From a bacterium (GTDB lineage Bacteria; Vulcanimicrobiota; Vulcanimicrobiia; Vulcanimicrobiales; Vulcanimicrobiaceae): 64,000 nt of DNA. The position numbers were made by a program, and so were the translations under genes. Within the stretch, counting starts at the first letter, position 1, and each line of letters starts with the position of its first letter. The stretch is from positions 35,596 to 99,595 of the forward strand of contig JAJYRI010000002.1 of assembly GCA_021794175.1 (NCBI GenBank). The letters are read 5' to 3'. Of this stretch, positions 1 to 64,000 are shown piece by piece. The notes below the pieces were generated by a model, which was not told the origin of the DNA, did not search any database, and saw nothing but the letters and a program-made list of their open reading frames with translations.

Positions 1-1
1 G

Positions 2-439
2 AAAGGCAAGAACGTCAAGAGCGTTACTTTTATCAACGGCACAATCGTGCACCCGATTCCGCTCGCCGATGCGGTGCAACAAGCCTCGCACGATTTCCAC
101 GTCGTTCTGCCGCAGCATCTGCCGGCCGGTGCTGCAAGCACGACGGCGATCTACGCCGGAGGCACGCTCTCCTACGGGTACCGCTTGCATGGCGGCGGCA
201 TACTCAACGTCACGATCGAACGAGCGAATGCGCGGAATATCAAACATGTGCGAAAACTCGGGGCCTTTACCGCTCAATTCTCAAAAGACGGTCGTCTCGT
301 CCGGTCGGCACGCGTCAACATCGTACGCTTCGCCGTCGGCGACGAAGCGATGACGCTTCAATCCGCTCGACTCTCGGCGGCGCAACTCCTCGCAATCGGC
401 AAGCAGATGGGTGCCCGCGAGATCGGTAGTTCGGAATAA
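2..439 (+). CDS. hypothetical protein, C-terminal part (ORF open to the window edge)
   Basis: The frame is open from base 2 (KGKNVKSVTFINGTIVHPIPL...) to the TAA at 437-439, so the GTG at 47 is probably not the real start. Confidence 0.5.
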   Translation, partial: KGKNVKSVTFINGTIVHPIPLADAVQQASHDFHVVLPQHLPAGAASTTAIYAGGTLSYGYRLHGGGILNVTIERANARNIKHVRKLGAFTAQFSKDGRLVRSARVNIVRFAVGDEAMTLQSARLSAAQLLAIGKQMGAREIGSSE

Positions 440-461
440 GCCGCTAGCGTCGAGATCGACC

Positions 462-500
462 GGTAAAGCCGCTACTCCCCCCAGGGGTGGCGGCTTTACC
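462..500. terminator. bidirectional terminator-like hairpin
   Basis: GGTAAAGCCGC (462-472) / GCGGCTTTACC (490-500) perfect 11-bp arms between convergent genes. Confidence 0.65.
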
Positions 501-546
501 ACACATAAGCGTTGAGCGAGAGGGCAGCTCGGCTTGCGCACAGTTC

Positions 547-1056
547 TCATCGACGAACAGGCGCACGATGCGTTATGTGTGCCTCGGCGCGATGCCAGTC
601 TTCGGCGGCCTCGGCATCGACAAGGGAGCGGTTACGCGCAACATAGTCGAGCGCTTCGACGACGGCAAGCGGATCGAGCGAGAATTGCGACGCCGCCTGG
701 TCGACCGTCCACTTGTTCGCCTCCATGCTCGCCACAAGCTGACCGGCAGTGATACGGTGCCCTTTGAGGGACAGCTGTCTACGCCATTTATGCGGCACCT
801 GAACGAGAAAGCGATAGCGTGACTCCGGACGGATGGCGCTGGTAATTTCCGGGACTGCGTCGACCGCCCGGGGATCGTCACCAGGGAGAAACGAGACAAC
901 CGAACCTTGGTCGATGGCCGCTGAGATGCGAGCGAAAAGGGCAAGCAACGCTCGGCCGGTCTCGGAGTCCCCTTCGGTTCCCAAGGCTCGCCGGGCGCGC
1001 TCCAGGGTGAGCTCGTCCTCAGCGCGCAGGTCGATCTGCATTCGGCGCCTCTTCAT
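547..1056 (-). CDS. DUF433-like / antitoxin-type DNA-binding protein
   Basis: 169 aa ORF; C-terminal segment '...LKGHRITAGQLVASMEANKWTVDQAASQFSLDPLAVVEALDYVARNRSLVDAEAAED' resembles DUF433 proteins; divergent from the AbiE pair. Confidence 0.5.
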   Translation of the reverse strand: MKRRRMQIDLRAEDELTLERARRALGTEGDSETGRALLALFARISAAIDQGSVVSFLPGDDPRAVDAVPEITSAIRPESRYRFLVQVPHKWRRQLSLKGHRITAGQLVASMEANKWTVDQAASQFSLDPLAVVEALDYVARNRSLVDAEAAEDWHRAEAHITHRAPVRR

Positions 1057-1216
1057 GACTCCATTTTATCTCCATTTCGGAGGCAGGGCAATTCTTCAGG
1101 ATAGCTCGTCGTACGCAGGGTACGAGCAGCATCGATCGCGATGCCTAGACTCGTGGCCCCATGGTGGCACGCTTCCGTTCGCCGTCTTGAAGTCTAGATA
1201 TTTAGGCGCGCACCTA

Positions 1217-1248
1217 GCCTAATTATCGTCATTATGCTAAAATTAGGC
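1217..1248. promoter_or_regulatory. inverted repeat, candidate AbiEi operator
   Basis: GCCTAATT (1217-1224) / AATTAGGC (1241-1248) directly upstream of the GTG at 1253; an additional TTAGGC half-site at 1202-1207. Confidence 0.4.
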
Positions 1249-1252
1249 CCAC

Positions 1253-1876
1253 GTGGCGTCGAAAACAGCAGCGAATCTCCAGGCCCTCATCGACCTTGCC
1301 GAGCTCCAGGGCGGGCTTTTTTCTGCGGGTCAGGCGGCAGCACAGGGAATCAGCAATCGTGCGCTCTCCTCGATGGCCAGGGGTGGCTACCTCTCGCGCG
1401 AGGCGTGGGGCGTCTATCGGCTCAGCACGTGGCAGCTTTCACCACACGCATCACTCTGGAGAGCCGTGCTTTGGGCGCAAGTCGGCGACGCAGCGACTCA
1501 GCCTGTGCTCTCGCATCGCTCGGCGCTATCGCTGCACGGCGCCTCGCTTGATAGCCCAGGAAAAATCGACCTAACCTTGCCGCCGGAGAAGAAACGCATA
1601 ACGCGACGAGAACCGCCGCCCGCGGTGCAGTTGCACTTTCGCGAGTTACGCGACGACGAAAAGACAACGGTCGATGGTCTCCCGGTCACAACACTGTTTC
1701 GCACGATCGTCGACCTCCTGATCGATCGGCAGGCAAGGGATGCAGTCTCGTACGTCATGGCGCATGGCGTACAAGAGGGCAAGCTGTTGGAAGCAGATTT
1801 TCGGCGGCTACGCCCCTTATACGACCTCGACCCAGACTTGCTCGATCGGTTTCTCAACGAACATCGATCGAAATGA
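1253..1876 (+). CDS. type IV toxin-antitoxin system antitoxin, AbiEi family
   Basis: N-terminal HTH ('LIDLAELQGGLFSAGQAAAQGISNRALSSMARGGYLSREAWGVYRL') plus 'HRSALSLHG...VDGLPVTTLFRTIVDLL' typical of AbiEi; overlaps the downstream nucleotidyltransferase gene by 4 nt. Confidence 0.8.
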   Translation: MASKTAANLQALIDLAELQGGLFSAGQAAAQGISNRALSSMARGGYLSREAWGVYRLSTWQLSPHASLWRAVLWAQVGDAATQPVLSHRSALSLHGASLDSPGKIDLTLPPEKKRITRREPPPAVQLHFRELRDDEKTTVDGLPVTTLFRTIVDLLIDRQARDAVSYVMAHGVQEGKLLEADFRRLRPLYDLDPDLLDRFLNEHRSK

Positions 1877-2907
1877 CAAGGCCCATCGGGCGCAACGCGC
1901 TCGCAACACGTGTGCGAACGCAGGCAGATATCGCGGGTATCGCGGATCAACGCATGCGTCTCTGGGTCGGCGCGACGGCGTTGTTGCAAGTCATGAGGAC
2001 GGCCGTGCTCGAAGGCGCGTTACCGCCTTTTTACGTGAAAGGCGGATTCGCCCTCGAACTACGATTTCGCGAGCATGCCCGTGCCAGTCAAGATATCGAC
2101 CTCGTCGTACCGATCGACATGCCATCAATCGTCGATACCTTTCGCGCGGCGCTCGCCGACCGCAGCTGGGACGGCTTCACATTCCGCGTCAAGGGCGACG
2201 TTCACGAACGCGAACATGTAATGCAGGTGTCCGTGCAGGCCGAGTATCTCGGCGGCCCCTGGTGCTCGCTGATTATCGAGCTCGGATCGGGCGAGATTGA
2301 AGATAGCGAGCTAGTTGAAGCTTTCTCCTTGCAACCGTTCGGGCTCCGGGATCCAGACCATGTTCCATGCTTAAATCGATTCGCACAGATCGCTCAAAAA
2401 CTTCATGCAGTCAGCGACCCATCGCCACGAAATATGCGCTACCGTGATCTCGTCGATATCTACTTACTCGACTTCATGCTCGAGCGCGACGATGCAAGGT
2501 TGCGCGCACACATCGAGGGCACGTTCGCGCGCCGCGGACAACATCCGTGGCCGTCGCCAATTGAAATTCAGCCGGCATGGCGCGAGCCGCTGGCTCGAAT
2601 GCTCGCCGACATGGGACTGGAAATAACAGTCGATCAAATGCACAACTACGTTGTTGAACTCATCGCTCGAATGTTGAGGATTGAAATGGCTACAAATTTC
2701 GAATACGTCTTTATGGTTCTTGAGGGGTTTCCACAAGTCCCTGACGTCAGGTCAACCGCAATCAAGTACGACAATCGGTACGACAACTTCGTGCGAATGA
2801 CTTCACAAGAAGGCTACAGACTGGCGCATCTACTTCAATATCCCTCGGTAAATCAAACATCGGCAATGCTTGCAGTGCTCGAACGCCCAAAACCCGATTC
2901 TACGTAA
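1873..2907 (+). CDS. nucleotidyltransferase, AbiEii toxin family
   Basis: 'FYVKGGFALELRFREHARASQDIDLVV' (GG...DIDL nucleotidyltransferase motif) and 'KLHAVSDPSPRNMRYRDLVDIYLL' typical of AbiEii. Confidence 0.8.
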   Translation: MTRPIGRNALATRVRTQADIAGIADQRMRLWVGATALLQVMRTAVLEGALPPFYVKGGFALELRFREHARASQDIDLVVPIDMPSIVDTFRAALADRSWDGFTFRVKGDVHEREHVMQVSVQAEYLGGPWCSLIIELGSGEIEDSELVEAFSLQPFGLRDPDHVPCLNRFAQIAQKLHAVSDPSPRNMRYRDLVDIYLLDFMLERDDARLRAHIEGTFARRGQHPWPSPIEIQPAWREPLARMLADMGLEITVDQMHNYVVELIARMLRIEMATNFEYVFMVLEGFPQVPDVRSTAIKYDNRYDNFVRMTSQEGYRLAHLLQYPSVNQTSAMLAVLERPKPDST

Positions 2908-3013
2908 ATTCAGATCTTATCGTTCGATACATATCGAGAAATAGTCCAACGGACCCATCGGTTGAGCGCACGCCAAACAGTCAACGACCCGATCTCGATA
3001 CCTCAAAGCAATC

Positions 3014-3568
3014 TCACTTACCCCGCTTTGGCGCAACTCTGAGCACTTCGTTTATATCCGGATTTTGAAGTGTCTCCGACCAGCGGCGGTTGAAGATGCT
3101 CCATATCGGCATGAGGTTCTCTCTTTCGAAAAGCCGTCGCGCTTTATCGCGGTCGTATAGACGGTTCATATCGCCCGAAAACCAGAAATTAAACGCGTCC
3201 TCCCTTCGATGACGCCAAACCGCGACGATACCGCAACCCGCGCGGGAAGCGGCCAACACGACGAACGTCGCGAAGAGTAACCAGACCCAGCCGTTGGGCG
3301 AGTAGGCGCCGCCAACGAGCATACCGGCCGGCACCGCGGCGGCCAGCAATAGCGCTCCGCAATCGAAACATGTGCGCGCATTCATGCGCGAGCGAGCGCG
3401 CATTCCCGGTTGGCGCGCCTCCTCCGCTTGAAACATTGTGGGCTCCCACGGTACACCGCCGTAACCGTCCGGAGTCGCGCCGTCCTCCGCCCAAAGAAAG
3501 CTCCACCAGCTCAAGCCGATGGCGACGAGCGGGGTGGCGACGGCGACAACAATCGGGCTTGGATGCAT
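3014..3568 (-). CDS. small membrane protein of unknown function, adjacent to hsdR
   Basis: 184 aa, about 3 hydrophobic segments, polar C-terminus 'FNFWFSGDMNRLYDRDKARRLFERENLMPIWSIFNRRW'; starts 16 nt after the hsdR stop on the same strand. Confidence 0.6.
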   Translation of the reverse strand: MHPSPIVVAVATPLVAIGLSWWSFLWAEDGATPDGYGGVPWEPTMFQAEEARQPGMRARSRMNARTCFDCGALLLAAAVPAGMLVGGAYSPNGWVWLLFATFVVLAASRAGCGIVAVWRHRREDAFNFWFSGDMNRLYDRDKARRLFERENLMPIWSIFNRRWSETLQNPDINEVLRVAPKRGK

Positions 3569-3584
3569 AGCAGCGAGCTAGCGC

Positions 3585-6677
<3,093 letters not shown>

Positions 6678-7907
6678 CTAGGTGGACTGCTCCACAAACC
6701 GCTCCGCGTCGGCGACGCGGATTTCACCAGAAATAAGTTTCGGCAGCAGCGTATCACGAAGGCGTGCAAGAGTGCGTGATTCCAAACGCGCCGTTATAAT
6801 GCGCTCGACCAGGGGCGAGAGGATGGAATCCGCACCTTTCAGGATTTCCGAAGTGGGAATGACTGCCTTTGCATCGCTCAAATGATGCCGTTGAATGTGG
6901 CCCATTGTGGTCGCCTTCCCTGCGGCGACGTGGCGGAAGTCGTTCAAGTGCCGATGTATCCATAGATAGAAAAACCACTTGGGAAATGAGGTGGAAGTGA
7001 CTTTGAAAAGATGCTGGTTCAAGGCCCCCTTGCCGCCCGTCCAGAGCACACATTCGAGCGAGCCCGACCAGGAGAACAGGACGTCGCCGTCGCTAACAAT
7101 GTAGTCGCGCTCAAGGTCAGCGCTCGCTTCATCTGCTCCGGCAGTGTTTCCGATCCTAAGCTGGGCGATCTTAATAACCGGAAGCGTTCGACCGGTCAAT
7201 GCCGGGTATTTTTGGAGGGCAAGGCCATTCAAAAAGCGCGCAATTTCATCCAAACCGCGTAACTGCCACCCCTTCGGGATTTTGCCGAGTTCGGAATCTT
7301 CGAATGAATCGGGGAAGAGTGCAGCGATGTCGGGCGGGAGGCCGGGGTCACGGCCTTCGGCTTTTGCGCGGACGGGGTCGAAGTCGACGAACCACGATTT
7401 AAAGAGCGCCCGCGCGATTGCCTCAAGCGTCTCGCTCACCTTCCGATTCAACTCGATCTTGTCATCGAGCGCCCCGAGGACGGAAGCGATGTCTTTCCGT
7501 GAATCAACGCTCCGGTGCCAATATATCTGCTTCTTTGACAGGTGCGTGATGGTTATTTGTGGCTGCGCCGAGCCCGTTGTAACGTCGGCGAACGATTCGT
7601 TAAGAAGCGCATAGTACAGGAAACGTGTATCGGCTGCGCTCAGTGTGTTGGGCACAATGGACATCGCGTTATTCGAGATATAAGCGGGCGATCCGGTCCA
7701 CTGGACCAAACCACAGCCATTTCCACGGCATGTCACCAATGGCACCGACTCCCGGAACGACTGTTTTCTTGTGTAACCTAAAATTCCGCGTGCGCCCCAG
7801 ACCGGGATCGGTGCTTCAGGAGTACTCGCTGGCGCCATGTCCCCTGGAGGCAAGTATCGCCCCTGGCGTATGGCAGCTATGCTCTCGATCGAGACCTTTT
7901 CGATCAT
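6678..7907 (-). CDS. hsdS: type I restriction-modification specificity subunit S
   Basis: Two target recognition domains with conserved spacers ('[49 protein letters not shown]', '[19 protein letters not shown]'). Confidence 0.95.
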
Positions 7908-9559
7908 AGGCCAAGGCGTTGAAGAGACTCGTTAATCAGGTTATCCATCTCACGCGTCCTTGCTTGATGCACGCGCAGTAGTGACGTGAGCCGCGCCATC
8001 TTCTCGGCGAACGGCTCCCCGTCGTCCTCAACCTCTTCGGTGCCAACATAGCGGCCGGGCGTGAGCACGTGCCCGTGCTTGCGCACCTCGTCGAGCGGCG
8101 CCGCTTTGCAGAAGCCCGGGACGTCGGCGTAGCCGCCCTCCTTCCCGCGCCACGCATGATAGACGCCGGCGATTTTCGCTATATCCTCATCACCGAGCTT
8201 CTTGTGCGTGCGGTCGGTCATCTCGCCCATCTTGCGCGCATCGATGAACAGCACTTCGCTCGTACGATCGCGGAACTTATGATTGCGCCGATCGCGTGCA
8301 AGAATCCACACGCAGACTGGAATCTGCGTGGTGTAAAACAACTGCCCCGGCAACGCGATCACGCAATCGACGAGCCCACCGTGCTCGGCTTCAATCAGGT
8401 TCTTGCGAATCTCGCCTTCGCCGCTTTGATTCGAAGACATTGAACCGTTCGCCATGACGAACGCCGCGACGCCGGTCGGCGCGAGGTGATAGACGAAATG
8501 CTCGATCCACGCGTAGTTCGAATTTCCCGCAGGCGGAATGCCGTAGCGCCACCGCTTGTCGTCACGCAGTCCCTGCCCGCCCCATTCGCTGTCGTTAAAG
8601 GGCGGGTTGGCGAGAATAAAATCGGCCTTGAGATCCGGGTAGGCATCTTGAAGGAACGAGCCACCTTCGTTCCATGTGATGTCCGCTTCGATGCCGCGAA
8701 TCGCGAGGTTCATCATCGCGAGGCGCCAGGTGGTGTGGTTCGATTCCTGTCCGTAGATCGACACATCGCCGATCTTTCCGCCGTGCGCGAGCACGAACTG
8801 CTCGGACTGCACGAACATACCGCCGGAGCCGCAGCACGGATCGAAAACACGCCCTTTATAGGGCTCGATCGCTTCGACGAGCAATCGCACGACCGAACGC
8901 GGCGTATAGAACTCGCCGCCCGCTTTCCCTTCGGCGTTGGCGAACCGTCCGAGAAAATATTCGTAGACGCGCCCGATCACGTCGTGTTTACGCGCCTCCG
9001 CGTTACCGAGCCCGATACCGTTGACGAGATCGACGATCGCACCGAGCCGTGTCGAGCCGAGCGACGGCTTTGCGTACTCCCTCGGCAACACACCCTGTAA
9101 GCGCGGGTTATCGCGTTCGATTGCGATCATCGCATTATCGACGATCTCGCCGATCTGCGGGGATTTTGCACTCGCGGCGATCTGCGACCAACGCGCTGCG
9201 GCCGGCACCCAGAAGATGTTGCGCGCCGTATACTCGTCGCGATCTTCGGCGTCGGATTCCGGATCGCTCGTAAGCTCCGCGTGCAGTTCTTCGAACGCGT
9301 CGGAGATATACTTGAGGAAGATCAGGCCGAGAACGGGGTGCTTGTACTCCGAGGCGTCCATCGCACCCCGTAGCTGGTCGGCCATTGACCAGAGCTGCGC
9401 TTCAAAGCCGAGGGCCTCGCCGCTTGCGGCGCCGGTTTGCGGCGCCTGTGTGCCCCGCCCTCTGCCCTCGACGACCCCACTCGCGGCGCCTCTTTGCGGC
9501 GTCTTGGCTACGGCCGAGGTTTTCGCTCGCTTGTCTCCTTCGTGTTTCTTGCGCGGCAT
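7904..9559 (-). CDS. hsdM: type I restriction-modification DNA methyltransferase subunit M
   Basis: '[41 protein letters not shown]', '[15 protein letters not shown]', '[12 protein letters not shown]', '[13 protein letters not shown]'. Confidence 0.97.
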
Positions 9560-9661
9560 ACGGCGATGGAGCCCTTTCCCGGAAACCGGTAATGCTTTCC
9601 GTTAGCTCATACACCACGCGCCGCCGCCCGGCCTCCCGACGCTGAAATCCTTAACCAAGCG

Positions 9662-9680
9662 GGTCGCCCCGTGGGCGACC
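9662..9680. terminator. terminator-like hairpin
   Basis: GGTCGCCC CGT GGGCGACC immediately after the stop of the minus-strand gene ending at 9681. Confidence 0.5.
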
Positions 9681-10169
9681 TCAGTGAATCGCGAGACTAC
9701 GCGCGATGCAGCGCTCGACGTAATCGATGTACTCTTGTGGCGTCCCGATGACCCGGAGGCCGCTCGTGATGTGGTTGGCGTATTCCCGCGTCGTTTTTTT
9801 CTCGGCGTCATCAGACGATGCTAGATACGTCGTGGCTTCATACTCTTCACCGTCGCAACAGACAGTGATCGGCTTCCGGTGATAGCTGCTACCCTCACCT
9901 TCGATTTCATCGAGCGTCTTCCACCCGTTGATTTTTTTATCTCGGTAGACACGGTCGTCCGGAATGTCGTAAAGCGCACCGTAGATGATCCGCCCGTCCG
10001 GAATGAGGTTCGCCACGCCGCACTTTTGGCAGCGACTATAAACGTTAAACTGGAGATCAAATCTATCGACTGTGGTCGCTCGCCCCACGCACGTAGCCGC
10101 GCCACCGAGGCGCTCCGGGGCGTTTAAACGGTTGATGTCGACGTTCGAGCCGTATTGGAATATATACAT
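9681..10169 (-). CDS. gamma-glutamylcyclotransferase-like protein
   Basis: 'MYIFQYGSNVDINRLN...VYSRCQKCGVANLIPDGRIIYGALYDIPDDRV...LDEIEGEGSSYHRKPITV' GGCT-like fold motifs; start trimmed to the ATG before YIFQYGSN. Confidence 0.7.
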   Translation of the reverse strand: MYIFQYGSNVDINRLNAPERLGGAATCVGRATTVDRFDLQFNVYSRCQKCGVANLIPDGRIIYGALYDIPDDRVYRDKKINGWKTLDEIEGEGSSYHRKPITVCCDGEEYEATTYLASSDDAEKKTTREYANHITSGLRVIGTPQEYIDYVERCIARSLAIH

Positions 10170-10340
10170 CAGCACCACCCTGCGAGAAACCAGCGACCCT
10201 GAGGAATTCGGAAATCGGATAAGCCGTCCTCGCGGATGCTCCACCCTTGCCGCGGCAAGCCAAGCGAGCGTATACTCAGCGTATCGGCATCGCCGTCTCG
10301 GTGGATGCCTCTGCACTACTATCGGAGGGATTCGGAACCC

Positions 10341-10871
10341 ATGAAACTGCTTCCACTACGCGCCGCCCTGCCGTTCCTCATCGCCGTTCTGATCGCGGCC
10401 CCCGCGGCCGCCGCCATCAAGAACGCGCCGCTCCACAAATATTTCCGCGCCGGCGTCGTGAATCTGCGGATCGATAAAATCGAGACCTATCCGTCCTCGG
10501 CGACCGCGAGCGTTCCCGTTCTCGAAGGGCAGGGCTTCAGCGGCCCCGGCTACGTCGTCATCACCGCGACCGAGCAGAACCCGAACGGGAACAACGATGT
10601 CGGCGTTCCGCACATGGAGGTCGGTTTCGAACTCAAAGACGGCTCGCAGATGAGCGAGAGCACGCCCGATGCTATCAACGTACCGGGAACGAAGATTCTC
10701 GCCGCCACATCGTTGCACCCAAAACAGCACATCGTCGTGAACTGGGTGCTCTCCGGCTGGACCGGCGCCGCGCCGACCAAACTCTTCCTCAAGGTCTGGA
10801 ATCAATCGGGCTATCCGGGGCATTGGTTCCGCATTCAACTCACACCCAGCGACGTCACGGCGCACACCTAA
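10341..10871 (+). CDS. hypothetical secreted protein
   Basis: Signal peptide 'MKLLPLRAALPFLIAVLIAAPAAAA'; GGAGG-like SD upstream of the ATG at 10341. Confidence 0.65.
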   Translation: MKLLPLRAALPFLIAVLIAAPAAAAIKNAPLHKYFRAGVVNLRIDKIETYPSSATASVPVLEGQGFSGPGYVVITATEQNPNGNNDVGVPHMEVGFELKDGSQMSESTPDAINVPGTKILAATSLHPKQHIVVNWVLSGWTGAAPTKLFLKVWNQSGYPGHWFRIQLTPSDVTAHT

Positions 10872-10907
10872 AAGGGAGTCGACGCCGCAACCCACAACCG
10901 CCGCCGC

Positions 10908-11810
10908 ATGACGCGTGCGGTGTTGGTTCTCGCTTTCGCACAGATCGCCGTCGGAGCGGCGGCGATCTTCGCGCGTTACGCGCTGCTCGACGGTACGCCG
11001 ATCGGCGTCGCTGCGGCACGTTTGAGTATCGCCGCGCTGGTGATGCTGCTGCTCGCCGTGCTGCGCCCGCAGCCGCGCAGCGCGCGCCCGAATGCCGCCG
11101 CGAGCCGCACGCTCGCATTCGCCGGCTTCGCACTCGCCGCACATTTCGCGCTCTGGATCGCCTCGCTTGAATACACCTCCGTAGCGATCTCGACGCTGCT
11201 CGTCACGACGACGCCGATCTGGACCGCGCTCTACGATGCAATCGTCTGCAAGCGGCCGCTCTCGCGGCTTGCAACCGCTGCATTTATCGTCGGTGGAATC
11301 GGGCTGCTGCTCGTCGTCGGCATCGACCGTACGCCGGCGCCGATTCCGGGGCACGTATTGCTCGGCGATGCGCTCGCGTTACTGGGCAGCGTCGCCATCG
11401 GCGCGTACTTGCTGCTGGTGCGCGAAGTGCGCGCCGCGCTCACCACGCGCACGATCGTGACGCGCACCTTCAGTTGGGCCGCCCTCGCGCTCGTCGTCGC
11501 ATCCCTCATCGCCCATCAACCCGCGCCGCCGCTCCAAGCCGGTAGCGCCTGGGCGGGCATCCTCGCGATGGCGTTCATCTCCCAACTGCTCGGGCACACC
11601 GCCATCAACGCCAGCTTGCGCCACTTCACCCCGAATGCGGTCTCGTTTGCAACTCTGCTCGAACCCGTCATCGCCGGCGCGCTCGCGCTCGCGATCTTCG
11701 GCGAACCGATTCCCGCCTTCGCGCTGCTCGGCGGCGCATTACTTCTCGGCGCGATCGGGGTCGTGCTCCGCGAGGAGCGCGTCGATCTGAGCGCGGTCGA
11801 AAATCTCTAG
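10908..11810 (+). CDS. DMT-superfamily transporter (EamA family)
   Basis: About 10 TM segments, two EamA-like halves ('AIFARYALLDGTPIGVAAARL', 'FTPNAVSFATLLEPVIAGALALAIFGEPIP'). Confidence 0.85.
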   Translation: MTRAVLVLAFAQIAVGAAAIFARYALLDGTPIGVAAARLSIAALVMLLLAVLRPQPRSARPNAAASRTLAFAGFALAAHFALWIASLEYTSVAISTLLVTTTPIWTALYDAIVCKRPLSRLATAAFIVGGIGLLLVVGIDRTPAPIPGHVLLGDALALLGSVAIGAYLLLVREVRAALTTRTIVTRTFSWAALALVVASLIAHQPAPPLQAGSAWAGILAMAFISQLLGHTAINASLRHFTPNAVSFATLLEPVIAGALALAIFGEPIPAFALLGGALLLGAIGVVLREERVDLSAVENL

Positions 11811-11857
11811 TATTGGCCCGTTCCTAGGCTAGAATTGGATCGATCCACAGGCAGGAG

Positions 11858-14551
11858 ATGTGCGCTGTCAGGAGCGAGTTCGCGCGCATGGACGCTCTGC
11901 ATGCCCCTCAACCCGATCCCCAAGAGACGCTGGAATGGCGCGAAGCGCTGCGCGGCGTCCTCGCCGCCGAAGGCCCCGAACGCGCTCGCGCGCTGCTCGA
12001 AACGCTCGTCGCCGAGGCGCAAGCCGGCGGCGCACATGTCTCGCTCGGCCTCGAAAGCCCCTACGTCAACAGCATTCCGCCGGAGCGCCAGCCGGCGATG
12101 CCGGGAGACCCCGCCATCGAAGCGCGCCTGCGCCATTACGTGCGCTGGAATGCGATGGCGATGGTCGTTCGCGCGAATAAAACCAGCAGCGAACTCGGCG
12201 GACATGTCGCGAGCTTCGCTTCGGCTGCGACGCTCTACGACGTCGGCTTCAACCATTTCTTTCGCGCTCCGTCGGATCGCTTCGGTGGCGATATGCTCTT
12301 CTTGCAGGGGCACTCCGCGCCCGGCTTCTACGCACGCGCGTTTCTCGAAGGACGCATCAGCGAAGAGCAACTGCTGAATTTTCGCCAGGAAGTCGACGGG
12401 CACGGACTCTCCTCGTATCCGCACCCGTGGTTGATGCCGGAGTTCTGGCAATATCCCACCGTCTCGATGGGCCTCGGCCCGATCATGTCGATCTACCAAG
12501 CGCGTTTCATGCGCTATCTCCACGATCGCGAACTGCAAGATAACGGCGACCGCAAGGTTTGGGCGTTCCTGGGCGATGGCGAAATGGACGAGCCGGAATC
12601 GCTCGGTGCGATCTCGCTTGCCGGGCGCGAAAAACTCGACAACCTGATCTGGGTGGTGAATTGCAATCTGCAACGCCTCGACGGACCGGTTCGGGGTAAC
12701 GGCAAGATCATTCAAGAGCTCGAACGTTTCTTCAAAGGCGCCGGTTGGAATGTCCTGAAGGTCATTTGGGGAAGCAATTGGGATCCGCTGCTCGCCGCCG
12801 ACAGCAACGGCCGCTTGCGCCAATTGATGATGGAGTGCGTCGACGGCGATTATCAAACGTTCAAATCGCGCGACGGGAAATACGTTCGCGAGCAATTCTT
12901 CGGCCGCTATCCCGAAACCGCCGCGATGGTCGCATCGTGGACCGACGAGCAAGTCTGGGCGCTCCAACGCGGCGGCCACGACCCGCTGAAAGTCTACGCA
13001 GCGTACGCCGCAGCCGCCGCACACAAAGGCGCGCCGACGGTGATCCTCGCCAAGACGATTAAGGGCTACGGCATGGGCGAGGCCGGCGAAGCGCGCAACA
13101 TCGCGCATCAAGCGAAGAAAATGGATCTCGAAGAGATGCGCGCCTTCCGCGACCGCTTCTCCATCCCGATCCCCGACGACAAAATCGACGAAATCCCGTT
13201 CTTTAAACCCGATGAAAACTCGGCCGAGATGCGCTACCTGCGCGATCGGCTCGCCGAACAAGGACATCTGCCGCAGCGGCGCCGCAAATCGACCGCGCTC
13301 ACCGTTCCCGAACTCAACGCCTTCGAAGCGCAGCTGCAGAGCACCGGTGATCGCGAGATCTCCACCACGATGGCGTTCGTTCGCATCTTAAGCTCGCTGC
13401 TGCGCGATGCCGAAGTCGGCCCGCGCGTCGTGCCGATCGTCGCCGACGAATCGCGCACCTTCGGTATGGAGGGCATGTTCCGCCAACTCGGCATCTACTC
13501 GTCGGTCGGACAGCTCTATCATCCGCAAGATGCCGAGCAGCTGATGTGGTATCGCGAAGATAAGCACGGCCAGATTCTGCAGGAAGGAATCTGCGAAGCC
13601 GGTGCGTTCTCTTCGTGGATCGCCGCCGGTACGGCGTACAGCAACCACAATTTGCCGATGATTCCGTTCTACATCTACTACTCGATGTTCGGTTTTCAAC
13701 GCATCGGCGATCTCGCGTGGGCGGCCGGCGATTCGCGCACGCGCGGCTTCCTGCTCGGCGGCACCTCGGGGCGCACGACGCTGAACGGCGAGGGTCTGCA
13801 GCATGAGGACGGGCACAGCCACGTTCACGCCGCCTTCATCCCGAATTGCGTCGCCTACGATCCGACCTATGGGTATGAAGTCGCGGTGATCATTCAGGAC
13901 GGCCTGCGGCGCATGCTCGCAGAACAGGAGGACGTCTACTACTACATCACCCTCCTCAACGAGAATTACGCGCATCCGGCGATGCCCGAAGGCGCGCGTG
14001 AAGGCATCTTGCGCGGTATGTATCTCTTACGTTCGGGTCAAGGCGGCAAGAAAACGCCGCGCGTACAACTCTTCGGCTCCGGAGCGATTTTGCGCGAGGT
14101 CATCGCCGGGGCGGATCTGCTCGAAAAAGATTTCGAGATCGCCGCCGACGTGTGGAGCGTCACCTCGTTTTCGCAGTTACAACGCGACGGCGTCGATGCC
14201 CATCGCTGGAATATGCTCCACCCCGAAGCGACACCGCGACGGAGTTTCGTCGAAGAACGGCTCGAAGGGCACGCAGGGCCGGCCGTTGCGGCGACCGATT
14301 ATATCCGCAGTTTCCCGGAGATGATTCGCCCGTTCGTGGGACGCTCGTATACGACGCTGGGCACCGATGGGTTCGGACGCAGCGACTATCGCGCAAAACT
14401 ACGCGCCCACTTCGAAGTCGATCGCCGCTACGTCGCACTCGCAGCGCTCAACGCCCTCGCAGCCGAAGGGACGATTCCACGCAAGCGTGCGAGCGAAGCG
14501 ATCGCGAAATACTCCATCGCCGCCGACAAACCCAATCCGTTACTCGCCTAA
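11858..14551 (+). CDS. aceE: pyruvate dehydrogenase (acetyl-transferring), homodimeric type E1
   Basis: About 890 aa; 'NFRQEVDGHGLSSYPHPWLMPEFWQYPTVSMGLGPI', 'FLGDGEMDEPESLGAI', 'ANNHNLP..IPFYIYYSMFGFQR'-like segments typical of AceE. Start could be 11858 or 11888. Confidence 0.95.
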   Translation: MCAVRSEFARMDALHAPQPDPQETLEWREALRGVLAAEGPERARALLETLVAEAQAGGAHVSLGLESPYVNSIPPERQPAMPGDPAIEARLRHYVRWNAMAMVVRANKTSSELGGHVASFASAATLYDVGFNHFFRAPSDRFGGDMLFLQGHSAPGFYARAFLEGRISEEQLLNFRQEVDGHGLSSYPHPWLMPEFWQYPTVSMGLGPIMSIYQARFMRYLHDRELQDNGDRKVWAFLGDGEMDEPESLGAISLAGREKLDNLIWVVNCNLQRLDGPVRGNGKIIQELERFFKGAGWNVLKVIWGSNWDPLLAADSNGRLRQLMMECVDGDYQTFKSRDGKYVREQFFGRYPETAAMVASWTDEQVWALQRGGHDPLKVYAAYAAAAAHKGAPTVILAKTIKGYGMGEAGEARNIAHQAKKMDLEEMRAFRDRFSIPIPDDKIDEIPFFKPDENSAEMRYLRDRLAEQGHLPQRRRKSTALTVPELNAFEAQLQSTGDREISTTMAFVRILSSLLRDAEVGPRVVPIVADESRTFGMEGMFRQLGIYSSVGQLYHPQDAEQLMWYREDKHGQILQEGICEAGAFSSWIAAGTAYSNHNLPMIPFYIYYSMFGFQRIGDLAWAAGDSRTRGFLLGGTSGRTTLNGEGLQHEDGHSHVHAAFIPNCVAYDPTYGYEVAVIIQDGLRRMLAEQEDVYYYITLLNENYAHPAMPEGAREGILRGMYLLRSGQGGKKTPRVQLFGSGAILREVIAGADLLEKDFEIAADVWSVTSFSQLQRDGVDAHRWNMLHPEATPRRSFVEERLEGHAGPAVAATDYIRSFPEMIRPFVGRSYTTLGTDGFGRSDYRAKLRAHFEVDRRYVALAALNALAAEGTIPRKRASEAIAKYSIAADKPNPLLA

Positions 14552-14581
14552 CTCGATTCAAGAGAGAGGAACACGCACACC

Positions 14582-15880
14582 GTGGCTATCGCAGAACTCC
14601 GGGTCCCCGATATCGGTGATTTCAAAGACGTACCGGTCATCGAGGTTCTGGTCAAACCCGGCGACCGCATCGCGCGCGACGCGTCGGTGGTGGTGCTTGA
14701 GAGCGAGAAGGCGTCGATGGAGGTTCCCGCAACTGCGGCCGGCGTCGTCCAAGAAGTGCGTGTGAAACCCGGCGACCGCGTCTCACAGGGAAGCGTCGTG
14801 CTGACGCTGGAGAGCGACGCTGCTCCGGCGGCTGCGCCTGCTCCGGCTGCTATGCCCGCGACACCGGTAGCGCCGACGCCCGCGCCGCAGCCTATCGCGG
14901 CCGCGCCGGAGCCCGCCGTCGCAGAAGCAGCGCCCGCGCCGCTTCCGATGCCGGCTGCGGCAACGGCGCCGAGCGATACGCCGCTCCACGCCAGCCCGGC
15001 GATCCGTCGCTTCGCGCGCGAACTCGGCGTCGCTCTGCAGAACGTTCGCGGCAGCGGCCCGAACGGGCGCATAACGCGCGAGGACGTGCAGGGGCACGTC
15101 AAGGCGGCACTCGCCGGCGGCGCGGGCACGGGTGCATCGTCGCTCGCCGGGTTGCCGCCGTGGCCGACCCCGAATTTTGCATCGTTCGGCGAGATCGAAC
15201 GCATCGATTTACCGCGCATCAAACGCCTCTCCGGGCCGAACCTCCACCGCAATTGGGTGCAGATTCCGCATATCACCAACTACGACGAGGCCGACGTTAC
15301 CGAACTCGAGGAGTTCCGCGAACGGGTCAATGCCGAGCAAAGCAAACGCGGTGGTGCGAAACTGACGATGCTCGCGTTTCTCATAAAGGCGTGCGTGGCC
15401 GCACTCAAGCAGTTTCCCGAGTTTAATTCCTCGCTCGTCGGCGACGGCTTAGTACTGAAGCGCTACTACAACATCGGTTTCGCTGCCGACACCCCCGGTG
15501 GGCTCGTCGTGCCGGTGCTCAAAGGCGCCGACAAACTCGGCCTGCTCGAGATCGCGCAGCGGAGTGCGGATTTGGCGGCGAAAGCGCGCGACGGAAAGTT
15601 ACCGCTCGCCGATATGCAGGGCGGGAGCTTTACGATCAGTTCGATCGGCAGCATCGGCGGGACGCAATTCACGCAGATCGTCAACGCGCCCGAAGTCGCG
15701 ATTCTCGGTGCGACGCGGGCCGCGATGAAACCGGTTTGGGACGGCGCGGAATTCGTGCCGCGACTCATCCAACCGATTAGCGTCAGCTACGATCACCGCG
15801 TCATCGACGGCGCCGGAGCGGCACGTTTCTTACGCTTCGTCGCCGAGCTCCTCGGCGATTTCAAGCGGATCGCGTTGTAG
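14582..15880 (+). CDS. aceF: dihydrolipoamide acetyltransferase E2 component, single lipoyl domain
   Basis: Lipoyl motif 'VVVLESEKASMEVPA', Ala/Pro linker, peripheral-subunit-binding domain, catalytic 'SYDHRVIDGAGAARF'. GTG start. Confidence 0.94.
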   Translation: MAIAELRVPDIGDFKDVPVIEVLVKPGDRIARDASVVVLESEKASMEVPATAAGVVQEVRVKPGDRVSQGSVVLTLESDAAPAAAPAPAAMPATPVAPTPAPQPIAAAPEPAVAEAAPAPLPMPAAATAPSDTPLHASPAIRRFARELGVALQNVRGSGPNGRITREDVQGHVKAALAGGAGTGASSLAGLPPWPTPNFASFGEIERIDLPRIKRLSGPNLHRNWVQIPHITNYDEADVTELEEFRERVNAEQSKRGGAKLTMLAFLIKACVAALKQFPEFNSSLVGDGLVLKRYYNIGFAADTPGGLVVPVLKGADKLGLLEIAQRSADLAAKARDGKLPLADMQGGSFTISSIGSIGGTQFTQIVNAPEVAILGATRAAMKPVWDGAEFVPRLIQPISVSYDHRVIDGAGAARFLRFVAELLGDFKRIAL

Positions 15881-16809
15881 CGACCGGCGATTGCGCGTGC
15901 GTGGCGGACGATTTCGGCACGCACGCTCGGCGGATCGAGCAATTCAACCGAGTCTCCCCACGCGATGGCATTGCGTACCGCCGATCGTTCGCTTGAAAAA
16001 TAAACGCGTACGACGCGTTCATCTTCGGGTTCGACGCTCTCCGTTCGATAGTAACCACAGATCATCCCACGAACGTCTTCGTCGTTAATCCGCACGATCG
16101 CCGCAAATGATGGGCGATCCGAGAGCATGCGTGCGGCTGTTTCGCGCCAGAAAGTCTCCAGCGTGAAAGCGACGTCTCTTTCGAAATGCCGCTCCTCGAC
16201 ACGGACCTCAACGATACGATCGACGCGGAAACTTCGGTATCCGGCATCGGTACGCGCGATGACATACCAGACCCCAGCCTTCGAGACGAGGCCGTAGGGT
16301 TCGGCTGAGCGATCGCTCTGCTTTCCCTCGCGGTCCTTATAGCGCAGCCGGATGACGCGATCGTCCCATACGGCACGGCGTAGTAACGATAAGCGCTCGA
16401 CGGAAGGATCGTTTTGGAACCAGCGCCGCTGATCGATGTAGATTCGGCCGCGAACGCTTTCGGCAGCGCGGCGCTGTATATCGGAGAGGCCGCCGCGCAA
16501 TTTCTCGAGCGCGCGTTCCCCTTTACCGCCGAGCCCGAGATCGGCAACTAATGACGACCCGGTGATGAAGAGCGCTTGAATTTCCTCGTCGCCGAATTGC
16601 ACGAGCGCGCGGCGGTAGCCTTCGCTCAATGCAATGCCTCCGTTTGCACCGCGTTCCGCAAAGACCGGTATGCCTGCGGCGGCGAGTGAATCGACGTCGC
16701 GATAGACAGTACGCTCGGAGATTTCCAATTCCACGGCGAGTTCACGGGCCGTGCGCCGCGGCCGGGCTTGGAGGAGCAACAATAATTCGAGAAGGCGGTC
16801 GGCTTTCAC
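15793..16809 (-). CDS. WYL-domain transcriptional regulator (YafY-like)
   Basis: 'MKADRLLELLLLLQARPRRTARELAVELEISERTVYRDVDSLAAAGIPV' HTH_11 plus 'EPYGLVSKAGVWYVIARTDAGYRSFRVDRI' WYL segment. Confidence 0.9.
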   Translation of the reverse strand: MKADRLLELLLLLQARPRRTARELAVELEISERTVYRDVDSLAAAGIPVFAERGANGGIALSEGYRRALVQFGDEEIQALFITGSSLVADLGLGGKGERALEKLRGGLSDIQRRAAESVRGRIYIDQRRWFQNDPSVERLSLLRRAVWDDRVIRLRYKDREGKQSDRSAEPYGLVSKAGVWYVIARTDAGYRSFRVDRIVEVRVEERHFERDVAFTLETFWRETAARMLSDRPSFAAIVRINDEDVRGMICGYYRTESVEPEDERVVRVYFSSERSAVRNAIAWGDSVELLDPPSVRAEIVRHARAIAGRYNAIRLKSPRSSATKRKKRAAPAPSMTR

Positions 16810-16894
16810 TATGCTAGATTTGCAAATATGACAGTATATGTCAAGTATCAGCGGCTAGGATAACCGCAAACACCGCCTTTTAGGAGAAAAACCA

Positions 16895-17260
16895 ATGGAG
16901 ACGACTACTTCGACCGCTCGTGCATCCGGGATCGACTGCGTGTGCTATCTCGCAAAAGACTTCAATCGGGCGAAAGTCTTTTACACCGAGGTGCTGGGCT
17001 TGCGCGCCGTCCAAGAAAGCGATAACTGGACCGAATTCGAACTCGCCGACGGCTCTGCGTTCGCCGTCGCGCATATGCCCGATAAATGGTTTCCCTGTGG
17101 CGGAACGATGTTCGCCGTGCCCGATATCGAGGCGGCTCTCGCGCAGGTTCGCGCTACGGGCGTGACGATCTACAGCGAAATTCAGGACTATCCCCCGTGC
17201 CGCACGGTTTGGTGCTCCGATACTGAGGGCAATAATTTCGCCCTGCACCAGCGTCGTTAA
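16895..17260 (+). CDS. VOC-family (glyoxalase/bleomycin-resistance-like) protein
   Basis: 'DCVCYLAKDFNRAKVFYTEVLGLRAVQESDNWTEFELADGSAFAV' and 'DTEGNNFALHQ'; TAGGAG SD. Confidence 0.88.
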   Translation: METTTSTARASGIDCVCYLAKDFNRAKVFYTEVLGLRAVQESDNWTEFELADGSAFAVAHMPDKWFPCGGTMFAVPDIEAALAQVRATGVTIYSEIQDYPPCRTVWCSDTEGNNFALHQRR

Positions 17261-17904
17261 GCACCCTCTTCCCGCTCGTGCTCTTTCGGCCGATTCCGGA
17301 GGCGATTCCAGAGAGCAACCAACAGGCGTCCGCCTCCGCCGTAACCCACGACCATCGCAAGCGGGACCAACGAGAGGTACGCGGGGCCCCTCGTTGCCGC
17401 CCAATACGTACCGATCGATAAGAGCGACGCGGAGAGCAGCGCGGAAGCGATGACCCTGACGAGCCGCGCTTTCCCGGCATCGTCGAGAAAGGCGCCGCGC
17501 CGACGATAGCTGCGCGCCGTCATCGCGGCGTTGAGCACAAAATTTATCGCCAGCGTTGCAAAATACAATTCCGTGCCGATGACGTTGTCACCTAACGTCG
17601 CCGCATGAGCGCTGATCTGCATGAAGTAGGTCAATAGCGCGACGGTGGCGAGCCAAGCGAAATTTATGAGGATGTTGAGCGTATCCGGATAGAAGACGAC
17701 GCGAAAGAGCCGGTAATGCGACCACCACATGAGCGCGACGATCGAAAAGGTAAAGAGATAATAGAGAATCCAAGAGGGATCGCGTACGAGCGCAATCGCG
17801 TGGTTCGGTATTACCAGCCCGAAGGTGAGCTCGGCGAGGCTGAAGCCGATGACGATATCGCAGAAGGCTTCGAGCCGATGGACGAGCTGCTCGTCGCGTT
17901 CCAT
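17257..17904 (-). CDS. TMEM175-like (DUF1211) membrane protein
   Basis: 'RLEAFCDIVIGFSLAELTFGL' matches the TMEM175 TM1 signature (R-x3-FSD-x-V) with S->C; multiple TM helices, 'WWSHYRLFR'. Confidence 0.7.
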   Translation of the reverse strand: MERDEQLVHRLEAFCDIVIGFSLAELTFGLVIPNHAIALVRDPSWILYYLFTFSIVALMWWSHYRLFRVVFYPDTLNILINFAWLATVALLTYFMQISAHAATLGDNVIGTELYFATLAINFVLNAAMTARSYRRRGAFLDDAGKARLVRVIASALLSASLLSIGTYWAATRGPAYLSLVPLAMVVGYGGGGRLLVALWNRLRNRPKEHEREEGA

Positions 17905-17909
17905 AACGC

Positions 17910-18299
17910 CTACAGTGCGGCGTCGCCCAACAGCGCGCGCGCTCGGTCGTTATTATCGGTGCTGATCGCTACCACGGCGAACCCTTCGTCGCGCCGAACG
18001 TGATGGAGCGAGCGGATATTGATCTCTGCATCACCGAGCCTGCGCGAGACCCCTGCGAGCGCACCGGGGCGGTCCTCGATCCGCGCGAGCAACACATCGT
18101 CGGTAACGGCGGGATGCCCCGCATCGGCGAGGGCGGCGAGCGCCTCATTCTCACGCTCGACTTCGAGCCGAACCAACGCCGCACTGCCATGCGATTCAAC
18201 GACGATCGCGTGAATGTCGACACCGCGAGCGGCGAGAACCTCGGTGATCTCCGCCAGCAGCCCCGGCCGATTCGGAACGATCGCTCTTAGACTTTGCAT
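17910..18299 (-). CDS. tandem ACT-domain protein
   Basis: Two ACT units: 'LRAIVPNRPGLLAEITEVLAARGVDIHAIVVE' and 'LARIEDRPGALAGVSRRLGDAEINIRSLHHV'. Confidence 0.85.
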   Translation of the reverse strand: MQSLRAIVPNRPGLLAEITEVLAARGVDIHAIVVESHGSAALVRLEVERENEALAALADAGHPAVTDDVLLARIEDRPGALAGVSRRLGDAEINIRSLHHVRRDEGFAVVAISTDNNDRARALLGDAAL

Positions 18300-19399
18300 G
18301 CATCCTCCTTAGCTGACGAGGCGAGTTCGGCGACGAATGCGTCGATCTGGTCGCGTCCCACATTCGGCAACACTACGACGTGCGAAATATCGCCCGCAGT
18401 GGCAAGTTGCCATCGTTGCTGAATCTCCGGAGAGACCCGTGGGAGCACCACCGTGATGGCGTTCGGATTACGCCACGCCGGCACGCCGATTCCCACCAAC
18501 CGCTCGACCAGATATTCGGCATTCGCCAACGAACGCGCGAGTCGCTCGCGCAAACCCTTCTCGCCGAGTTGCTGCAGGCGATACCACAGCATCAACGGGG
18601 AAAAGCCGCTCCGCGAACCGGTGATCGTCGTGTCGAGGCTACCGATATAATCGATCGAACGCGCGATGCGCTGCACGTTGTGTTTGCGCGCGATGACGAT
18701 GCCGCAGGGGATCGGCGCACCGAGAAATTTATGCCCGCTGATCGCGACCGAATCGGCGCCGTCGGCGAAATCCCATGCCGGCCGCGGTTCGAGATACGCC
18801 GCATATCCGCCGGCGAGCGCGGCATCGGAATGAATGTAACGCTCGCGAATCGCCATACGGTCCATCATCGCCGCGATGCGCCCGATATCGTCGCGCGCCT
18901 CGGTCATCGTGGTTCCGATATTTGCAAAAATAATCGGCGGGCGGTCGCGATGGATCTTGAGCGTTTCCAGAAGATCGTCGTAGTCGATCTCTCCGTTACT
19001 TTGCGAGCGAATCGTGATATGCCGCATTCCCAAGAAATGCAGGTTCTTCGAAACGCTGTAATGGGTCGCTTCGGAATAGTAGACGATCCCATCGGGGTGC
19101 AGCTCGCGCGCGAGATAGAGGCCGTAGAGGTTTCCCTCCGTGCCGCCGTTGGTTACGTATCCCCACCAGTCGTCTTGCGGCGCCCGCGTCGCCTCGGCGA
19201 AAAAGGCGACGACTTCACGCTCGCATTCGCGGGTATGTACCCGATAGGTGCTCTGCGCGAACGGATCGCCGATGTTGTTGATCGGGAACTCCAGAAAGCG
19301 CTCGATCGCGGAGTAATCGAAATCCTTAGCAGCCGGGTAGCCGAGCGAATCTTCATTCGCCGACTTCAGCTCCTCAAATAAACGATCGAGGCGTTCCAT
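18287..19399 (-). CDS. hdc: PLP-dependent histidine decarboxylase (group II amino acid decarboxylase)
   Basis: 'FPINNIGDPFAQSTYRVHTRECEREVVAFFAE', 'GYVTNGGTEGNLYGLYLAREL', 'DSVAISGHKFLGAPIPCGIVIAR' (PLP lysine in SGHK). Confidence 0.75.
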   Translation of the reverse strand: MERLDRLFEELKSANEDSLGYPAAKDFDYSAIERFLEFPINNIGDPFAQSTYRVHTRECEREVVAFFAEATRAPQDDWWGYVTNGGTEGNLYGLYLARELHPDGIVYYSEATHYSVSKNLHFLGMRHITIRSQSNGEIDYDDLLETLKIHRDRPPIIFANIGTTMTEARDDIGRIAAMMDRMAIRERYIHSDAALAGGYAAYLEPRPAWDFADGADSVAISGHKFLGAPIPCGIVIARKHNVQRIARSIDYIGSLDTTITGSRSGFSPLMLWYRLQQLGEKGLRERLARSLANAEYLVERLVGIGVPAWRNPNAITVVLPRVSPEIQQRWQLATAGDISHVVVLPNVGRDQIDAFVAELASSAKEDACKV

Positions 19400-19440
19400 T
19401 CACCGATTCCTCGCCTGCGAAGCGCTGCGCTTTGCCGCGC

Positions 19441-22194
19441 TTAGCGTTTCGAGGCCGCGCGTAGCTGGCGGAGGACGTACTGGAGAATTCCGCCATGCCG
19501 ATAGTATTCAGCCTCGTCGGGAGTGTCGATACGCACGCGAGCCTTGAAGTGTACCGACTTCCCGCTCTGCGGATCGGTCGCCTTTACTTGGACCTCCATG
19601 CGTGGCTTCACCCCGCCGGAGATGCCGAGAATCTCAACGATCTCTTCACCGCTTAAGGCGTAGCTGCCGGCGTTTTCGCCGTTGACGAACTCCAACGGCA
19701 GCACGCCCATGCCGATGAGGTTGCTGCGATGGATGCGCTCGAACGACTCGGCGATAACGGCGCGTACGCCGAGCAGTGCCGGGCCCTTCGCTGCCCAGTC
19801 GCGCGACGAACCCGACCCGTATTCTTTCCCGGCGATAATCACCAGCGGCGTGCCGTCTTTTTTGTAGCGCATCGCGGCATCGAAGATCGACATCTGCTCG
19901 CCGGTCGGCAGGTAGCGCGTCACGCCGCCTTCCACTCCGGGAACCAGAGCATTGCGCAGACGGATGTTTGCAAACGTACCGCGCATCATCACCTCGTGAT
20001 TGCCGCGGCGCGCGCCGTAGGAGTTAAAGTCCGCAGGCTCGATACCACGTTCGACGAGATATTTCGCGGCGGGCGAGTTCTTCGCAATCGATCCTGCCGG
20101 CGAGATATGGTCGGTCGTCACCGAATCGCCGAGGACGGCGAGAACGCGAGCGCCGACGATATCGGTCGTGGCGCCCGGCTCGGCGGGCATGCCCTCGAAA
20201 TATGGCGGATTTTTGACGTACTCGGATTTCGGATCCCACGCATACCGCTCGCTTGCGGCAACCGCCAGGTTCGCCCAGTTCGCGTCGCCGCGGAAGACGT
20301 CGGCGTAGCGCGACTTAAACATTTCGTCGGTGACGCATTGCGTGACCACGCGCGCGACTTCTTCGTTCGAGGGCCAAATATCGCGCAGATAGACGGGCTT
20401 CCCGTCGCTGCCGACGCCCAGTGGGTCGACATTGAGATCGATATCGAGGCGACCCGCCAACGCATAGGCGACGACGAGCGGCGGTGAGGCGAGATAGTTC
20501 GCCCGCACCTGTGCGTGAATGCGTCCTTCGAAGTTACGGTTGCCGGAGAGCACCGCGCCGACGAAGAGATTGCGTTCGGAAATCGCTTCGCTTACTTCGC
20601 TCGGCAGCGGGCCCGAGTTGCCGATGCAGGTCGTGCAGCCGTAACCGACGAGATTGAAACCGAGCGCGTCGAGCGAACGCTGTAAATCGGCCTTCGCCAA
20701 ATAATCGGTGACGACTTTACTGCCCGGCGCGAGCGATGTTTTCACCCACGGTTTCTGTTTGAGGCCGCGCTCGACGGCGCGCTTTGCAAGCAACCCTGCC
20801 GCGACGAGCACCGATGGATTGCTGGTATTGGTGCAGCTGGTAATCGCTGCGATGACGACCGATCCGTCGGTGAGTTCGGCCGGCCCGTCGGCAAGCGCGA
20901 CGCCGCCGTTTCCGCCTTCGTTTTGCATGCGCTCCGCACCGCGGGTCGCCGGCGTACGCGTCTTTGCATATTCGGCAAAGGCGCCGTTGAACGACGATTT
21001 GACGTCGCTCAGGCGAACGCGATCTTGCGGACGGCGCGGGCCTGCGAGGCTCGGTTCGACGGTTCCGAGATCGAGCACGAGCGTGTCGCTATACTGCGGC
21101 TCGGGTGCGTCGTCGGTGCGGAAGATCCCCTGCGCGCGCGCGTAGGCCTCGACCAATGCGATATGTTCGGGCGCGCGACCGGTAAGGCGCAGATATTCCA
21201 GCGTCCGATCGTCGATCGGAAACATCGCCACCGTCGAGCCGAACTCCGGCGACATGTTGCCGATGGTGGTGCGGTCGGCGACCGGCAAGCGGCTTAACCC
21301 CGTCCCGTAGAACTCGACGAACTTTCCGACGACGCCCTTTTTACGCAGCATCTGCGTTACGGTGAGCACCAAATCGGTCGCCGTGACGCCTTCGCGAAGC
21401 GCACCTTCGAGTTTGAAGCCGATGACTTCGGGGATCAACATCGTGACCGGCTGGCCTAACATCGCCGCCTCGGCTTCGATGCCGCCGACGCCGAAAGCGA
21501 GCACGCCTAAGCCGTCGACCATCGTCGTGTGGGAATCGGTGCCGACCGCACTATCGGGATACGCCACGGCAGTCGCCGGATCGTAAGCAACCCCGGCACC
21601 GCCGGCTCCGAAGATAACGCGCGCGAGATATTCGATGTTGACTTGATGGACGATGCCGGTATCGGGCGGAACGGCGCGGAAATTCGCGAGCGCGGACTGC
21701 CCCCATTTTAAGAACGCATACCGCTCGCGGTTGCGCTTGAATTCAATCTCGGCGTTTTGGTCGGCCGCATCGGCGGTGCCGAAGCGATCGACCTGCACCG
21801 AATGATCGATCACGAGCTCGACCGGCTGCAACGGGTTGATCGCGTTCGGATCTCCGCCCATCGACGCCATAGCGTCGCGCATCGCGGCGAGATCGACGAC
21901 GCACGGAACGCCGGTAAAATCTTGTAACAGCACGCGCGCCGGACGGAACGCAATCTCCTTTTCGGAGTGCGTTCGTGGGCTCCATCGTGCGAGCGCCTCG
22001 ATATCGGCTTTTGTTACCGAGCGCCCATCCTCAAAGCGAAGAAGATTCTCTAAAAGAATCTTGATCGAGTAAGGTAGCGTCGTGAGATCGGCGAGCCCGG
22101 CCTCATGCAGTGCGGCGAGGCGATAATAGGTGTAGGATCGGTCGCCGACGCGAAGCGTGTCGACGGCATTAAAGCTTGATGTTTTTGCGCTCAT
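19441..22194 (-). CDS. acnA: aconitate hydratase
   Basis: 917 aa; '[21 protein letters not shown]', '[32 protein letters not shown]', '[22 protein letters not shown]', '[19 protein letters not shown]'. Confidence 0.97.
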
Positions 22195-23366
22195 GATACG
22201 AGCGTTACTTTCGGCTCCCCTTTCGCATAGCCCTCGACGACAATTCGCGTTTCACCCGACAAAAGTCTCCACAATGGTTCGACGACGAGCGAGGTTCGCC
22301 ACGCCGAAAGCCCGAGAAGCTCGGCGAGCTCTTCGGCACTGCCGGGCGCTTCACGCGCGGCGCGCTCGAGAGCGGCACGCGTGACCAGGAGCCCCTGCGG
22401 AAGGCCCGCCTCGCGGGCTGCCTCGCCGACGGCAACCCCGAGCAGCGTCGCCAGCGTCTCGCGATCGGCGCCGAGCGGCCGATGCGGGCGCTCGGGGAGT
22501 TCGTCGTCGGGGATCGCCTCGCCGCGCTCGACCGCTGCCAAAAAGCGCGCGCCGAAATTTCGCCGGGCATTGCTCTCCAAGCGCCGCAGTTGCGCGAGAT
22601 CTTCGAGATGTTTCGGCCGCAACTGCGCGATGCCGCCGACGACATCGTCGGGGACGACGAACTTCGGCGGAATATCGCGTTCTTTCGCTATTGCGTCGCG
22701 CTCGGCAACGACCTGCGCGAGAACGCCGAGTTCGCGACGATTCATGCGAACGGCACCCGGGATCTTCATGTAGGCGCGTCGCAGATCGAAACGATATTTT
22801 TCCGGCTGCGCCAGCGCGATGCACTCTTGCTCGCACCAGGAAACGCGCCCTCGTTCGGCGAGCCGCTGCTGCAACAGATCGTGCATCGGGAGTAGATGCA
22901 CGACGTCGTCGACGAGATACTCCAACTGCTTTTCGCTGAGCGGCCGCGTCGACCAATCGCTGACGGTCTGCGTTTTTGCAAGCCGAATGCGGACGAGATC
23001 GCGAACGAGATCGGCAAGCGATATCTGCATGCCGTATCCGAGAAACGACGCCGCCACCTGCGTATCGAAAAGTTTCGGCGGCACGCATCCGAAGCGTTCG
23101 GCGAAGATCTTGAGGTCGCTCTGCAACGCGTGGCCGACGACGGTAACGCGTTCGAGCGCCGCGACGAGCGGCTGCAAATCGATTTCCGGCGCGAGCGGGT
23201 CGACGATCGCCGTATATTCCGGCAGCGCGAGCTGCAATACCATCAAGCGCGGCGCGTAACTGCGTTCGGCATGAAATTCGGTGTCGAGCCCCACGCGCTC
23301 GCTCGCCTCAAGGCGCGCGCAGAGAGCGGCGATGCCCTCGGCGTCGTTGATAAGGTCGTGGGTCAC
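22191..23366 (-). CDS. rnd: ribonuclease D
   Basis: DEDD 3'-5' exonuclease motifs '[13 protein letters not shown]', '[17 protein letters not shown]', '[17 protein letters not shown]'; HRDC-like C-terminal region. Confidence 0.88.
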
Positions 23367-24286
23367 GGGGTCGCGATCGGGGAGGGCGAGGGTAGCGACG
23401 GGCGCGGCGTCGGCCGAACGCGCCGGAAATGAATGTGGAACGGATGGGCGTGCTTATCGATATACACTTTGGCCCGTCGTTCGTAACGTCGCATCGCATT
23501 CCCCGCGCGGCGTTCGTACCCGTGAACCCAGACCGTCACGCGGTCCCCGCCGATGGCGAGGAGCGTGCAGATGGGGATCGCTACGACGCACATCGTGTAG
23601 ACCTGTCTGATCAGCGGTACCCGCATGACCGCCGCCGTCGCGGTAGCAACGGTTCCGCCGAAACCGGGAATCACGCGAACGCAGATGAGGAACATCGGGG
23701 AGCCGGGCTTAAAGCGGCGTGTCCAGGCCGGCAGACGCTTGAGATAGGCGTCGAGATCGAGTAAGTGCGTGGCGTGCCGATTTACCCAATATCCCAGCAT
23801 CGCAGCGAGCACGAGCCCGACCGCGTTGATCACCGAGCCCCAGAGCGGCCCGAAGATCGCACCGTTCATCACGGCGAGGGCATCGGTCACCGAGAACGGC
23901 GCCGAAGCGACGAGAGCAAAGACGATCGTCGCCATCGGGTAGGCCCAACCGCCGATCGAGCGGATGAATCGATCGACCTCGGGCTGGAAGCGAATGACGA
24001 GGGCTGCCAGGGTGAACGAGAGCAGCAGCAGGGCGATGCCGCCGAGCTTGCGCAAAATGGGCGGACGAACGCTCGGGGTAGGCGCCGCGCTCAATGGAGG
24101 AAGGAAGTTCCGGAAGTCGCGCTCATCTTGCTCTAATGCGCGCTCGGAGCCGCTCTCTCCCTGTCGCCTAGCGCCGATTGCCCTCGTCCGGAAGGCTCGC
24201 GCACGGAAATCGGATAACCGAAGGCACGTGAGAGGTCGCATCTTCCGTTTCGTCGCGCTCGCCCTCGTCTTCGCGAGCCCTCGCAC
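23363..24286 (-). CDS. TVP38/TMEM64-family membrane protein (start uncertain, likely internal)
   Basis: 'APFSVTDALAVMNGAIFGPLWGSVINAVGLVLAAMLGYWVNRH' and 'VRVIPGFGGTVATATAAV' typical of the SNARE-associated/TVP38 family; the ORF-track start overlaps the divergent neighbour. Confidence 0.75.
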   Translation of the reverse strand: MRGLAKTRASATKRKMRPLTCLRLSDFRARAFRTRAIGARRQGESGSERALEQDERDFRNFLPPLSAAPTPSVRPPILRKLGGIALLLLSFTLAALVIRFQPEVDRFIRSIGGWAYPMATIVFALVASAPFSVTDALAVMNGAIFGPLWGSVINAVGLVLAAMLGYWVNRHATHLLDLDAYLKRLPAWTRRFKPGSPMFLICVRVIPGFGGTVATATAAVMRVPLIRQVYTMCVVAIPICTLLAIGGDRVTVWVHGYERRAGNAMRRYERRAKVYIDKHAHPFHIHFRRVRPTPRPSLPSPSPIATP

Positions 24287-25139
24287 GCTCTCGGCGGCGC
24301 CGAGAACCCTGCGCGTCGCCTATGCGGGTTCGATGGGCGCGGTCATGGATCGTGCTCTTGGGCCGCAGTTCGCACGGAGCGCACATGTCGGTTATCAAGG
24401 AATCGGCGCCGGCGCATACGGCTTAGCGCACCTGATCGCTTCCGGGCGATTGCAGGCCGATCTGTTCATTTCGATCACGCCCGGCCCAATCCGCATTTTG
24501 CAGCGGGCCGGCCTTGCATCGCAGGCGCTTCCCATCGCGCGCACGCGCATGGTGATCGCGTACAGCCCGAAGAGTCGCTTCGCCGCACAACTCGCCGCCG
24601 CCGCTCGCGGCGGCACGGCGTGGTGGCGGGTCCTCGAAACGCCCGGCCTGCGCTTCGGGCGAACCGATCCGGCGACCGATCCGCAAGGGCAGAGCATCCT
24701 CTTCACGATGCAACTCGCAGCGAGGTATTACCACCAACCGGATCTCGCAAAACGCATTCTCGGATCGACGCGTAATCCCGCGCAAATATTCACCGAAGCA
24801 TCGCTGCTGAGTCGGCTCGAAAGCGGCGAGCTCGATGCATCGTCGGGCTACGAGAGCGCCGTGCGTTCGCTCCATCTACCGTTCGTCGCGCTCCCGCCGC
24901 AGATCGATCTTGGGGAGCCGGCATACGCGCATCGCTATGCGCGCGCTACGATTCATGTCGAGCTGCACGGAAAGGCAGAGACCGTCCATCCGCAACCGCT
25001 GGTGTTCTATGCCGCGATCCTAAAAAATGCTGCCGATCCGATAGCCGCGCGTGCGTTCCTCGCTTTCGTGCGTTCGCCGCGCGGCCAAGCGATTCTCCGC
25101 TCGTTCGGGTACCGGCGGCCGCTCGGTCCGCCGATCTAG
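24228..25139 (+). CDS. ABC transporter substrate-binding protein, tungstate/molybdate type
   Basis: Signal peptide then 'LRVAYAGSMGAVMDRALGPQF...ISITPGPIRILQRAGL...RFGRTDPATDPQGQSILF' WtpA/ModA-like; GTG start in frame. Confidence 0.75.
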   Translation: MRGRIFRFVALALVFASPRTLSAAPRTLRVAYAGSMGAVMDRALGPQFARSAHVGYQGIGAGAYGLAHLIASGRLQADLFISITPGPIRILQRAGLASQALPIARTRMVIAYSPKSRFAAQLAAAARGGTAWWRVLETPGLRFGRTDPATDPQGQSILFTMQLAARYYHQPDLAKRILGSTRNPAQIFTEASLLSRLESGELDASSGYESAVRSLHLPFVALPPQIDLGEPAYAHRYARATIHVELHGKAETVHPQPLVFYAAILKNAADPIAARAFLAFVRSPRGQAILRSFGYRRPLGPPI

Positions 25140-25903
25140 TGTCTCGCCGACCGAAGGAAGCGTGGCTGCTCGCGATTCCCGCGCTGCTGTTTTTGATCGC
25201 GCCGTTTGTCGCGTTGGTCTTCGCAACGCCGTGGATGCATTTCTCGCTCGACGCCGGCGACTGGTCGGCAATCGGCGTCTCGCTCGGCTACGGTGCGTGC
25301 GCGATGCTGCTGGTCGTCGCGCTCGGCACGCCGTTTGCCTGGTGGCTCGCGCGCACGCATTTTCCCGCACGATGGATCGCCGACGCAATCGTGCTCTTGC
25401 CGCTGCTCTCTCCACCGCTGGCATTGGGTATCGTATTGGAGACGCTGTACGGCCCGTACGGCGCGGCCGGCGCGCCGCTCGCGCGGCTCGGGCTTCTCCT
25501 CACGAACTCCGCCCCCGCGTTCGTTCTCGCACTGACCTACGGAGCGTTGCCGTTCTTTATCGTGCTCGCACGCGCGGCCTTTGAGGGTGTCTCACCGGAG
25601 TACGAAGCGCTCGCAAGGACGCTCGGAAAATCACAACCGGCGATCTTCTTCACGGTAACGCTTCCGCTCGCACGCGTCGGTCTCGGCGCGGCGCTCGCAA
25701 TCGCGTGGGTGCGCGCACTCGGCGAGTTCGGTATCTGCCTCATCGTGGCGTATTTCCCGATGGGCATACCGGTGCGGCTCTGGGTGAATCTGCAAGATGT
25801 TGGGCTCGGCGCGGTTTTTCCGTTGCTCTGGATTTTCTATCTCGTCGCACTTCCGTTGCCGCTCTGGCTCGGTTTACGCGCCCAACGTAGAGGCCTTGCA
25901 TGA
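25139..25903 (+). CDS. ABC transporter permease, molybdate/tungstate type
   Basis: ModB/WtpB-like; 'EALARTLGKSQPAIFFTVTLPLARVGLGAALAIAWVRALGEFG' EAA motif. Confidence 0.85.
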   Translation: MSRRPKEAWLLAIPALLFLIAPFVALVFATPWMHFSLDAGDWSAIGVSLGYGACAMLLVVALGTPFAWWLARTHFPARWIADAIVLLPLLSPPLALGIVLETLYGPYGAAGAPLARLGLLLTNSAPAFVLALTYGALPFFIVLARAAFEGVSPEYEALARTLGKSQPAIFFTVTLPLARVGLGAALAIAWVRALGEFGICLIVAYFPMGIPVRLWVNLQDVGLGAVFPLLWIFYLVALPLPLWLGLRAQRRGLA

Positions 25904-26493
25904 CGGCGCTTCACGTCGCATACCGCATCTTCGAGCCGATCGAACTTGAGGTGGAGTTCGATATCACCGGTGTGACGGTGCTTCTCGGCGCGAACGGCGA
26001 AGGGAAGAGTACGATTTTGCGCGCGCTCGCCGGCCTCTTGCCGGCGGAGGGCACGCCGTTCTCCGGGCTTCCTCCACAGCGACGCCCGATCGCTTATCTG
26101 CCGCAGGAGCATCTGCTCTTTCCGCATCTCCGTGCCTGGGAAAACGTTGCGTTTGCTTTCGACGATCGCATTCGTCGGCGCGAACGAGCGCTCGCATTAC
26201 TCGCGCGCTTCGATATTGAAGATCTCGCCGGACGCTTTCCGCACCAACTCTCCGGCGGCGAACGCCAACGCGTCGCCATCGCACGCGCCTTCGCCCGTCA
26301 GCCGGAGCTCGTGCTCTTCGACGAACCGACCTCGGCGCTCGATAAAAGCGCGCGCGAGGCCTTTCTCACCAGCGCGCTTCCCGCACTGCGCGATGCGGGC
26401 GTCCCCACCCTCGCGGCAACGCACGACCCGGCGCTGGTCGAGGTCGCCGATCGCACCGTCCTGCTCCGCGATCGTCGCATCGCAATACCGTAG
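25900..26493 (+). CDS. ABC transporter ATP-binding protein, molybdate/tungstate type
   Basis: Walker A 'LLGANGEGKSTILRALAG', signature 'HQLSGGERQRVAIARAFA', Walker B 'LVLFDEPTSALD'; 4-nt overlap with the permease gene. Confidence 0.9.
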   Translation: MTALHVAYRIFEPIELEVEFDITGVTVLLGANGEGKSTILRALAGLLPAEGTPFSGLPPQRRPIAYLPQEHLLFPHLRAWENVAFAFDDRIRRRERALALLARFDIEDLAGRFPHQLSGGERQRVAIARAFARQPELVLFDEPTSALDKSAREAFLTSALPALRDAGVPTLAATHDPALVEVADRTVLLRDRRIAIP

Positions 26494-26505
26494 AGGATCG
26501 CGCAC

Positions 26506-26810
26506 GCCTCGATACGCGCTTCGCGCTACTCGGCGTGACAATTCTCACCTACTCGGCGTGACAATTCTCACCTACTCGGCGTGACAATTCTCGCCTACTC
26601 GGCGTGACAATTCTCGCTGTCACGCCGAGTAGCAGCGCTGCGTTGTCATCCCGAGTAGCCGCCCCGCGGGGCGGCGTATCGAGGGAGTTTTCCAGCGCCT
26701 CGATACGCGCTTCGCGCTACTCGGCGTGACATTTCTCGCCTACTCGGCGTGACATTTCTCGCCTACTCGGCGTGACAATTCTCGCCTACTCGGCGTGACA
26801 CTTCGCGGCT
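26506..26810. repeat. composite palindromic intergenic element with two 4 x 23-bp tandem arrays
   Basis: CTACTCGGCGTGACAATTCTCRC x4 at 26526-26617; inverted core TGTCACGCCGAGTAG at 26618-26632; TGTCATCCCGAGTAGC+GC-rich hairpin+CGTATCGAGGGA; second array CTACTCGGCGTGACAWTTCTCGC x4 at 26717-26808. Both arrays are preceded by GCCTCGATACGCGCTTCGCG. Confidence 0.9.
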
Positions 26811-27978
26811 ACTTGATAACGTGCCAGTCGTTCATCACGTATTGAGCACCGCTCTGCGTGACCGTGAGGGTGCCGTCCCCGAAGGCATCGACGGCAAAGG
26901 TCGAGACCTGCGAGCCGGAGCTATTGGTGAGAACACCGCTGATGAAGTTGCTGCTGGTCGGCGGCTGCGACGTGTTGGTGGTAACGTTGAGCGTATCGCC
27001 GTCGACGAGTTGTGCGTTGGTGACGCTGAGATTCTCGAGCAACCCGGCCTTATAGGTGGCGGTCACGGGGATCGAATAGGTTCCCTTGCTCGTTCCACCG
27101 GTCAACGTAAAATCGGGGGTCGAGATCGGGCACGCAGTGTTCTGCGTTCCGGTTGCGATATTCAGCGCGCCGATACCACCGACATAGCTCGTGCCCGATT
27201 GCGTTCCGCTATAGGTGACGGAGCCGTCGCTGTTGACGGTGCGCGTCCCACCGGGAAGGTCGCCGCCGGCCCAGCCGAAGGTTTCATTCAGCGAGGAGAT
27301 TCCCGTTGCGTTAAAGCCGGCGCTATCGCCGCAGTAGGTGCTCGCCCCCGCATTGGCCGCGCCGATGCTGTATTCGGCGCTCGATTCGATGCTTTTTACG
27401 CCGGTAAGATTCAGCGTGCTGGTTTCGATCCGGTCGAAGCCGTCGGCGACGATCGGAAAGCCGTTGTTGCCGAAGGTGGCGTTCGAGATCGTTACGTTAT
27501 CGGAACGGACCGAGGTTGCGGTGTTGTTCCCCTGCGGATACTGCGAGACGGTGCGCGAGACACTCTCGGCATTCGTGCCGATGACGGTGTATTTGCGCAC
27601 GGTATCGCGCGCGATCTGCGTGCACGCCTGATCGTAGAACACGATTCGCTCGCTGGAGTTCGCGTCGCCGTTTTTATCGGGCACGAAATATTCGACGCCG
27701 TTATTGCACTGCCCGTTCGTGACGGCTTGCGCCCCGCGGCCGACCGTTGCGAGCGGGCTGCCGACGCCGCTCTCGACGCTGTTGAGCGACTTCACCGGGG
27801 AACCGACGGCATTCGCCGACGAAATCGCATCCTCCGATTGCGTTTGTGCGCTTTGCGGCGCGGAACCCGTGTTTCCCGATGGGCTTCCGGGGATGGTCGG
27901 AGCGCTGCCCGAGGCTCCGCCACCACATCCGGCGAGCAAGAGTGCAGCGAGAGTTGCATAGACTACGTGATTGCGCAT
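26809..27978 (-). CDS. hypothetical lipoprotein
   Basis: Lipobox 'ATLAALLLAGCGGG'; Ser/Thr/Gly/Asn-rich mature region. Confidence 0.75.
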   Translation of the reverse strand: MRNHVVYATLAALLLAGCGGGASGSAPTIPGSPSGNTGSAPQSAQTQSEDAISSANAVGSPVKSLNSVESGVGSPLATVGRGAQAVTNGQCNNGVEYFVPDKNGDANSSERIVFYDQACTQIARDTVRKYTVIGTNAESVSRTVSQYPQGNNTATSVRSDNVTISNATFGNNGFPIVADGFDRIETSTLNLTGVKSIESSAEYSIGAANAGASTYCGDSAGFNATGISSLNETFGWAGGDLPGGTRTVNSDGSVTYSGTQSGTSYVGGIGALNIATGTQNTACPISTPDFTLTGGTSKGTYSIPVTATYKAGLLENLSVTNAQLVDGDTLNVTTNTSQPPTSSNFISGVLTNSSGSQVSTFAVDAFGDGTLTVTQSGAQYVMNDWHVIK

Positions 27979-28061
27979 GATCTTCTCCTCGATTCGTTTT
28001 AGAAAGTTACGGCTACGAAAAGAAGTCTAGGTGAAATGAAATACGCAATCTTTAGAACGGC

Positions 28062-28094
28062 ATGAGAACGCCCGCTCGAAGCGGGCGTTCTCAT
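28062..28094. terminator. strong hairpin terminator-like element
   Basis: ATGAGAACGCCCGCT CGA AGCGGGCGTTCTCAT, perfect 15-bp stem downstream of the minus-strand gene ending at 28130. Confidence 0.7.
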
Positions 28095-28129
28095 CTGATT
28101 CTCACGTTCGCGAGCGAACGCTTCCTCAA

Positions 28130-28786
28130 CTACATCGCGTCGGAGCGCCCCATGGCGTTGAAATGATAGACCGCCGCGAGATCGTGCATCGCTTGCGTCA
28201 GCACGGCATGATAATCCGCGTCGGCGGCGATGCCGTACTTTGCGTCGATATCCTTCATGACTTGGACGTGAATCGGGTGTGAGACGGCGCTGTCGAGCAA
28301 AACCTCGACGTTGAAGCCGCGCCCGGTCTGTCCGGCGGCCCAGAGTGCCCCGGCGAGTGCTTTCCCATCGTTGGGATTCGGGCTCGGGCTCTTCGGCAGC
28401 GCGATATGCTTCGCCGTGACGATTTTTAACGAGTCGGCGACGACGAAGTTGAAGACCTTGAGGAACGTCGCGACTTTGTTTGCGCCGAACTTCTTATCGA
28501 GCGACGCAACCTCCGCACCGGTCTTCGCGCCGGCAAGGCGTTTCACCAGAGCGAGCGCGCTGAAATGCGCCGGGCCGCCGCCGGCAACGATCATCGAAAG
28601 CGTGACGGGAAGCGCGGGAGCGCCGGTATAGACGCCGGGGCCGGAGAAACGCGAGGGAGACATCGTGACGTGGGGCAGCAATTTGCCGTGCGACATCATG
28701 TCGCCGCTCATGCTGCTCGCCGACGCGATGCCGGTGAGTGTGGCGACGCTGATGGCGATCGCCGCGAGGGTACGTTGGAGTTTCAT
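28130..28786 (-). CDS. hypothetical secreted protein
   Basis: Signal peptide 'MKLQRTLAAIAISVATLTGIASA'; start trimmed to the in-frame ATG (28784-28786). Confidence 0.65.
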   Translation of the reverse strand: MKLQRTLAAIAISVATLTGIASASSMSGDMMSHGKLLPHVTMSPSRFSGPGVYTGAPALPVTLSMIVAGGGPAHFSALALVKRLAGAKTGAEVASLDKKFGANKVATFLKVFNFVVADSLKIVTAKHIALPKSPSPNPNDGKALAGALWAAGQTGRGFNVEVLLDSAVSHPIHVQVMKDIDAKYGIAADADYHAVLTQAMHDLAAVYHFNAMGRSDAM

Positions 28787-28860
28787 CGGTAAAATTTCAT
28801 CCTTTCGCAGGGGTGGAGGCGTAGTCGAAGCTCGCCGTCTGCACCCCGTAACGGTGGGAC

Positions 28861-29307
28861 TTACCGTTTGGATTGGATGCGTTCGAGATCGCCGACGGCG
28901 GCACGATCCTCCGGCTCCTCGCTCGGGGCAGTAGCAAACCACGCATCGAATATCTCCCCCAGCATGGCTGCGCTCGTCGCGCGCAAGCTCGCGCAGAGGA
29001 CGTTCGCATCGTTCCAGCGGCGGGCGCCGGCCGCGGTCGGCGCATCCCAGCAGAGCGCGGCGCGAATGCCGCGCACCTTATTCGCCGCGATGCTCACCCC
29101 GGTGCCGGTCCAACAGAATAGGACGCCGCTCGCGCAGAGCCCCGACGCGACCGCCTCGCCGACTGCTTCACCGACCTCGCTCCAACGCGCCGACTGCCCC
29201 TCGGCGAGCGCCCCGAACAGATGCAGCTCGTGCCCCCGGCGTCGCAATTCTTCGCAGGCAAAAAGGGCGGTTTCGTGCCGTTCATCGCTTCCTACCGCAA
29301 CGATCAT
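28861..29307 (-). CDS. RpiB/LacA/LacB-family sugar-phosphate isomerase
   Basis: 'MIVAVGSDERHETALFACEELRRRGHELHLFG', 'VLFCWTGTGVSIAANKVRGIRAALCWDAPTAAGARRWNDANVL'. Confidence 0.8.
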   Translation of the reverse strand: MIVAVGSDERHETALFACEELRRRGHELHLFGALAEGQSARWSEVGEAVGEAVASGLCASGVLFCWTGTGVSIAANKVRGIRAALCWDAPTAAGARRWNDANVLCASLRATSAAMLGEIFDAWFATAPSEEPEDRAAVGDLERIQSKR

Positions 29308-29367
29308 CGTTTCCTCCTCGGTACCGGGCATAGGACGGATGCGCTACGGCAGAAAAGGAAGCCTGCG

Positions 29368-30171
29368 ATGAACAAAATCCCCCGAGCCGCAACCGTGATG
29401 CTCCTTCGCGATATCGAAGGCGAACCGCAGCTTTTCCTGGTGCGCCGTACCGCGGAAAGCGCATTTGCACCCGATGCCTACGTCTTTCCCGGTGGTACGG
29501 TCGATCTCGCCGACACGCTTCCCGCGCTCCACGCGCGCATCGACGGCGCCGAGGCGCGCGAGACGGGCGCGCTTTTTCGCGAAGCGCGCGACGCAGCGCT
29601 CCCGACGGAGGTCGAACACCCCGGTCCGTTAGAGCGCGCCTCGATTCTCGCCGCCGCATTGCGCGAGCTCTTCGAGGAGTCCGGTCTCCTCATGGCTTTC
29701 CCACGCGATGATGCCGCAATGCCGCCGAGCGCCGAGCAGCGCGCGGCATGGCGCGCCGCGCTGCGCTCGGGAAGCATGAGTTTCCTCGATATTCTGGAGA
29801 AGGGCGATCTCGTCGCTGCAGGGAGTTCGCTGGCATTGTTTTCGCACTGGGTAACGCCGCCGAACGAGCCTCGACGCTACGACACCTACTTCTTTATGGC
29901 GATCGCACCGCCGGGGCAGGAAGCGAGCGCAGATCGTAGCGAGACCCATGACGGGCGCTGGATCTCGCCGAGAGCGGCGCTTGCGGCCCACCGAGCCGGC
30001 GAACTCAACCTCGTCTATCCGACGATCAAGCATCTCGAACGACTGATCGATTGCGAAGATAACTCGATTGCGATGCGCTTGGCGCTCGCGAAACCGATCG
30101 TAACGATTCAACCGACGATGCATCCCGATCGCGGATTCGTTATGCCGGCGCATCTCGAGAACGTGTGGTAG
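29368..30171 (+). CDS. NUDIX hydrolase
   Basis: 'ATVMLLRDIEGEPQLFLVRRTAESAFAPDAYVFPGGTVD' and Nudix-box-like 'ALRELFEESGLLMA'. Confidence 0.87.
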   Translation: MNKIPRAATVMLLRDIEGEPQLFLVRRTAESAFAPDAYVFPGGTVDLADTLPALHARIDGAEARETGALFREARDAALPTEVEHPGPLERASILAAALRELFEESGLLMAFPRDDAAMPPSAEQRAAWRAALRSGSMSFLDILEKGDLVAAGSSLALFSHWVTPPNEPRRYDTYFFMAIAPPGQEASADRSETHDGRWISPRAALAAHRAGELNLVYPTIKHLERLIDCEDNSIAMRLALAKPIVTIQPTMHPDRGFVMPAHLENVW

Positions 30172-31091
30172 AGCGCGTCGCGCTCTTGCGCGCGCCGAAC
30201 CCTTCGGCGATGACGCTTGACGGAACCAATACCTGGTTGCTCGCATCGCGCAGCGGTGAAGCGATCTGCATCGATCCGGGCCCGGCGATTCCCGCCCACG
30301 TCGACCGCATCGTCGCCTATTTGCACGAGAACGATCTCGTTCTGCGTGCGATCGCGCTCACGCACGGTCACCCCGATCACGCTCCTGCAGCGCCGAGCCT
30401 CGCCGCGGCGACCGGTGCGCGCACGTACGCACATCGCTTCTCGGCCGCTCCGCACGACGCGGTACTCGAGGACAACGAGGAACTCCGCATCGGCGATCTA
30501 CAACTCGTCGCAATCGATGCGCCGGGGCATACGCTCGAACACCTCGTCTTCTACGAACGCGAGAGCGCGACGCTCTTTACCGGCGATACGATCTTAGGCA
30601 CCGGCACCGTCGTGATCGCTCCACCCGGCGGTGCGATGCGCCCCTATCAAGCAACGCTACGCCGGCTGCTCGCCGAATTCGGCGACGCGCGCGCGATCTG
30701 TTGCGGGCATGGACCGATCGTGACGGAAGCGCGAGCGAAAATCGAAGAGTATATCGCGCATCGCGAACGACGCGAAGCCGAACTCCTCGCGGCACTTGCG
30801 GCGGGAACGCAAACGATCCCCGACCTCGTCGAACGCATCTATCGCGATGCCGATATGCGGCTCTGGGCGGCGGCGGCACGGCAGATGCTCGCCTATCTTC
30901 TCGCTCTCGAAGAAGAGTACCGCGTGCGAGCGGTGCGGCTCGACCGGCCGCTCACGCAACGCGAACACGCGATTCTTAACCCCGATTGGGTCAACGTCGT
31001 CGGCGCGGAGCACGCACCGTTGGTCGAAGCCGAACTCGGCGCGCAACTGCGCCTCGACGCGATCTACGAGTATTCTCTCAGTCGACCGTAA
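30165..31091 (+). CDS. MBL-fold metallo-hydrolase (LACTB2-like)
   Basis: 'ALTHGHPDHAPAA' HxHxDH motif, 'GTNTWLLASRSGEAICIDPGP', C-terminal winged helix. Confidence 0.9.
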   Translation: MVERVALLRAPNPSAMTLDGTNTWLLASRSGEAICIDPGPAIPAHVDRIVAYLHENDLVLRAIALTHGHPDHAPAAPSLAAATGARTYAHRFSAAPHDAVLEDNEELRIGDLQLVAIDAPGHTLEHLVFYERESATLFTGDTILGTGTVVIAPPGGAMRPYQATLRRLLAEFGDARAICCGHGPIVTEARAKIEEYIAHRERREAELLAALAAGTQTIPDLVERIYRDADMRLWAAAARQMLAYLLALEEEYRVRAVRLDRPLTQREHAILNPDWVNVVGAEHAPLVEAELGAQLRLDAIYEYSLSRP

Positions 31092-32079
31092 CGACGACTT
31101 TCCCGAAATTCGCGCCCGACTCGAGGCGCTCGACAGCCGCAACGATATCGGCGAGCGGAAAGACCGCGCCGACGACCGGTTCGATGCGTTTTTCGGAGAC
31201 CAGCGCGAGCATGTCGCGAAAATCTTCGGGGCTTCCCATCGAGGAACCCAAAACGTCGAGCTGCTTCCAGAAAATCGAGAACGGACGAATTTTCGCATCG
31301 CCGCCGGTACCGCCGTAGATCGCAACGCGTCCGCCCGGACGCACGAGATCGAGAATCCGCGCCAACGTTTCGCCGCCCGAGCCGTCGATCGCCGCGTCGA
31401 TCGGTCCGACACTTTTCAGCGATTTGAACCACTGCGGATCGGCCGCGTAATTGACGGTGAAATCGGCACCGAGCGCGCGTGCGCGTTCGAGTTTTTCATC
31501 GCTGCTCGATGTCACCACCACGCGAGCGCCGATCGCTTTGGCGAACAGCAGCGCAAAGCTCTGCACGCCGCTACCGATGCCGGGAATCAACACCGTCTCG
31601 CCGGCCTGCAGACGCGCGCGCGTTACGAGCGCTCGATACGCGGTAAGCCCCGCAAGCGGTAACGCTGCGGCGTGCACGGTATCGAGATGCGCGGGCTTCG
31701 CATGCACGTTCTCCGCCGGAACGCAGACGTATTCCGCGATCGTTCCCGGGTGCGGCATACCGAGAATCCCGCTGCCTTCCGCCCAGATGCGGCGGTTCGG
31801 GCCCCAACCAAGCATGGGATCGAGAACGACGTCATCACCGCGACGATGCCCCGAGACGCCGTCTCCGAGCGCATCGATCGCCCCACAGCCGTCGGAACCC
31901 GGGGTGCAGGGGAGCGCGATTCCGGGGTAGAGGCCGCGCGTAATGAACGCATCGCGTCGGTTCAGCGCGGCGGCATGGATCCGCACGCGGATCTCCCCGG
32001 CGCCGGGCTCGGGCGCGGAGATCTCCTCGACGCGCAGGTGTGAGGGTTCTCCGATGCTGTGTAATCGAGCGGCTTTCAT
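31078..32079 (-). CDS. zinc-type alcohol dehydrogenase-like / NADPH:quinone oxidoreductase (MDR)
   Basis: 'MKAARLHSIGEPSHLRVEEISAPEPGAGEIRVRIHAAALNRRDAFITRGLYPG', Rossmann 'VLIPGIGSGVQSFALLFAKAIGARVVVTSSSDEKLERARALGAD'. Confidence 0.87.
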   Translation of the reverse strand: MKAARLHSIGEPSHLRVEEISAPEPGAGEIRVRIHAAALNRRDAFITRGLYPGIALPCTPGSDGCGAIDALGDGVSGHRRGDDVVLDPMLGWGPNRRIWAEGSGILGMPHPGTIAEYVCVPAENVHAKPAHLDTVHAAALPLAGLTAYRALVTRARLQAGETVLIPGIGSGVQSFALLFAKAIGARVVVTSSSDEKLERARALGADFTVNYAADPQWFKSLKSVGPIDAAIDGSGGETLARILDLVRPGGRVAIYGGTGGDAKIRPFSIFWKQLDVLGSSMGSPEDFRDMLALVSEKRIEPVVGAVFPLADIVAAVERLESGANFGKVVVTVD

Positions 32080-32157
32080 GACGAGCGCCCTACGCGCTCG
32101 CCCTCGCTCTCACCTATCGCAGGTCGCCCCGGGAGGCGGCGCAAACCTGGCAGGGCT

Positions 32158-32400
32158 ATGAAAATCGGCTCCGCACTCAAAGGGCTCGCCAAGCTGCAGC
32201 GCTCCTTCGATCTTCGCATCGGCCCGATCCGGGCAACCGGCGTCCCGGCGATTCTGCTTGGAACCGCCGCGGTCGTGCTCGCGGCCGGGGCCGCGCGGGC
32301 GCTCGTGCGTGCAGGGGAGGCCCTTCCCGAAACGCTTCGCGAAGCCAAGGGGTTAGCACAGTCGCTGCGCGATGCACGCCCCACTCACCTCAACCCATAA
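32158..32400 (+). CDS. hypothetical small protein
   Basis: 80 aa ORF with one hydrophobic segment, upstream of bolA on the same strand. Confidence 0.5.
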   Translation: MKIGSALKGLAKLQRSFDLRIGPIRATGVPAILLGTAAVVLAAGAARALVRAGEALPETLREAKGLAQSLRDARPTHLNP

Positions 32401-32408
32401 GAGATTTC

Positions 32409-32654
32409 ATGATCGATAATGCCTCCCTGACCGCGCTCGTGCGGGCAGCCATGCCCGATGCGCGCGTCGCGATTCACGACCGTACCGGCACGATGGATCA
32501 CTTCAATGTCGAAGTAATCTCCGCGGCCTTTGCGGGCCTCAACTCACTCGACCGCCATCGGTTAGTCTATCGCGCGCTCGACGCGGCGCTCAAAGACGGC
32601 CGCATTCACGCACTCGAAATCACCACGAAACTTCCGGAGAACGAACATGCCTGA
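32409..32654 (+). CDS. BolA-family protein
   Basis: 'ALVRAAMPDARVAIHDRTGTMDHFNVEVISAAFAGLNSLDRHRLVYRALDAALKDGRIHALEITTKLP'. Confidence 0.9.
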   Translation: MIDNASLTALVRAAMPDARVAIHDRTGTMDHFNVEVISAAFAGLNSLDRHRLVYRALDAALKDGRIHALEITTKLPENEHA

Positions 32655-33003
32655 CGCACTGCAAAGCGAGATCGCCGAAGAGATCGCCGCCCACAAAATT
32701 CTCGTCTACGGAAAAGGGACGAAAACGATGCCGCGCTGCGGCTTCACGCTCGAGACGATTGAATTCTTCAACTCCTTCGGCTACCCGTTCGAAGTCATCG
32801 ACGTGCTCGAGAACATGCCCAAACGCGAGGCGTTGGCGAAAATGACCGATTGGCCGACGTTGCCGAAGGTCTTTATCGACGGGAAGTTTTACGGCGACAC
32901 CGATATTCTCGCGCCGATGGCCGAGAACGGCGAACTCGCGACGTTGCTGGAAAACGCGTTCGGATATCGCGCCGAGAGCAAGCCCGTCATCAATCTCCGC
33001 TAA
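32647..33003 (+). CDS. grxD: Grx4-family monothiol glutaredoxin
   Basis: 'KILVYGKGTKTMPRCGFTLETIEFFNSFGYPFEVIDVLENMPKREALAKMTDWPTLPKVFIDGKFYGDTDIL'; active site CGFT; overlaps bolA by 8 nt. Confidence 0.92.
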   Translation: MPDALQSEIAEEIAAHKILVYGKGTKTMPRCGFTLETIEFFNSFGYPFEVIDVLENMPKREALAKMTDWPTLPKVFIDGKFYGDTDILAPMAENGELATLLENAFGYRAESKPVINLR

Positions 33004-33012
33004 CGCACGCGC

Positions 33013-33855
33013 GTGGAGTACGAAACCCTCGTCGATATCGAAACGCTTCGATCGCACTTGCACGACCCCGCCTGGGTGATTGTCGATTGCCGCCATTCGC
33101 TGGCGAATTTCGCCGCCGGGCGTGCCGCCTACGAAGAAGCGCACGTTCCCGGCGCGGCTTTCGCCGACGTCGAACGCGATCTTAGCGGCGAGAAAACCGG
33201 AAGCAACGGGCGTCATCCGCTTCCCGAGCGGCGTGCTTTCGCCGCCTTTCTCGGGAGGATCGGCGCCGACGAGCGCAGTCAGATCGTCGCGTACGATGAA
33301 GGCGCCGGCATGTTCGCCGCGCGTTGCTGGATGCTGGTGCGCTATCTCGGGCACGCGCGGGTCGCTATTCTCGACGGCGGTTTCGCGGCATGGGAGCGTT
33401 CGGGGGCGCCGTTCGAACGCGGCCCCGACCGTCGCGCCCGCATGGCCCGTCATTTCCCGCTCGGCACGCCACTCGATCCCGTTGTCAGCGCGAACGAGCT
33501 GCTCGCCGACCTGGGGAGCAAGAGCCTCCAACCGGTCGACGCGCGCGCGCCGGAGCGCTATCGCGGCGAGATCGAACCGATCGACCCGGTCGCCGGCCAC
33601 ATTCCCGGAGCGAAAAACCGTCCCTACGGGGCGAATTATCGCAGCGACGGGCACCTCCGCTCGGCGCAGGAGCTTCGCTCGGAGTTCGCGGCGCTCGGAG
33701 AGCCCGAACGCCTGGTGCATTACTGCGGCTCCGGCATATCGGCGGCCGCGAACCTCTTCGCTGCCACTGCAGCGGGCCTCCCCGGAGGGCGTATCTACGC
33801 GGGCTCGTGGAGCGAATGGTGCGCCGACCCGAGTCGCCCGGTCGAGCGCGGTTAA
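33013..33855 (+). CDS. sulfurtransferase (tandem rhodanese; thiosulfate/3-mercaptopyruvate sulfurtransferase-like)
   Basis: 'DPAWVIVDCRHSLANFAAGRAAYEEAHVPGAAFADVERDLSG', catalytic loop 'VHYCGSGISAAANLFA', C-term 'IYAGSWSEWCADPSRPVERG'. Confidence 0.9.
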   Translation: MEYETLVDIETLRSHLHDPAWVIVDCRHSLANFAAGRAAYEEAHVPGAAFADVERDLSGEKTGSNGRHPLPERRAFAAFLGRIGADERSQIVAYDEGAGMFAARCWMLVRYLGHARVAILDGGFAAWERSGAPFERGPDRRARMARHFPLGTPLDPVVSANELLADLGSKSLQPVDARAPERYRGEIEPIDPVAGHIPGAKNRPYGANYRSDGHLRSAQELRSEFAALGEPERLVHYCGSGISAAANLFAATAAGLPGGRIYAGSWSEWCADPSRPVERG

Positions 33856-34337
33856 GCGCCGCGGCGTAGCGGTGGCGGCACCGCATCGGGACGAATAAAC
33901 GGACCGACCGGCGAGGCGAGAAGCCGTTCGATCTCCTCCGGCTCGGGGATGCGCGCACCGTCGCGCGCAGCGGTGACGATGCAATAGAATCCGAACCGTT
34001 CGGCGCCGCGATTGATGAATTGGTGGAGCTCGAGCGGTGCTACGTAGACGACATCGCCCACAGCGACCTCCTCAACCCGTTCGCCGACGACCGCATGGCC
34101 GAGCCCTTGCCCGACGATCACGTAATGCTCGTGTTCGTGGCGCTCGAGGCGCGATGCCGCGCCGGGCTCGAGTTCGAAAAAGCGCAATTCGAGTTGCGGG
34201 CCCGGCGCTCCGGGCTCGGCCTTCCAACCGCCGACGATGGTGTGGCGCGCGATGCCGACGGCGGCCCCGGGGCGGTAGCCCTCGGGCTCAACGCCCTCCC
34301 AACCCGCTCCCTGCTTGTGAATGACCCGTCGTTGCAT
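33852..34337 (-). CDS. cupin-domain protein
   Basis: 'RLERHEHEHYVIVGQGLGHAVVGERVEEVAVGDVVYVAPLELHQFIN' cupin motifs; start trimmed to MQRRVIHK. Confidence 0.85.
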   Translation of the reverse strand: MQRRVIHKQGAGWEGVEPEGYRPGAAVGIARHTIVGGWKAEPGAPGPQLELRFFELEPGAASRLERHEHEHYVIVGQGLGHAVVGERVEEVAVGDVVYVAPLELHQFINRGAERFGFYCIVTAARDGARIPEPEEIERLLASPVGPFIRPDAVPPPLRRGA

Positions 34338-34407
34338 GGCCGCTATCCTATCACGTCGTCGGAGCACACTCCTAGAACGCTTCCCCCGAACTGCCGATAT
34401 TGTTGGC

Positions 34408-34941
34408 ATGCGCCCGTTCGCTTTCTCGACCCTCATTGCAAGCCTCGCCTTGCTTTGCCTCACGCTGCCGCCGCTACCGAGCGCCGCGCGAACCACCGCC
34501 GACGCGTCGGCCGCTGCGTCGGCCGCCGCATCGGCTCCTCTCGACGAATATTTCGGGCGCATGAAACTCAGCCCGATCGGCATCGGGAATGAATTGCATC
34601 TCATCGCATCGCGCTCGCAAAACGCAGACGACGCAAAGGATTCGCTGCCGCTCCTCACGCTCATCGAAGATTCCATGCACGACTGGGAGCACAAATACCC
34701 GCACGACGATTGGATTCCCAAAAATCTCGTTCGCCTCGAGCACGACTATCTGCTCGTTCCTACCTTGGGCGGACGCATCCACGCGATGCATGTCATCGAG
34801 TGGCTCCGTTCCGACTATCCCGGCACGTACGCACTCGATCGCGCGCAACGCGAAGCGGAGCAAGCGATGGGGTTGCCGACGCCGGCTCCGAGCCCGCAAC
34901 CGGTGTCGACTCCGGAGGCCGTACCGACGCCGACGCCGTAG
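34408..34941 (+). CDS. hypothetical secreted protein
   Basis: Signal peptide 'MRPFAFSTLIASLALLCLTLPPLPSAA'; Pro/Thr-rich C-terminus. Confidence 0.6.
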   Translation: MRPFAFSTLIASLALLCLTLPPLPSAARTTADASAAASAAASAPLDEYFGRMKLSPIGIGNELHLIASRSQNADDAKDSLPLLTLIEDSMHDWEHKYPHDDWIPKNLVRLEHDYLLVPTLGGRIHAMHVIEWLRSDYPGTYALDRAQREAEQAMGLPTPAPSPQPVSTPEAVPTPTP

Positions 34942-34950
34942 TCGGTTTGC

Positions 34951-35409
34951 ATGTCGAAGTACTGGCTTTTCAAGAGCGAGCCGCAAAGCTATTCCATCGA
35001 AGATCTGCGACGCGACGGCACGACGCCGTGGAGCGGCGTTCGCAATTATCAAGCGCGCAACTTCATGCAGATGATGTCCGTCGGCGACGAGGGATTTTTC
35101 TACCACTCGTCATGCGCCGTACCGGGGATCGTCGGAATCTGTCGCGTCGCGCGCGCCGCCTATCCCGATGCCACCGCCTTCGATCTGCGCAGCGAGTATT
35201 ACGATCCCAAAAGTTCGCCCGAGCATCCCCGTTGGATGAACGTCGACGTGTCGTTCGTTCGCGCCTTCCGCGAGGTTATTCCATTAACGCTTCTACGCGA
35301 GATCGCCGCACTCGCAAAAATGCCGCTATTGCAGCGCGGCCAGCGCCTCTCGGTGCAGCCCGTGCAAACGGCGGAGTGGCGTACGATTCTCAAACTCGGC
35401 GGAGCGTAG
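34951..35409 (+). CDS. EVE-domain protein
   Basis: 'KYWLFKSEPQSYSIEDLRRDGTTPWSGVRNYQARNFMQMMSVGDEGFFYHSSCAVPGIVGICRV' characteristic of EVE/THYN1 proteins. Confidence 0.93.
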   Translation: MSKYWLFKSEPQSYSIEDLRRDGTTPWSGVRNYQARNFMQMMSVGDEGFFYHSSCAVPGIVGICRVARAAYPDATAFDLRSEYYDPKSSPEHPRWMNVDVSFVRAFREVIPLTLLREIAALAKMPLLQRGQRLSVQPVQTAEWRTILKLGGA

Positions 35410-35412
35410 GCG

Positions 35413-35470
35413 GCCGATCCGAGAAAAAGGGCCGGGCCTGCAGATGCAAACCCAGCCCTTTACGATCGGC
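35413..35470. terminator. bidirectional terminator-like hairpin
   Basis: GCCGATC...AAAGGGC...GCCCTTT...GATCGGC nested arms between convergent EVE and TonB-receptor genes. Confidence 0.6.
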
Positions 35471-35494
35471 GCAGCGCGCCGATGCCGCTTCGAT

Positions 35495-38368
35495 TTAGAA
35501 CTTGGTCGAGAGGATGAAGCGATAGGTTGCCGGCCCGAGCACGTTGCCGACGGTCGCCGCTTGCGAACCGTTGACGAGCGGCACGGGAACGCCGCCTCCA
35601 TAGACCGGGAAGAGACCGTTGTAGGCGTTGAAGATGTTGTCTCCCGAGATCTGGAAGTCGAAGCGTTTGTTAATCGGCACGCGCACGGTCACGTAGCCGA
35701 TTCCGAACGGCGGGCGGTTCAACGAGTTGTTATTCCCGTAGAGCGTATCGCCGAGGGCAGCATAGAGACCGCCTTTAGAACGGTAGTTGAGTTCGAGATT
35801 CGCCTGCGCGTACGGCAAGCGCGTGTTCATCGAACCGATCGTGCTGCCGTACCCGATGCCGCCGCCATTGAAGTTCTGATTGGCGATGACGTTCAGGTTT
35901 TGGTTCTGCGTGCAATTCGGCCCCGGCTTGGCGCAATAGAAGTACTGCGGCAGATTGTATACGTAGCCACGCGAAAGATCCCCCTCGACCCTGTAACCCA
36001 GGCCTATGTGAGGGAGGCTGCTGAGCCCAAGCTCGAGTCCCTGGAATCGTGCGTTACTCAGGTTGATATTTGTTTCGTAAATCACCGGATTGCCATTTAC
36101 AACCTGCGATCCCTGATTGTAGCAATGCACTTGGGGGCTCGCGCAGGTGTATGGGCTGGGCGAACCTTGGCTAAAGTACTTGTTGAAGAGATTCGTTTGA
36201 TAGAGATCGGCCGTTAATACCGAATCTACTTTTGGGAACCGAATGGTCGCGCCGAGGTCGTATCCGAATGAGGTTTCGGGTTTTAACGAACCGTTATTTT
36301 GCGTGAGCGTCGCATACCCGCCGCTGCTGTTGTAATTTGCAACCGGTCCCGAGATTTGGCTTAAGAGCAGCAGATAGGGAGGCGCTATCGCAGACCCCGC
36401 CGCGAATCGAAATACGGTATTGATATTCGATCTATATGTTAACGCGAATCGATCGTCGAAATGCGTATTCGTCGTCGATGCGAACGTTTCATTCGAACCA
36501 TCGATAGCACAATTGGAGTATTGGCCGGAGAACGGACAAGAAATCGGATAAGTGCTATTGTAGAGGTTCTCATAGAGCGTCGCGTAGCCGCTCAGTTTCG
36601 GATTGATGCGGAAGTGGCCACGCAACGTAAACGTCGTGAACTTCTGCGCCGATCCGGTCGGGAGATTGACGCTCGTATACGAGCTCTTCGAGTACGACGT
36701 CGTCGTCGAAACGGTCTGGTCGACCCCGAAGCTCAGCGTGTTGCTGCCGATCGGGTGGAGGTAGAGGAACGAAATACCCGACAGAGCGTCTTGCTCGGTC
36801 TGCAGATAGGTACTCTTCATCCCGAGCATCACCGGCGTGCCGTTGTAGAACACCGGCGTTGCCGAGCAGACGTTGCTGGTAATTTTTCCGGGGCACGAAG
36901 AACCATAGAGCGTCTGCATGACCAACGTCGGCGTCCCGTTGGGGTTGCCTTCGGTAACCTGACGCAGGATCGAAGCGTGATAGTAGCGCGCGAGCACGGT
37001 GTCGCGGCCGAGCGTCGAGCGAACCTCGCCTTGGAAAATCGGCTCGTTGTTGATTTCCTGGTCGGTGCCGCCGGTATGAAGATAATTCACGCCGAGACCG
37101 CCTGCTGCGAGGCTTCCGGTGTAACCGGCAAGCGGCGAGAACGTTCCGAGCGTGAGATTTCCGGTGTTGCCGTTTTGATCGGCAAAGGTCTGCGAGCCGA
37201 GGTAGCTCACCGTAGCCGTCGTTGCGTCGGAGAGTTTATAGCGAAACTTCACGAGCTCGGCGGTCTGCGTGTACTGTCCCTGAACGTTATAACAGCAAGC
37301 GACGAGCGGATAGATCGTCTGAATGCTCGACGACGTCCCGGGGATCGTCGTATAGGTGCCCGCACCGTTGAATCCGTTGAGCGATTTTCCAAGCCCGGTG
37401 TCTACCGCGCCGGAGGGATCGTAATAGACTTGCTGGTTGTTGAGCGCGGATGGATCGTCGAGCGTTGCAACGTCGAAGACCAAGCCGAAACGATCGACGG
37501 TATCGGAGAAGCCGAAATTCGAGAACGTACCGCCGTGGTTGGTAACGCCGAGGGCGATATCCGGCGTCGGTTTGTAGGTCGGGTCTTTCGTGCGGAAGTT
37601 CAACGTACCGCCGATCGCGTAGTTGACCGGAACGGTAGCGCCGGGCCCCTTCACGACTTCGGTGTTCGAGAACATATACGGATTGAGAAACGTGGTGACG
37701 TAGTCGCCGTAGGTTCCTACCGAGAGCGGGTGCCCGTCGATAAGCGTCGCGGTCTCGAACGATCCGGCGCCGCGAATATCGGGCACCGTGATCGAGCCGG
37801 GAACGGCAGCATTCGCACTGCTCGAGGGGAAGGATATCTGCACGCCCGGCACTTGGCTGAGCACGCGCGTCACCTGAACCGCTCCTTGATTTTCGTAGGT
37901 CGCCGCGGAAACCACGTTGACCGCAGCCGGCGTCGTGTTAAACGTCCCACGGCCGACGGCGCGCACCGTGGCGATCGTCCGCAGCGATGAAAACGTCGCC
38001 GCATGCATCGTCACGACGACGCTCTGGCTCTGCCCGGCAACGATGGTGTAGTCGGTGTCGGTCGCGGTCTGATAACCGGGTTTCGTGACGATAATTTCGT
38101 ACACGCCCGGCGCGATACCGGAGACGGTGAAATTGCCCTTCGCGTCGGAGAGGGCGTAATAACTCTTCGGGCCGCGGACGGCGATCGTCGCCCCCGCAAC
38201 CGGAGCACCGGAGACATCGTGGAGCGAGCCGCTCACCGATCCGGTGCTTTGAGATTCAGCCTGTGCGACGAGGCGATGCGACGCGCTCCGAACCGTTGCC
38301 GCGCTGACGGGTCCAACGGCGAGCGCGGCGATTGCCGCGGCGAGCAGGAGTCGAGTGAATGTACTCAG
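35495..38368 (-). CDS. TonB-dependent receptor with N-terminal carboxypeptidase-regulatory-like domain
   Basis: 'VSGSLHDVSGAPVAGATIAVRGPKSYYALSDAKGNFTVSGIAPGVYEIIVTKPGY', plug 'GVQISFPSS...IRGAGSFETATLIDGHPLSVGTYGDYV', terminal 'PATYRFILSTKF'. The in-frame upstream region encodes a signal peptide starting at CTG 38366-38368 behind AGGAGG. Confidence 0.88.
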   Translation of the reverse strand: MSTFTRLLLAAAIAALAVGPVSAATVRSASHRLVAQAESQSTGSVSGSLHDVSGAPVAGATIAVRGPKSYYALSDAKGNFTVSGIAPGVYEIIVTKPGYQTATDTDYTIVAGQSQSVVVTMHAATFSSLRTIATVRAVGRGTFNTTPAAVNVVSAATYENQGAVQVTRVLSQVPGVQISFPSSSANAAVPGSITVPDIRGAGSFETATLIDGHPLSVGTYGDYVTTFLNPYMFSNTEVVKGPGATVPVNYAIGGTLNFRTKDPTYKPTPDIALGVTNHGGTFSNFGFSDTVDRFGLVFDVATLDDPSALNNQQVYYDPSGAVDTGLGKSLNGFNGAGTYTTIPGTSSSIQTIYPLVACCYNVQGQYTQTAELVKFRYKLSDATTATVSYLGSQTFADQNGNTGNLTLGTFSPLAGYTGSLAAGGLGVNYLHTGGTDQEINNEPIFQGEVRSTLGRDTVLARYYHASILRQVTEGNPNGTPTLVMQTLYGSSCPGKITSNVCSATPVFYNGTPVMLGMKSTYLQTEQDALSGISFLYLHPIGSNTLSFGVDQTVSTTTSYSKSSYTSVNLPTGSAQKFTTFTLRGHFRINPKLSGYATLYENLYNSTYPISCPFSGQYSNCAIDGSNETFASTTNTHFDDRFALTYRSNINTVFRFAAGSAIAPPYLLLLSQISGPVANYNSSGGYATLTQNNGSLKPETSFGYDLGATIRFPKVDSVLTADLYQTNLFNKYFSQGSPSPYTCASPQVHCYNQGSQVVNGNPVIYETNINLSNARFQGLELGLSSLPHIGLGYRVEGDLSRGYVYNLPQYFYCAKPGPNCTQNQNLNVIANQNFNGGGIGYGSTIGSMNTRLPYAQANLELNYRSKGGLYAALGDTLYGNNNSLNRPPFGIGYVTVRVPINKRFDFQISGDNIFNAYNGLFPVYGGGVPVPLVNGSQAATVGNVLGPATYRFILSTKF

Positions 38369-38468
38369 AGCAAACCTCCTGTGAGAAACGAGAAATCCAA
38401 GGTCGTGCCGCCATGCGGCACACGCCCTCGAACTCTGCTGAGTTTACCCTGAAAAGATTAGGGGGAGA

Positions 38469-40577
38469 TTAAGAAAGCGAGCGCTCGCGCCGCCGGAGCA
38501 GCTCGCCTTGAGCGTCGATCCCGCTGCCGGGGCGCAGCGCCAGCCGCCGATAGCTTCCGTCGGGGAGTAGCTCTCGTGATTGCTGCGTATCGGCGAAGAG
38601 AACGGTGGCCAGCAGGCGATCGAGATCCTCGGCCATCTCGCGGTCCTCGATCGGGACGGCGAGTTCGACCCGGCGGTCGAGGTTGCGCCCCATCCAGTCC
38701 GCGCTACCGATGAAGAGCTTCCGGTCGCCACCGTCGGTGAACGAGAAAAGGCGCGAATGTTCCAGAAAACGCCCGACGATCGAGCGCACGCGAATGCTCT
38801 CGCTTAAGCCCGGGACGCCCGGCCGCAACGTGCACATTCCGCGCACGAGGAGATCGATCGGCACCCCCACCTGCGACGCGCGATAGAGGGCGCGCACCAC
38901 CTCTTTGTCGGTGAGCGCATTGAGTTTGGCGCGTATCCCGCACGGCCGCCCCGCCTCCGCGTGCTCGGTCTCGCGATCGATCGCCGCGAGGATCTCCCGT
39001 CGCAGGGTAACCGGAGCGACGAGCAATTCGTCGTAGTCGGTAACCTTTGCAAAGCCCGTGAGCGCGTTAAACATTTGGGCGAGGTCGGCTCCCAGCCGCG
39101 CCCGCGCCGTGAAGAGACTGAAATCCGTATAGAGTCGCGCGCTTTTTTCGTTGTAATTGCCGGTTCCGAAATGCATGTAGCGCCGTATGCCGTCCTCATC
39201 CTCGCGCACGACCAACAATGCCTTCGCATGCACTTTCAAACCGGGAAAACCATACACGACGTGAACGCCGGCGCGCTCCAGCCGACGCGCCCATTCGATA
39301 TTGTTTTCTTCGTCGAAACGTGCCTTTAGTTCGATGACGACGGCGACCTGCTTTTCGTTCTCCGCCGCTTCCAACAGTGCGCGCACGATCGGCGAATCGC
39401 TTCCCGAGGTTCGATAGAGCGTCGCTTTAATCGCCAACACGCGATCGTCGTTCGCCGCGGCCTGCACGAACTGCACGACCGGATCGAACGAATCGTACGG
39501 ATGGTGTAACAAAATGTCGCCTTCGCGGATTGCAGCGAAGATATCGCTTACTCCGCGCAGCCGTACCGGAATCGCCGGCGTGAAGGGCCGATCCCGCAAT
39601 TCCTCGTGTCCGGCCTGGCGATAGAGCGACATCAAATCGCTCAGGCCCATCAGACCGTCGATATCGTAGCAATCTTCTTCGCGAAGATCGAGCGCATCGA
39701 GCAGAAAGGCACGCAGGTTCTCGGGGATCCCTCGTTCGACTTCCAAACGAACGGGTTCACCGAATCGCCGTTTTTGCAATTCCGATTCGATCGCTTGCAG
39801 CAAGTCGTCGGCTTCATCTTCCTGCAAATCGAGGTCTGCGTCGCGCGTTACGCGGAACAGATACGAAGCGCGGACGGCCATGCCGGGGAAAAGCGCGTCG
39901 AGATGGTGGGCGATTGCGTCTTCGATGAGCACGAAACTCCGCGCTCCCGGAGCGCTTTCCGGAATCTCGATAAACCGAGGTAACGTCGGGGGGATCTTCA
40001 CGCGAGCGAAATGCACGTCGATCCCTTCGGGAGTAACCTCTTCGAGTTCGACCGCCAACGAGAGCGATAGGTTTGAAATATACGGGAATGGATGCCCACT
40101 ATCGACGGCCAGCGGCGTAAGGACGGGAAAGACGCGCTCGTCGAAGACGTGCTCGACGGTGCGCGCGCGCTCTTCGTCGAGATCGGTGACGCTGAGGATT
40201 CGCACGCCTTTTTCCGCGATCGCGGGCAGAATATCGTCTCGCAAGACCTTCATCTGTCGCGGCAACGTCTCGCGAATATATTCCGCGATCGCGGCAAAAT
40301 GCTCGGCCGGAAGACGCCCGTCGTCGGAACGGGTGGTAACGCCGGCGGCGATCTGTTGTTTGATTGCAGCGACGCGGATCATAAAAAATTCATCGAGGTT
40401 CGTACCGAAGATCGAAACGAACTTCAGCCGTTCCAGTAGCGGAATCTTCGAATCGAGCGCCTCTTCGAGGACGCGATCGTTAAAGGCCAGCCACGAAAGC
40501 TCGCGGCTGAAAAAAAGCTCGGCATCGCCCCGTTCCGCGTTTTGCGGCGGAATCGCGGCTTCGAATCGCTGGAGCAT
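38469..40577 (-). CDS. ppk1: polyphosphate kinase 1
   Basis: 'ELFFSRELSWLAFNDRVLEEALD', 'IFGTNLDEFFMIRVA', 'DILLHHPYDSFDPVVQFVQAAANDDRVLAIKATLYRT', 'RYMHFGTGNYNEKSARLYTDFSLFT'. ATG at 40577 preferred over the TTG at 40622. Confidence 0.96.
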   Translation of the reverse strand: MLQRFEAAIPPQNAERGDAELFFSRELSWLAFNDRVLEEALDSKIPLLERLKFVSIFGTNLDEFFMIRVAAIKQQIAAGVTTRSDDGRLPAEHFAAIAEYIRETLPRQMKVLRDDILPAIAEKGVRILSVTDLDEERARTVEHVFDERVFPVLTPLAVDSGHPFPYISNLSLSLAVELEEVTPEGIDVHFARVKIPPTLPRFIEIPESAPGARSFVLIEDAIAHHLDALFPGMAVRASYLFRVTRDADLDLQEDEADDLLQAIESELQKRRFGEPVRLEVERGIPENLRAFLLDALDLREEDCYDIDGLMGLSDLMSLYRQAGHEELRDRPFTPAIPVRLRGVSDIFAAIREGDILLHHPYDSFDPVVQFVQAAANDDRVLAIKATLYRTSGSDSPIVRALLEAAENEKQVAVVIELKARFDEENNIEWARRLERAGVHVVYGFPGLKVHAKALLVVREDEDGIRRYMHFGTGNYNEKSARLYTDFSLFTARARLGADLAQMFNALTGFAKVTDYDELLVAPVTLRREILAAIDRETEHAEAGRPCGIRAKLNALTDKEVVRALYRASQVGVPIDLLVRGMCTLRPGVPGLSESIRVRSIVGRFLEHSRLFSFTDGGDRKLFIGSADWMGRNLDRRVELAVPIEDREMAEDLDRLLATVLFADTQQSRELLPDGSYRRLALRPGSGIDAQGELLRRRERSLS

Positions 40578-40621
40578 CGTTCTCGCGGGATTCGCCGAGC
40601 GCGAGCGAAACTCTAGCCGCA

Positions 40622-41221
40622 ATGCTCACCGATTTGCTCGCAGAGACCGGCACGCATCTCGAGATCGCCGGAGCGGCGCTTGCATTGGCAACCGCGGTGG
40701 GGGTGCCGCTCGCGCTCCTGACGGCAAAAACACGCTTCGTGCGCTCGGCAACGCTCGGCGGGGTCGGCATCGCGCGCAGCCTGCCGACGATCGCCGTGCT
40801 TGCTCTGCTGCTTCCCTGGCTCGGCGTCGGGCGTCTGCCCGCAATCGTCGCACTGGCGTTGCTCGCCCTACCCCCCATCGCCATCTCGGTCGATGCCGGG
40901 ATGCGCTCGCTCTCCGCAGCACAGCGCGAGGTCGTCGATGCGCTCGGCCTCGGCAGCCGTACCCGTTTTTTCCGCATCGAGGTACCGGCGACGGCGCCGC
41001 TTGCACTCGCCGGGCTGCGCACCGCGGCGGTCGAATGTATCGCCAGCGCAACCCTGGCAACGTTTATCGGGGGCGGCGGGCTTGGGGACGGGATCGTGCG
41101 CGGGCTGCAGACCGGGAACGAGACGCTGTTGCTGCTCGCTGCCGCAACCGTCGCCGCGCTCGCCATCGCCGTCGACGCCCTGCTCGCGCTGCTCGTGCGC
41201 GGCGCGGAGGTATGGACGTAA
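40622..41221 (+). CDS. osmoprotectant-type (QAT family) ABC transporter permease
   Basis: 'ARSLPTIAVLALLLPWLGVG...LSAAQREVVDALGLGSRTRFFRIEVPATAPLALAGLRTAAVECIASATLATFIGGGGLGDGI' OpuCB/YehY-like. Confidence 0.88.
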   Translation: MLTDLLAETGTHLEIAGAALALATAVGVPLALLTAKTRFVRSATLGGVGIARSLPTIAVLALLLPWLGVGRLPAIVALALLALPPIAISVDAGMRSLSAAQREVVDALGLGSRTRFFRIEVPATAPLALAGLRTAAVECIASATLATFIGGGGLGDGIVRGLQTGNETLLLLAAATVAALAIAVDALLALLVRGAEVWT

Positions 41222-42087
41222 TGCGACGCAGCACTGCACTGGCAACGATCGGTGGAGCCTTCGCACTCGTGCGCTGCGCGCCATCACGAGCGATTCGCAT
41301 CGGTTCGAAAAATTTCGCAGAGTCGATTCTCCTCGCCGAACTCTACGCGCAAACGCTCGAAACGCTCGGCATCGCCGTCGAACGGCGCTTCGATCTCGGC
41401 TCCACGCAGATCGCGCTTGCGGCGCTGACACGCGGCGACATCGATTGTTATCCCGAATATACCGGCACCGCACTCATCGACGTCCTTCACCACGCGCCGA
41501 TGCGCGACGGCGAGGCGATTCTCAAACTTCTGCGAGCGACATTCGAAGCGCGCTTTCATGCGACGTGGCTCGCCCCGGCACCGATGAACGATTCGCAGGC
41601 GCTCGCAACGACGCGGGAGATCTCGCGACGCCTCAACCTCACGACGCTCACCGAATGTTCGCGCCTTGCGCCGCAGCTTCGCCTCGCCACCATTCAAGAG
41701 TTTCTCGCCCGCCCCGATGGTTTACCGGGGTTACAGCGCTATTATGGGGGCTTCCATTTTCAATCCATTCGAACGTACGATATCGCACTAAAATACGAAG
41801 CGTTGCTTACCGGTAAGGCCGACGTAGCGACGGCATTTACTACCGACGGGACGATCGCCGCCCGGGGGCTCGTCGTACTGCGCGACGACCGTCATTTTTG
41901 GCCGGCATATCATGCCGCGCCGGTCGTTCGAACGGCAACGCTCGTTCGCTTCCCACGCATGCGCGCGGCACTCGACGCACTCTCCGCGCGTCTCTCGACA
42001 TCGGCGGTTGCCTCCATGAACGAGCGCATCGAGTCCGCGCAGATGAGCCCCGCTGCCGTAGCGCACGGTTTCTTGCAATCGTCGTGA
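41221..42087 (+). CDS. osmoprotectant-type ABC transporter substrate-binding protein
   Basis: 'IRIGSKNFAESILLAELYAQTLETLGIAVERRFDLGSTQIALAALTRGDIDCYPEYTGTAL' OpuCC/QAT SBP signature; start overlaps the upstream stop (TAATG). Confidence 0.88.
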   Translation: MRRSTALATIGGAFALVRCAPSRAIRIGSKNFAESILLAELYAQTLETLGIAVERRFDLGSTQIALAALTRGDIDCYPEYTGTALIDVLHHAPMRDGEAILKLLRATFEARFHATWLAPAPMNDSQALATTREISRRLNLTTLTECSRLAPQLRLATIQEFLARPDGLPGLQRYYGGFHFQSIRTYDIALKYEALLTGKADVATAFTTDGTIAARGLVVLRDDRHFWPAYHAAPVVRTATLVRFPRMRAALDALSARLSTSAVASMNERIESAQMSPAAVAHGFLQSS

Positions 42088-42884
42088 CGGTTGAAGCGCC
42101 CTACGCTCTTCGCTACGACCGGGCTTCGGTGCGTTTTCCCGGGTCGCCGGTGCTCGCACTCGACGGGATCGCCTTAGATATCGCAGCGGGAGAGCTTCTT
42201 ACCATCGTCGGCGCCTCCGGCTCGGGTAAGAGTACGCTTTTGCGCTGCGTCAATCGCCTCGTCGAACTCTGCGATGGACGCATCGAGATCGACGGGCGCG
42301 ATCTGGCCACGTTCGCGCTCGATCCGTTCCGCCGAACGATCGGCTACGCGATCCAGGGCGTCGGTCTCTTCGCACACCTCACCGTCGCCGACAATCTCGC
42401 CCTCGTTCCGGAGACGTTAGGTTGGCCGCGCGCGCGTATCGATGCGCGCATCGATGAGATGCTCGCGACGGTACGCCTCGACCCTGTAATTTATCGGACA
42501 CGGCGCCCGCGCGCGCTCTCGGGCGGACAGGCACAGCGCGTTGGAATCGCTCGTGCGCTGATGGCTTATCCCCGCTTGCTGTTGCTCGACGAGCCTTTTG
42601 GTGCGGTCGATCCGATTCTCCGTCCGCAACTCCAAGCCGAATTGCTCGACGTCCTCCGCAACGCGCGCACGACGACGTTATTCGTTACGCACGACGTCGA
42701 CGAGGCGCTCTTTCTGGGAGATCGCATCGCCGTCATCGACGACGGCCGCTTACGAGCGGTCGGAAGCCCGCGCGCGATGCTCGAGCGGCCGCCCGACGAC
42801 TTTACCGCCGCTCTTCTTTGCGGCGACCGACTCTTGCACGAGTATCGCCTGGCCCGGCTGACCACGCGCGAGCAGCAGACGTGA
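42084..42884 (+). CDS. osmoprotectant-type ABC transporter ATP-binding protein
   Basis: Walker A 'IVGASGSGKSTLLRCVNRLVELCDGRIEIDGRD', 'RRPRALSGGQAQRVGIARALM', 'LLLLDEPFGAVDPILRPQLQAEL'. Confidence 0.92.
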   Translation: MTVEAPYALRYDRASVRFPGSPVLALDGIALDIAAGELLTIVGASGSGKSTLLRCVNRLVELCDGRIEIDGRDLATFALDPFRRTIGYAIQGVGLFAHLTVADNLALVPETLGWPRARIDARIDEMLATVRLDPVIYRTRRPRALSGGQAQRVGIARALMAYPRLLLLDEPFGAVDPILRPQLQAELLDVLRNARTTTLFVTHDVDEALFLGDRIAVIDDGRLRAVGSPRAMLERPPDDFTAALLCGDRLLHEYRLARLTTREQQT

Positions 42885-43474
42885 TTGCGGCGATCTCCGC
42901 CCATATTGCGCTGTGTGCGTTCGCGGTCGCCGTTGCGGCTGCCGTCGCCGTTCCCGCCGCACTCGCGCTCGCCGATCGCCCGAACGTCGAGCGGCCGCTC
43001 TCCGCACTTCTCGGAGCGCTCTACACGATTCCGTCGCTCGCGCTGCTGGCCGTACTCGTGCAATTCGTGGGGCTCGGAAATGCGAGCGTCGAGATCGCGT
43101 TGGTCGCCTATGCGCTCTATGCGATCTTCCGCAGCACCGTCGCCGGGGTTCGCGCGATTCCCGCGGAGCAACGAGAAGTCGCCACGGCGCTCGGGCTTCC
43201 ATCCTGGAAGCGTCGACTGCGCGTCGAACTCCCGCTTGCGATTCCGGCGATCCTTTCCGGGCTTCGCATCGCCACCCTCGGCAGCATCGCACTCGCAACC
43301 CTCGGCGGGTATGTCGGCGGTAGTGGGCTGGGCGCGATACTCTTTACCGGCTTCGCGCTACAGAACCGCGCGATGCTCGTGCAAGGAGCGCTCGGCGTCG
43401 TCGCGATCGCCCTGTTCGCCGAGTTGGCGTTTCGCGCTCTCGAGCACCTGGCGCGACGACGAGCGAGCGCGTAA
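42881..43474 (+). CDS. osmoprotectant-type ABC transporter permease (second)
   Basis: 'LYTIPSLALLAVLVQFVGLG...AEQREVATALGLPSWKRRLRVELPLAIPAILSGLRIATLGSIALATLGGYVGGSGLGAIL'; GTG start with 4-nt overlap. Confidence 0.88.
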   Translation: MIAAISAHIALCAFAVAVAAAVAVPAALALADRPNVERPLSALLGALYTIPSLALLAVLVQFVGLGNASVEIALVAYALYAIFRSTVAGVRAIPAEQREVATALGLPSWKRRLRVELPLAIPAILSGLRIATLGSIALATLGGYVGGSGLGAILFTGFALQNRAMLVQGALGVVAIALFAELAFRALEHLARRRASA

Positions 43475-43493
43475 TACTCGAGAGACTCTGCGG

Positions 43494-44489
43494 TTAGCAG
43501 CCTTCGCGGTGCTCCAACAGCACCAAAGCAAAGCCGGCGTCGTCGTCGGGCAGATACATCCGTTCGTCAAAACCGGTCGCGCCGGCAAGGCCGCGTATCT
43601 CATCGCGCGTGAACTTATGCGACGACTCGATATGCACGCGCTCGTCCTCGGAAAAGCGCACCGTGCCCCGCCCCTCGCCAAGCGGGTAGGTCGCGCTCCG
43701 TTTCGCGATCAGGTACGATTCGATGCTTCCCGTGTCTTCGTCGAAGCGCGACATGTGGCGAAAGTTTCCGACCTCGATCTCGGCGCCGAGCTCGCGATTC
43801 ACGCGTGCGAGAACGTTTTTTGAAAACGCCGCCGTCACGCCGATCGGATCGTTGTAGGCACGTTCCATCGCCGCGCGATCTTTCCGAAGGTCGATGCCGA
43901 GCAGAAGGAAATCGTGCGGCGCGAGTGCGCCGCCGATCGCGCGCAGGAGATCGTGGCCGCGACGGCCGGGATAATTCCCGAGGTTCGAGCCCAAGAACAG
44001 CGCGAGCGTTGCCGGCCGTCGCGGCACTTCGGCAAGAACTTGGAAATAGTCGCCCGCGAATGCATCGACAACAAGCGATGGGTATCTCTCGAGTAATTGC
44101 GCGGCAGCGGCGCGCAGCGCTTCGAGTGAAATGTCGATCGCCGTATAAACGGCGCTACCGTAATTTGCGATCGCGGCTTCGATGAGCATCCGCGTTTTCT
44201 CGGAGCTCCCGCTCCCGAGTTCGAGCAGGTGCGGCGACGGCCCGAGATTCGCAACGATCGTCGACGCATGACGCTCCAAGAGCAGGCGCTCGCGCCGAGG
44301 CAGGTCGTACTCGGGGAGCAACACGATCGCCTCGAAGAGCACGGAGCCCAGCGCGTCGTAAAGGTATTTCGAGGGAATCGATTTTTGCGTCGCACGCAGA
44401 CCGTGAAGAACGTCGCGCTCGAAATCTTCGGCCGTATGATTCTCCCAAATGCGCTCGCTATAGCGGTCGCCGAACTCCGCGGAGATCAT
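43494..44489 (-). CDS. egtD: L-histidine N(alpha)-methyltransferase (EgtD-like)
   Basis: 'IPSKYLYDALGSVLFEAIVLLPEYDLPRRERLLL', 'LLELGSGSSEKTRMLI', 'ALFLGSNLGNYPG', 'ERAYNDPIGVTAAFSKNVLARVNRELGAEIEVGNFRHMSRFD'. Start trimmed to the ATG overlapping the upstream permease stop. Confidence 0.88.
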   Translation of the reverse strand: MISAEFGDRYSERIWENHTAEDFERDVLHGLRATQKSIPSKYLYDALGSVLFEAIVLLPEYDLPRRERLLLERHASTIVANLGPSPHLLELGSGSSEKTRMLIEAAIANYGSAVYTAIDISLEALRAAAAQLLERYPSLVVDAFAGDYFQVLAEVPRRPATLALFLGSNLGNYPGRRGHDLLRAIGGALAPHDFLLLGIDLRKDRAAMERAYNDPIGVTAAFSKNVLARVNRELGAEIEVGNFRHMSRFDEDTGSIESYLIAKRSATYPLGEGRGTVRFSEDERVHIESSHKFTRDEIRGLAGATGFDERMYLPDDDAGFALVLLEHREGC

Positions 44490-45889
44490 GGTTTCGGCTC
44501 CGGCCGCAGCAACGAACGGTGAAAACCGTAGAGGAAATAGACCACGAGGCCGACGACGAACCACGCTGCAAAACGCAACCAGGTGGGCAACGACAGCCCC
44601 GTGATGAGATAGATGCAGCCGAGAGCCCCCAAAACCGTAAAGAGCGGTGCGAGCGGGGCACGGAACGGGCGCGGCGCGTCAGGTTCGACGATGCGTAAAA
44701 CCAAGACGCCGGCACAGACGATGGCGAAGGCCGAGAGCGTGCCGATATTCACGAAATCCAGCAGCGTCGAGAGCGGCAACACCGCTGCCAAGACGGCGAC
44801 GATGACGCCGGTGATGACGGTCATGCGAGCCGGCGTTCGAAAGACCGGGTGGATACGCGCGACGCCCGGCGGCAGCATGCGATCTCGCGCCATCACGTAG
44901 AAAATACGGATCTGCCCCAGCAGCGACGTGAGCATCACCGTCGTATTGCCGGCGACGCCGCCGAGGGCAACGACGGCATAAATGACGTTATCGTGCGAGA
45001 CGTTTCCCAGAGCGTCGAGCATCGCGGCGCCCTCGGAGAGGCGCCCGTACGGCATCGCCCCCACCGTAGCGTACGCAATCGCCACGTAGAGTAGCCCGCC
45101 GATCGCAAGTGCGAGGAGAATGCCGATCGGCACGTGTCGTTTCGGTTCGTGCGCTTCTTCGGAGGCAACCGTTACGGTATCGAAGCCGATATAGGCGTAA
45201 AAGACCAGCGCCGTGCTGGCAACGATGCCATGCCAGCCATGCGGTGCGAACGGCGTGAGGTTTGCTGCATGGACGCCCGGCAGAACCACCGCAAGGAAGA
45301 TCAGCATCGAAAGCACCTGAAAGATCACCAGTGCCCCGTTGATGCGGGCGGATTCGCGAATACCGATCGCCACCAGGGCGGCAATCGCAAGCGTGATGAG
45401 CGCCGCGATGAGATCGAACTGCGGATGCGCCGTAAAGACATTCGCTTCGCGCGCCCACGGCGGCAGAACGATGCCGGCTTTCGCCAATAAATGGCCGGCA
45501 TATTGGGACCACGACGAAGCGGTCGGCGCAACCGATAGCCCGTACTCGAGAATGAGATCCCAGCCGATCACCCACGCCACGAACTCGCCGAGCGTTGCGT
45601 AGGCGTAGGTGTAAGCACTTCCCGCGATCGGAACCATCGATGCGAATTCGGCGTAACAGAGCGCGACGCAGAGACTGACGAGTCCGGAGAAGAGGTAGGC
45701 GAGTATGACCGCCGGCCCGGCGACGTGCGCGCCCGCGCCGATCGTCGGAAAAATTCCGCCGAGCATCGTGCCGAGGCCGATTGCGGTGAGTGCGGGCCAT
45801 CCGAGCGCGCGACGAAGCTTCGGCCCATCGCTCTGCACGGAATCGCGCGCGATCGGTTGTCGCGCGAGCAATTGTCGGAAGCGACTCAT
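44486..45889 (-). CDS. APC-superfamily amino acid permease (cationic amino acid transporter-like)
   Basis: 'LGWPALTAIGLGTMLGGIFPTIGAGAHVAGPAVILAYLFSGLVSLCVALCYAEFASMVPIAGSAYTYAYATLGEFVAWVIGWDLILEY'. Confidence 0.9.
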   Translation of the reverse strand: MSRFRQLLARQPIARDSVQSDGPKLRRALGWPALTAIGLGTMLGGIFPTIGAGAHVAGPAVILAYLFSGLVSLCVALCYAEFASMVPIAGSAYTYAYATLGEFVAWVIGWDLILEYGLSVAPTASSWSQYAGHLLAKAGIVLPPWAREANVFTAHPQFDLIAALITLAIAALVAIGIRESARINGALVIFQVLSMLIFLAVVLPGVHAANLTPFAPHGWHGIVASTALVFYAYIGFDTVTVASEEAHEPKRHVPIGILLALAIGGLLYVAIAYATVGAMPYGRLSEGAAMLDALGNVSHDNVIYAVVALGGVAGNTTVMLTSLLGQIRIFYVMARDRMLPPGVARIHPVFRTPARMTVITGVIVAVLAAVLPLSTLLDFVNIGTLSAFAIVCAGVLVLRIVEPDAPRPFRAPLAPLFTVLGALGCIYLITGLSLPTWLRFAAWFVVGLVVYFLYGFHRSLLRPEPKP

Positions 45890-46069
45890 CGTCGGCGCGC
45901 TTCGCTAGGAGTTCGTCTGACTTTGGCCATTGTCGGATCCAGCATCGAATTTTGTTCGCAAACGAGGCGCGAAGAGGGGGCGAAGCCGTAGCTTCGTGAC
46001 CGATGAGCAACGAAGTATTCGGTCAAAAGGCGATCTGGAAGCGGAAATGCGCCGAAGTCGGACAAACTC

Positions 46070-46804
46070 CTACAATCGCAAAAGAATCCGCCCGCGTCGC
46101 TCGTACGCGCGCATCTTATCCCATCGATAGCGAATCAATGCGATATATTGTACGGTCTCGGCATACGGTGGAATGCCGCGATATGCAAGCACCGCACCGG
46201 GCCCGGCGTTATATGCAGCCAAGGCAAGCGCGTAGGGCGAGCCGACCGGTGCTCCGACACCCTTCATCCGATATCGATCGACGTAACCGCCGAGTAGCTG
46301 CGCCGATGCGCGGATCGATGCATACGGATCGAACGGGTCGAGCCCGACCTCCGCAGCGGTTCCCGGCATGAATTGACCGATGCCGATTGCACCCGACGAG
46401 GAAAGCGCGTAAGGATCGTAAGCAGATTCTTGCAGCAGCGTCGCAGCGAGAAAGAGCGGCGGCAACGCGTTTTCACGCGCGGCGCGTTGCGTACTTATCG
46501 CAAGATAGAGGGCCGCAACTGCATCGATGCGCGGATTATCGGCGAGGATCGCGCGTGCGATTGCGAGCGAATCGTGACGAACGGTGCCGCCGTTTCGCAC
46601 GAGATCTCCGCCTGCGAGCCCATGCAGCAGACGATGGCGCGGCCAACTTAAGATCGCATTAACTAACGGCACGTCGAATCGATGCATTCGAGCACGGGGT
46701 TGCGCCCGGTGCCAGGAGAACGCGCTACATGCGCACAAGAGCGTCAACGCTATCGGCGTCGCGCGAGCGAGAAGGGAACGCAACCATGAATATCGTCGGC
46801 GCAT
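46070..46804 (-). CDS. lytic transglycosylase (SLT domain)
   Basis: 'LLQESAYDPYALSSSGAIGIGQFMPGTAAEVGLDPFDPYASI...ALAAYNAGPGAVLAYRGIPPYAETVQYI'. Confidence 0.93.
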   Translation of the reverse strand: MRRRYSWLRSLLARATPIALTLLCACSAFSWHRAQPRARMHRFDVPLVNAILSWPRHRLLHGLAGGDLVRNGGTVRHDSLAIARAILADNPRIDAVAALYLAISTQRAARENALPPLFLAATLLQESAYDPYALSSSGAIGIGQFMPGTAAEVGLDPFDPYASIRASAQLLGGYVDRYRMKGVGAPVGSPYALALAAYNAGPGAVLAYRGIPPYAETVQYIALIRYRWDKMRAYERRGRILLRL

Positions 46805-47319
46805 TACTGATCGTCCTCGTTATCGGCGATCTCGCTTCGACCTTCTTCTACCACGTTCCGCAGCATCTGTGGTTCACGTTACACTTGCGCACCCATCACG
46901 ACCGCCGTCGTTCCTATTGGGATCACGCCGTTCTTTCCCGCGATCCGGCGATTCTACTCGACGGGTTCCTAGGAGCGCTGCCCTACCTCATCGTCGCCGC
47001 CTTTGCCGCGCGGCTCTCCTGGGAAGGAGCCCTCCTTGGACTCCTCCTCGGCCAGCTCCACGTTTGGTGGCGGCATACCACCGAACTCGGCTGGAAGAGC
47101 CCTCGCTGGGTGCAAGCGATCCTCCGCCCTCTTCAGGTCGTCCTTCCCGAGGATCATGACGGCCACCACCGAAACCCCGAGATCGAGTTCGGCGACATCT
47201 TCCGCTTTTACGATGCTCCGGCTCGAGCGCTCATCAGCCTTCTCGCCCCGACCAGCCGCCGCACCCGCAACGCGTCGACGCGACGTCGGCGAGCGAAAAG
47301 GATACCGGTGCGCGCCTAA
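46786..47319 (+). CDS. membrane protein with histidine boxes, fatty-acid-hydroxylase/desaturase-like
   Basis: TM segments plus 'HLRTHHDRR', 'HVWWRHTTE', 'EDHDGHHRNPEIEFGDIFRFYD'. Confidence 0.6.
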   Translation: MNIVGALLIVLVIGDLASTFFYHVPQHLWFTLHLRTHHDRRRSYWDHAVLSRDPAILLDGFLGALPYLIVAAFAARLSWEGALLGLLLGQLHVWWRHTTELGWKSPRWVQAILRPLQVVLPEDHDGHHRNPEIEFGDIFRFYDAPARALISLLAPTSRRTRNASTRRRRAKRIPVRA

Positions 47320-47329
47320 CGGGGAGATA

Positions 47330-48520
47330 ATGGCAAAGCGCGCACTCTTTCTTATTTCGGATACCGGCGGTGGCCACCGCAGCGCCAGCAACGCAATTTG
47401 CGCGGCGCTCGACGAACGCACCGACCCTTCGTTCGAACACCGCATCGACGACGTTGCGGCGCACTGCGCGTTTCCGCTGACCCAACTGGGGCTCGGATAC
47501 AGCATGGCGCTGCGCTACGCCCCGCCCGTTTACGGCGCGCTCTATTATGCGACCAACGGCCGACGCCGCTATCGCGCCCTGGTGCGTTTTTGCGAGCCGC
47601 TCTATCGCGAACGGCTCCGCAATCTTTTCCTCGAATATCGTCCCGACGTCATCGTCTCGGTTCACCCGTTACTCAATCATGCCGCGCTCCGCGCGCGCGC
47701 CGACGCCGGCCTCAACCACATTCCCATCGTGACGGTGATCACCGACCTCGGGAAAGTCCACGAGTCCTGGCTGACCCCCGATGCCGATGCGATCGTCGTT
47801 CCCGCCCGCGAAGTCTACCTCCGCGCGCTCTCGCGCGGCGTCTCACCGGCGCGCCTTCGTTGGCTCGGTCACCCGATCCATCCGAAATTCGACGATGTCG
47901 TCGGGACCAAATCGGAACTGCGTCGCGAACTCGGGCTCCCGCAACAGGCATCGATCGTCATGCTGATGGCAGGCGGCGAAGGCGGCGGCAAATTGATGAC
48001 CACGGCGATCGCCCTGGCGAAAGCGCACCTTCCGGTCGAACTCGTCGTCGTCTGCGGGCGCAACGAGGCGCTCCGCGAACGCCTCGCAGAACTCGCACCG
48101 AGCCTTCCGACACCGATGCATCTGCTCGGATTCACCGACCAGATCCCCGAATATTTCCGCGCCGTCGATCTGCTCGTCACCAAAGCCGGCCCGGGATCAC
48201 TCGCCGAAGCGAACGCCGCACAATTGCCGGTCGTCGTTTACGATTACGTTCCGGGACAAGAGCGCGGGAACGTCGATTTCGTGCGAAAGAACGGCCTCGG
48301 TGAAGTCGCGCTTCACGGAGCGGCCCAGGTGGTCGCCGCAGTCGAGCGCATGATCTCCGACCCGGCGCGCCTGGTGCAGATTCGCATCCGTCAGGAAGAG
48401 GTTGCACCGAAGGCATCCTCGCGCCGCATCGCCGCGCTCATCTCGCAGATCGCCGTCGACGGAACGATTCCCGCCGACGATTCACCGTTCGCGCCGCAAC
48501 TCCAACTCGCCGCGCTCTAA
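47330..48520 (+). CDS. glycosyltransferase, MGDG synthase / diacylglycerol glucosyltransferase-like (GT28)
   Basis: 'LFLISDTGGGHRSASNAICAAL', 'LLVTKAGPGSLAEANAAQLPVVVYDYVPGQERGNVDFVRKNGLG'. Confidence 0.88.
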   Translation: MAKRALFLISDTGGGHRSASNAICAALDERTDPSFEHRIDDVAAHCAFPLTQLGLGYSMALRYAPPVYGALYYATNGRRRYRALVRFCEPLYRERLRNLFLEYRPDVIVSVHPLLNHAALRARADAGLNHIPIVTVITDLGKVHESWLTPDADAIVVPAREVYLRALSRGVSPARLRWLGHPIHPKFDDVVGTKSELRRELGLPQQASIVMLMAGGEGGGKLMTTAIALAKAHLPVELVVVCGRNEALRERLAELAPSLPTPMHLLGFTDQIPEYFRAVDLLVTKAGPGSLAEANAAQLPVVVYDYVPGQERGNVDFVRKNGLGEVALHGAAQVVAAVERMISDPARLVQIRIRQEEVAPKASSRRIAALISQIAVDGTIPADDSPFAPQLQLAAL

Positions 48521-48552
48521 GCGCCTCGCATCGATGTGAGGACGCAGGAAAT

Positions 48553-49323
48553 CTATCGTTCGACCAACCGGCGCGAGATACGCAGCAACATCGCGCGCGG
48601 CGTAACTTTCGGCGAGAAGGCGAGCGCGGCGTTCATTACTCCGGGAATCACGACGCGCTTTCCGCGTTTCCATCCCTCGTAACCGGCGCGCGCAACCATC
48701 GTCGCATCGGCGAGCGGCTGCATCGAGAGGAGCGGCGTTCCCTCCATTTTTGCGCGCGTAAAGAACGCGGTCTTCGTCGCACCCGGGCAGAGACAACTCA
48801 CCGTGACGCCGCTGCCGCGAGCCTCCTCCCAGAGCGCTTCGGAGAGCGAGAGAACGAAGGCTTTGCTCGCGTAATAGGTCGCCATCAGCGGCCCGGGCAG
48901 AAACGCCGCCGTCGATGCCACGTTGATGATGCCGCCGCTCCGGGCGGCGAGCATCGCCGGAAGGTAGCGACGGGTTAAGCGCGCGAGCGCCAGCACGTCG
49001 AGCCGAATCTCACCGACGATGTCGTCCTCCGGGAGCTCGGCATAACGCCCGTTGTTGGCGAAGCCGGCATTGTTGACCAAGAGATCGCAGCGTGGGATCG
49101 CGGCGGTGAGCTCGGCGATGCTTTCATCGAGGGTGAGATCGACGGCGACGCACGTTACCGCAACGCCGTGCTTTTCCCGTATATCGGCGGCGATGAACTC
49201 GAGCCGTTCGCGCGATCGCGCAACGAGCACGCAATCATAGCCCTCTGCGGCCAGAATGCGGGCGAATTCCAACCCGATGCCGCCGGAAGCACCGGTAATC
49301 AGCGCGAGCGGACGACCGCTCAC
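48553..49323 (-). CDS. SDR-family oxidoreductase
   Basis: 'ALITGASGGIGLEFARILAAEGYDCVLVARSRERL', 'LVNNAGFANNGRY', 'YYASKAFVLSLSEALWEE'; start approximate (GTG). Confidence 0.92.
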   Translation of the reverse strand: MSGRPLALITGASGGIGLEFARILAAEGYDCVLVARSRERLEFIAADIREKHGVAVTCVAVDLTLDESIAELTAAIPRCDLLVNNAGFANNGRYAELPEDDIVGEIRLDVLALARLTRRYLPAMLAARSGGIINVASTAAFLPGPLMATYYASKAFVLSLSEALWEEARGSGVTVSCLCPGATKTAFFTRAKMEGTPLLSMQPLADATMVARAGYEGWKRGKRVVIPGVMNAALAFSPKVTPRAMLLRISRRLVER

Positions 49324-50036
49324 GGCAACGTCGCGCGCAGAAACTCCAGCGATAAGTCCCAAGCCTCTTCGGCGACCGCGCCGCGATACGATTCACGATC
49401 GCGCGAGGCAAATCCATGTCCGGCATCGGGGTAGAGATGCATCGAGAACTTCTTCTTCGCTTCCGAGAGTGCCTGAGCGAGACGCCCGTGCTCCACCGGC
49501 GTGATGCCGGAATCGTCGGCCCCGTAATGCAGCATCACCGGAGCGCGCAATTCGCCGACGCGCCCGACCAAGATCGGACGCCCGAGGCTCGGTTCGTCGG
49601 GGGCGATGCCGCCGCCGTAGAACGCGACCGCCGCACCGATCCGGTCGGGAAATTCCAGCGCGCTGAGAAATGCGAGCCGACCGCCCATGCAGAAGCCGAG
49701 CGCGCCGAGCGGCGCCTTCACGACGTCGTGGCGCGCGTCGAGCCACGCGATCGCTGCGCGAATATGCGCGAGCCAATCCGCATCGCTGCGCCCCTGCAAC
49801 ATCGGGCGAATGTTTTCAAAGTCGTCGTATGCGAACGTCCGCCCGTCGAAAAAGTCGGGGGCGATGGCGAGAAAACCGGCCCGCGCGAGACGGTCGCACT
49901 CGGTGGAAATATAGTTGTTCACGCCGAACGCTTCCATGTAGAGCAGCACCGCGCGATGCGGCCCGGGTGATTCGGGGAGCGCGACGTACGCACGACGCTC
50001 GCCATAGGTAATAAACGCGCCGTGTAGGTTATCCAT
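49320..50036 (-). CDS. dienelactone hydrolase-family protein
   Basis: 'LGALGFCMGGRLAFLSALEFPDRIGAAVAFYGGGI' (GxCxGG nucleophile), 'HLYPDAGHGFASRDRESYR'. Confidence 0.93.
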   Translation of the reverse strand: MDNLHGAFITYGERRAYVALPESPGPHRAVLLYMEAFGVNNYISTECDRLARAGFLAIAPDFFDGRTFAYDDFENIRPMLQGRSDADWLAHIRAAIAWLDARHDVVKAPLGALGFCMGGRLAFLSALEFPDRIGAAVAFYGGGIAPDEPSLGRPILVGRVGELRAPVMLHYGADDSGITPVEHGRLAQALSEAKKKFSMHLYPDAGHGFASRDRESYRGAVAEEAWDLSLEFLRATLP

Positions 50037-50982
50037 GTTTATCGAGTCCTCCCTGAAGAGCCATCATCGCCGCGCCGACCTGCCCGGCATCGTTTCCAAG
50101 TCGTGCGATTTCGATTCGCGTCGTTCCTTTCGGCGCCATCGTCGTCAGGTCGTCGACGCGCGAACGAACCGCATCGAGCATGTAATCGCCGGCACTCGAA
50201 ACGCCGCCTCCCAGCGCGATCAACTCGGGATTCGTGAACGCGATCACGTTTGCCAATCCAAGCGCAAGGTCGCTTGTATAATTTTTCCATGCCGCTAACG
50301 CGTGGAGATCGCCGGCTTGCGCTGCCTTGCGGATTTTTTTCGAGCCGAGCTTCCCCTTATCGGGATCGAGCAGAAAGCTCCGCGGAAAAGAGGGCGCTAC
50401 CGCCATTGCGTGCCGTATCAACCCGGTTCCCGACGCCTGCGCCTCCATACACCCGATCTTCCCGCAACCGCAAATGAACCCGGTCTCGGGGCGAATTTGA
50501 TGGTGCCCGATCTCCCCGGCTGCAAAGCCGTGCCCGAGCACCAACTCCCCGTCGGCAACGATCCCGCCGCCGATCCCGGTGCCCAGCGTCAGCATAACGA
50601 AGTCGCTTGCGCCCTTTCCGGTACCGAAATGATATTCACCCAGCGTCGCGCAGCGCGCGTCGTTCCCGACGAAGACTTGCATTCCGAGCGCCTCGCGAAG
50701 GCGTTTTCCCAACGGAACGCCGTTCCAGCCGAAATTCGGACTGTAGCGCACCGAGCCGTCGTGCAAATCGATGTTTCCGGGCGAGCCGATGCCGATCGCC
50801 TCGACCTTGGAAGGCGCCGCGCTCCTCGCCGCGTTGGTCACCTCGACAACCACCGCGACCACTCGCTCGAACGTAAGATCGCTCAGGTCGCGTTCGTGCT
50901 GGCTTTGAATCGCGCCGTCGTCGGTGACGACGCCGGCGGTGACGTGCGACCCACCCAGATCGATTCCGATTGCAGTTCTCAT
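50029..50982 (-). CDS. ROK-family glucokinase-like sugar kinase
   Basis: 'AIGIDLGGSHVTAGVVTDDG', 'LGTGIGGGIVADGELVLGHGFAAGEIGHHQIRPETGFICGCGKIGCMEAQASG'. Confidence 0.94.
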   Translation of the reverse strand: MRTAIGIDLGGSHVTAGVVTDDGAIQSQHERDLSDLTFERVVAVVVEVTNAARSAAPSKVEAIGIGSPGNIDLHDGSVRYSPNFGWNGVPLGKRLREALGMQVFVGNDARCATLGEYHFGTGKGASDFVMLTLGTGIGGGIVADGELVLGHGFAAGEIGHHQIRPETGFICGCGKIGCMEAQASGTGLIRHAMAVAPSFPRSFLLDPDKGKLGSKKIRKAAQAGDLHALAAWKNYTSDLALGLANVIAFTNPELIALGGGVSSAGDYMLDAVRSRVDDLTTMAPKGTTRIEIARLGNDAGQVGAAMMALQGGLDKHG

Positions 50983-51047
50983 AGCTTCGGCCCAGTATTC
51001 CTCAGCGGCAAAGGCCAGCCCCGCCGGGCTGGTCGAATCACCACCGG

Positions 51048-51725
51048 ATGGAAACGATCGATCTCACGCGACTGCGTGCATATACCAAAGAGACCGGGCA
51101 GCCCACGCACCCGGAGATGCTCGACACCCGTCCCATGGAGCACGTAACGAAAATCGAGATCGACGAGGAGCATATTACCGTCGAATTCGACGAACGCACG
51201 ACGCGCTACTATAACGCGAACGAAATCGTCAAGCGCGAATGGGTCTATAAATATAACGACGATGCCGCATTCGTCCGCGCGATCGCCGGCGTTATCGATC
51301 TCGCGCGCAAGCACCTCAAGGACATGCCGGAGAATATCGCCTGCCCTCCGGGCTGTGCCGAGTGCTGCAGCGGCTACGAACCTTTCGTTACCCGCGCCGA
51401 TGTCGAGCGGCTCGCCGAGCATCTCGACATGAGCGTCGCCGACGTGCTGCGCGAATACATCGTCGAGCGGCGCTCCGCCGACGGCTACCATCTCGGATGG
51501 GTTCGCAAAGTCACCGAAGAGGTGAGCGACCGCTGCGTTTTCCTCAAGGGAACCAAGAGCGGCCGTTATTACTGCGGCGTCTACGAAGGGCGGCCGGGCG
51601 ATTGCCGCGAGTTCTCGCCGATCGGCTGCGAAGATGTCGACGACACGATCTCGCGTCGGTCGAAGTTCGAACCCGGAACGCCGTTCCAACCGAAAAAACG
51701 CAGCGCGCGCCGCACGCGCCGCTAA
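51048..51725 (+). CDS. YkgJ-family cysteine-cluster protein
   Basis: 'ACPPGCAECCSGYEPFVTRADVERLAEHLDMS...CVFLKGTKSGRYYCGVYEGRPGDCREFSPIGC'. Confidence 0.82.
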   Translation: METIDLTRLRAYTKETGQPTHPEMLDTRPMEHVTKIEIDEEHITVEFDERTTRYYNANEIVKREWVYKYNDDAAFVRAIAGVIDLARKHLKDMPENIACPPGCAECCSGYEPFVTRADVERLAEHLDMSVADVLREYIVERRSADGYHLGWVRKVTEEVSDRCVFLKGTKSGRYYCGVYEGRPGDCREFSPIGCEDVDDTISRRSKFEPGTPFQPKKRSARRTRR

Positions 51726-51762
51726 CCCACTCCACCGCACGTCACCAACAGGAGGCCGATCT

Positions 51763-54690
51763 ATGCGCCGCTATCTCTCGCTCCTCTCGCCGCTCTTTGC
51801 ATTTGCGTTGATCGCGGCAGCGCCGCTGCCGCTACCGGCGCTCCATTGGCGATTTATCGGCCCCTTGCGCGGTGGACGCACCGTCGCGGTCAGCGGTGTG
51901 CGACAGCAACCCAATACGTTCTATATGGCCTCGGTCAACGGCGGCGTGTGGGAAAGCACGAACGCCGCACGCACATGGAGCCCGATCTTCGATGCCGAAT
52001 CGAGCGGATCGGTCGGCGCACTCGCCGTCGCTCCAAGCGATCTGAATATTCTCTACGTCGGCAGCGGTGAAGGCCTGCGCCGCCCCGATCTCGCCGTCGG
52101 CAACGGCGTCTACCGCTCCGACAACGCCGGCAAGACGTGGCAGCACCTCGGCTTACGCTCCGGGCAACAGATCCAACATATCGCCGTCGATCCGCAAAAC
52201 CCCGATCGGTTGTTCGTCGCCGTACTCGGGCATCCGTACGGTCCCAACGCGCAACGCGGGCTCTATCGCAGCGTCGATGGCGGCAAACACTTTACTCGCG
52301 TGCTCGGCGGAGGCCCCGATCTCGGCGCCGTCGACGTGCGCATCGACCCGACGAATCCGCAGGTCGTCTATGCCGCGCTCTGGGCATCGCGCAACGGTCC
52401 GTGGATGCTGCAAGCGGTCTACGAACACCCGCATCAAGACGGGCTCTTCAAATCGACCGACGGTGGAACGACGTGGACGAAACTCACCGCCGGCCTCCCG
52501 AAACGCGTAGGAAGAATCGGCATCGCGATCGCGCCGTCGAACCCCAATCGCGTCTATGCCGTCGTCGCCCGCGGTTTTGCATGCGGGATCTATCGCTCCG
52601 ATAACGCCGGGGCGAGTTGGGCGCTCACCGATTCCGAGAATCGCGTCTGCGGACGCACCGAAGATTTCGCCGAGATGGCAGTCGATCCACGGAACGAGAA
52701 TATCGTTTACTCGGTCAATACCTCGACCTGGCGCTCGCGCGACGGCGGCAAAAGTTGGACGGCGATGAAGGGCGCTCCGGGCGGCGACGATTATCACACG
52801 GTCTGGATCGACCCGCTCGACCCGACGCACATTATTCTCGGCGCCGACCAAGGCGCGACCGTTTCGGTCGACGGCGGCAAAACCTGGAGTTCGTGGTACA
52901 ACCAACCGACCGCGGAGATGTATCACGTCAACGTCAGTTCAGGGTATCCGTACTGGGTCTGCGGAGGCCAGCAAGAATCGGGCTCGGCCTGCGTGCGCAG
53001 TTACGGGCCGTGGGGCGAGATCACCATGCGCGACTGGATGACGGCGGGCGCCCAAGAATACGGATACGTCGTGCCCGATCCCCTACACGCGCATCGCTTT
53101 TTCGGGGGAAAACTCGAGCGTTTCGATTCGCGTACCGGACAAGTGCTCGAAGTCTCCCCCGACGTACTGCCGTACGGCCCCAATCTCCATCCACGCGATC
53201 GTTTCGATCGCACTGCGCCGATCGCGTTCAATCATTTCAACAAACACATACTCTATTACGGCAGCGATTTCGTCTATCGCAGCGAGAACGAGGGGCGCAC
53301 GTGGGCACGCATCTCGCCCGATCTTGCCTATCGGCACCTCGTCGTACCCGCGACGCTCGGATCGTTTCGCAGCCAAGTCAACGCGCGGAACGCTCAGCGC
53401 GGCGTCGTCTATGCCCTCGCTCCGTCGTATCGCCGCATCGGAACGCTTTGGGCCGGAACCGATGACGGGCGCGTGTGGCTGACGCGCGACGGCGGCGCGC
53501 ATTGGACGAACGTCACGCCGAAGGGAATGACGCCATGGAGCAAAGTCTCGCAGATCGATGCCGGCCGTTTCAGCGATGCGACCGCCTATCTTGCGGTGAC
53601 GCGTTTCCGTCTCAACGATATGCACCCGTACGTGTACGTCACGCACGATTACGGCAAGCACTGGAAGCTCGCAGTCGCGGGCTTACCGATGCAGCCCGTC
53701 GATGCCGTTCGTGAAGATAACAAACGCCCCGGCCTGCTCTACGCCGGCACCGAAAACGGCGTTGCCGTCTCGTTCGACGACGGCGCGCACTGGCAGAGCC
53801 TCCAACTCAATCTTCCGCATACCTCGGTACGCGATCTCGTCGTGCACCTCAACGATCTCGTCGTCGCGACGCACGGCCGCGGCTTCTGGATTCTCGACGA
53901 TATCGCGCCGTTGCGTACGCTCTCACGGCAGGTGCTCGCGCAACGCGCGCACCTCTTCGCACCGGCAAGCGCCTATCGCATGCGACGCAGCGTCAATACC
54001 GATACGCCGCTCCCGCCGGAGACGCCGACCGGCATGAACCCGCCCTACGGCGCGGCGATCGACTACGCGTTGGCTCGACCGGCAAAAAATGTCGTCGTCG
54101 CAATATACGACGCTCGCGGTAAACTCGTCCGGCGCTATGCAACCGACGAACCGCAGCGCCCCGCAATGCCTGGGCTCGATAAGCCGGCGTGGTGGGAGCG
54201 CCCGCAGACGCGGCCCTCGGCGAGCGCCGGCATGCACCGCATCTACTGGGATCTGCATGGGGCGCCGCCGGCGAGCATCGGTTACGACCTGCCGATCTCC
54301 GCGGTACCGCACAAGACGCCGCAGGTACCCCAGGGCCCGCTCGCACCGCCCGGTCACTATACCGTCAAACTCGTCGTCGACGGGCACGTGCAACAGACAA
54401 CGCTGTTGCTGCGCCCCGATCCGCAAATTCACCTGAGCGCAGCGACCTACGCTTCGCAGTATGCACTCGCCGGGCGCTTGGTTCGTGCGATGAACGCGAG
54501 CTACGCTGCGTTTACAGCGGCACGTACCCGGAACGATCGCAAGGCCGCGGGACGCTGGGCAAACCTCAACGGAGAGCTCGGCGAGCTGCTGCCGGTCATC
54601 GATGGGGTCGATGCCGCCCCCACCCCGGCGATGCGGGCCTTTGCATCCAAACTCATCGACGAAGCGTTGAAGCGAACTGGAAAGGGGTAA
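51763..54690 (+). CDS. secreted VPS10/sortilin-like beta-propeller protein with multiple BNR (Asp-box) repeats
   Basis: Signal peptide 'MRRYLSLLSPLFAFALIAAA'; around ten Asp-box repeats (e.g. 'YRSDNAGKTWQHLG', 'FKSTDGGTTWTKL', 'WRSRDGGKSWTAM', 'WLTRDGGAHWTNV'). Confidence 0.9.
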   Translation: MRRYLSLLSPLFAFALIAAAPLPLPALHWRFIGPLRGGRTVAVSGVRQQPNTFYMASVNGGVWESTNAARTWSPIFDAESSGSVGALAVAPSDLNILYVGSGEGLRRPDLAVGNGVYRSDNAGKTWQHLGLRSGQQIQHIAVDPQNPDRLFVAVLGHPYGPNAQRGLYRSVDGGKHFTRVLGGGPDLGAVDVRIDPTNPQVVYAALWASRNGPWMLQAVYEHPHQDGLFKSTDGGTTWTKLTAGLPKRVGRIGIAIAPSNPNRVYAVVARGFACGIYRSDNAGASWALTDSENRVCGRTEDFAEMAVDPRNENIVYSVNTSTWRSRDGGKSWTAMKGAPGGDDYHTVWIDPLDPTHIILGADQGATVSVDGGKTWSSWYNQPTAEMYHVNVSSGYPYWVCGGQQESGSACVRSYGPWGEITMRDWMTAGAQEYGYVVPDPLHAHRFFGGKLERFDSRTGQVLEVSPDVLPYGPNLHPRDRFDRTAPIAFNHFNKHILYYGSDFVYRSENEGRTWARISPDLAYRHLVVPATLGSFRSQVNARNAQRGVVYALAPSYRRIGTLWAGTDDGRVWLTRDGGAHWTNVTPKGMTPWSKVSQIDAGRFSDATAYLAVTRFRLNDMHPYVYVTHDYGKHWKLAVAGLPMQPVDAVREDNKRPGLLYAGTENGVAVSFDDGAHWQSLQLNLPHTSVRDLVVHLNDLVVATHGRGFWILDDIAPLRTLSRQVLAQRAHLFAPASAYRMRRSVNTDTPLPPETPTGMNPPYGAAIDYALARPAKNVVVAIYDARGKLVRRYATDEPQRPAMPGLDKPAWWERPQTRPSASAGMHRIYWDLHGAPPASIGYDLPISAVPHKTPQVPQGPLAPPGHYTVKLVVDGHVQQTTLLLRPDPQIHLSAATYASQYALAGRLVRAMNASYAAFTAARTRNDRKAAGRWANLNGELGELLPVIDGVDAAPTPAMRAFASKLIDEALKRTGKG

Positions 54691-54693
54691 TCT

Positions 54694-55095
54694 ATGAAAC
54701 GCAGTTTTACTTTTGTAGCCGCCGCGCTTCTCGCACTCTCGCTTGCGGGAGCCGCACTCGCCGCGCCGACGCACCTGAACGTTACCATCGCTTCGCTCAA
54801 CCATAGCGGAGAGCATGGCTCCGCGACACTCGTGCAAACGAAGGGCGGGGTCGTCGTCACCGTGCACCTGATCGGCAATAAGGCCGCTCAACCGACGCAC
54901 ATTCACGCCGGGACCTGCGGCAATATCAATGCCGCACCGGAGTGGCCGCTGCATAACACCGTCAACGGGGTTAGCAAGACGCTCGTGAGTGGGGTCACGA
55001 TCTCACAGATGCTCGCCTCGCATTATGCGATCAATATCCACAAGAGTCTCCTGGATCTGAAGGATTACGTCGCCTGCGGGAACATCAAGGGCTAG
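54694..55095 (+). CDS. hypothetical secreted protein, CHRD-like
   Basis: Signal peptide 'MKRSFTFVAAALLALSLAGAALAA'; 'PTHIHAGTCGNINAAPEWPLHNTVNG' resembles CHRD/SOD-like Cu-type proteins. Confidence 0.6.
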   Translation: MKRSFTFVAAALLALSLAGAALAAPTHLNVTIASLNHSGEHGSATLVQTKGGVVVTVHLIGNKAAQPTHIHAGTCGNINAAPEWPLHNTVNGVSKTLVSGVTISQMLASHYAINIHKSLLDLKDYVACGNIKG

Positions 55096-55117
55096 TCGCG
55101 CTCGCCGTGGAGCGAAA

Positions 55118-55157
55118 GAAACGGTCGGTGCAAAGGCGCACCGGCCGTTTCTCTTTT
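55118..55157 (+). terminator. rho-independent terminator
   Basis: GAAACGGTCGGTGC AAAG GCGCACCGGCCGTTTC followed by TCTTTT. Confidence 0.75.
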
Positions 55158-55177
55158 GCGCTATACTCGATGGCACC

Positions 55178-56353
55178 GTGAAAGAACGCGCCTCGACCGT
55201 ACCGCCGCCGCAGATTCCGCTTTCCTTCGTCGCAACGGCGCTGCTCTGGCTCGGAGCGCTGCTGCTGTGGAACCTCCTCGGGTCGCCGCCGCCGCTCGCT
55301 GCGCTTCACGCGCTGATCCTCGGCTTCTTCCTCACCACGGCGATGGGGCTGATCTACCAATTTATCCCGGTCGTCGCCATGACGCCGTTGCGTTTGCAGC
55401 CGCTCTGCTACGTGCACCTCGCGCTCGCGATCCTTGGAACGGCGACACTCGTCCTCGGCTTTGCAAACGGCAACTTCTCTGCCGTACGCGACGGCGGCAC
55501 GATCGTTCTTCTCGGCGTATTGGTCCAAACGGTTGTCGTTGCAACGACCCTGCGCGGGCAACGCCCGCCTGCACCCGCCGCAGCGGCGGCGTTCTCGCTC
55601 CTTTGGCTGCTCGCGACCATCGTCATCGGGCTATGGACGGCACAGCGCATCCTGGATGGCGATTCGACCGGTAGGGACGTGTTTTCGCATGCCGTGGTCG
55701 GGCTCGCGGGCTTTTTCGGAACGCTCATCGTCGGCGTCACGCTACGCTTGCTGCGCATGTTCGAGCGCTTCGATATCGAACCGCAGGCGCCGTATCTCGC
55801 CGGCGCGACCGGCTTCGCCGCCGTTCTCGCATTGCTCGCCGTCTTTTTCGCACCGGAGCTCGTCTTCATACCGCTCGCGGTTGCGGCCGCAGCCTTCCTC
55901 TTCACGCTCGTGCGCGTCCTGCGCGATCGAAACCCGGCCTACCAACGCGAAACGCTCGTCTATGCGCTGCTCTCCGGTCTCGGCGCGCTCGGTGCGCCCC
56001 TTGCGCTTGCATATGGAGATGGGCGGCTGGCGATTCTACTCGCGCTCTGGTTTTTCGTCGGTTGTGCGGTGGTCGGCTATCTACAGCGCATCGTTCCATT
56101 TTTGTGGTGGATCGCGCGGTCGCGGCGCGAAGGCACGCGCAATATCCCCACGCTCGGCGAGATGAATCACTCGCCGCTCGGGTATGCGATTCTCGCACTC
56201 TGGGTACTCGGCGGCATACTCTACGCCGCCGCGTTGCAGCAGCTCGCTGCCGGATTCGCGCTGGTTGCGTGGGCGGGCCTACTCGTGCAGCTCGCGCGGC
56301 CGTTTGTGTTGCAAAAAAGGACGACGCCGATTCCGGAGAACGATGCGGCATGA
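55178..56353 (+). CDS. multi-pass membrane protein, COX1-like/NnrS-like fold
   Basis: About 12 hydrophobic segments; 'LHALILGFFLTTAMGLIYQFIPVVAM', 'GYLQRIVPFLWWI'. Confidence 0.6.
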   Translation: MKERASTVPPPQIPLSFVATALLWLGALLLWNLLGSPPPLAALHALILGFFLTTAMGLIYQFIPVVAMTPLRLQPLCYVHLALAILGTATLVLGFANGNFSAVRDGGTIVLLGVLVQTVVVATTLRGQRPPAPAAAAAFSLLWLLATIVIGLWTAQRILDGDSTGRDVFSHAVVGLAGFFGTLIVGVTLRLLRMFERFDIEPQAPYLAGATGFAAVLALLAVFFAPELVFIPLAVAAAAFLFTLVRVLRDRNPAYQRETLVYALLSGLGALGAPLALAYGDGRLAILLALWFFVGCAVVGYLQRIVPFLWWIARSRREGTRNIPTLGEMNHSPLGYAILALWVLGGILYAAALQQLAAGFALVAWAGLLVQLARPFVLQKRTTPIPENDAA

Positions 56354-56922
56354 ACGACCCTATACGGCCCTCGCGGTTCGGCGAACCCGACGAGGCGACG
56401 CTCCCCGACGATATCGCGGCGATTTACGCGAAGAACCGCGAACGCATCGGCTTCGTTCCGAACGTCTTTCGCGCGTACGCGCAACGCCCGGAGCATTTCC
56501 GCGCGTTTATGGCCTATCACGACATACTCATGCGCGGCGAGAGCGGGCTTTCGCGTTTCGAACGCGAGGCGATCGTCGTCGCGGTCTCCAGCGAAAATCG
56601 CTGTCAGTACTGTATGACCGCGCATGGAGCGGCGCTGCGCGTTATCGGCAAGAATCCCCAACTCGCCGAACAGATCGCGAATAATTGGCGAACCGCCGAC
56701 ATATCCGAGCGCCTGCACGCGATGCTCTCTTTTGCGTCGCGCGTCAACGAACCGGGATTTGCGGCGACCGATGCGGAGATCGACGCGCTGCGCGCAGCCG
56801 GCTTCACCGACAACGATATCTGGGATATCGCTGCGGTCGCGGCATTCTTCAGCTTCTCGAACCGCATGGCCGGCATGATGGACATGCGCCCGAATGCTGA
56901 GTTCTATTCGATGGGACGATGA
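56350..56922 (+). CDS. carboxymuconolactone decarboxylase / AhpD-like peroxidase-related enzyme
   Basis: 'LSRFEREAIVVAVSSENRCQYCMTAHGAALR' (CxxC...H), 'GFVPNVFRAYAQRPEHFRAFMAYH'; 4-nt overlap with the membrane gene. Confidence 0.9.
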   Translation: MNDPIRPSRFGEPDEATLPDDIAAIYAKNRERIGFVPNVFRAYAQRPEHFRAFMAYHDILMRGESGLSRFEREAIVVAVSSENRCQYCMTAHGAALRVIGKNPQLAEQIANNWRTADISERLHAMLSFASRVNEPGFAATDAEIDALRAAGFTDNDIWDIAAVAAFFSFSNRMAGMMDMRPNAEFYSMGR

Positions 56923-58055
56923 CCCGACCCGATCGCGACGATCGCCGCGCACCATCCGAGTCCGCCAAACGCCGCCGCTAGTGCCACCGGCGTAGCCAGG
57001 CCCGCAAGCAAACCCACCACACCGTAGAGAACGGCGCTCTGGAACGCGACGAAGGCGAGCCAGCCCGGAAGCGGTCGAGCGAGGCTTGCTACATGCGCGT
57101 CGAGCATCTGCCCGATCCATCCAACGAGCACGACGTAGCCGAATGCATCGCTCCAATCGTGGCCGAGCAACGTGCCGATACCGAGGGCAATTGCTACAAG
57201 CGACCACAGCAAGCTCGCTACCACAAAGGCTCGCGGCAGCATCGCGCCCTGGGCACGCGCGACGATATCGAAGGTGTCGATCGCGTAGGCGATCGCAGCG
57301 ATCGCCATTGCAACGGCGCCAATCCACATCGTCGTGGGCGACCCGGTTCCAGCGCCTGCGGCGAGGACGATCGCTCCGGCCATTCCCAGCGTTCCGACCA
57401 CGATATGCGCGAAGAGAAGGCGCGAGCGCACCACAAAGAGCAGGCGTAGCGTTCGCGCCGAGACGCCGTAAATGAGTAGCGTCAACCATCCCAGCAGCGC
57501 GAGCGCGCCATGTGCGCGCGCGAGATGTCCGAACCACGTGGGAATCTCCGGGGTCGCAATCGCACCGGCGAGCGTCGCACCGATGATGGCAACGACGGCG
57601 AAAATCAACAACGAGAGCGAGAAGGCCCGCGCGACGGCGCGTTCGACGCGTTCCCCTCGCGCGGCACCCGCGAGCGTCCACAATGCGAGCGCGACGTAGA
57701 AGATCGCAGCGATCGCGAGAATGCCGCCGAGTGCCGGGATAGCGCGTTCGAATGCAAGCCACGCCGCCGGGAAGCAGATCGCCCCGACCGCGAAACCGGC
57801 GACTGCGACGTGCTGCAGCCGCGGCGCCCGCCATGAAACGCCGGTAGCCGAGGGAATCAGCGGAGTCAATATCGCTAGTGCCGTGAGCGTCATCCAACCT
57901 AAAGCGACGAGGTGGATCCAAGCGATCGCCGCAGGCGTGAGCCCCGCGACACCCACCGCGGTTGCAACCCAGAACAAAAGCACCCACGATGCGCCATGCG
58001 CGAATTGCGCGAGCGCGAGCGCCCAGCGCGGTGCGCGTAGAAGAATATCGCGCAT
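56904..58055 (-). CDS. multi-pass membrane protein, COX1-like/NnrS-like, similar in layout to 55178-56353
   Basis: About 12 hydrophobic segments; 'IHLVALGWMTLTALAILTPLIPSATGV', 'HLARAHGALALLGWLTLLIYGVSARTLRLLF'. Confidence 0.6.
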   Translation of the reverse strand: MRDILLRAPRWALALAQFAHGASWVLLFWVATAVGVAGLTPAAIAWIHLVALGWMTLTALAILTPLIPSATGVSWRAPRLQHVAVAGFAVGAICFPAAWLAFERAIPALGGILAIAAIFYVALALWTLAGAARGERVERAVARAFSLSLLIFAVVAIIGATLAGAIATPEIPTWFGHLARAHGALALLGWLTLLIYGVSARTLRLLFVVRSRLLFAHIVVGTLGMAGAIVLAAGAGTGSPTTMWIGAVAMAIAAIAYAIDTFDIVARAQGAMLPRAFVVASLLWSLVAIALGIGTLLGHDWSDAFGYVVLVGWIGQMLDAHVASLARPLPGWLAFVAFQSAVLYGVVGLLAGLATPVALAAAFGGLGWCAAIVAIGSGHRPIE

Positions 58056-58057
58056 CG

Positions 58058-59017
58058 TTACGTAATCGCCGCGGCGAAGCGCGCCGCGTCGATATTCCCA
58101 CCGGTAAGAATGACGCCGACTTTCCCTCCGATGGATTCGATGCGTCCGGATAGCAATGCCGCAAGCGCCGCCGCGCCGCTGGGTTCGAGGACGATCTTCA
58201 GCCGCTCGCAGGCGAAACGCATCGCGTCGCGCAGCTCGTCATCGTCGACCGTAGCAATTTGCACGCCGTGCGCGCGCGCAATTTCAAAGGTCAGCCTCCC
58301 GGGCGAAGTCGTCTGTAAGCCGTCGGCAATCGTCTGCGGAACCGGGATACTCACGCGCTCTCCTGCGGCGAGGGAGCGCTGAAAATCGTTCCCGGCCTCG
58401 GGCTCCACGCCCCAAATCGCGCAATCCGGCGAGCTTTCGTGAACGGCGATCGCACTGCCCGAGAGTAATCCCCCGCCGCCGACCGGCAGTGCGAGAACGT
58501 CCAGATTCCCGATCTCCTCACAGAGCTCGAGCGCGGCGGTCCCGGCGCCGGCAACGATGCGCGGGTCGTCGTACGGGGCGATCGTGACCGCTCCGGTTTG
58601 CACGACGATCTCGGCGGCGATCGCCTCGCGATCCTCCTCGCCGCGCCGATACTCGACGACGCGCGCACCGTATCCGCGCGTCGCATCGCGCTTACTCGTC
58701 GGAGCGTCGTGCGGCATCACGATGGTCGCCTCGATCCCCAACAGGGCTGCGGCGAGCGCGACTCCCTGTGCGTGATTGCCGCTCGAGTACGCGACGACGC
58801 CGCGCGCGCGTTCCTCTTCGGAAAGCGAGGCGAGCGCGTTATACGCACCGCGAAATTTGAAGGCACCGACACGCTGAAAGCTCTCGCATTTAAGAAACAC
58901 TTGTGCGCCGACGCGCGCGTCGAGCGTTCGCGACCGTAAGACCGGCGTACGATGTGCGACCCCTCGCAGACGTTCGGCAGCCGCGCGAATATCCGCTATT
59001 CCGGGGAATAGCGCCAC
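58058..59017 (-). CDS. threonine ammonia-lyase / threonine-serine dehydratase
   Basis: 'VFLKCESFQRVGAFKFRGAYNALASLSEEERARGVVAYSSGNHAQGVALAAALLGIEATIVMPHDAPTSK', 'LPVGGGGLLSG'. Confidence 0.94.
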   Translation of the reverse strand: MALFPGIADIRAAAERLRGVAHRTPVLRSRTLDARVGAQVFLKCESFQRVGAFKFRGAYNALASLSEEERARGVVAYSSGNHAQGVALAAALLGIEATIVMPHDAPTSKRDATRGYGARVVEYRRGEEDREAIAAEIVVQTGAVTIAPYDDPRIVAGAGTAALELCEEIGNLDVLALPVGGGGLLSGSAIAVHESSPDCAIWGVEPEAGNDFQRSLAAGERVSIPVPQTIADGLQTTSPGRLTFEIARAHGVQIATVDDDELRDAMRFACERLKIVLEPSGAAALAALLSGRIESIGGKVGVILTGGNIDAARFAAAIT

Positions 59018-59349
59018 GCCACGATCTTTCCATTTTCATCGAGACGCAATTTTTCGCGATAGGTTGCTTTCTGGAACTTCACGATAAAGCAGTGGACGCC
59101 GGGCTCGCAGGGCTTCACTTCCTTCACCGATTCGATCTTCCCGAGCGGCGCGAGTGCGTCGGCCGCCTCGGCGACGCGAACGCGGTCGATGTTGATGCCT
59201 TTCGCAAGTTCGCTCTGCACCGGAGCGATGGAGTTGTTCTGCATCGCTCGTGTAATGCGATCGGCGAGGCGTTCGTAACGGTTCTCTCCGCCGCAACCGG
59301 CGAGCGAGAGTGCCGCGAGAGCAGCGAGAACGAGTGCGATCCGCTTCAT
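58996..59349 (-). CDS. hypothetical lipoprotein
   Basis: Lipobox 'LAALAALSLAGCGGE'; 117 aa. Confidence 0.7.
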   Translation of the reverse strand: MKRIALVLAALAALSLAGCGGENRYERLADRITRAMQNNSIAPVQSELAKGINIDRVRVAEAADALAPLGKIESVKEVKPCEPGVHCFIVKFQKATYREKLRLDENGKIVAWRYSPE

Positions 59350-59350
59350 G

Positions 59351-60961
59351 TTAAGCCGTAGCCTCCTGTTGCAAACGTGTAGTGAACGGCACCAGTCGAT
59401 GCTTGGGATTCCATTCCTCGATCAATCGCAAGCTCCACTCGCGCTCGGCGAGCAAGACCGGGCGACCTTCCCAATCTTCCAACAGCATCGAACCGCTGCC
59501 CAGCTGTAACGGCGTCGCTCCGACGAGCTCGCCTTCCACGCGGCGAATCGTATCGTGGGGGAGCCGCGAGAAATGCGTGCGGACGTTGTACTCCGCCTCG
59601 AGGCGATATTTCGCAACCTCGAATTGCAGCTCGCCGACCGCCCCTAAAATCGGTTCCGAGCGCATCGATCCGTATGGATAGAAGACCTGAACCGCTCCCT
59701 CTTCTCGCAACTGCGCGATCCCCTTCGCAAACGACTTGTAGCCCGCGCTATCGATACTCCGAACGCTCGCAAAATGTTCCGGGGCGAACGCCGGAATCGG
59801 CGCGAAGGTCAGCTCGCTGCCGACGAATACGGCGTCGCCGATGGCGAACACGCCGGGGTTAGCAAGCCCGACGACATCCCCGGCATAGGCGGTCTCGAGC
59901 GATTCTCGCTCATCGGCGAAGAGTCGCATCGCGCGTGCGAGTCGAACTTCTTTTCCGCTCCGCCCGTTGCGCACGACCATATCGCGCGCGAACTCACCGC
60001 TGCAAACGCGGAGAAAGGCGACGCGATCGCGATGGCGCGGATCCATATTGGCTTGAATCTTGAAAACAAACCCTGAAAATTGCGGCGATTCCGGCGGTAC
60101 CGGAACACCGTCGCGGAAGGCGCGCGGCCCGGGCGGCGGCGCGAGCTCGAGAAAGCGATCGAGAAAGAGCTGCACGCCGAAATTCGTCGCCGCACTCCCG
60201 AAAAAGACGGGCGTCGCCGCACCGCTTGCAAAGGCATCGCGGTCGAAACGAGCACCCGCACCTTCGAGTAACTCGATGCCGTCGATAAACTCACGGTAAC
60301 TCACGTCGTCGACGAGTTCGCGCAATCCCGGGTCGCCGAGCCCCGCCATCTGCACCGCGGCGCGCGTGGCGCCATGCGCAGTGCGTTCGAAGACGTGCAC
60401 CTCATGCGTGGTCCGATCGTAGACCCCCCGAAAGCGCTCGCCGTTGCCGAGCGGCCAGTTCATGGGGAATGCGGCGATACCGAGCACCGACTCGAGTTCG
60501 TCGAGCAGCTCGAGGGGATCGCGGCTCGGGCGATCCATCTTGTTGATGAACGTAAAGAGCGGAATACCACGCTCGCGACAGATGGCAAAGAGCTTTTTCG
60601 TCTGCGGTTCGACGCCGCGCGCGGCATCGATGAGCATCACTGCACTATCGGCAGCCATCAACGTCCGATAGGTATCTTCGCCGAAATCTTGATGCCCCGG
60701 CGTATCGAGCAGGTTGATCGTATGGCCGCGATAGGGGAATTGCAACACGGTCGAAGTGATCGAGATGCCGCGTTCGCGTTCCAACTCCATCCAGTCGCTC
60801 GTTGCGGAACGACGCGCGCGACGCGCGGCGACCTGCCCCGCAACGTGAATTGCGCCTCCGTACAGCAAGAGCTTTTCAGTCAACGTCGTTTTCCCGGCGT
60901 CGGGATGCGAAATAATGGCGAAGGTGCGCCGCTCGCCGACACGGGTTTCGAGTTCGTTCAC
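59351..60961 (-). CDS. prfC: peptide chain release factor 3
   Basis: 536 aa; 'IISHPDAGKTTLTEKLLLYGGAIHVAGQVAARRARRSATSDWMELERERGISITSTVLQFPY', 'DTPGHQDFGEDTYRTL'. Confidence 0.96.
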   Translation of the reverse strand: MNELETRVGERRTFAIISHPDAGKTTLTEKLLLYGGAIHVAGQVAARRARRSATSDWMELERERGISITSTVLQFPYRGHTINLLDTPGHQDFGEDTYRTLMAADSAVMLIDAARGVEPQTKKLFAICRERGIPLFTFINKMDRPSRDPLELLDELESVLGIAAFPMNWPLGNGERFRGVYDRTTHEVHVFERTAHGATRAAVQMAGLGDPGLRELVDDVSYREFIDGIELLEGAGARFDRDAFASGAATPVFFGSAATNFGVQLFLDRFLELAPPPGPRAFRDGVPVPPESPQFSGFVFKIQANMDPRHRDRVAFLRVCSGEFARDMVVRNGRSGKEVRLARAMRLFADERESLETAYAGDVVGLANPGVFAIGDAVFVGSELTFAPIPAFAPEHFASVRSIDSAGYKSFAKGIAQLREEGAVQVFYPYGSMRSEPILGAVGELQFEVAKYRLEAEYNVRTHFSRLPHDTIRRVEGELVGATPLQLGSGSMLLEDWEGRPVLLAEREWSLRLIEEWNPKHRLVPFTTRLQQEATA

Positions 60962-61446
60962 GATTGAGGTACCACTTTATAGGCGCGCAACTCCGGCCCC
61001 CCTGCGGCACCCCTTGCCAACAGATAGAGCCGCGATGCGGTTTGGTAGAGTTCGGCGGGCGGCGGAACGGTGATACGTTCGTCGCCGCGCACGACGATAA
61101 TGCTTCCGCCGTCGATGGTGATGCGACAACTGCCGAAGACGAGCGTGCGTCCCGAGGATATTCGGCGCGCTTGCGGCGGCAGATGTGCCTTTACGTACGC
61201 TTGCGAACCGGTACTCTTTTCGACCTCTTCGAAGCATCGTGGCTGCGCGGCAAGCGCCCACACGCCACGCGCATCGACCGCCCCGTGCGCGGAATGCGAG
61301 ATACGCCGGTCGCGATAGGGCTTCGGCGGTGCCGGCACCGTGGTCGCGGCGACGTGTATCTGCAGCCGATGCAGTCGCGCGATCGAGGTAACGACGATGA
61401 GCGTTCCCATGACGATGACGATCGCTAAGAAGAGCGATATCGTCAT
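60958..61446 (-). CDS. hypothetical protein with N-terminal TM segment
   Basis: 'MTISLFLAIVIVMGTLIVVTSIARL'; overlaps neighbours by 4 nt on both sides. Confidence 0.55.
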   Translation of the reverse strand: MTISLFLAIVIVMGTLIVVTSIARLHRLQIHVAATTVPAPPKPYRDRRISHSAHGAVDARGVWALAAQPRCFEEVEKSTGSQAYVKAHLPPQARRISSGRTLVFGSCRITIDGGSIIVVRGDERITVPPPAELYQTASRLYLLARGAAGGPELRAYKVVPQS

Positions 61447-62504
61447 GCGCGCAGCGATAGGCGGACGCGCGCGACTGCGACAACGAAATCGGCGGCTCCA
61501 TAGTAAATATCGAATACGCGCTCGCCGAGATGCGGCAGCGGCTCGATGCCGGTGGGGAAAACGACATTATCGACGACGCCGTGACATTCGTATGGTTCGG
61601 TCGCCGTGAGAAACGGTACCGGCGAACGGTAAAGCACGCGGTCGGGGCGTTCGTAATCGTGCACGACGATGCCGGCGTTATAGGAAAAACGCGGATGGAT
61701 GCCGTCGATGCGGCGCAAATCAACGCCGTGAAAAACCGATAGCCAACCTTCGGGAACGCGAATCGGCGGGGTCCCCGCGCCGACCTTCATACGCCCCCAT
61801 GCCGCTTCCGGCGAAAGCACGAGCGCCGACTCACGAACCTGGAGTAATGCATGCCGATCGCGCTTCACGTTTTCGAGCGGAATGTACGCGATACGAATCG
61901 ACTCGCGTTGATCGTAGGGCATCGCACGAATGACCGGAATTGCAGCAACACCATTTACCGCCGAAAGATGGAGCATCGGCCGATGATAGAGCGCAAGCGA
62001 GAGGTGCCCTTCGGGCGAAAGCACCGGCTCGGGAAAGAACGCGGCATCTTTATCATCGTGATCGGGCAAACCCGCAGCACTAAAATCGACGAGGCCGAGA
62101 CGTTCGTATTCGATTCCGCTCTGCGAATAGGCGAGAGCGATGCGCGCTCCACGCGGCCCGTAGGCCGTGTAGGCCATGATGTAGGCATCGAGCGCGGGGA
62201 CGAACGTTACCCGTGGATCTTCGCAGCCCCAGCCGTGCGCTGCACGTAATTCGTACGGTAACGTCGGTTCCAGCGCATAGCCTTCATCGATCGCTGTCGC
62301 GTCGCCCGCGAGGCGGAAGCGACCGATGCGCGAGACGTTCCCAGCGGCGACCATACGTGGGAAGAGCATACGCTCGCCGTTTCGCGCCTGAACGAATGCC
62401 GGATTCAGCATGCCCTCGGCGGCATCGGCGCGGCCGTTCGGCACAAGCAGAAGTCCGCGGCGCTCGACCCGGACATCGTAGAAGAAATTCGTGACGGCAA
62501 CCAT
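61443..62504 (-). CDS. GH130-family-like glycoside phosphorylase/hydrolase
   Basis: 'GWGCEDPRVTFVPALDAYIMAYTAYGPRGARIALAYS', 'DKDAAFFPEPV'; start trimmed to MVAVTNFFYD. Confidence 0.75.
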   Translation of the reverse strand: MVAVTNFFYDVRVERRGLLLVPNGRADAAEGMLNPAFVQARNGERMLFPRMVAAGNVSRIGRFRLAGDATAIDEGYALEPTLPYELRAAHGWGCEDPRVTFVPALDAYIMAYTAYGPRGARIALAYSQSGIEYERLGLVDFSAAGLPDHDDKDAAFFPEPVLSPEGHLSLALYHRPMLHLSAVNGVAAIPVIRAMPYDQRESIRIAYIPLENVKRDRHALLQVRESALVLSPEAAWGRMKVGAGTPPIRVPEGWLSVFHGVDLRRIDGIHPRFSYNAGIVVHDYERPDRVLYRSPVPFLTATEPYECHGVVDNVVFPTGIEPLPHLGERVFDIYYGAADFVVAVARVRLSLRA

Positions 62505-62941
62505 TAGGGCAGCACCGTCTCGGCGACCTGGCGGTCCTCCGGGGTAACCACGACCACTTGAATTCCGCGCCGATATGCCGCATTCGGAATCACCCAGAGC
62601 GTATAGGTGCGGTAGGGGCGTGTCGGCTCGCCGCCGTCGGCCGGCGGTTGTTCGAAGGCAACCACGCGGACGTGCCGCAGCCCGGCGTCGATCGATTCGA
62701 CGATCTGCCGGAAGCCGCTGCGATGGTGCGGACCCATCAAGAGTGCCACGCAAAATTCCGTTCGGAATCGCACGTCGGAAGCGGAGAGGCCGTAACGCCG
62801 AAGCTGCGCTCGGCTGCGGATGATCGCAATGCGGTCGCCGTGGCCGGCAGCATAGGTGAGCCCCTCGCCATAGGTGCGAACGCGTACGTCGCGGCAGCCG
62901 ACTAAGACGAGCAAGAGTAGCAGGGCCGAGAGACGCTTCAC
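62504..62941 (-). CDS. hypothetical lipoprotein, PrcB-like C-terminal region
   Basis: Lipobox 'LLLLLVLVGCRD'; 'YRTYTLWVIPNAAYRRGIQVVVV'. Confidence 0.55.
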   Translation of the reverse strand: MKRLSALLLLLVLVGCRDVRVRTYGEGLTYAAGHGDRIAIIRSRAQLRRYGLSASDVRFRTEFCVALLMGPHHRSGFRQIVESIDAGLRHVRVVAFEQPPADGGEPTRPYRTYTLWVIPNAAYRRGIQVVVVTPEDRQVAETVLP

Positions 62942-63049
62942 GGGGCCATGAGTTCGGCTGAAACGACTCCGGCCCCCTTGCAGAAAGCGCTTTTCAGGCG
63001 CATGCTATATCTCTGATTCCGTCAAATGTCGCGTTAGGATGGTGTCTCG

Positions 63050-63850
63050 ATGATCGCAAAAGGAATCGTCGCCCTCGCGCTCGCTGCATCGACCGGGGCA
63101 GCCTCCCCGGCGCCCTCCCCGGCTCCGCATGCCGCGCCGGTCCTCCCGCCGCTCAAAGTCATCGTTCGGGTGAAGGCAACGACGCCGTGCACGCGGATGG
63201 CCGTGCACGCAAATGCCGCAATCCTGCTCGCGCTGCGCAATGACGCGACGCTGCAGCAGACGATCACACGTCTGCGCACCGTCAACCTCAGCGACGGAAA
63301 TCGCATCGACAGGCGAAACGGCCTCAGCGATCTCTCCAATCTCGCCGGTCGCCTTTTACGAAATGCGCGCGATGCCGATCGCGAAACCGGAAAAATCCTT
63401 AATTTCGCCAAAAGCGTCAAAGATCCGAAGGAAAAAGCCGCGCTCGTCGCCTTTGTGAATGCGCTCGGGGGCGCGGTCGGACGTCAGCGAAAAACCGCTC
63501 GCGATCTCGACGGCTTCGTCGTAACGCTCGAAGCCTACGATTCGATGCGTATCAACGACACGCAAGCGAGCATGCAACACTTTACTACGGGTTACTATGC
63601 CGTTCCGACGGTCTCCGACCCCACCCAGATCGATGTGGCGCCGCCGATGGATCGCGATTGGATCGCAATTTACTCGGGTCACTATCCCGTCTACTGGAAC
63701 GGCGGGGAATCGCCGTCGGAAAAGACGGGTTATAGCGATACGCAACTCGCCCGGCTCGCCGCGCGCGATTTCCAGAAACGCCTGCCTGCTATAGCCGGCG
63801 ACGAGAGCAGCGCCGCCCAGCCGATCCTCGCGGCGGCCGAGCACTGCTAG
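63050..63850 (+). CDS. hypothetical secreted protein
   Basis: Signal-peptide-like N-terminus 'MIAKGIVALALAASTGAASPAPSPAP'; 266 aa. Confidence 0.6.
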   Translation: MIAKGIVALALAASTGAASPAPSPAPHAAPVLPPLKVIVRVKATTPCTRMAVHANAAILLALRNDATLQQTITRLRTVNLSDGNRIDRRNGLSDLSNLAGRLLRNARDADRETGKILNFAKSVKDPKEKAALVAFVNALGGAVGRQRKTARDLDGFVVTLEAYDSMRINDTQASMQHFTTGYYAVPTVSDPTQIDVAPPMDRDWIAIYSGHYPVYWNGGESPSEKTGYSDTQLARLAARDFQKRLPAIAGDESSAAQPILAAAEHC

Positions 63851-63860
63851 TGTCCTGAGC

Positions 63861-64000
63861 CGCAAGTCGCGCAACATGCCCGCCGGGTCTTTTCCGCCGG
63901 GTGCAGCGTTGCTCATCGGTCACAATGCTACGGCATTGCTCCCTCTTCGCGCCTCGCCCCGCCGAAAAATCCCTCGTCGGATCATGTTGCGCGACTTGCG
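63861..64000. repeat. 18-bp perfect inverted repeat flanking about 104 bp (element may extend beyond the window)
   Basis: CGCAAGTCGCGCAACATG (63861-63878) and its exact reverse complement CATGTTGCGCGACTTGCG (63983-64000). Confidence 0.8.

Follow-up and report, generated by a model that had tools for sequence, protein, structure and literature searches.

A gene for a PLP-dependent group II amino-acid decarboxylase is accompanied in three bacterial phyla by a gene for a protein with two ACT domains, always on the same strand and directly downstream, and the two form a genuine two-gene module whose linkage is far beyond chance. We think it probable that they encode a two-part, amino-acid-regulated decarboxylase in which the tandem-ACT protein is the regulatory subunit and the substrate is likely to be hydrophobic or aromatic. 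The direct basis of this model consists of the genes, their folds, the catalytic residues, the linkage across phyla, one natural fusion and the clustered history of the ACT gene on the enzyme tree; the complex, its ligand, the direction of regulation and the substrate are what we infer from these.

Gene arrangement in the window

The window, a stretch of 64,000 nucleotides, is part of contig C67 of a 2.6 Mb genome from the phylum Candidatus Eremiobacterota. The three open reading frames that a preliminary description of this DNA had singled out are all present on the minus strand (Table 1), and the overlap that it had reported between the end of the decarboxylase gene and the start of the ACT gene was borne out. 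The TMEM175-like reading frame does adjoin the ACT gene, as had also been described, but the gap between them is 5 nt and not 6 nt. A good ribosome-binding site, AAGGAGG, lies just upstream of the ACT initiator ATG, inside the 3' end of the decarboxylase gene. The aconitase gene in turn overlaps an RNase D-like gene; from this overlap and the short gap between the aconitase and decarboxylase genes, it is likely that the aconitase, decarboxylase and ACT genes share one transcript. A scan for promoters and terminators gave no signal exceeding that of shuffled sequences. It had been noted correctly that no antiporter gene is adjacent. About 25 kb away, at window positions 44582-45805 on the minus strand, is a gene for an APC-family amino-acid permease (PF13520, 165 bits), and the genome has three more.

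Table 1. Features of the decarboxylase-ACT locus, in window coordinates
Feature	Position	Strand	Size or spacing	Basis
PLP group II amino-acid decarboxylase (HDC/SerDC-type)	18287..19399	-	370 aa	PF00282, NF002748
Tandem ACT protein, proposed regulatory subunit	17910..18299	-	129 aa	PF01842 in two stretches
Overlap of decarboxylase end and ACT start	18287..18299	-	13 nt	sequence
TMEM175-like membrane protein, judged an accidental downstream neighbour	17257..17904	-	215 aa	PF06736
Aconitase, upstream neighbour of the decarboxylase	19441..22194	-	41-nt gap	PF00330

Linkage of the two genes across genomes

We found the ACT gene downstream of the decarboxylase gene in the nine other genomes of the window's genus and also in two more genera of its family. 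Among 149 Eremiobacterota genomes, 21 carried the decarboxylase subfamily and 20 of these also the ACT protein; at the 21st locus (L181/L092) the beginning of the ACT gene is cut off by the end of the contig. Wherever an Eremiobacterota locus held enough DNA, the ACT gene was on the same strand and directly downstream. A scan of about 85,000 genomes with two short peptide patterns gave 80 loci, and the same arrangement was seen in Gammaproteobacteria (Vibrio chagasii, Motiliproteus, Lysobacterales and others) and in Verrucomicrobiota. The spacing of the two genes mostly ranges from a 19-nt overlap to an 11-nt gap, the overlaps measuring 1-19 nt; the 13-nt overlap of the window is kept in most members of the genus, with overlaps or short gaps elsewhere.

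Since that scan used short patterns, the linkage was retested by profile searches of evenly drawn genomes. The class Gammaproteobacteria, to which Motiliproteus belongs, yielded 16 decarboxylase matches in 369 genomes: the ACT gene accompanied all 13 matches above 528 bits (one of them fused and one cut by a contig end) and none of the three below 460 bits. It was likewise present with 11 of 12 subfamily members in the draws from the Verrucomicrobiota class and phylum, L199 being the exception, and with two of three subfamily members in Vibrio, where none of the sampled lower-scoring HDC-type enzymes had one. Conservation of the neighbourhood in related genomes, which had been suggested as a check, is thus observed for this pair over three phyla. 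When flanking genes were compared all-against-all, none besides the ACT gene was widely common between phyla, so that the pathway is not readable from context. Distances between decarboxylases correlate with those between ACT proteins (r = 0.86, 29 loci), as would be expected for any co-inherited neighbours. At one locus (L150:5962-7096) the decarboxylase gene is split by an apparent frameshift, either artefact or decay, and its ACT gene is intact.

The two parts are joined in locus L235 (genome G718, class Gammaproteobacteria), where they occupy a single open frame of 611 codons: the decarboxylase spans residues 91-449 and the ACT pair residues 482-610, joined by 32 linker residues rich in Pro and Ala, and Pfam detects both parts. 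As the ACT part does not begin with a Met and no stop separates it from the decarboxylase, a simple frameshift error is unlikely to be the cause. The fusion was found once, and G718 is the only genome of its order in the sample. The conserved genetic tie to one enzyme that marks an ACT regulatory subunit is accordingly seen in three phyla and one fusion. The earlier suggestion that the ACT protein could be a ligand-responsive regulator of the decarboxylase is supported by the cross-phylum linkage, the translational overlap and this fusion, which mark it as a dedicated partner and probably such a regulator.

On a FastTree phylogeny of 129 decarboxylases, presence of the ACT gene (60 rows, three phyla) is accounted for by 4 changes, versus about 43 in shuffles, and on a smaller tree built with the LG+C20 mixture model by 2 changes. 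Most simply, these trees suggest that the ACT gene was gained once, basally in the clade, and later lost in a few lineages, among them Bacteroidota, whose sampled genomes do not encode it; neither the position of the root nor the count of losses is firmly settled. An adjacent ACT gene is absent from relatives in Chitinophaga, Pedobacter, Solitalea and Microbulbifer, whose enzymes share about 56-65% identity with that of the window, and in all 16 ACT-less genomes that were searched the ACT protein was also absent from elsewhere in the genome. Since these relatives persist without it in Bacteroidota and Microbulbifer, the ACT partner is dispensable there. Decarboxylase positions 149, 153, 158, 338 and others separate enzymes with and without an ACT gene; we considered them as a possible interface and rejected them, as they are mostly Bacteroidota-specific.

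The decarboxylase and its probable substrate

The decarboxylase is a PLP enzyme of fold-type I, group II, in the HDC/SerDC branch. It belongs to PF00282 (68.5 bits, 5.7e-19, cut-off 27) and passes the threshold of the NCBIfam model NF002748, "histidine decarboxylase" (477.8 bits, cut-off 305). The Schiff-base residue is Lys224 in SGHKF, the catalytic-loop residue is Tyr251, the substrate-site motif is Y21-P22-A23 and the loop reads INNIGDPF. His113 (stacking), Asp192 (to the pyridine N), Lys224 and Tyr251 are invariant in 35 subfamily members, and Lys224 and Tyr251 align with Lys314 and Tyr341 of the Arabidopsis serine decarboxylase, AtSerDC. Foldseek searches with an AF2 model retrieved HDC 7erv (44% identity) and AtSerDC 8jg7 (40%).

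The evidence does not support calling this enzyme a histidine decarboxylase, and histidine as the substrate is doubtful by the substrate-site residues. NF002748 also accepts AtSerDC (460.7 bits, against the same cut-off); it is therefore not substrate-specific, and names taken from it are unsafe. The specificity position is Tyr111 in AtSerDC and Ala23 in the window enzyme. At this position, directly after YP, Photobacterium HDC has Glu, AtSerDC has Tyr and the window clade has Ala, Val, Ser, Gly, Cys, Thr or Ile; the Eremiobacterota members have Ala, Gly or Ser, and so do not show the Tyr of plant-type SerDC. The loop is GDP(F/Y/W) across the window clade, as in SerDC and AlaDC, and GDW in HDC. 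Neither the window enzyme nor its clade has the bacterial HDC pattern of Glu after YP with GDW.

In plants it is the residue following YP that determines whether serine or alanine is used (PMC11407765), and the histidine activity of AtSerDC is not measurable (PMC4177580). Among legume SDC-like aldehyde synthases, those carrying YPT take Phe, Met, Leu and Trp (PMC4177580, PMC11407765). From the small residue at YPX, the GDPF loop and the substrates of these legume enzymes, our best guess is that a hydrophobic or aromatic amino acid is a likelier substrate than histidine. Some Vibrio decarboxylases (L213-L219, L224 and L225), which are near bacterial HDC and have no ACT gene, pair YPV with GDW; the YPX position alone is therefore no code.

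The tandem-ACT protein

Both ACT domains are recognized in the smaller protein, which matches PF01842 in two stretches (9.6e-21) and ACT_AHAS_ss (4.1e-12), and whose AF2 model (pLDDT 92.5) has the secondary structure of two ACT units. The nearest Foldseek matches of the model were BT0572 and YdjB, and the regulatory subunits of aspartate kinase and of AHAS were also among the matches. Global TM values to solved structures are low (0.4-0.5), probably owing to a different arrangement of the two domains relative to each other. Nearly all members keep the DxPGxLA turn of the second domain and Arg at position 96, whereas the matching PG turn of the first domain is less conserved and not kept in all members; the second domain is for this reason the better candidate for ligand binding.

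We envisage that the decarboxylase would convert an L-amino acid, most likely hydrophobic or aromatic, into an amine; that the tandem-ACT protein would bind an amino acid, either the enzyme's substrate or a pathway product; and that, docked on the decarboxylase, it would raise or lower the activity of the enzyme. Such control may be likened to that of acetohydroxyacid synthase by IlvN/IlvH.

The TMEM175-like gene and other neighbours

The TMEM175-like reading frame matches PF06736 (33.7 bits, cut-off 25). TMEM175 channels carry an RxxxFSD motif in the first transmembrane helix; in its place, all three intact copies that we found have RLEAFCD, with the Cys kept. Downstream DNA was readable in nine members of the genus, the window genome included. 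The gene is intact in three of them (the window genome, G003 and G007), broken in four (by a frameshift and early stop in G001, and into pieces in G002, G004 and G005) and absent from two (G006 and G008). These genomes are MAGs, in which a lone frameshift could be an error but pieces and absences could not. The gene is also not beside the decarboxylase-ACT pair in G015, G019 or the other phyla. Its inclusion in a unit with the pair, as first proposed, does not hold: the TMEM175 gene is a decaying accidental neighbour. The whole segment in which it lies (window 15881-17904, encoding a WYL regulator, a glyoxalase-like protein and the TMEM175-like protein), between the ACT gene and the gene for pyruvate dehydrogenase E2, varies within the genus, and in G008 hardly any spacing is left between the E2 and ACT genes.

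The aconitase gene is upstream of the pair throughout the genus and in G015, and is not beside it in G019 or other phyla. We considered aconitase as a linked partner and rejected it, the adjacency being seen only within Eremiobacterota; as it is not adjacent in G019, the pair is independent of it.

Alternative explanations

The ACT protein might instead be a separate amino-acid sensor of the same pathway, for example a co-regulator of expression, or a folding partner, and not an allosteric subunit, although we regard this as unlikely. Some stand-alone ACT pairs, those of the GcvR type, do function in gene regulation, and 1u8s is among the Foldseek matches of the ACT model. The ligand domain of Lrp/AsnC regulators is itself ACT-like, and a gene for such a regulator is divergent from the adjacent ACT-less decarboxylase gene in 18 loci (for example L107:5334-5846, minus strand), mostly of Chitinophaga. 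In Chitinophaga, transcription may be the level at which amino acids control this enzyme. With one further case, the gammaproteobacterial locus L103 (L103:5364-5882, minus strand), these loci make amino-acid-dependent control of transcription seem one mode of regulating this enzyme. L103 also encodes the ACT protein, however, so that Lrp regulator and ACT protein are not simple substitutes, and the Lrp/AsnC, mechanosensitive channel and histidine kinase genes that neighbour the Chitinophaga enzyme belong to the ACT-less lineage. A profile search found no DNA-binding domain in the ACT protein. That it is fused to the enzyme in one genome, and that the two genes are coupled tightly and often overlap, favours a physical partner, as in the regulatory-subunit model.

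That the enzyme is a true histidine decarboxylase, to which an ACT sensor for histidine or histamine has been added, strikes us as quite improbable. Photobacterium HDC is its best PDB match by both sequence and fold and the NF002748 score is far over the cut-off, but that score is approached by a plant serine decarboxylase which has no measurable histidine activity (PMC4177580), and the clade departs from HDC both at the Tyr111 position and in the loop. We give still less credence, indeed very little, to an operon for pH or ion homeostasis made up of a histidine decarboxylase, the ACT protein and a TMEM175 channel, as the preliminary description had suggested. The gene order of the window and the 5-nt ACT-TMEM175 gap agree with it, and some Eremiobacterota inhabit acid mine drainage (PMC8357290). 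Against it are the pseudogene-like or missing TMEM175 gene in six of the nine genus members and its absence from beside the pair elsewhere, the substrate-site residues, and the fact that the pair is also found in Verrucomicrobiota, in Vibrio and in other gammaproteobacteria, among which no transporter or channel is shared. As a conserved unit, this three-gene operon is largely refuted.

Comparison with known systems

We know of no group II amino-acid decarboxylase (whether for histidine, DOPA, glutamate or serine) that is controlled via an ACT regulatory subunit, and a search of the open-access literature found no relevant paper joining the ACT domain with histidine or amino-acid decarboxylases. 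We would put at about even the chances that the pair represents an undescribed, phylum-crossing class of PLP group II decarboxylase that is switched by a tandem-ACT subunit, that this subunit was acquired a single time with several later losses, and that the enzyme acts on an amino acid other than histidine or serine. If so, amine production would gain a feedback switch of a type known from amino-acid biosynthesis, and many "histidine decarboxylase" annotations would need correcting. The question can be tested directly on the natural contrast between Eremiobacterota, Gammaproteobacteria and Verrucomicrobiota, which have members with the ACT protein, and Bacteroidota, whose members are without it.

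Among known enzymes, the HDC of Photobacterium phosphoreum (7eru/7erv) resembles the window enzyme in fold (TM 0.93), length, catalytic Lys, Tyr and His, and 44% identity; it differs in Glu at YPX and a GDW loop, where the window enzyme has Ala and GDPF, and the sampled HDC-type enzymes of Vibrio differ also in having no adjacent ACT gene. The plant enzymes AtSerDC (8jg7) and CsAlaDC (8jij) share the GDPF loop and a C-terminal RWQLA..GDI.HVVV.P segment (40-41% identity, TM 0.93-0.94), but have Tyr or Phe at YPX in place of the small residue of the window clade and are without a bacterial-type ACT gene. They have in addition a C-terminal zinc finger (PMC11407765), for which the 370-aa window protein leaves no room. 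The legume YPT aldehyde synthases do have a small residue at YPX, as in the window clade, but are plant enzymes and carry out oxidative deamination, and the parts of PMC4177580 and PMC11407765 that describe them report no regulatory partner.

For the ACT protein, the closest solved ACT pairs are two stand-alone ones, BT0572 (2f06, 27%, listed as a conserved hypothetical protein) and 9vp8 (22%, listed as YdjB). The ACT subunits of AHAS (2f1f) and aspartate kinase (2zho) belong to other enzyme classes and show low identity and a global TM of about 0.43-0.46, yet they are alike in being a separate ACT pair that serves one enzyme. Regulation through ACT domains is in itself familiar; its application to a group II decarboxylase is, as far as we have found, new.
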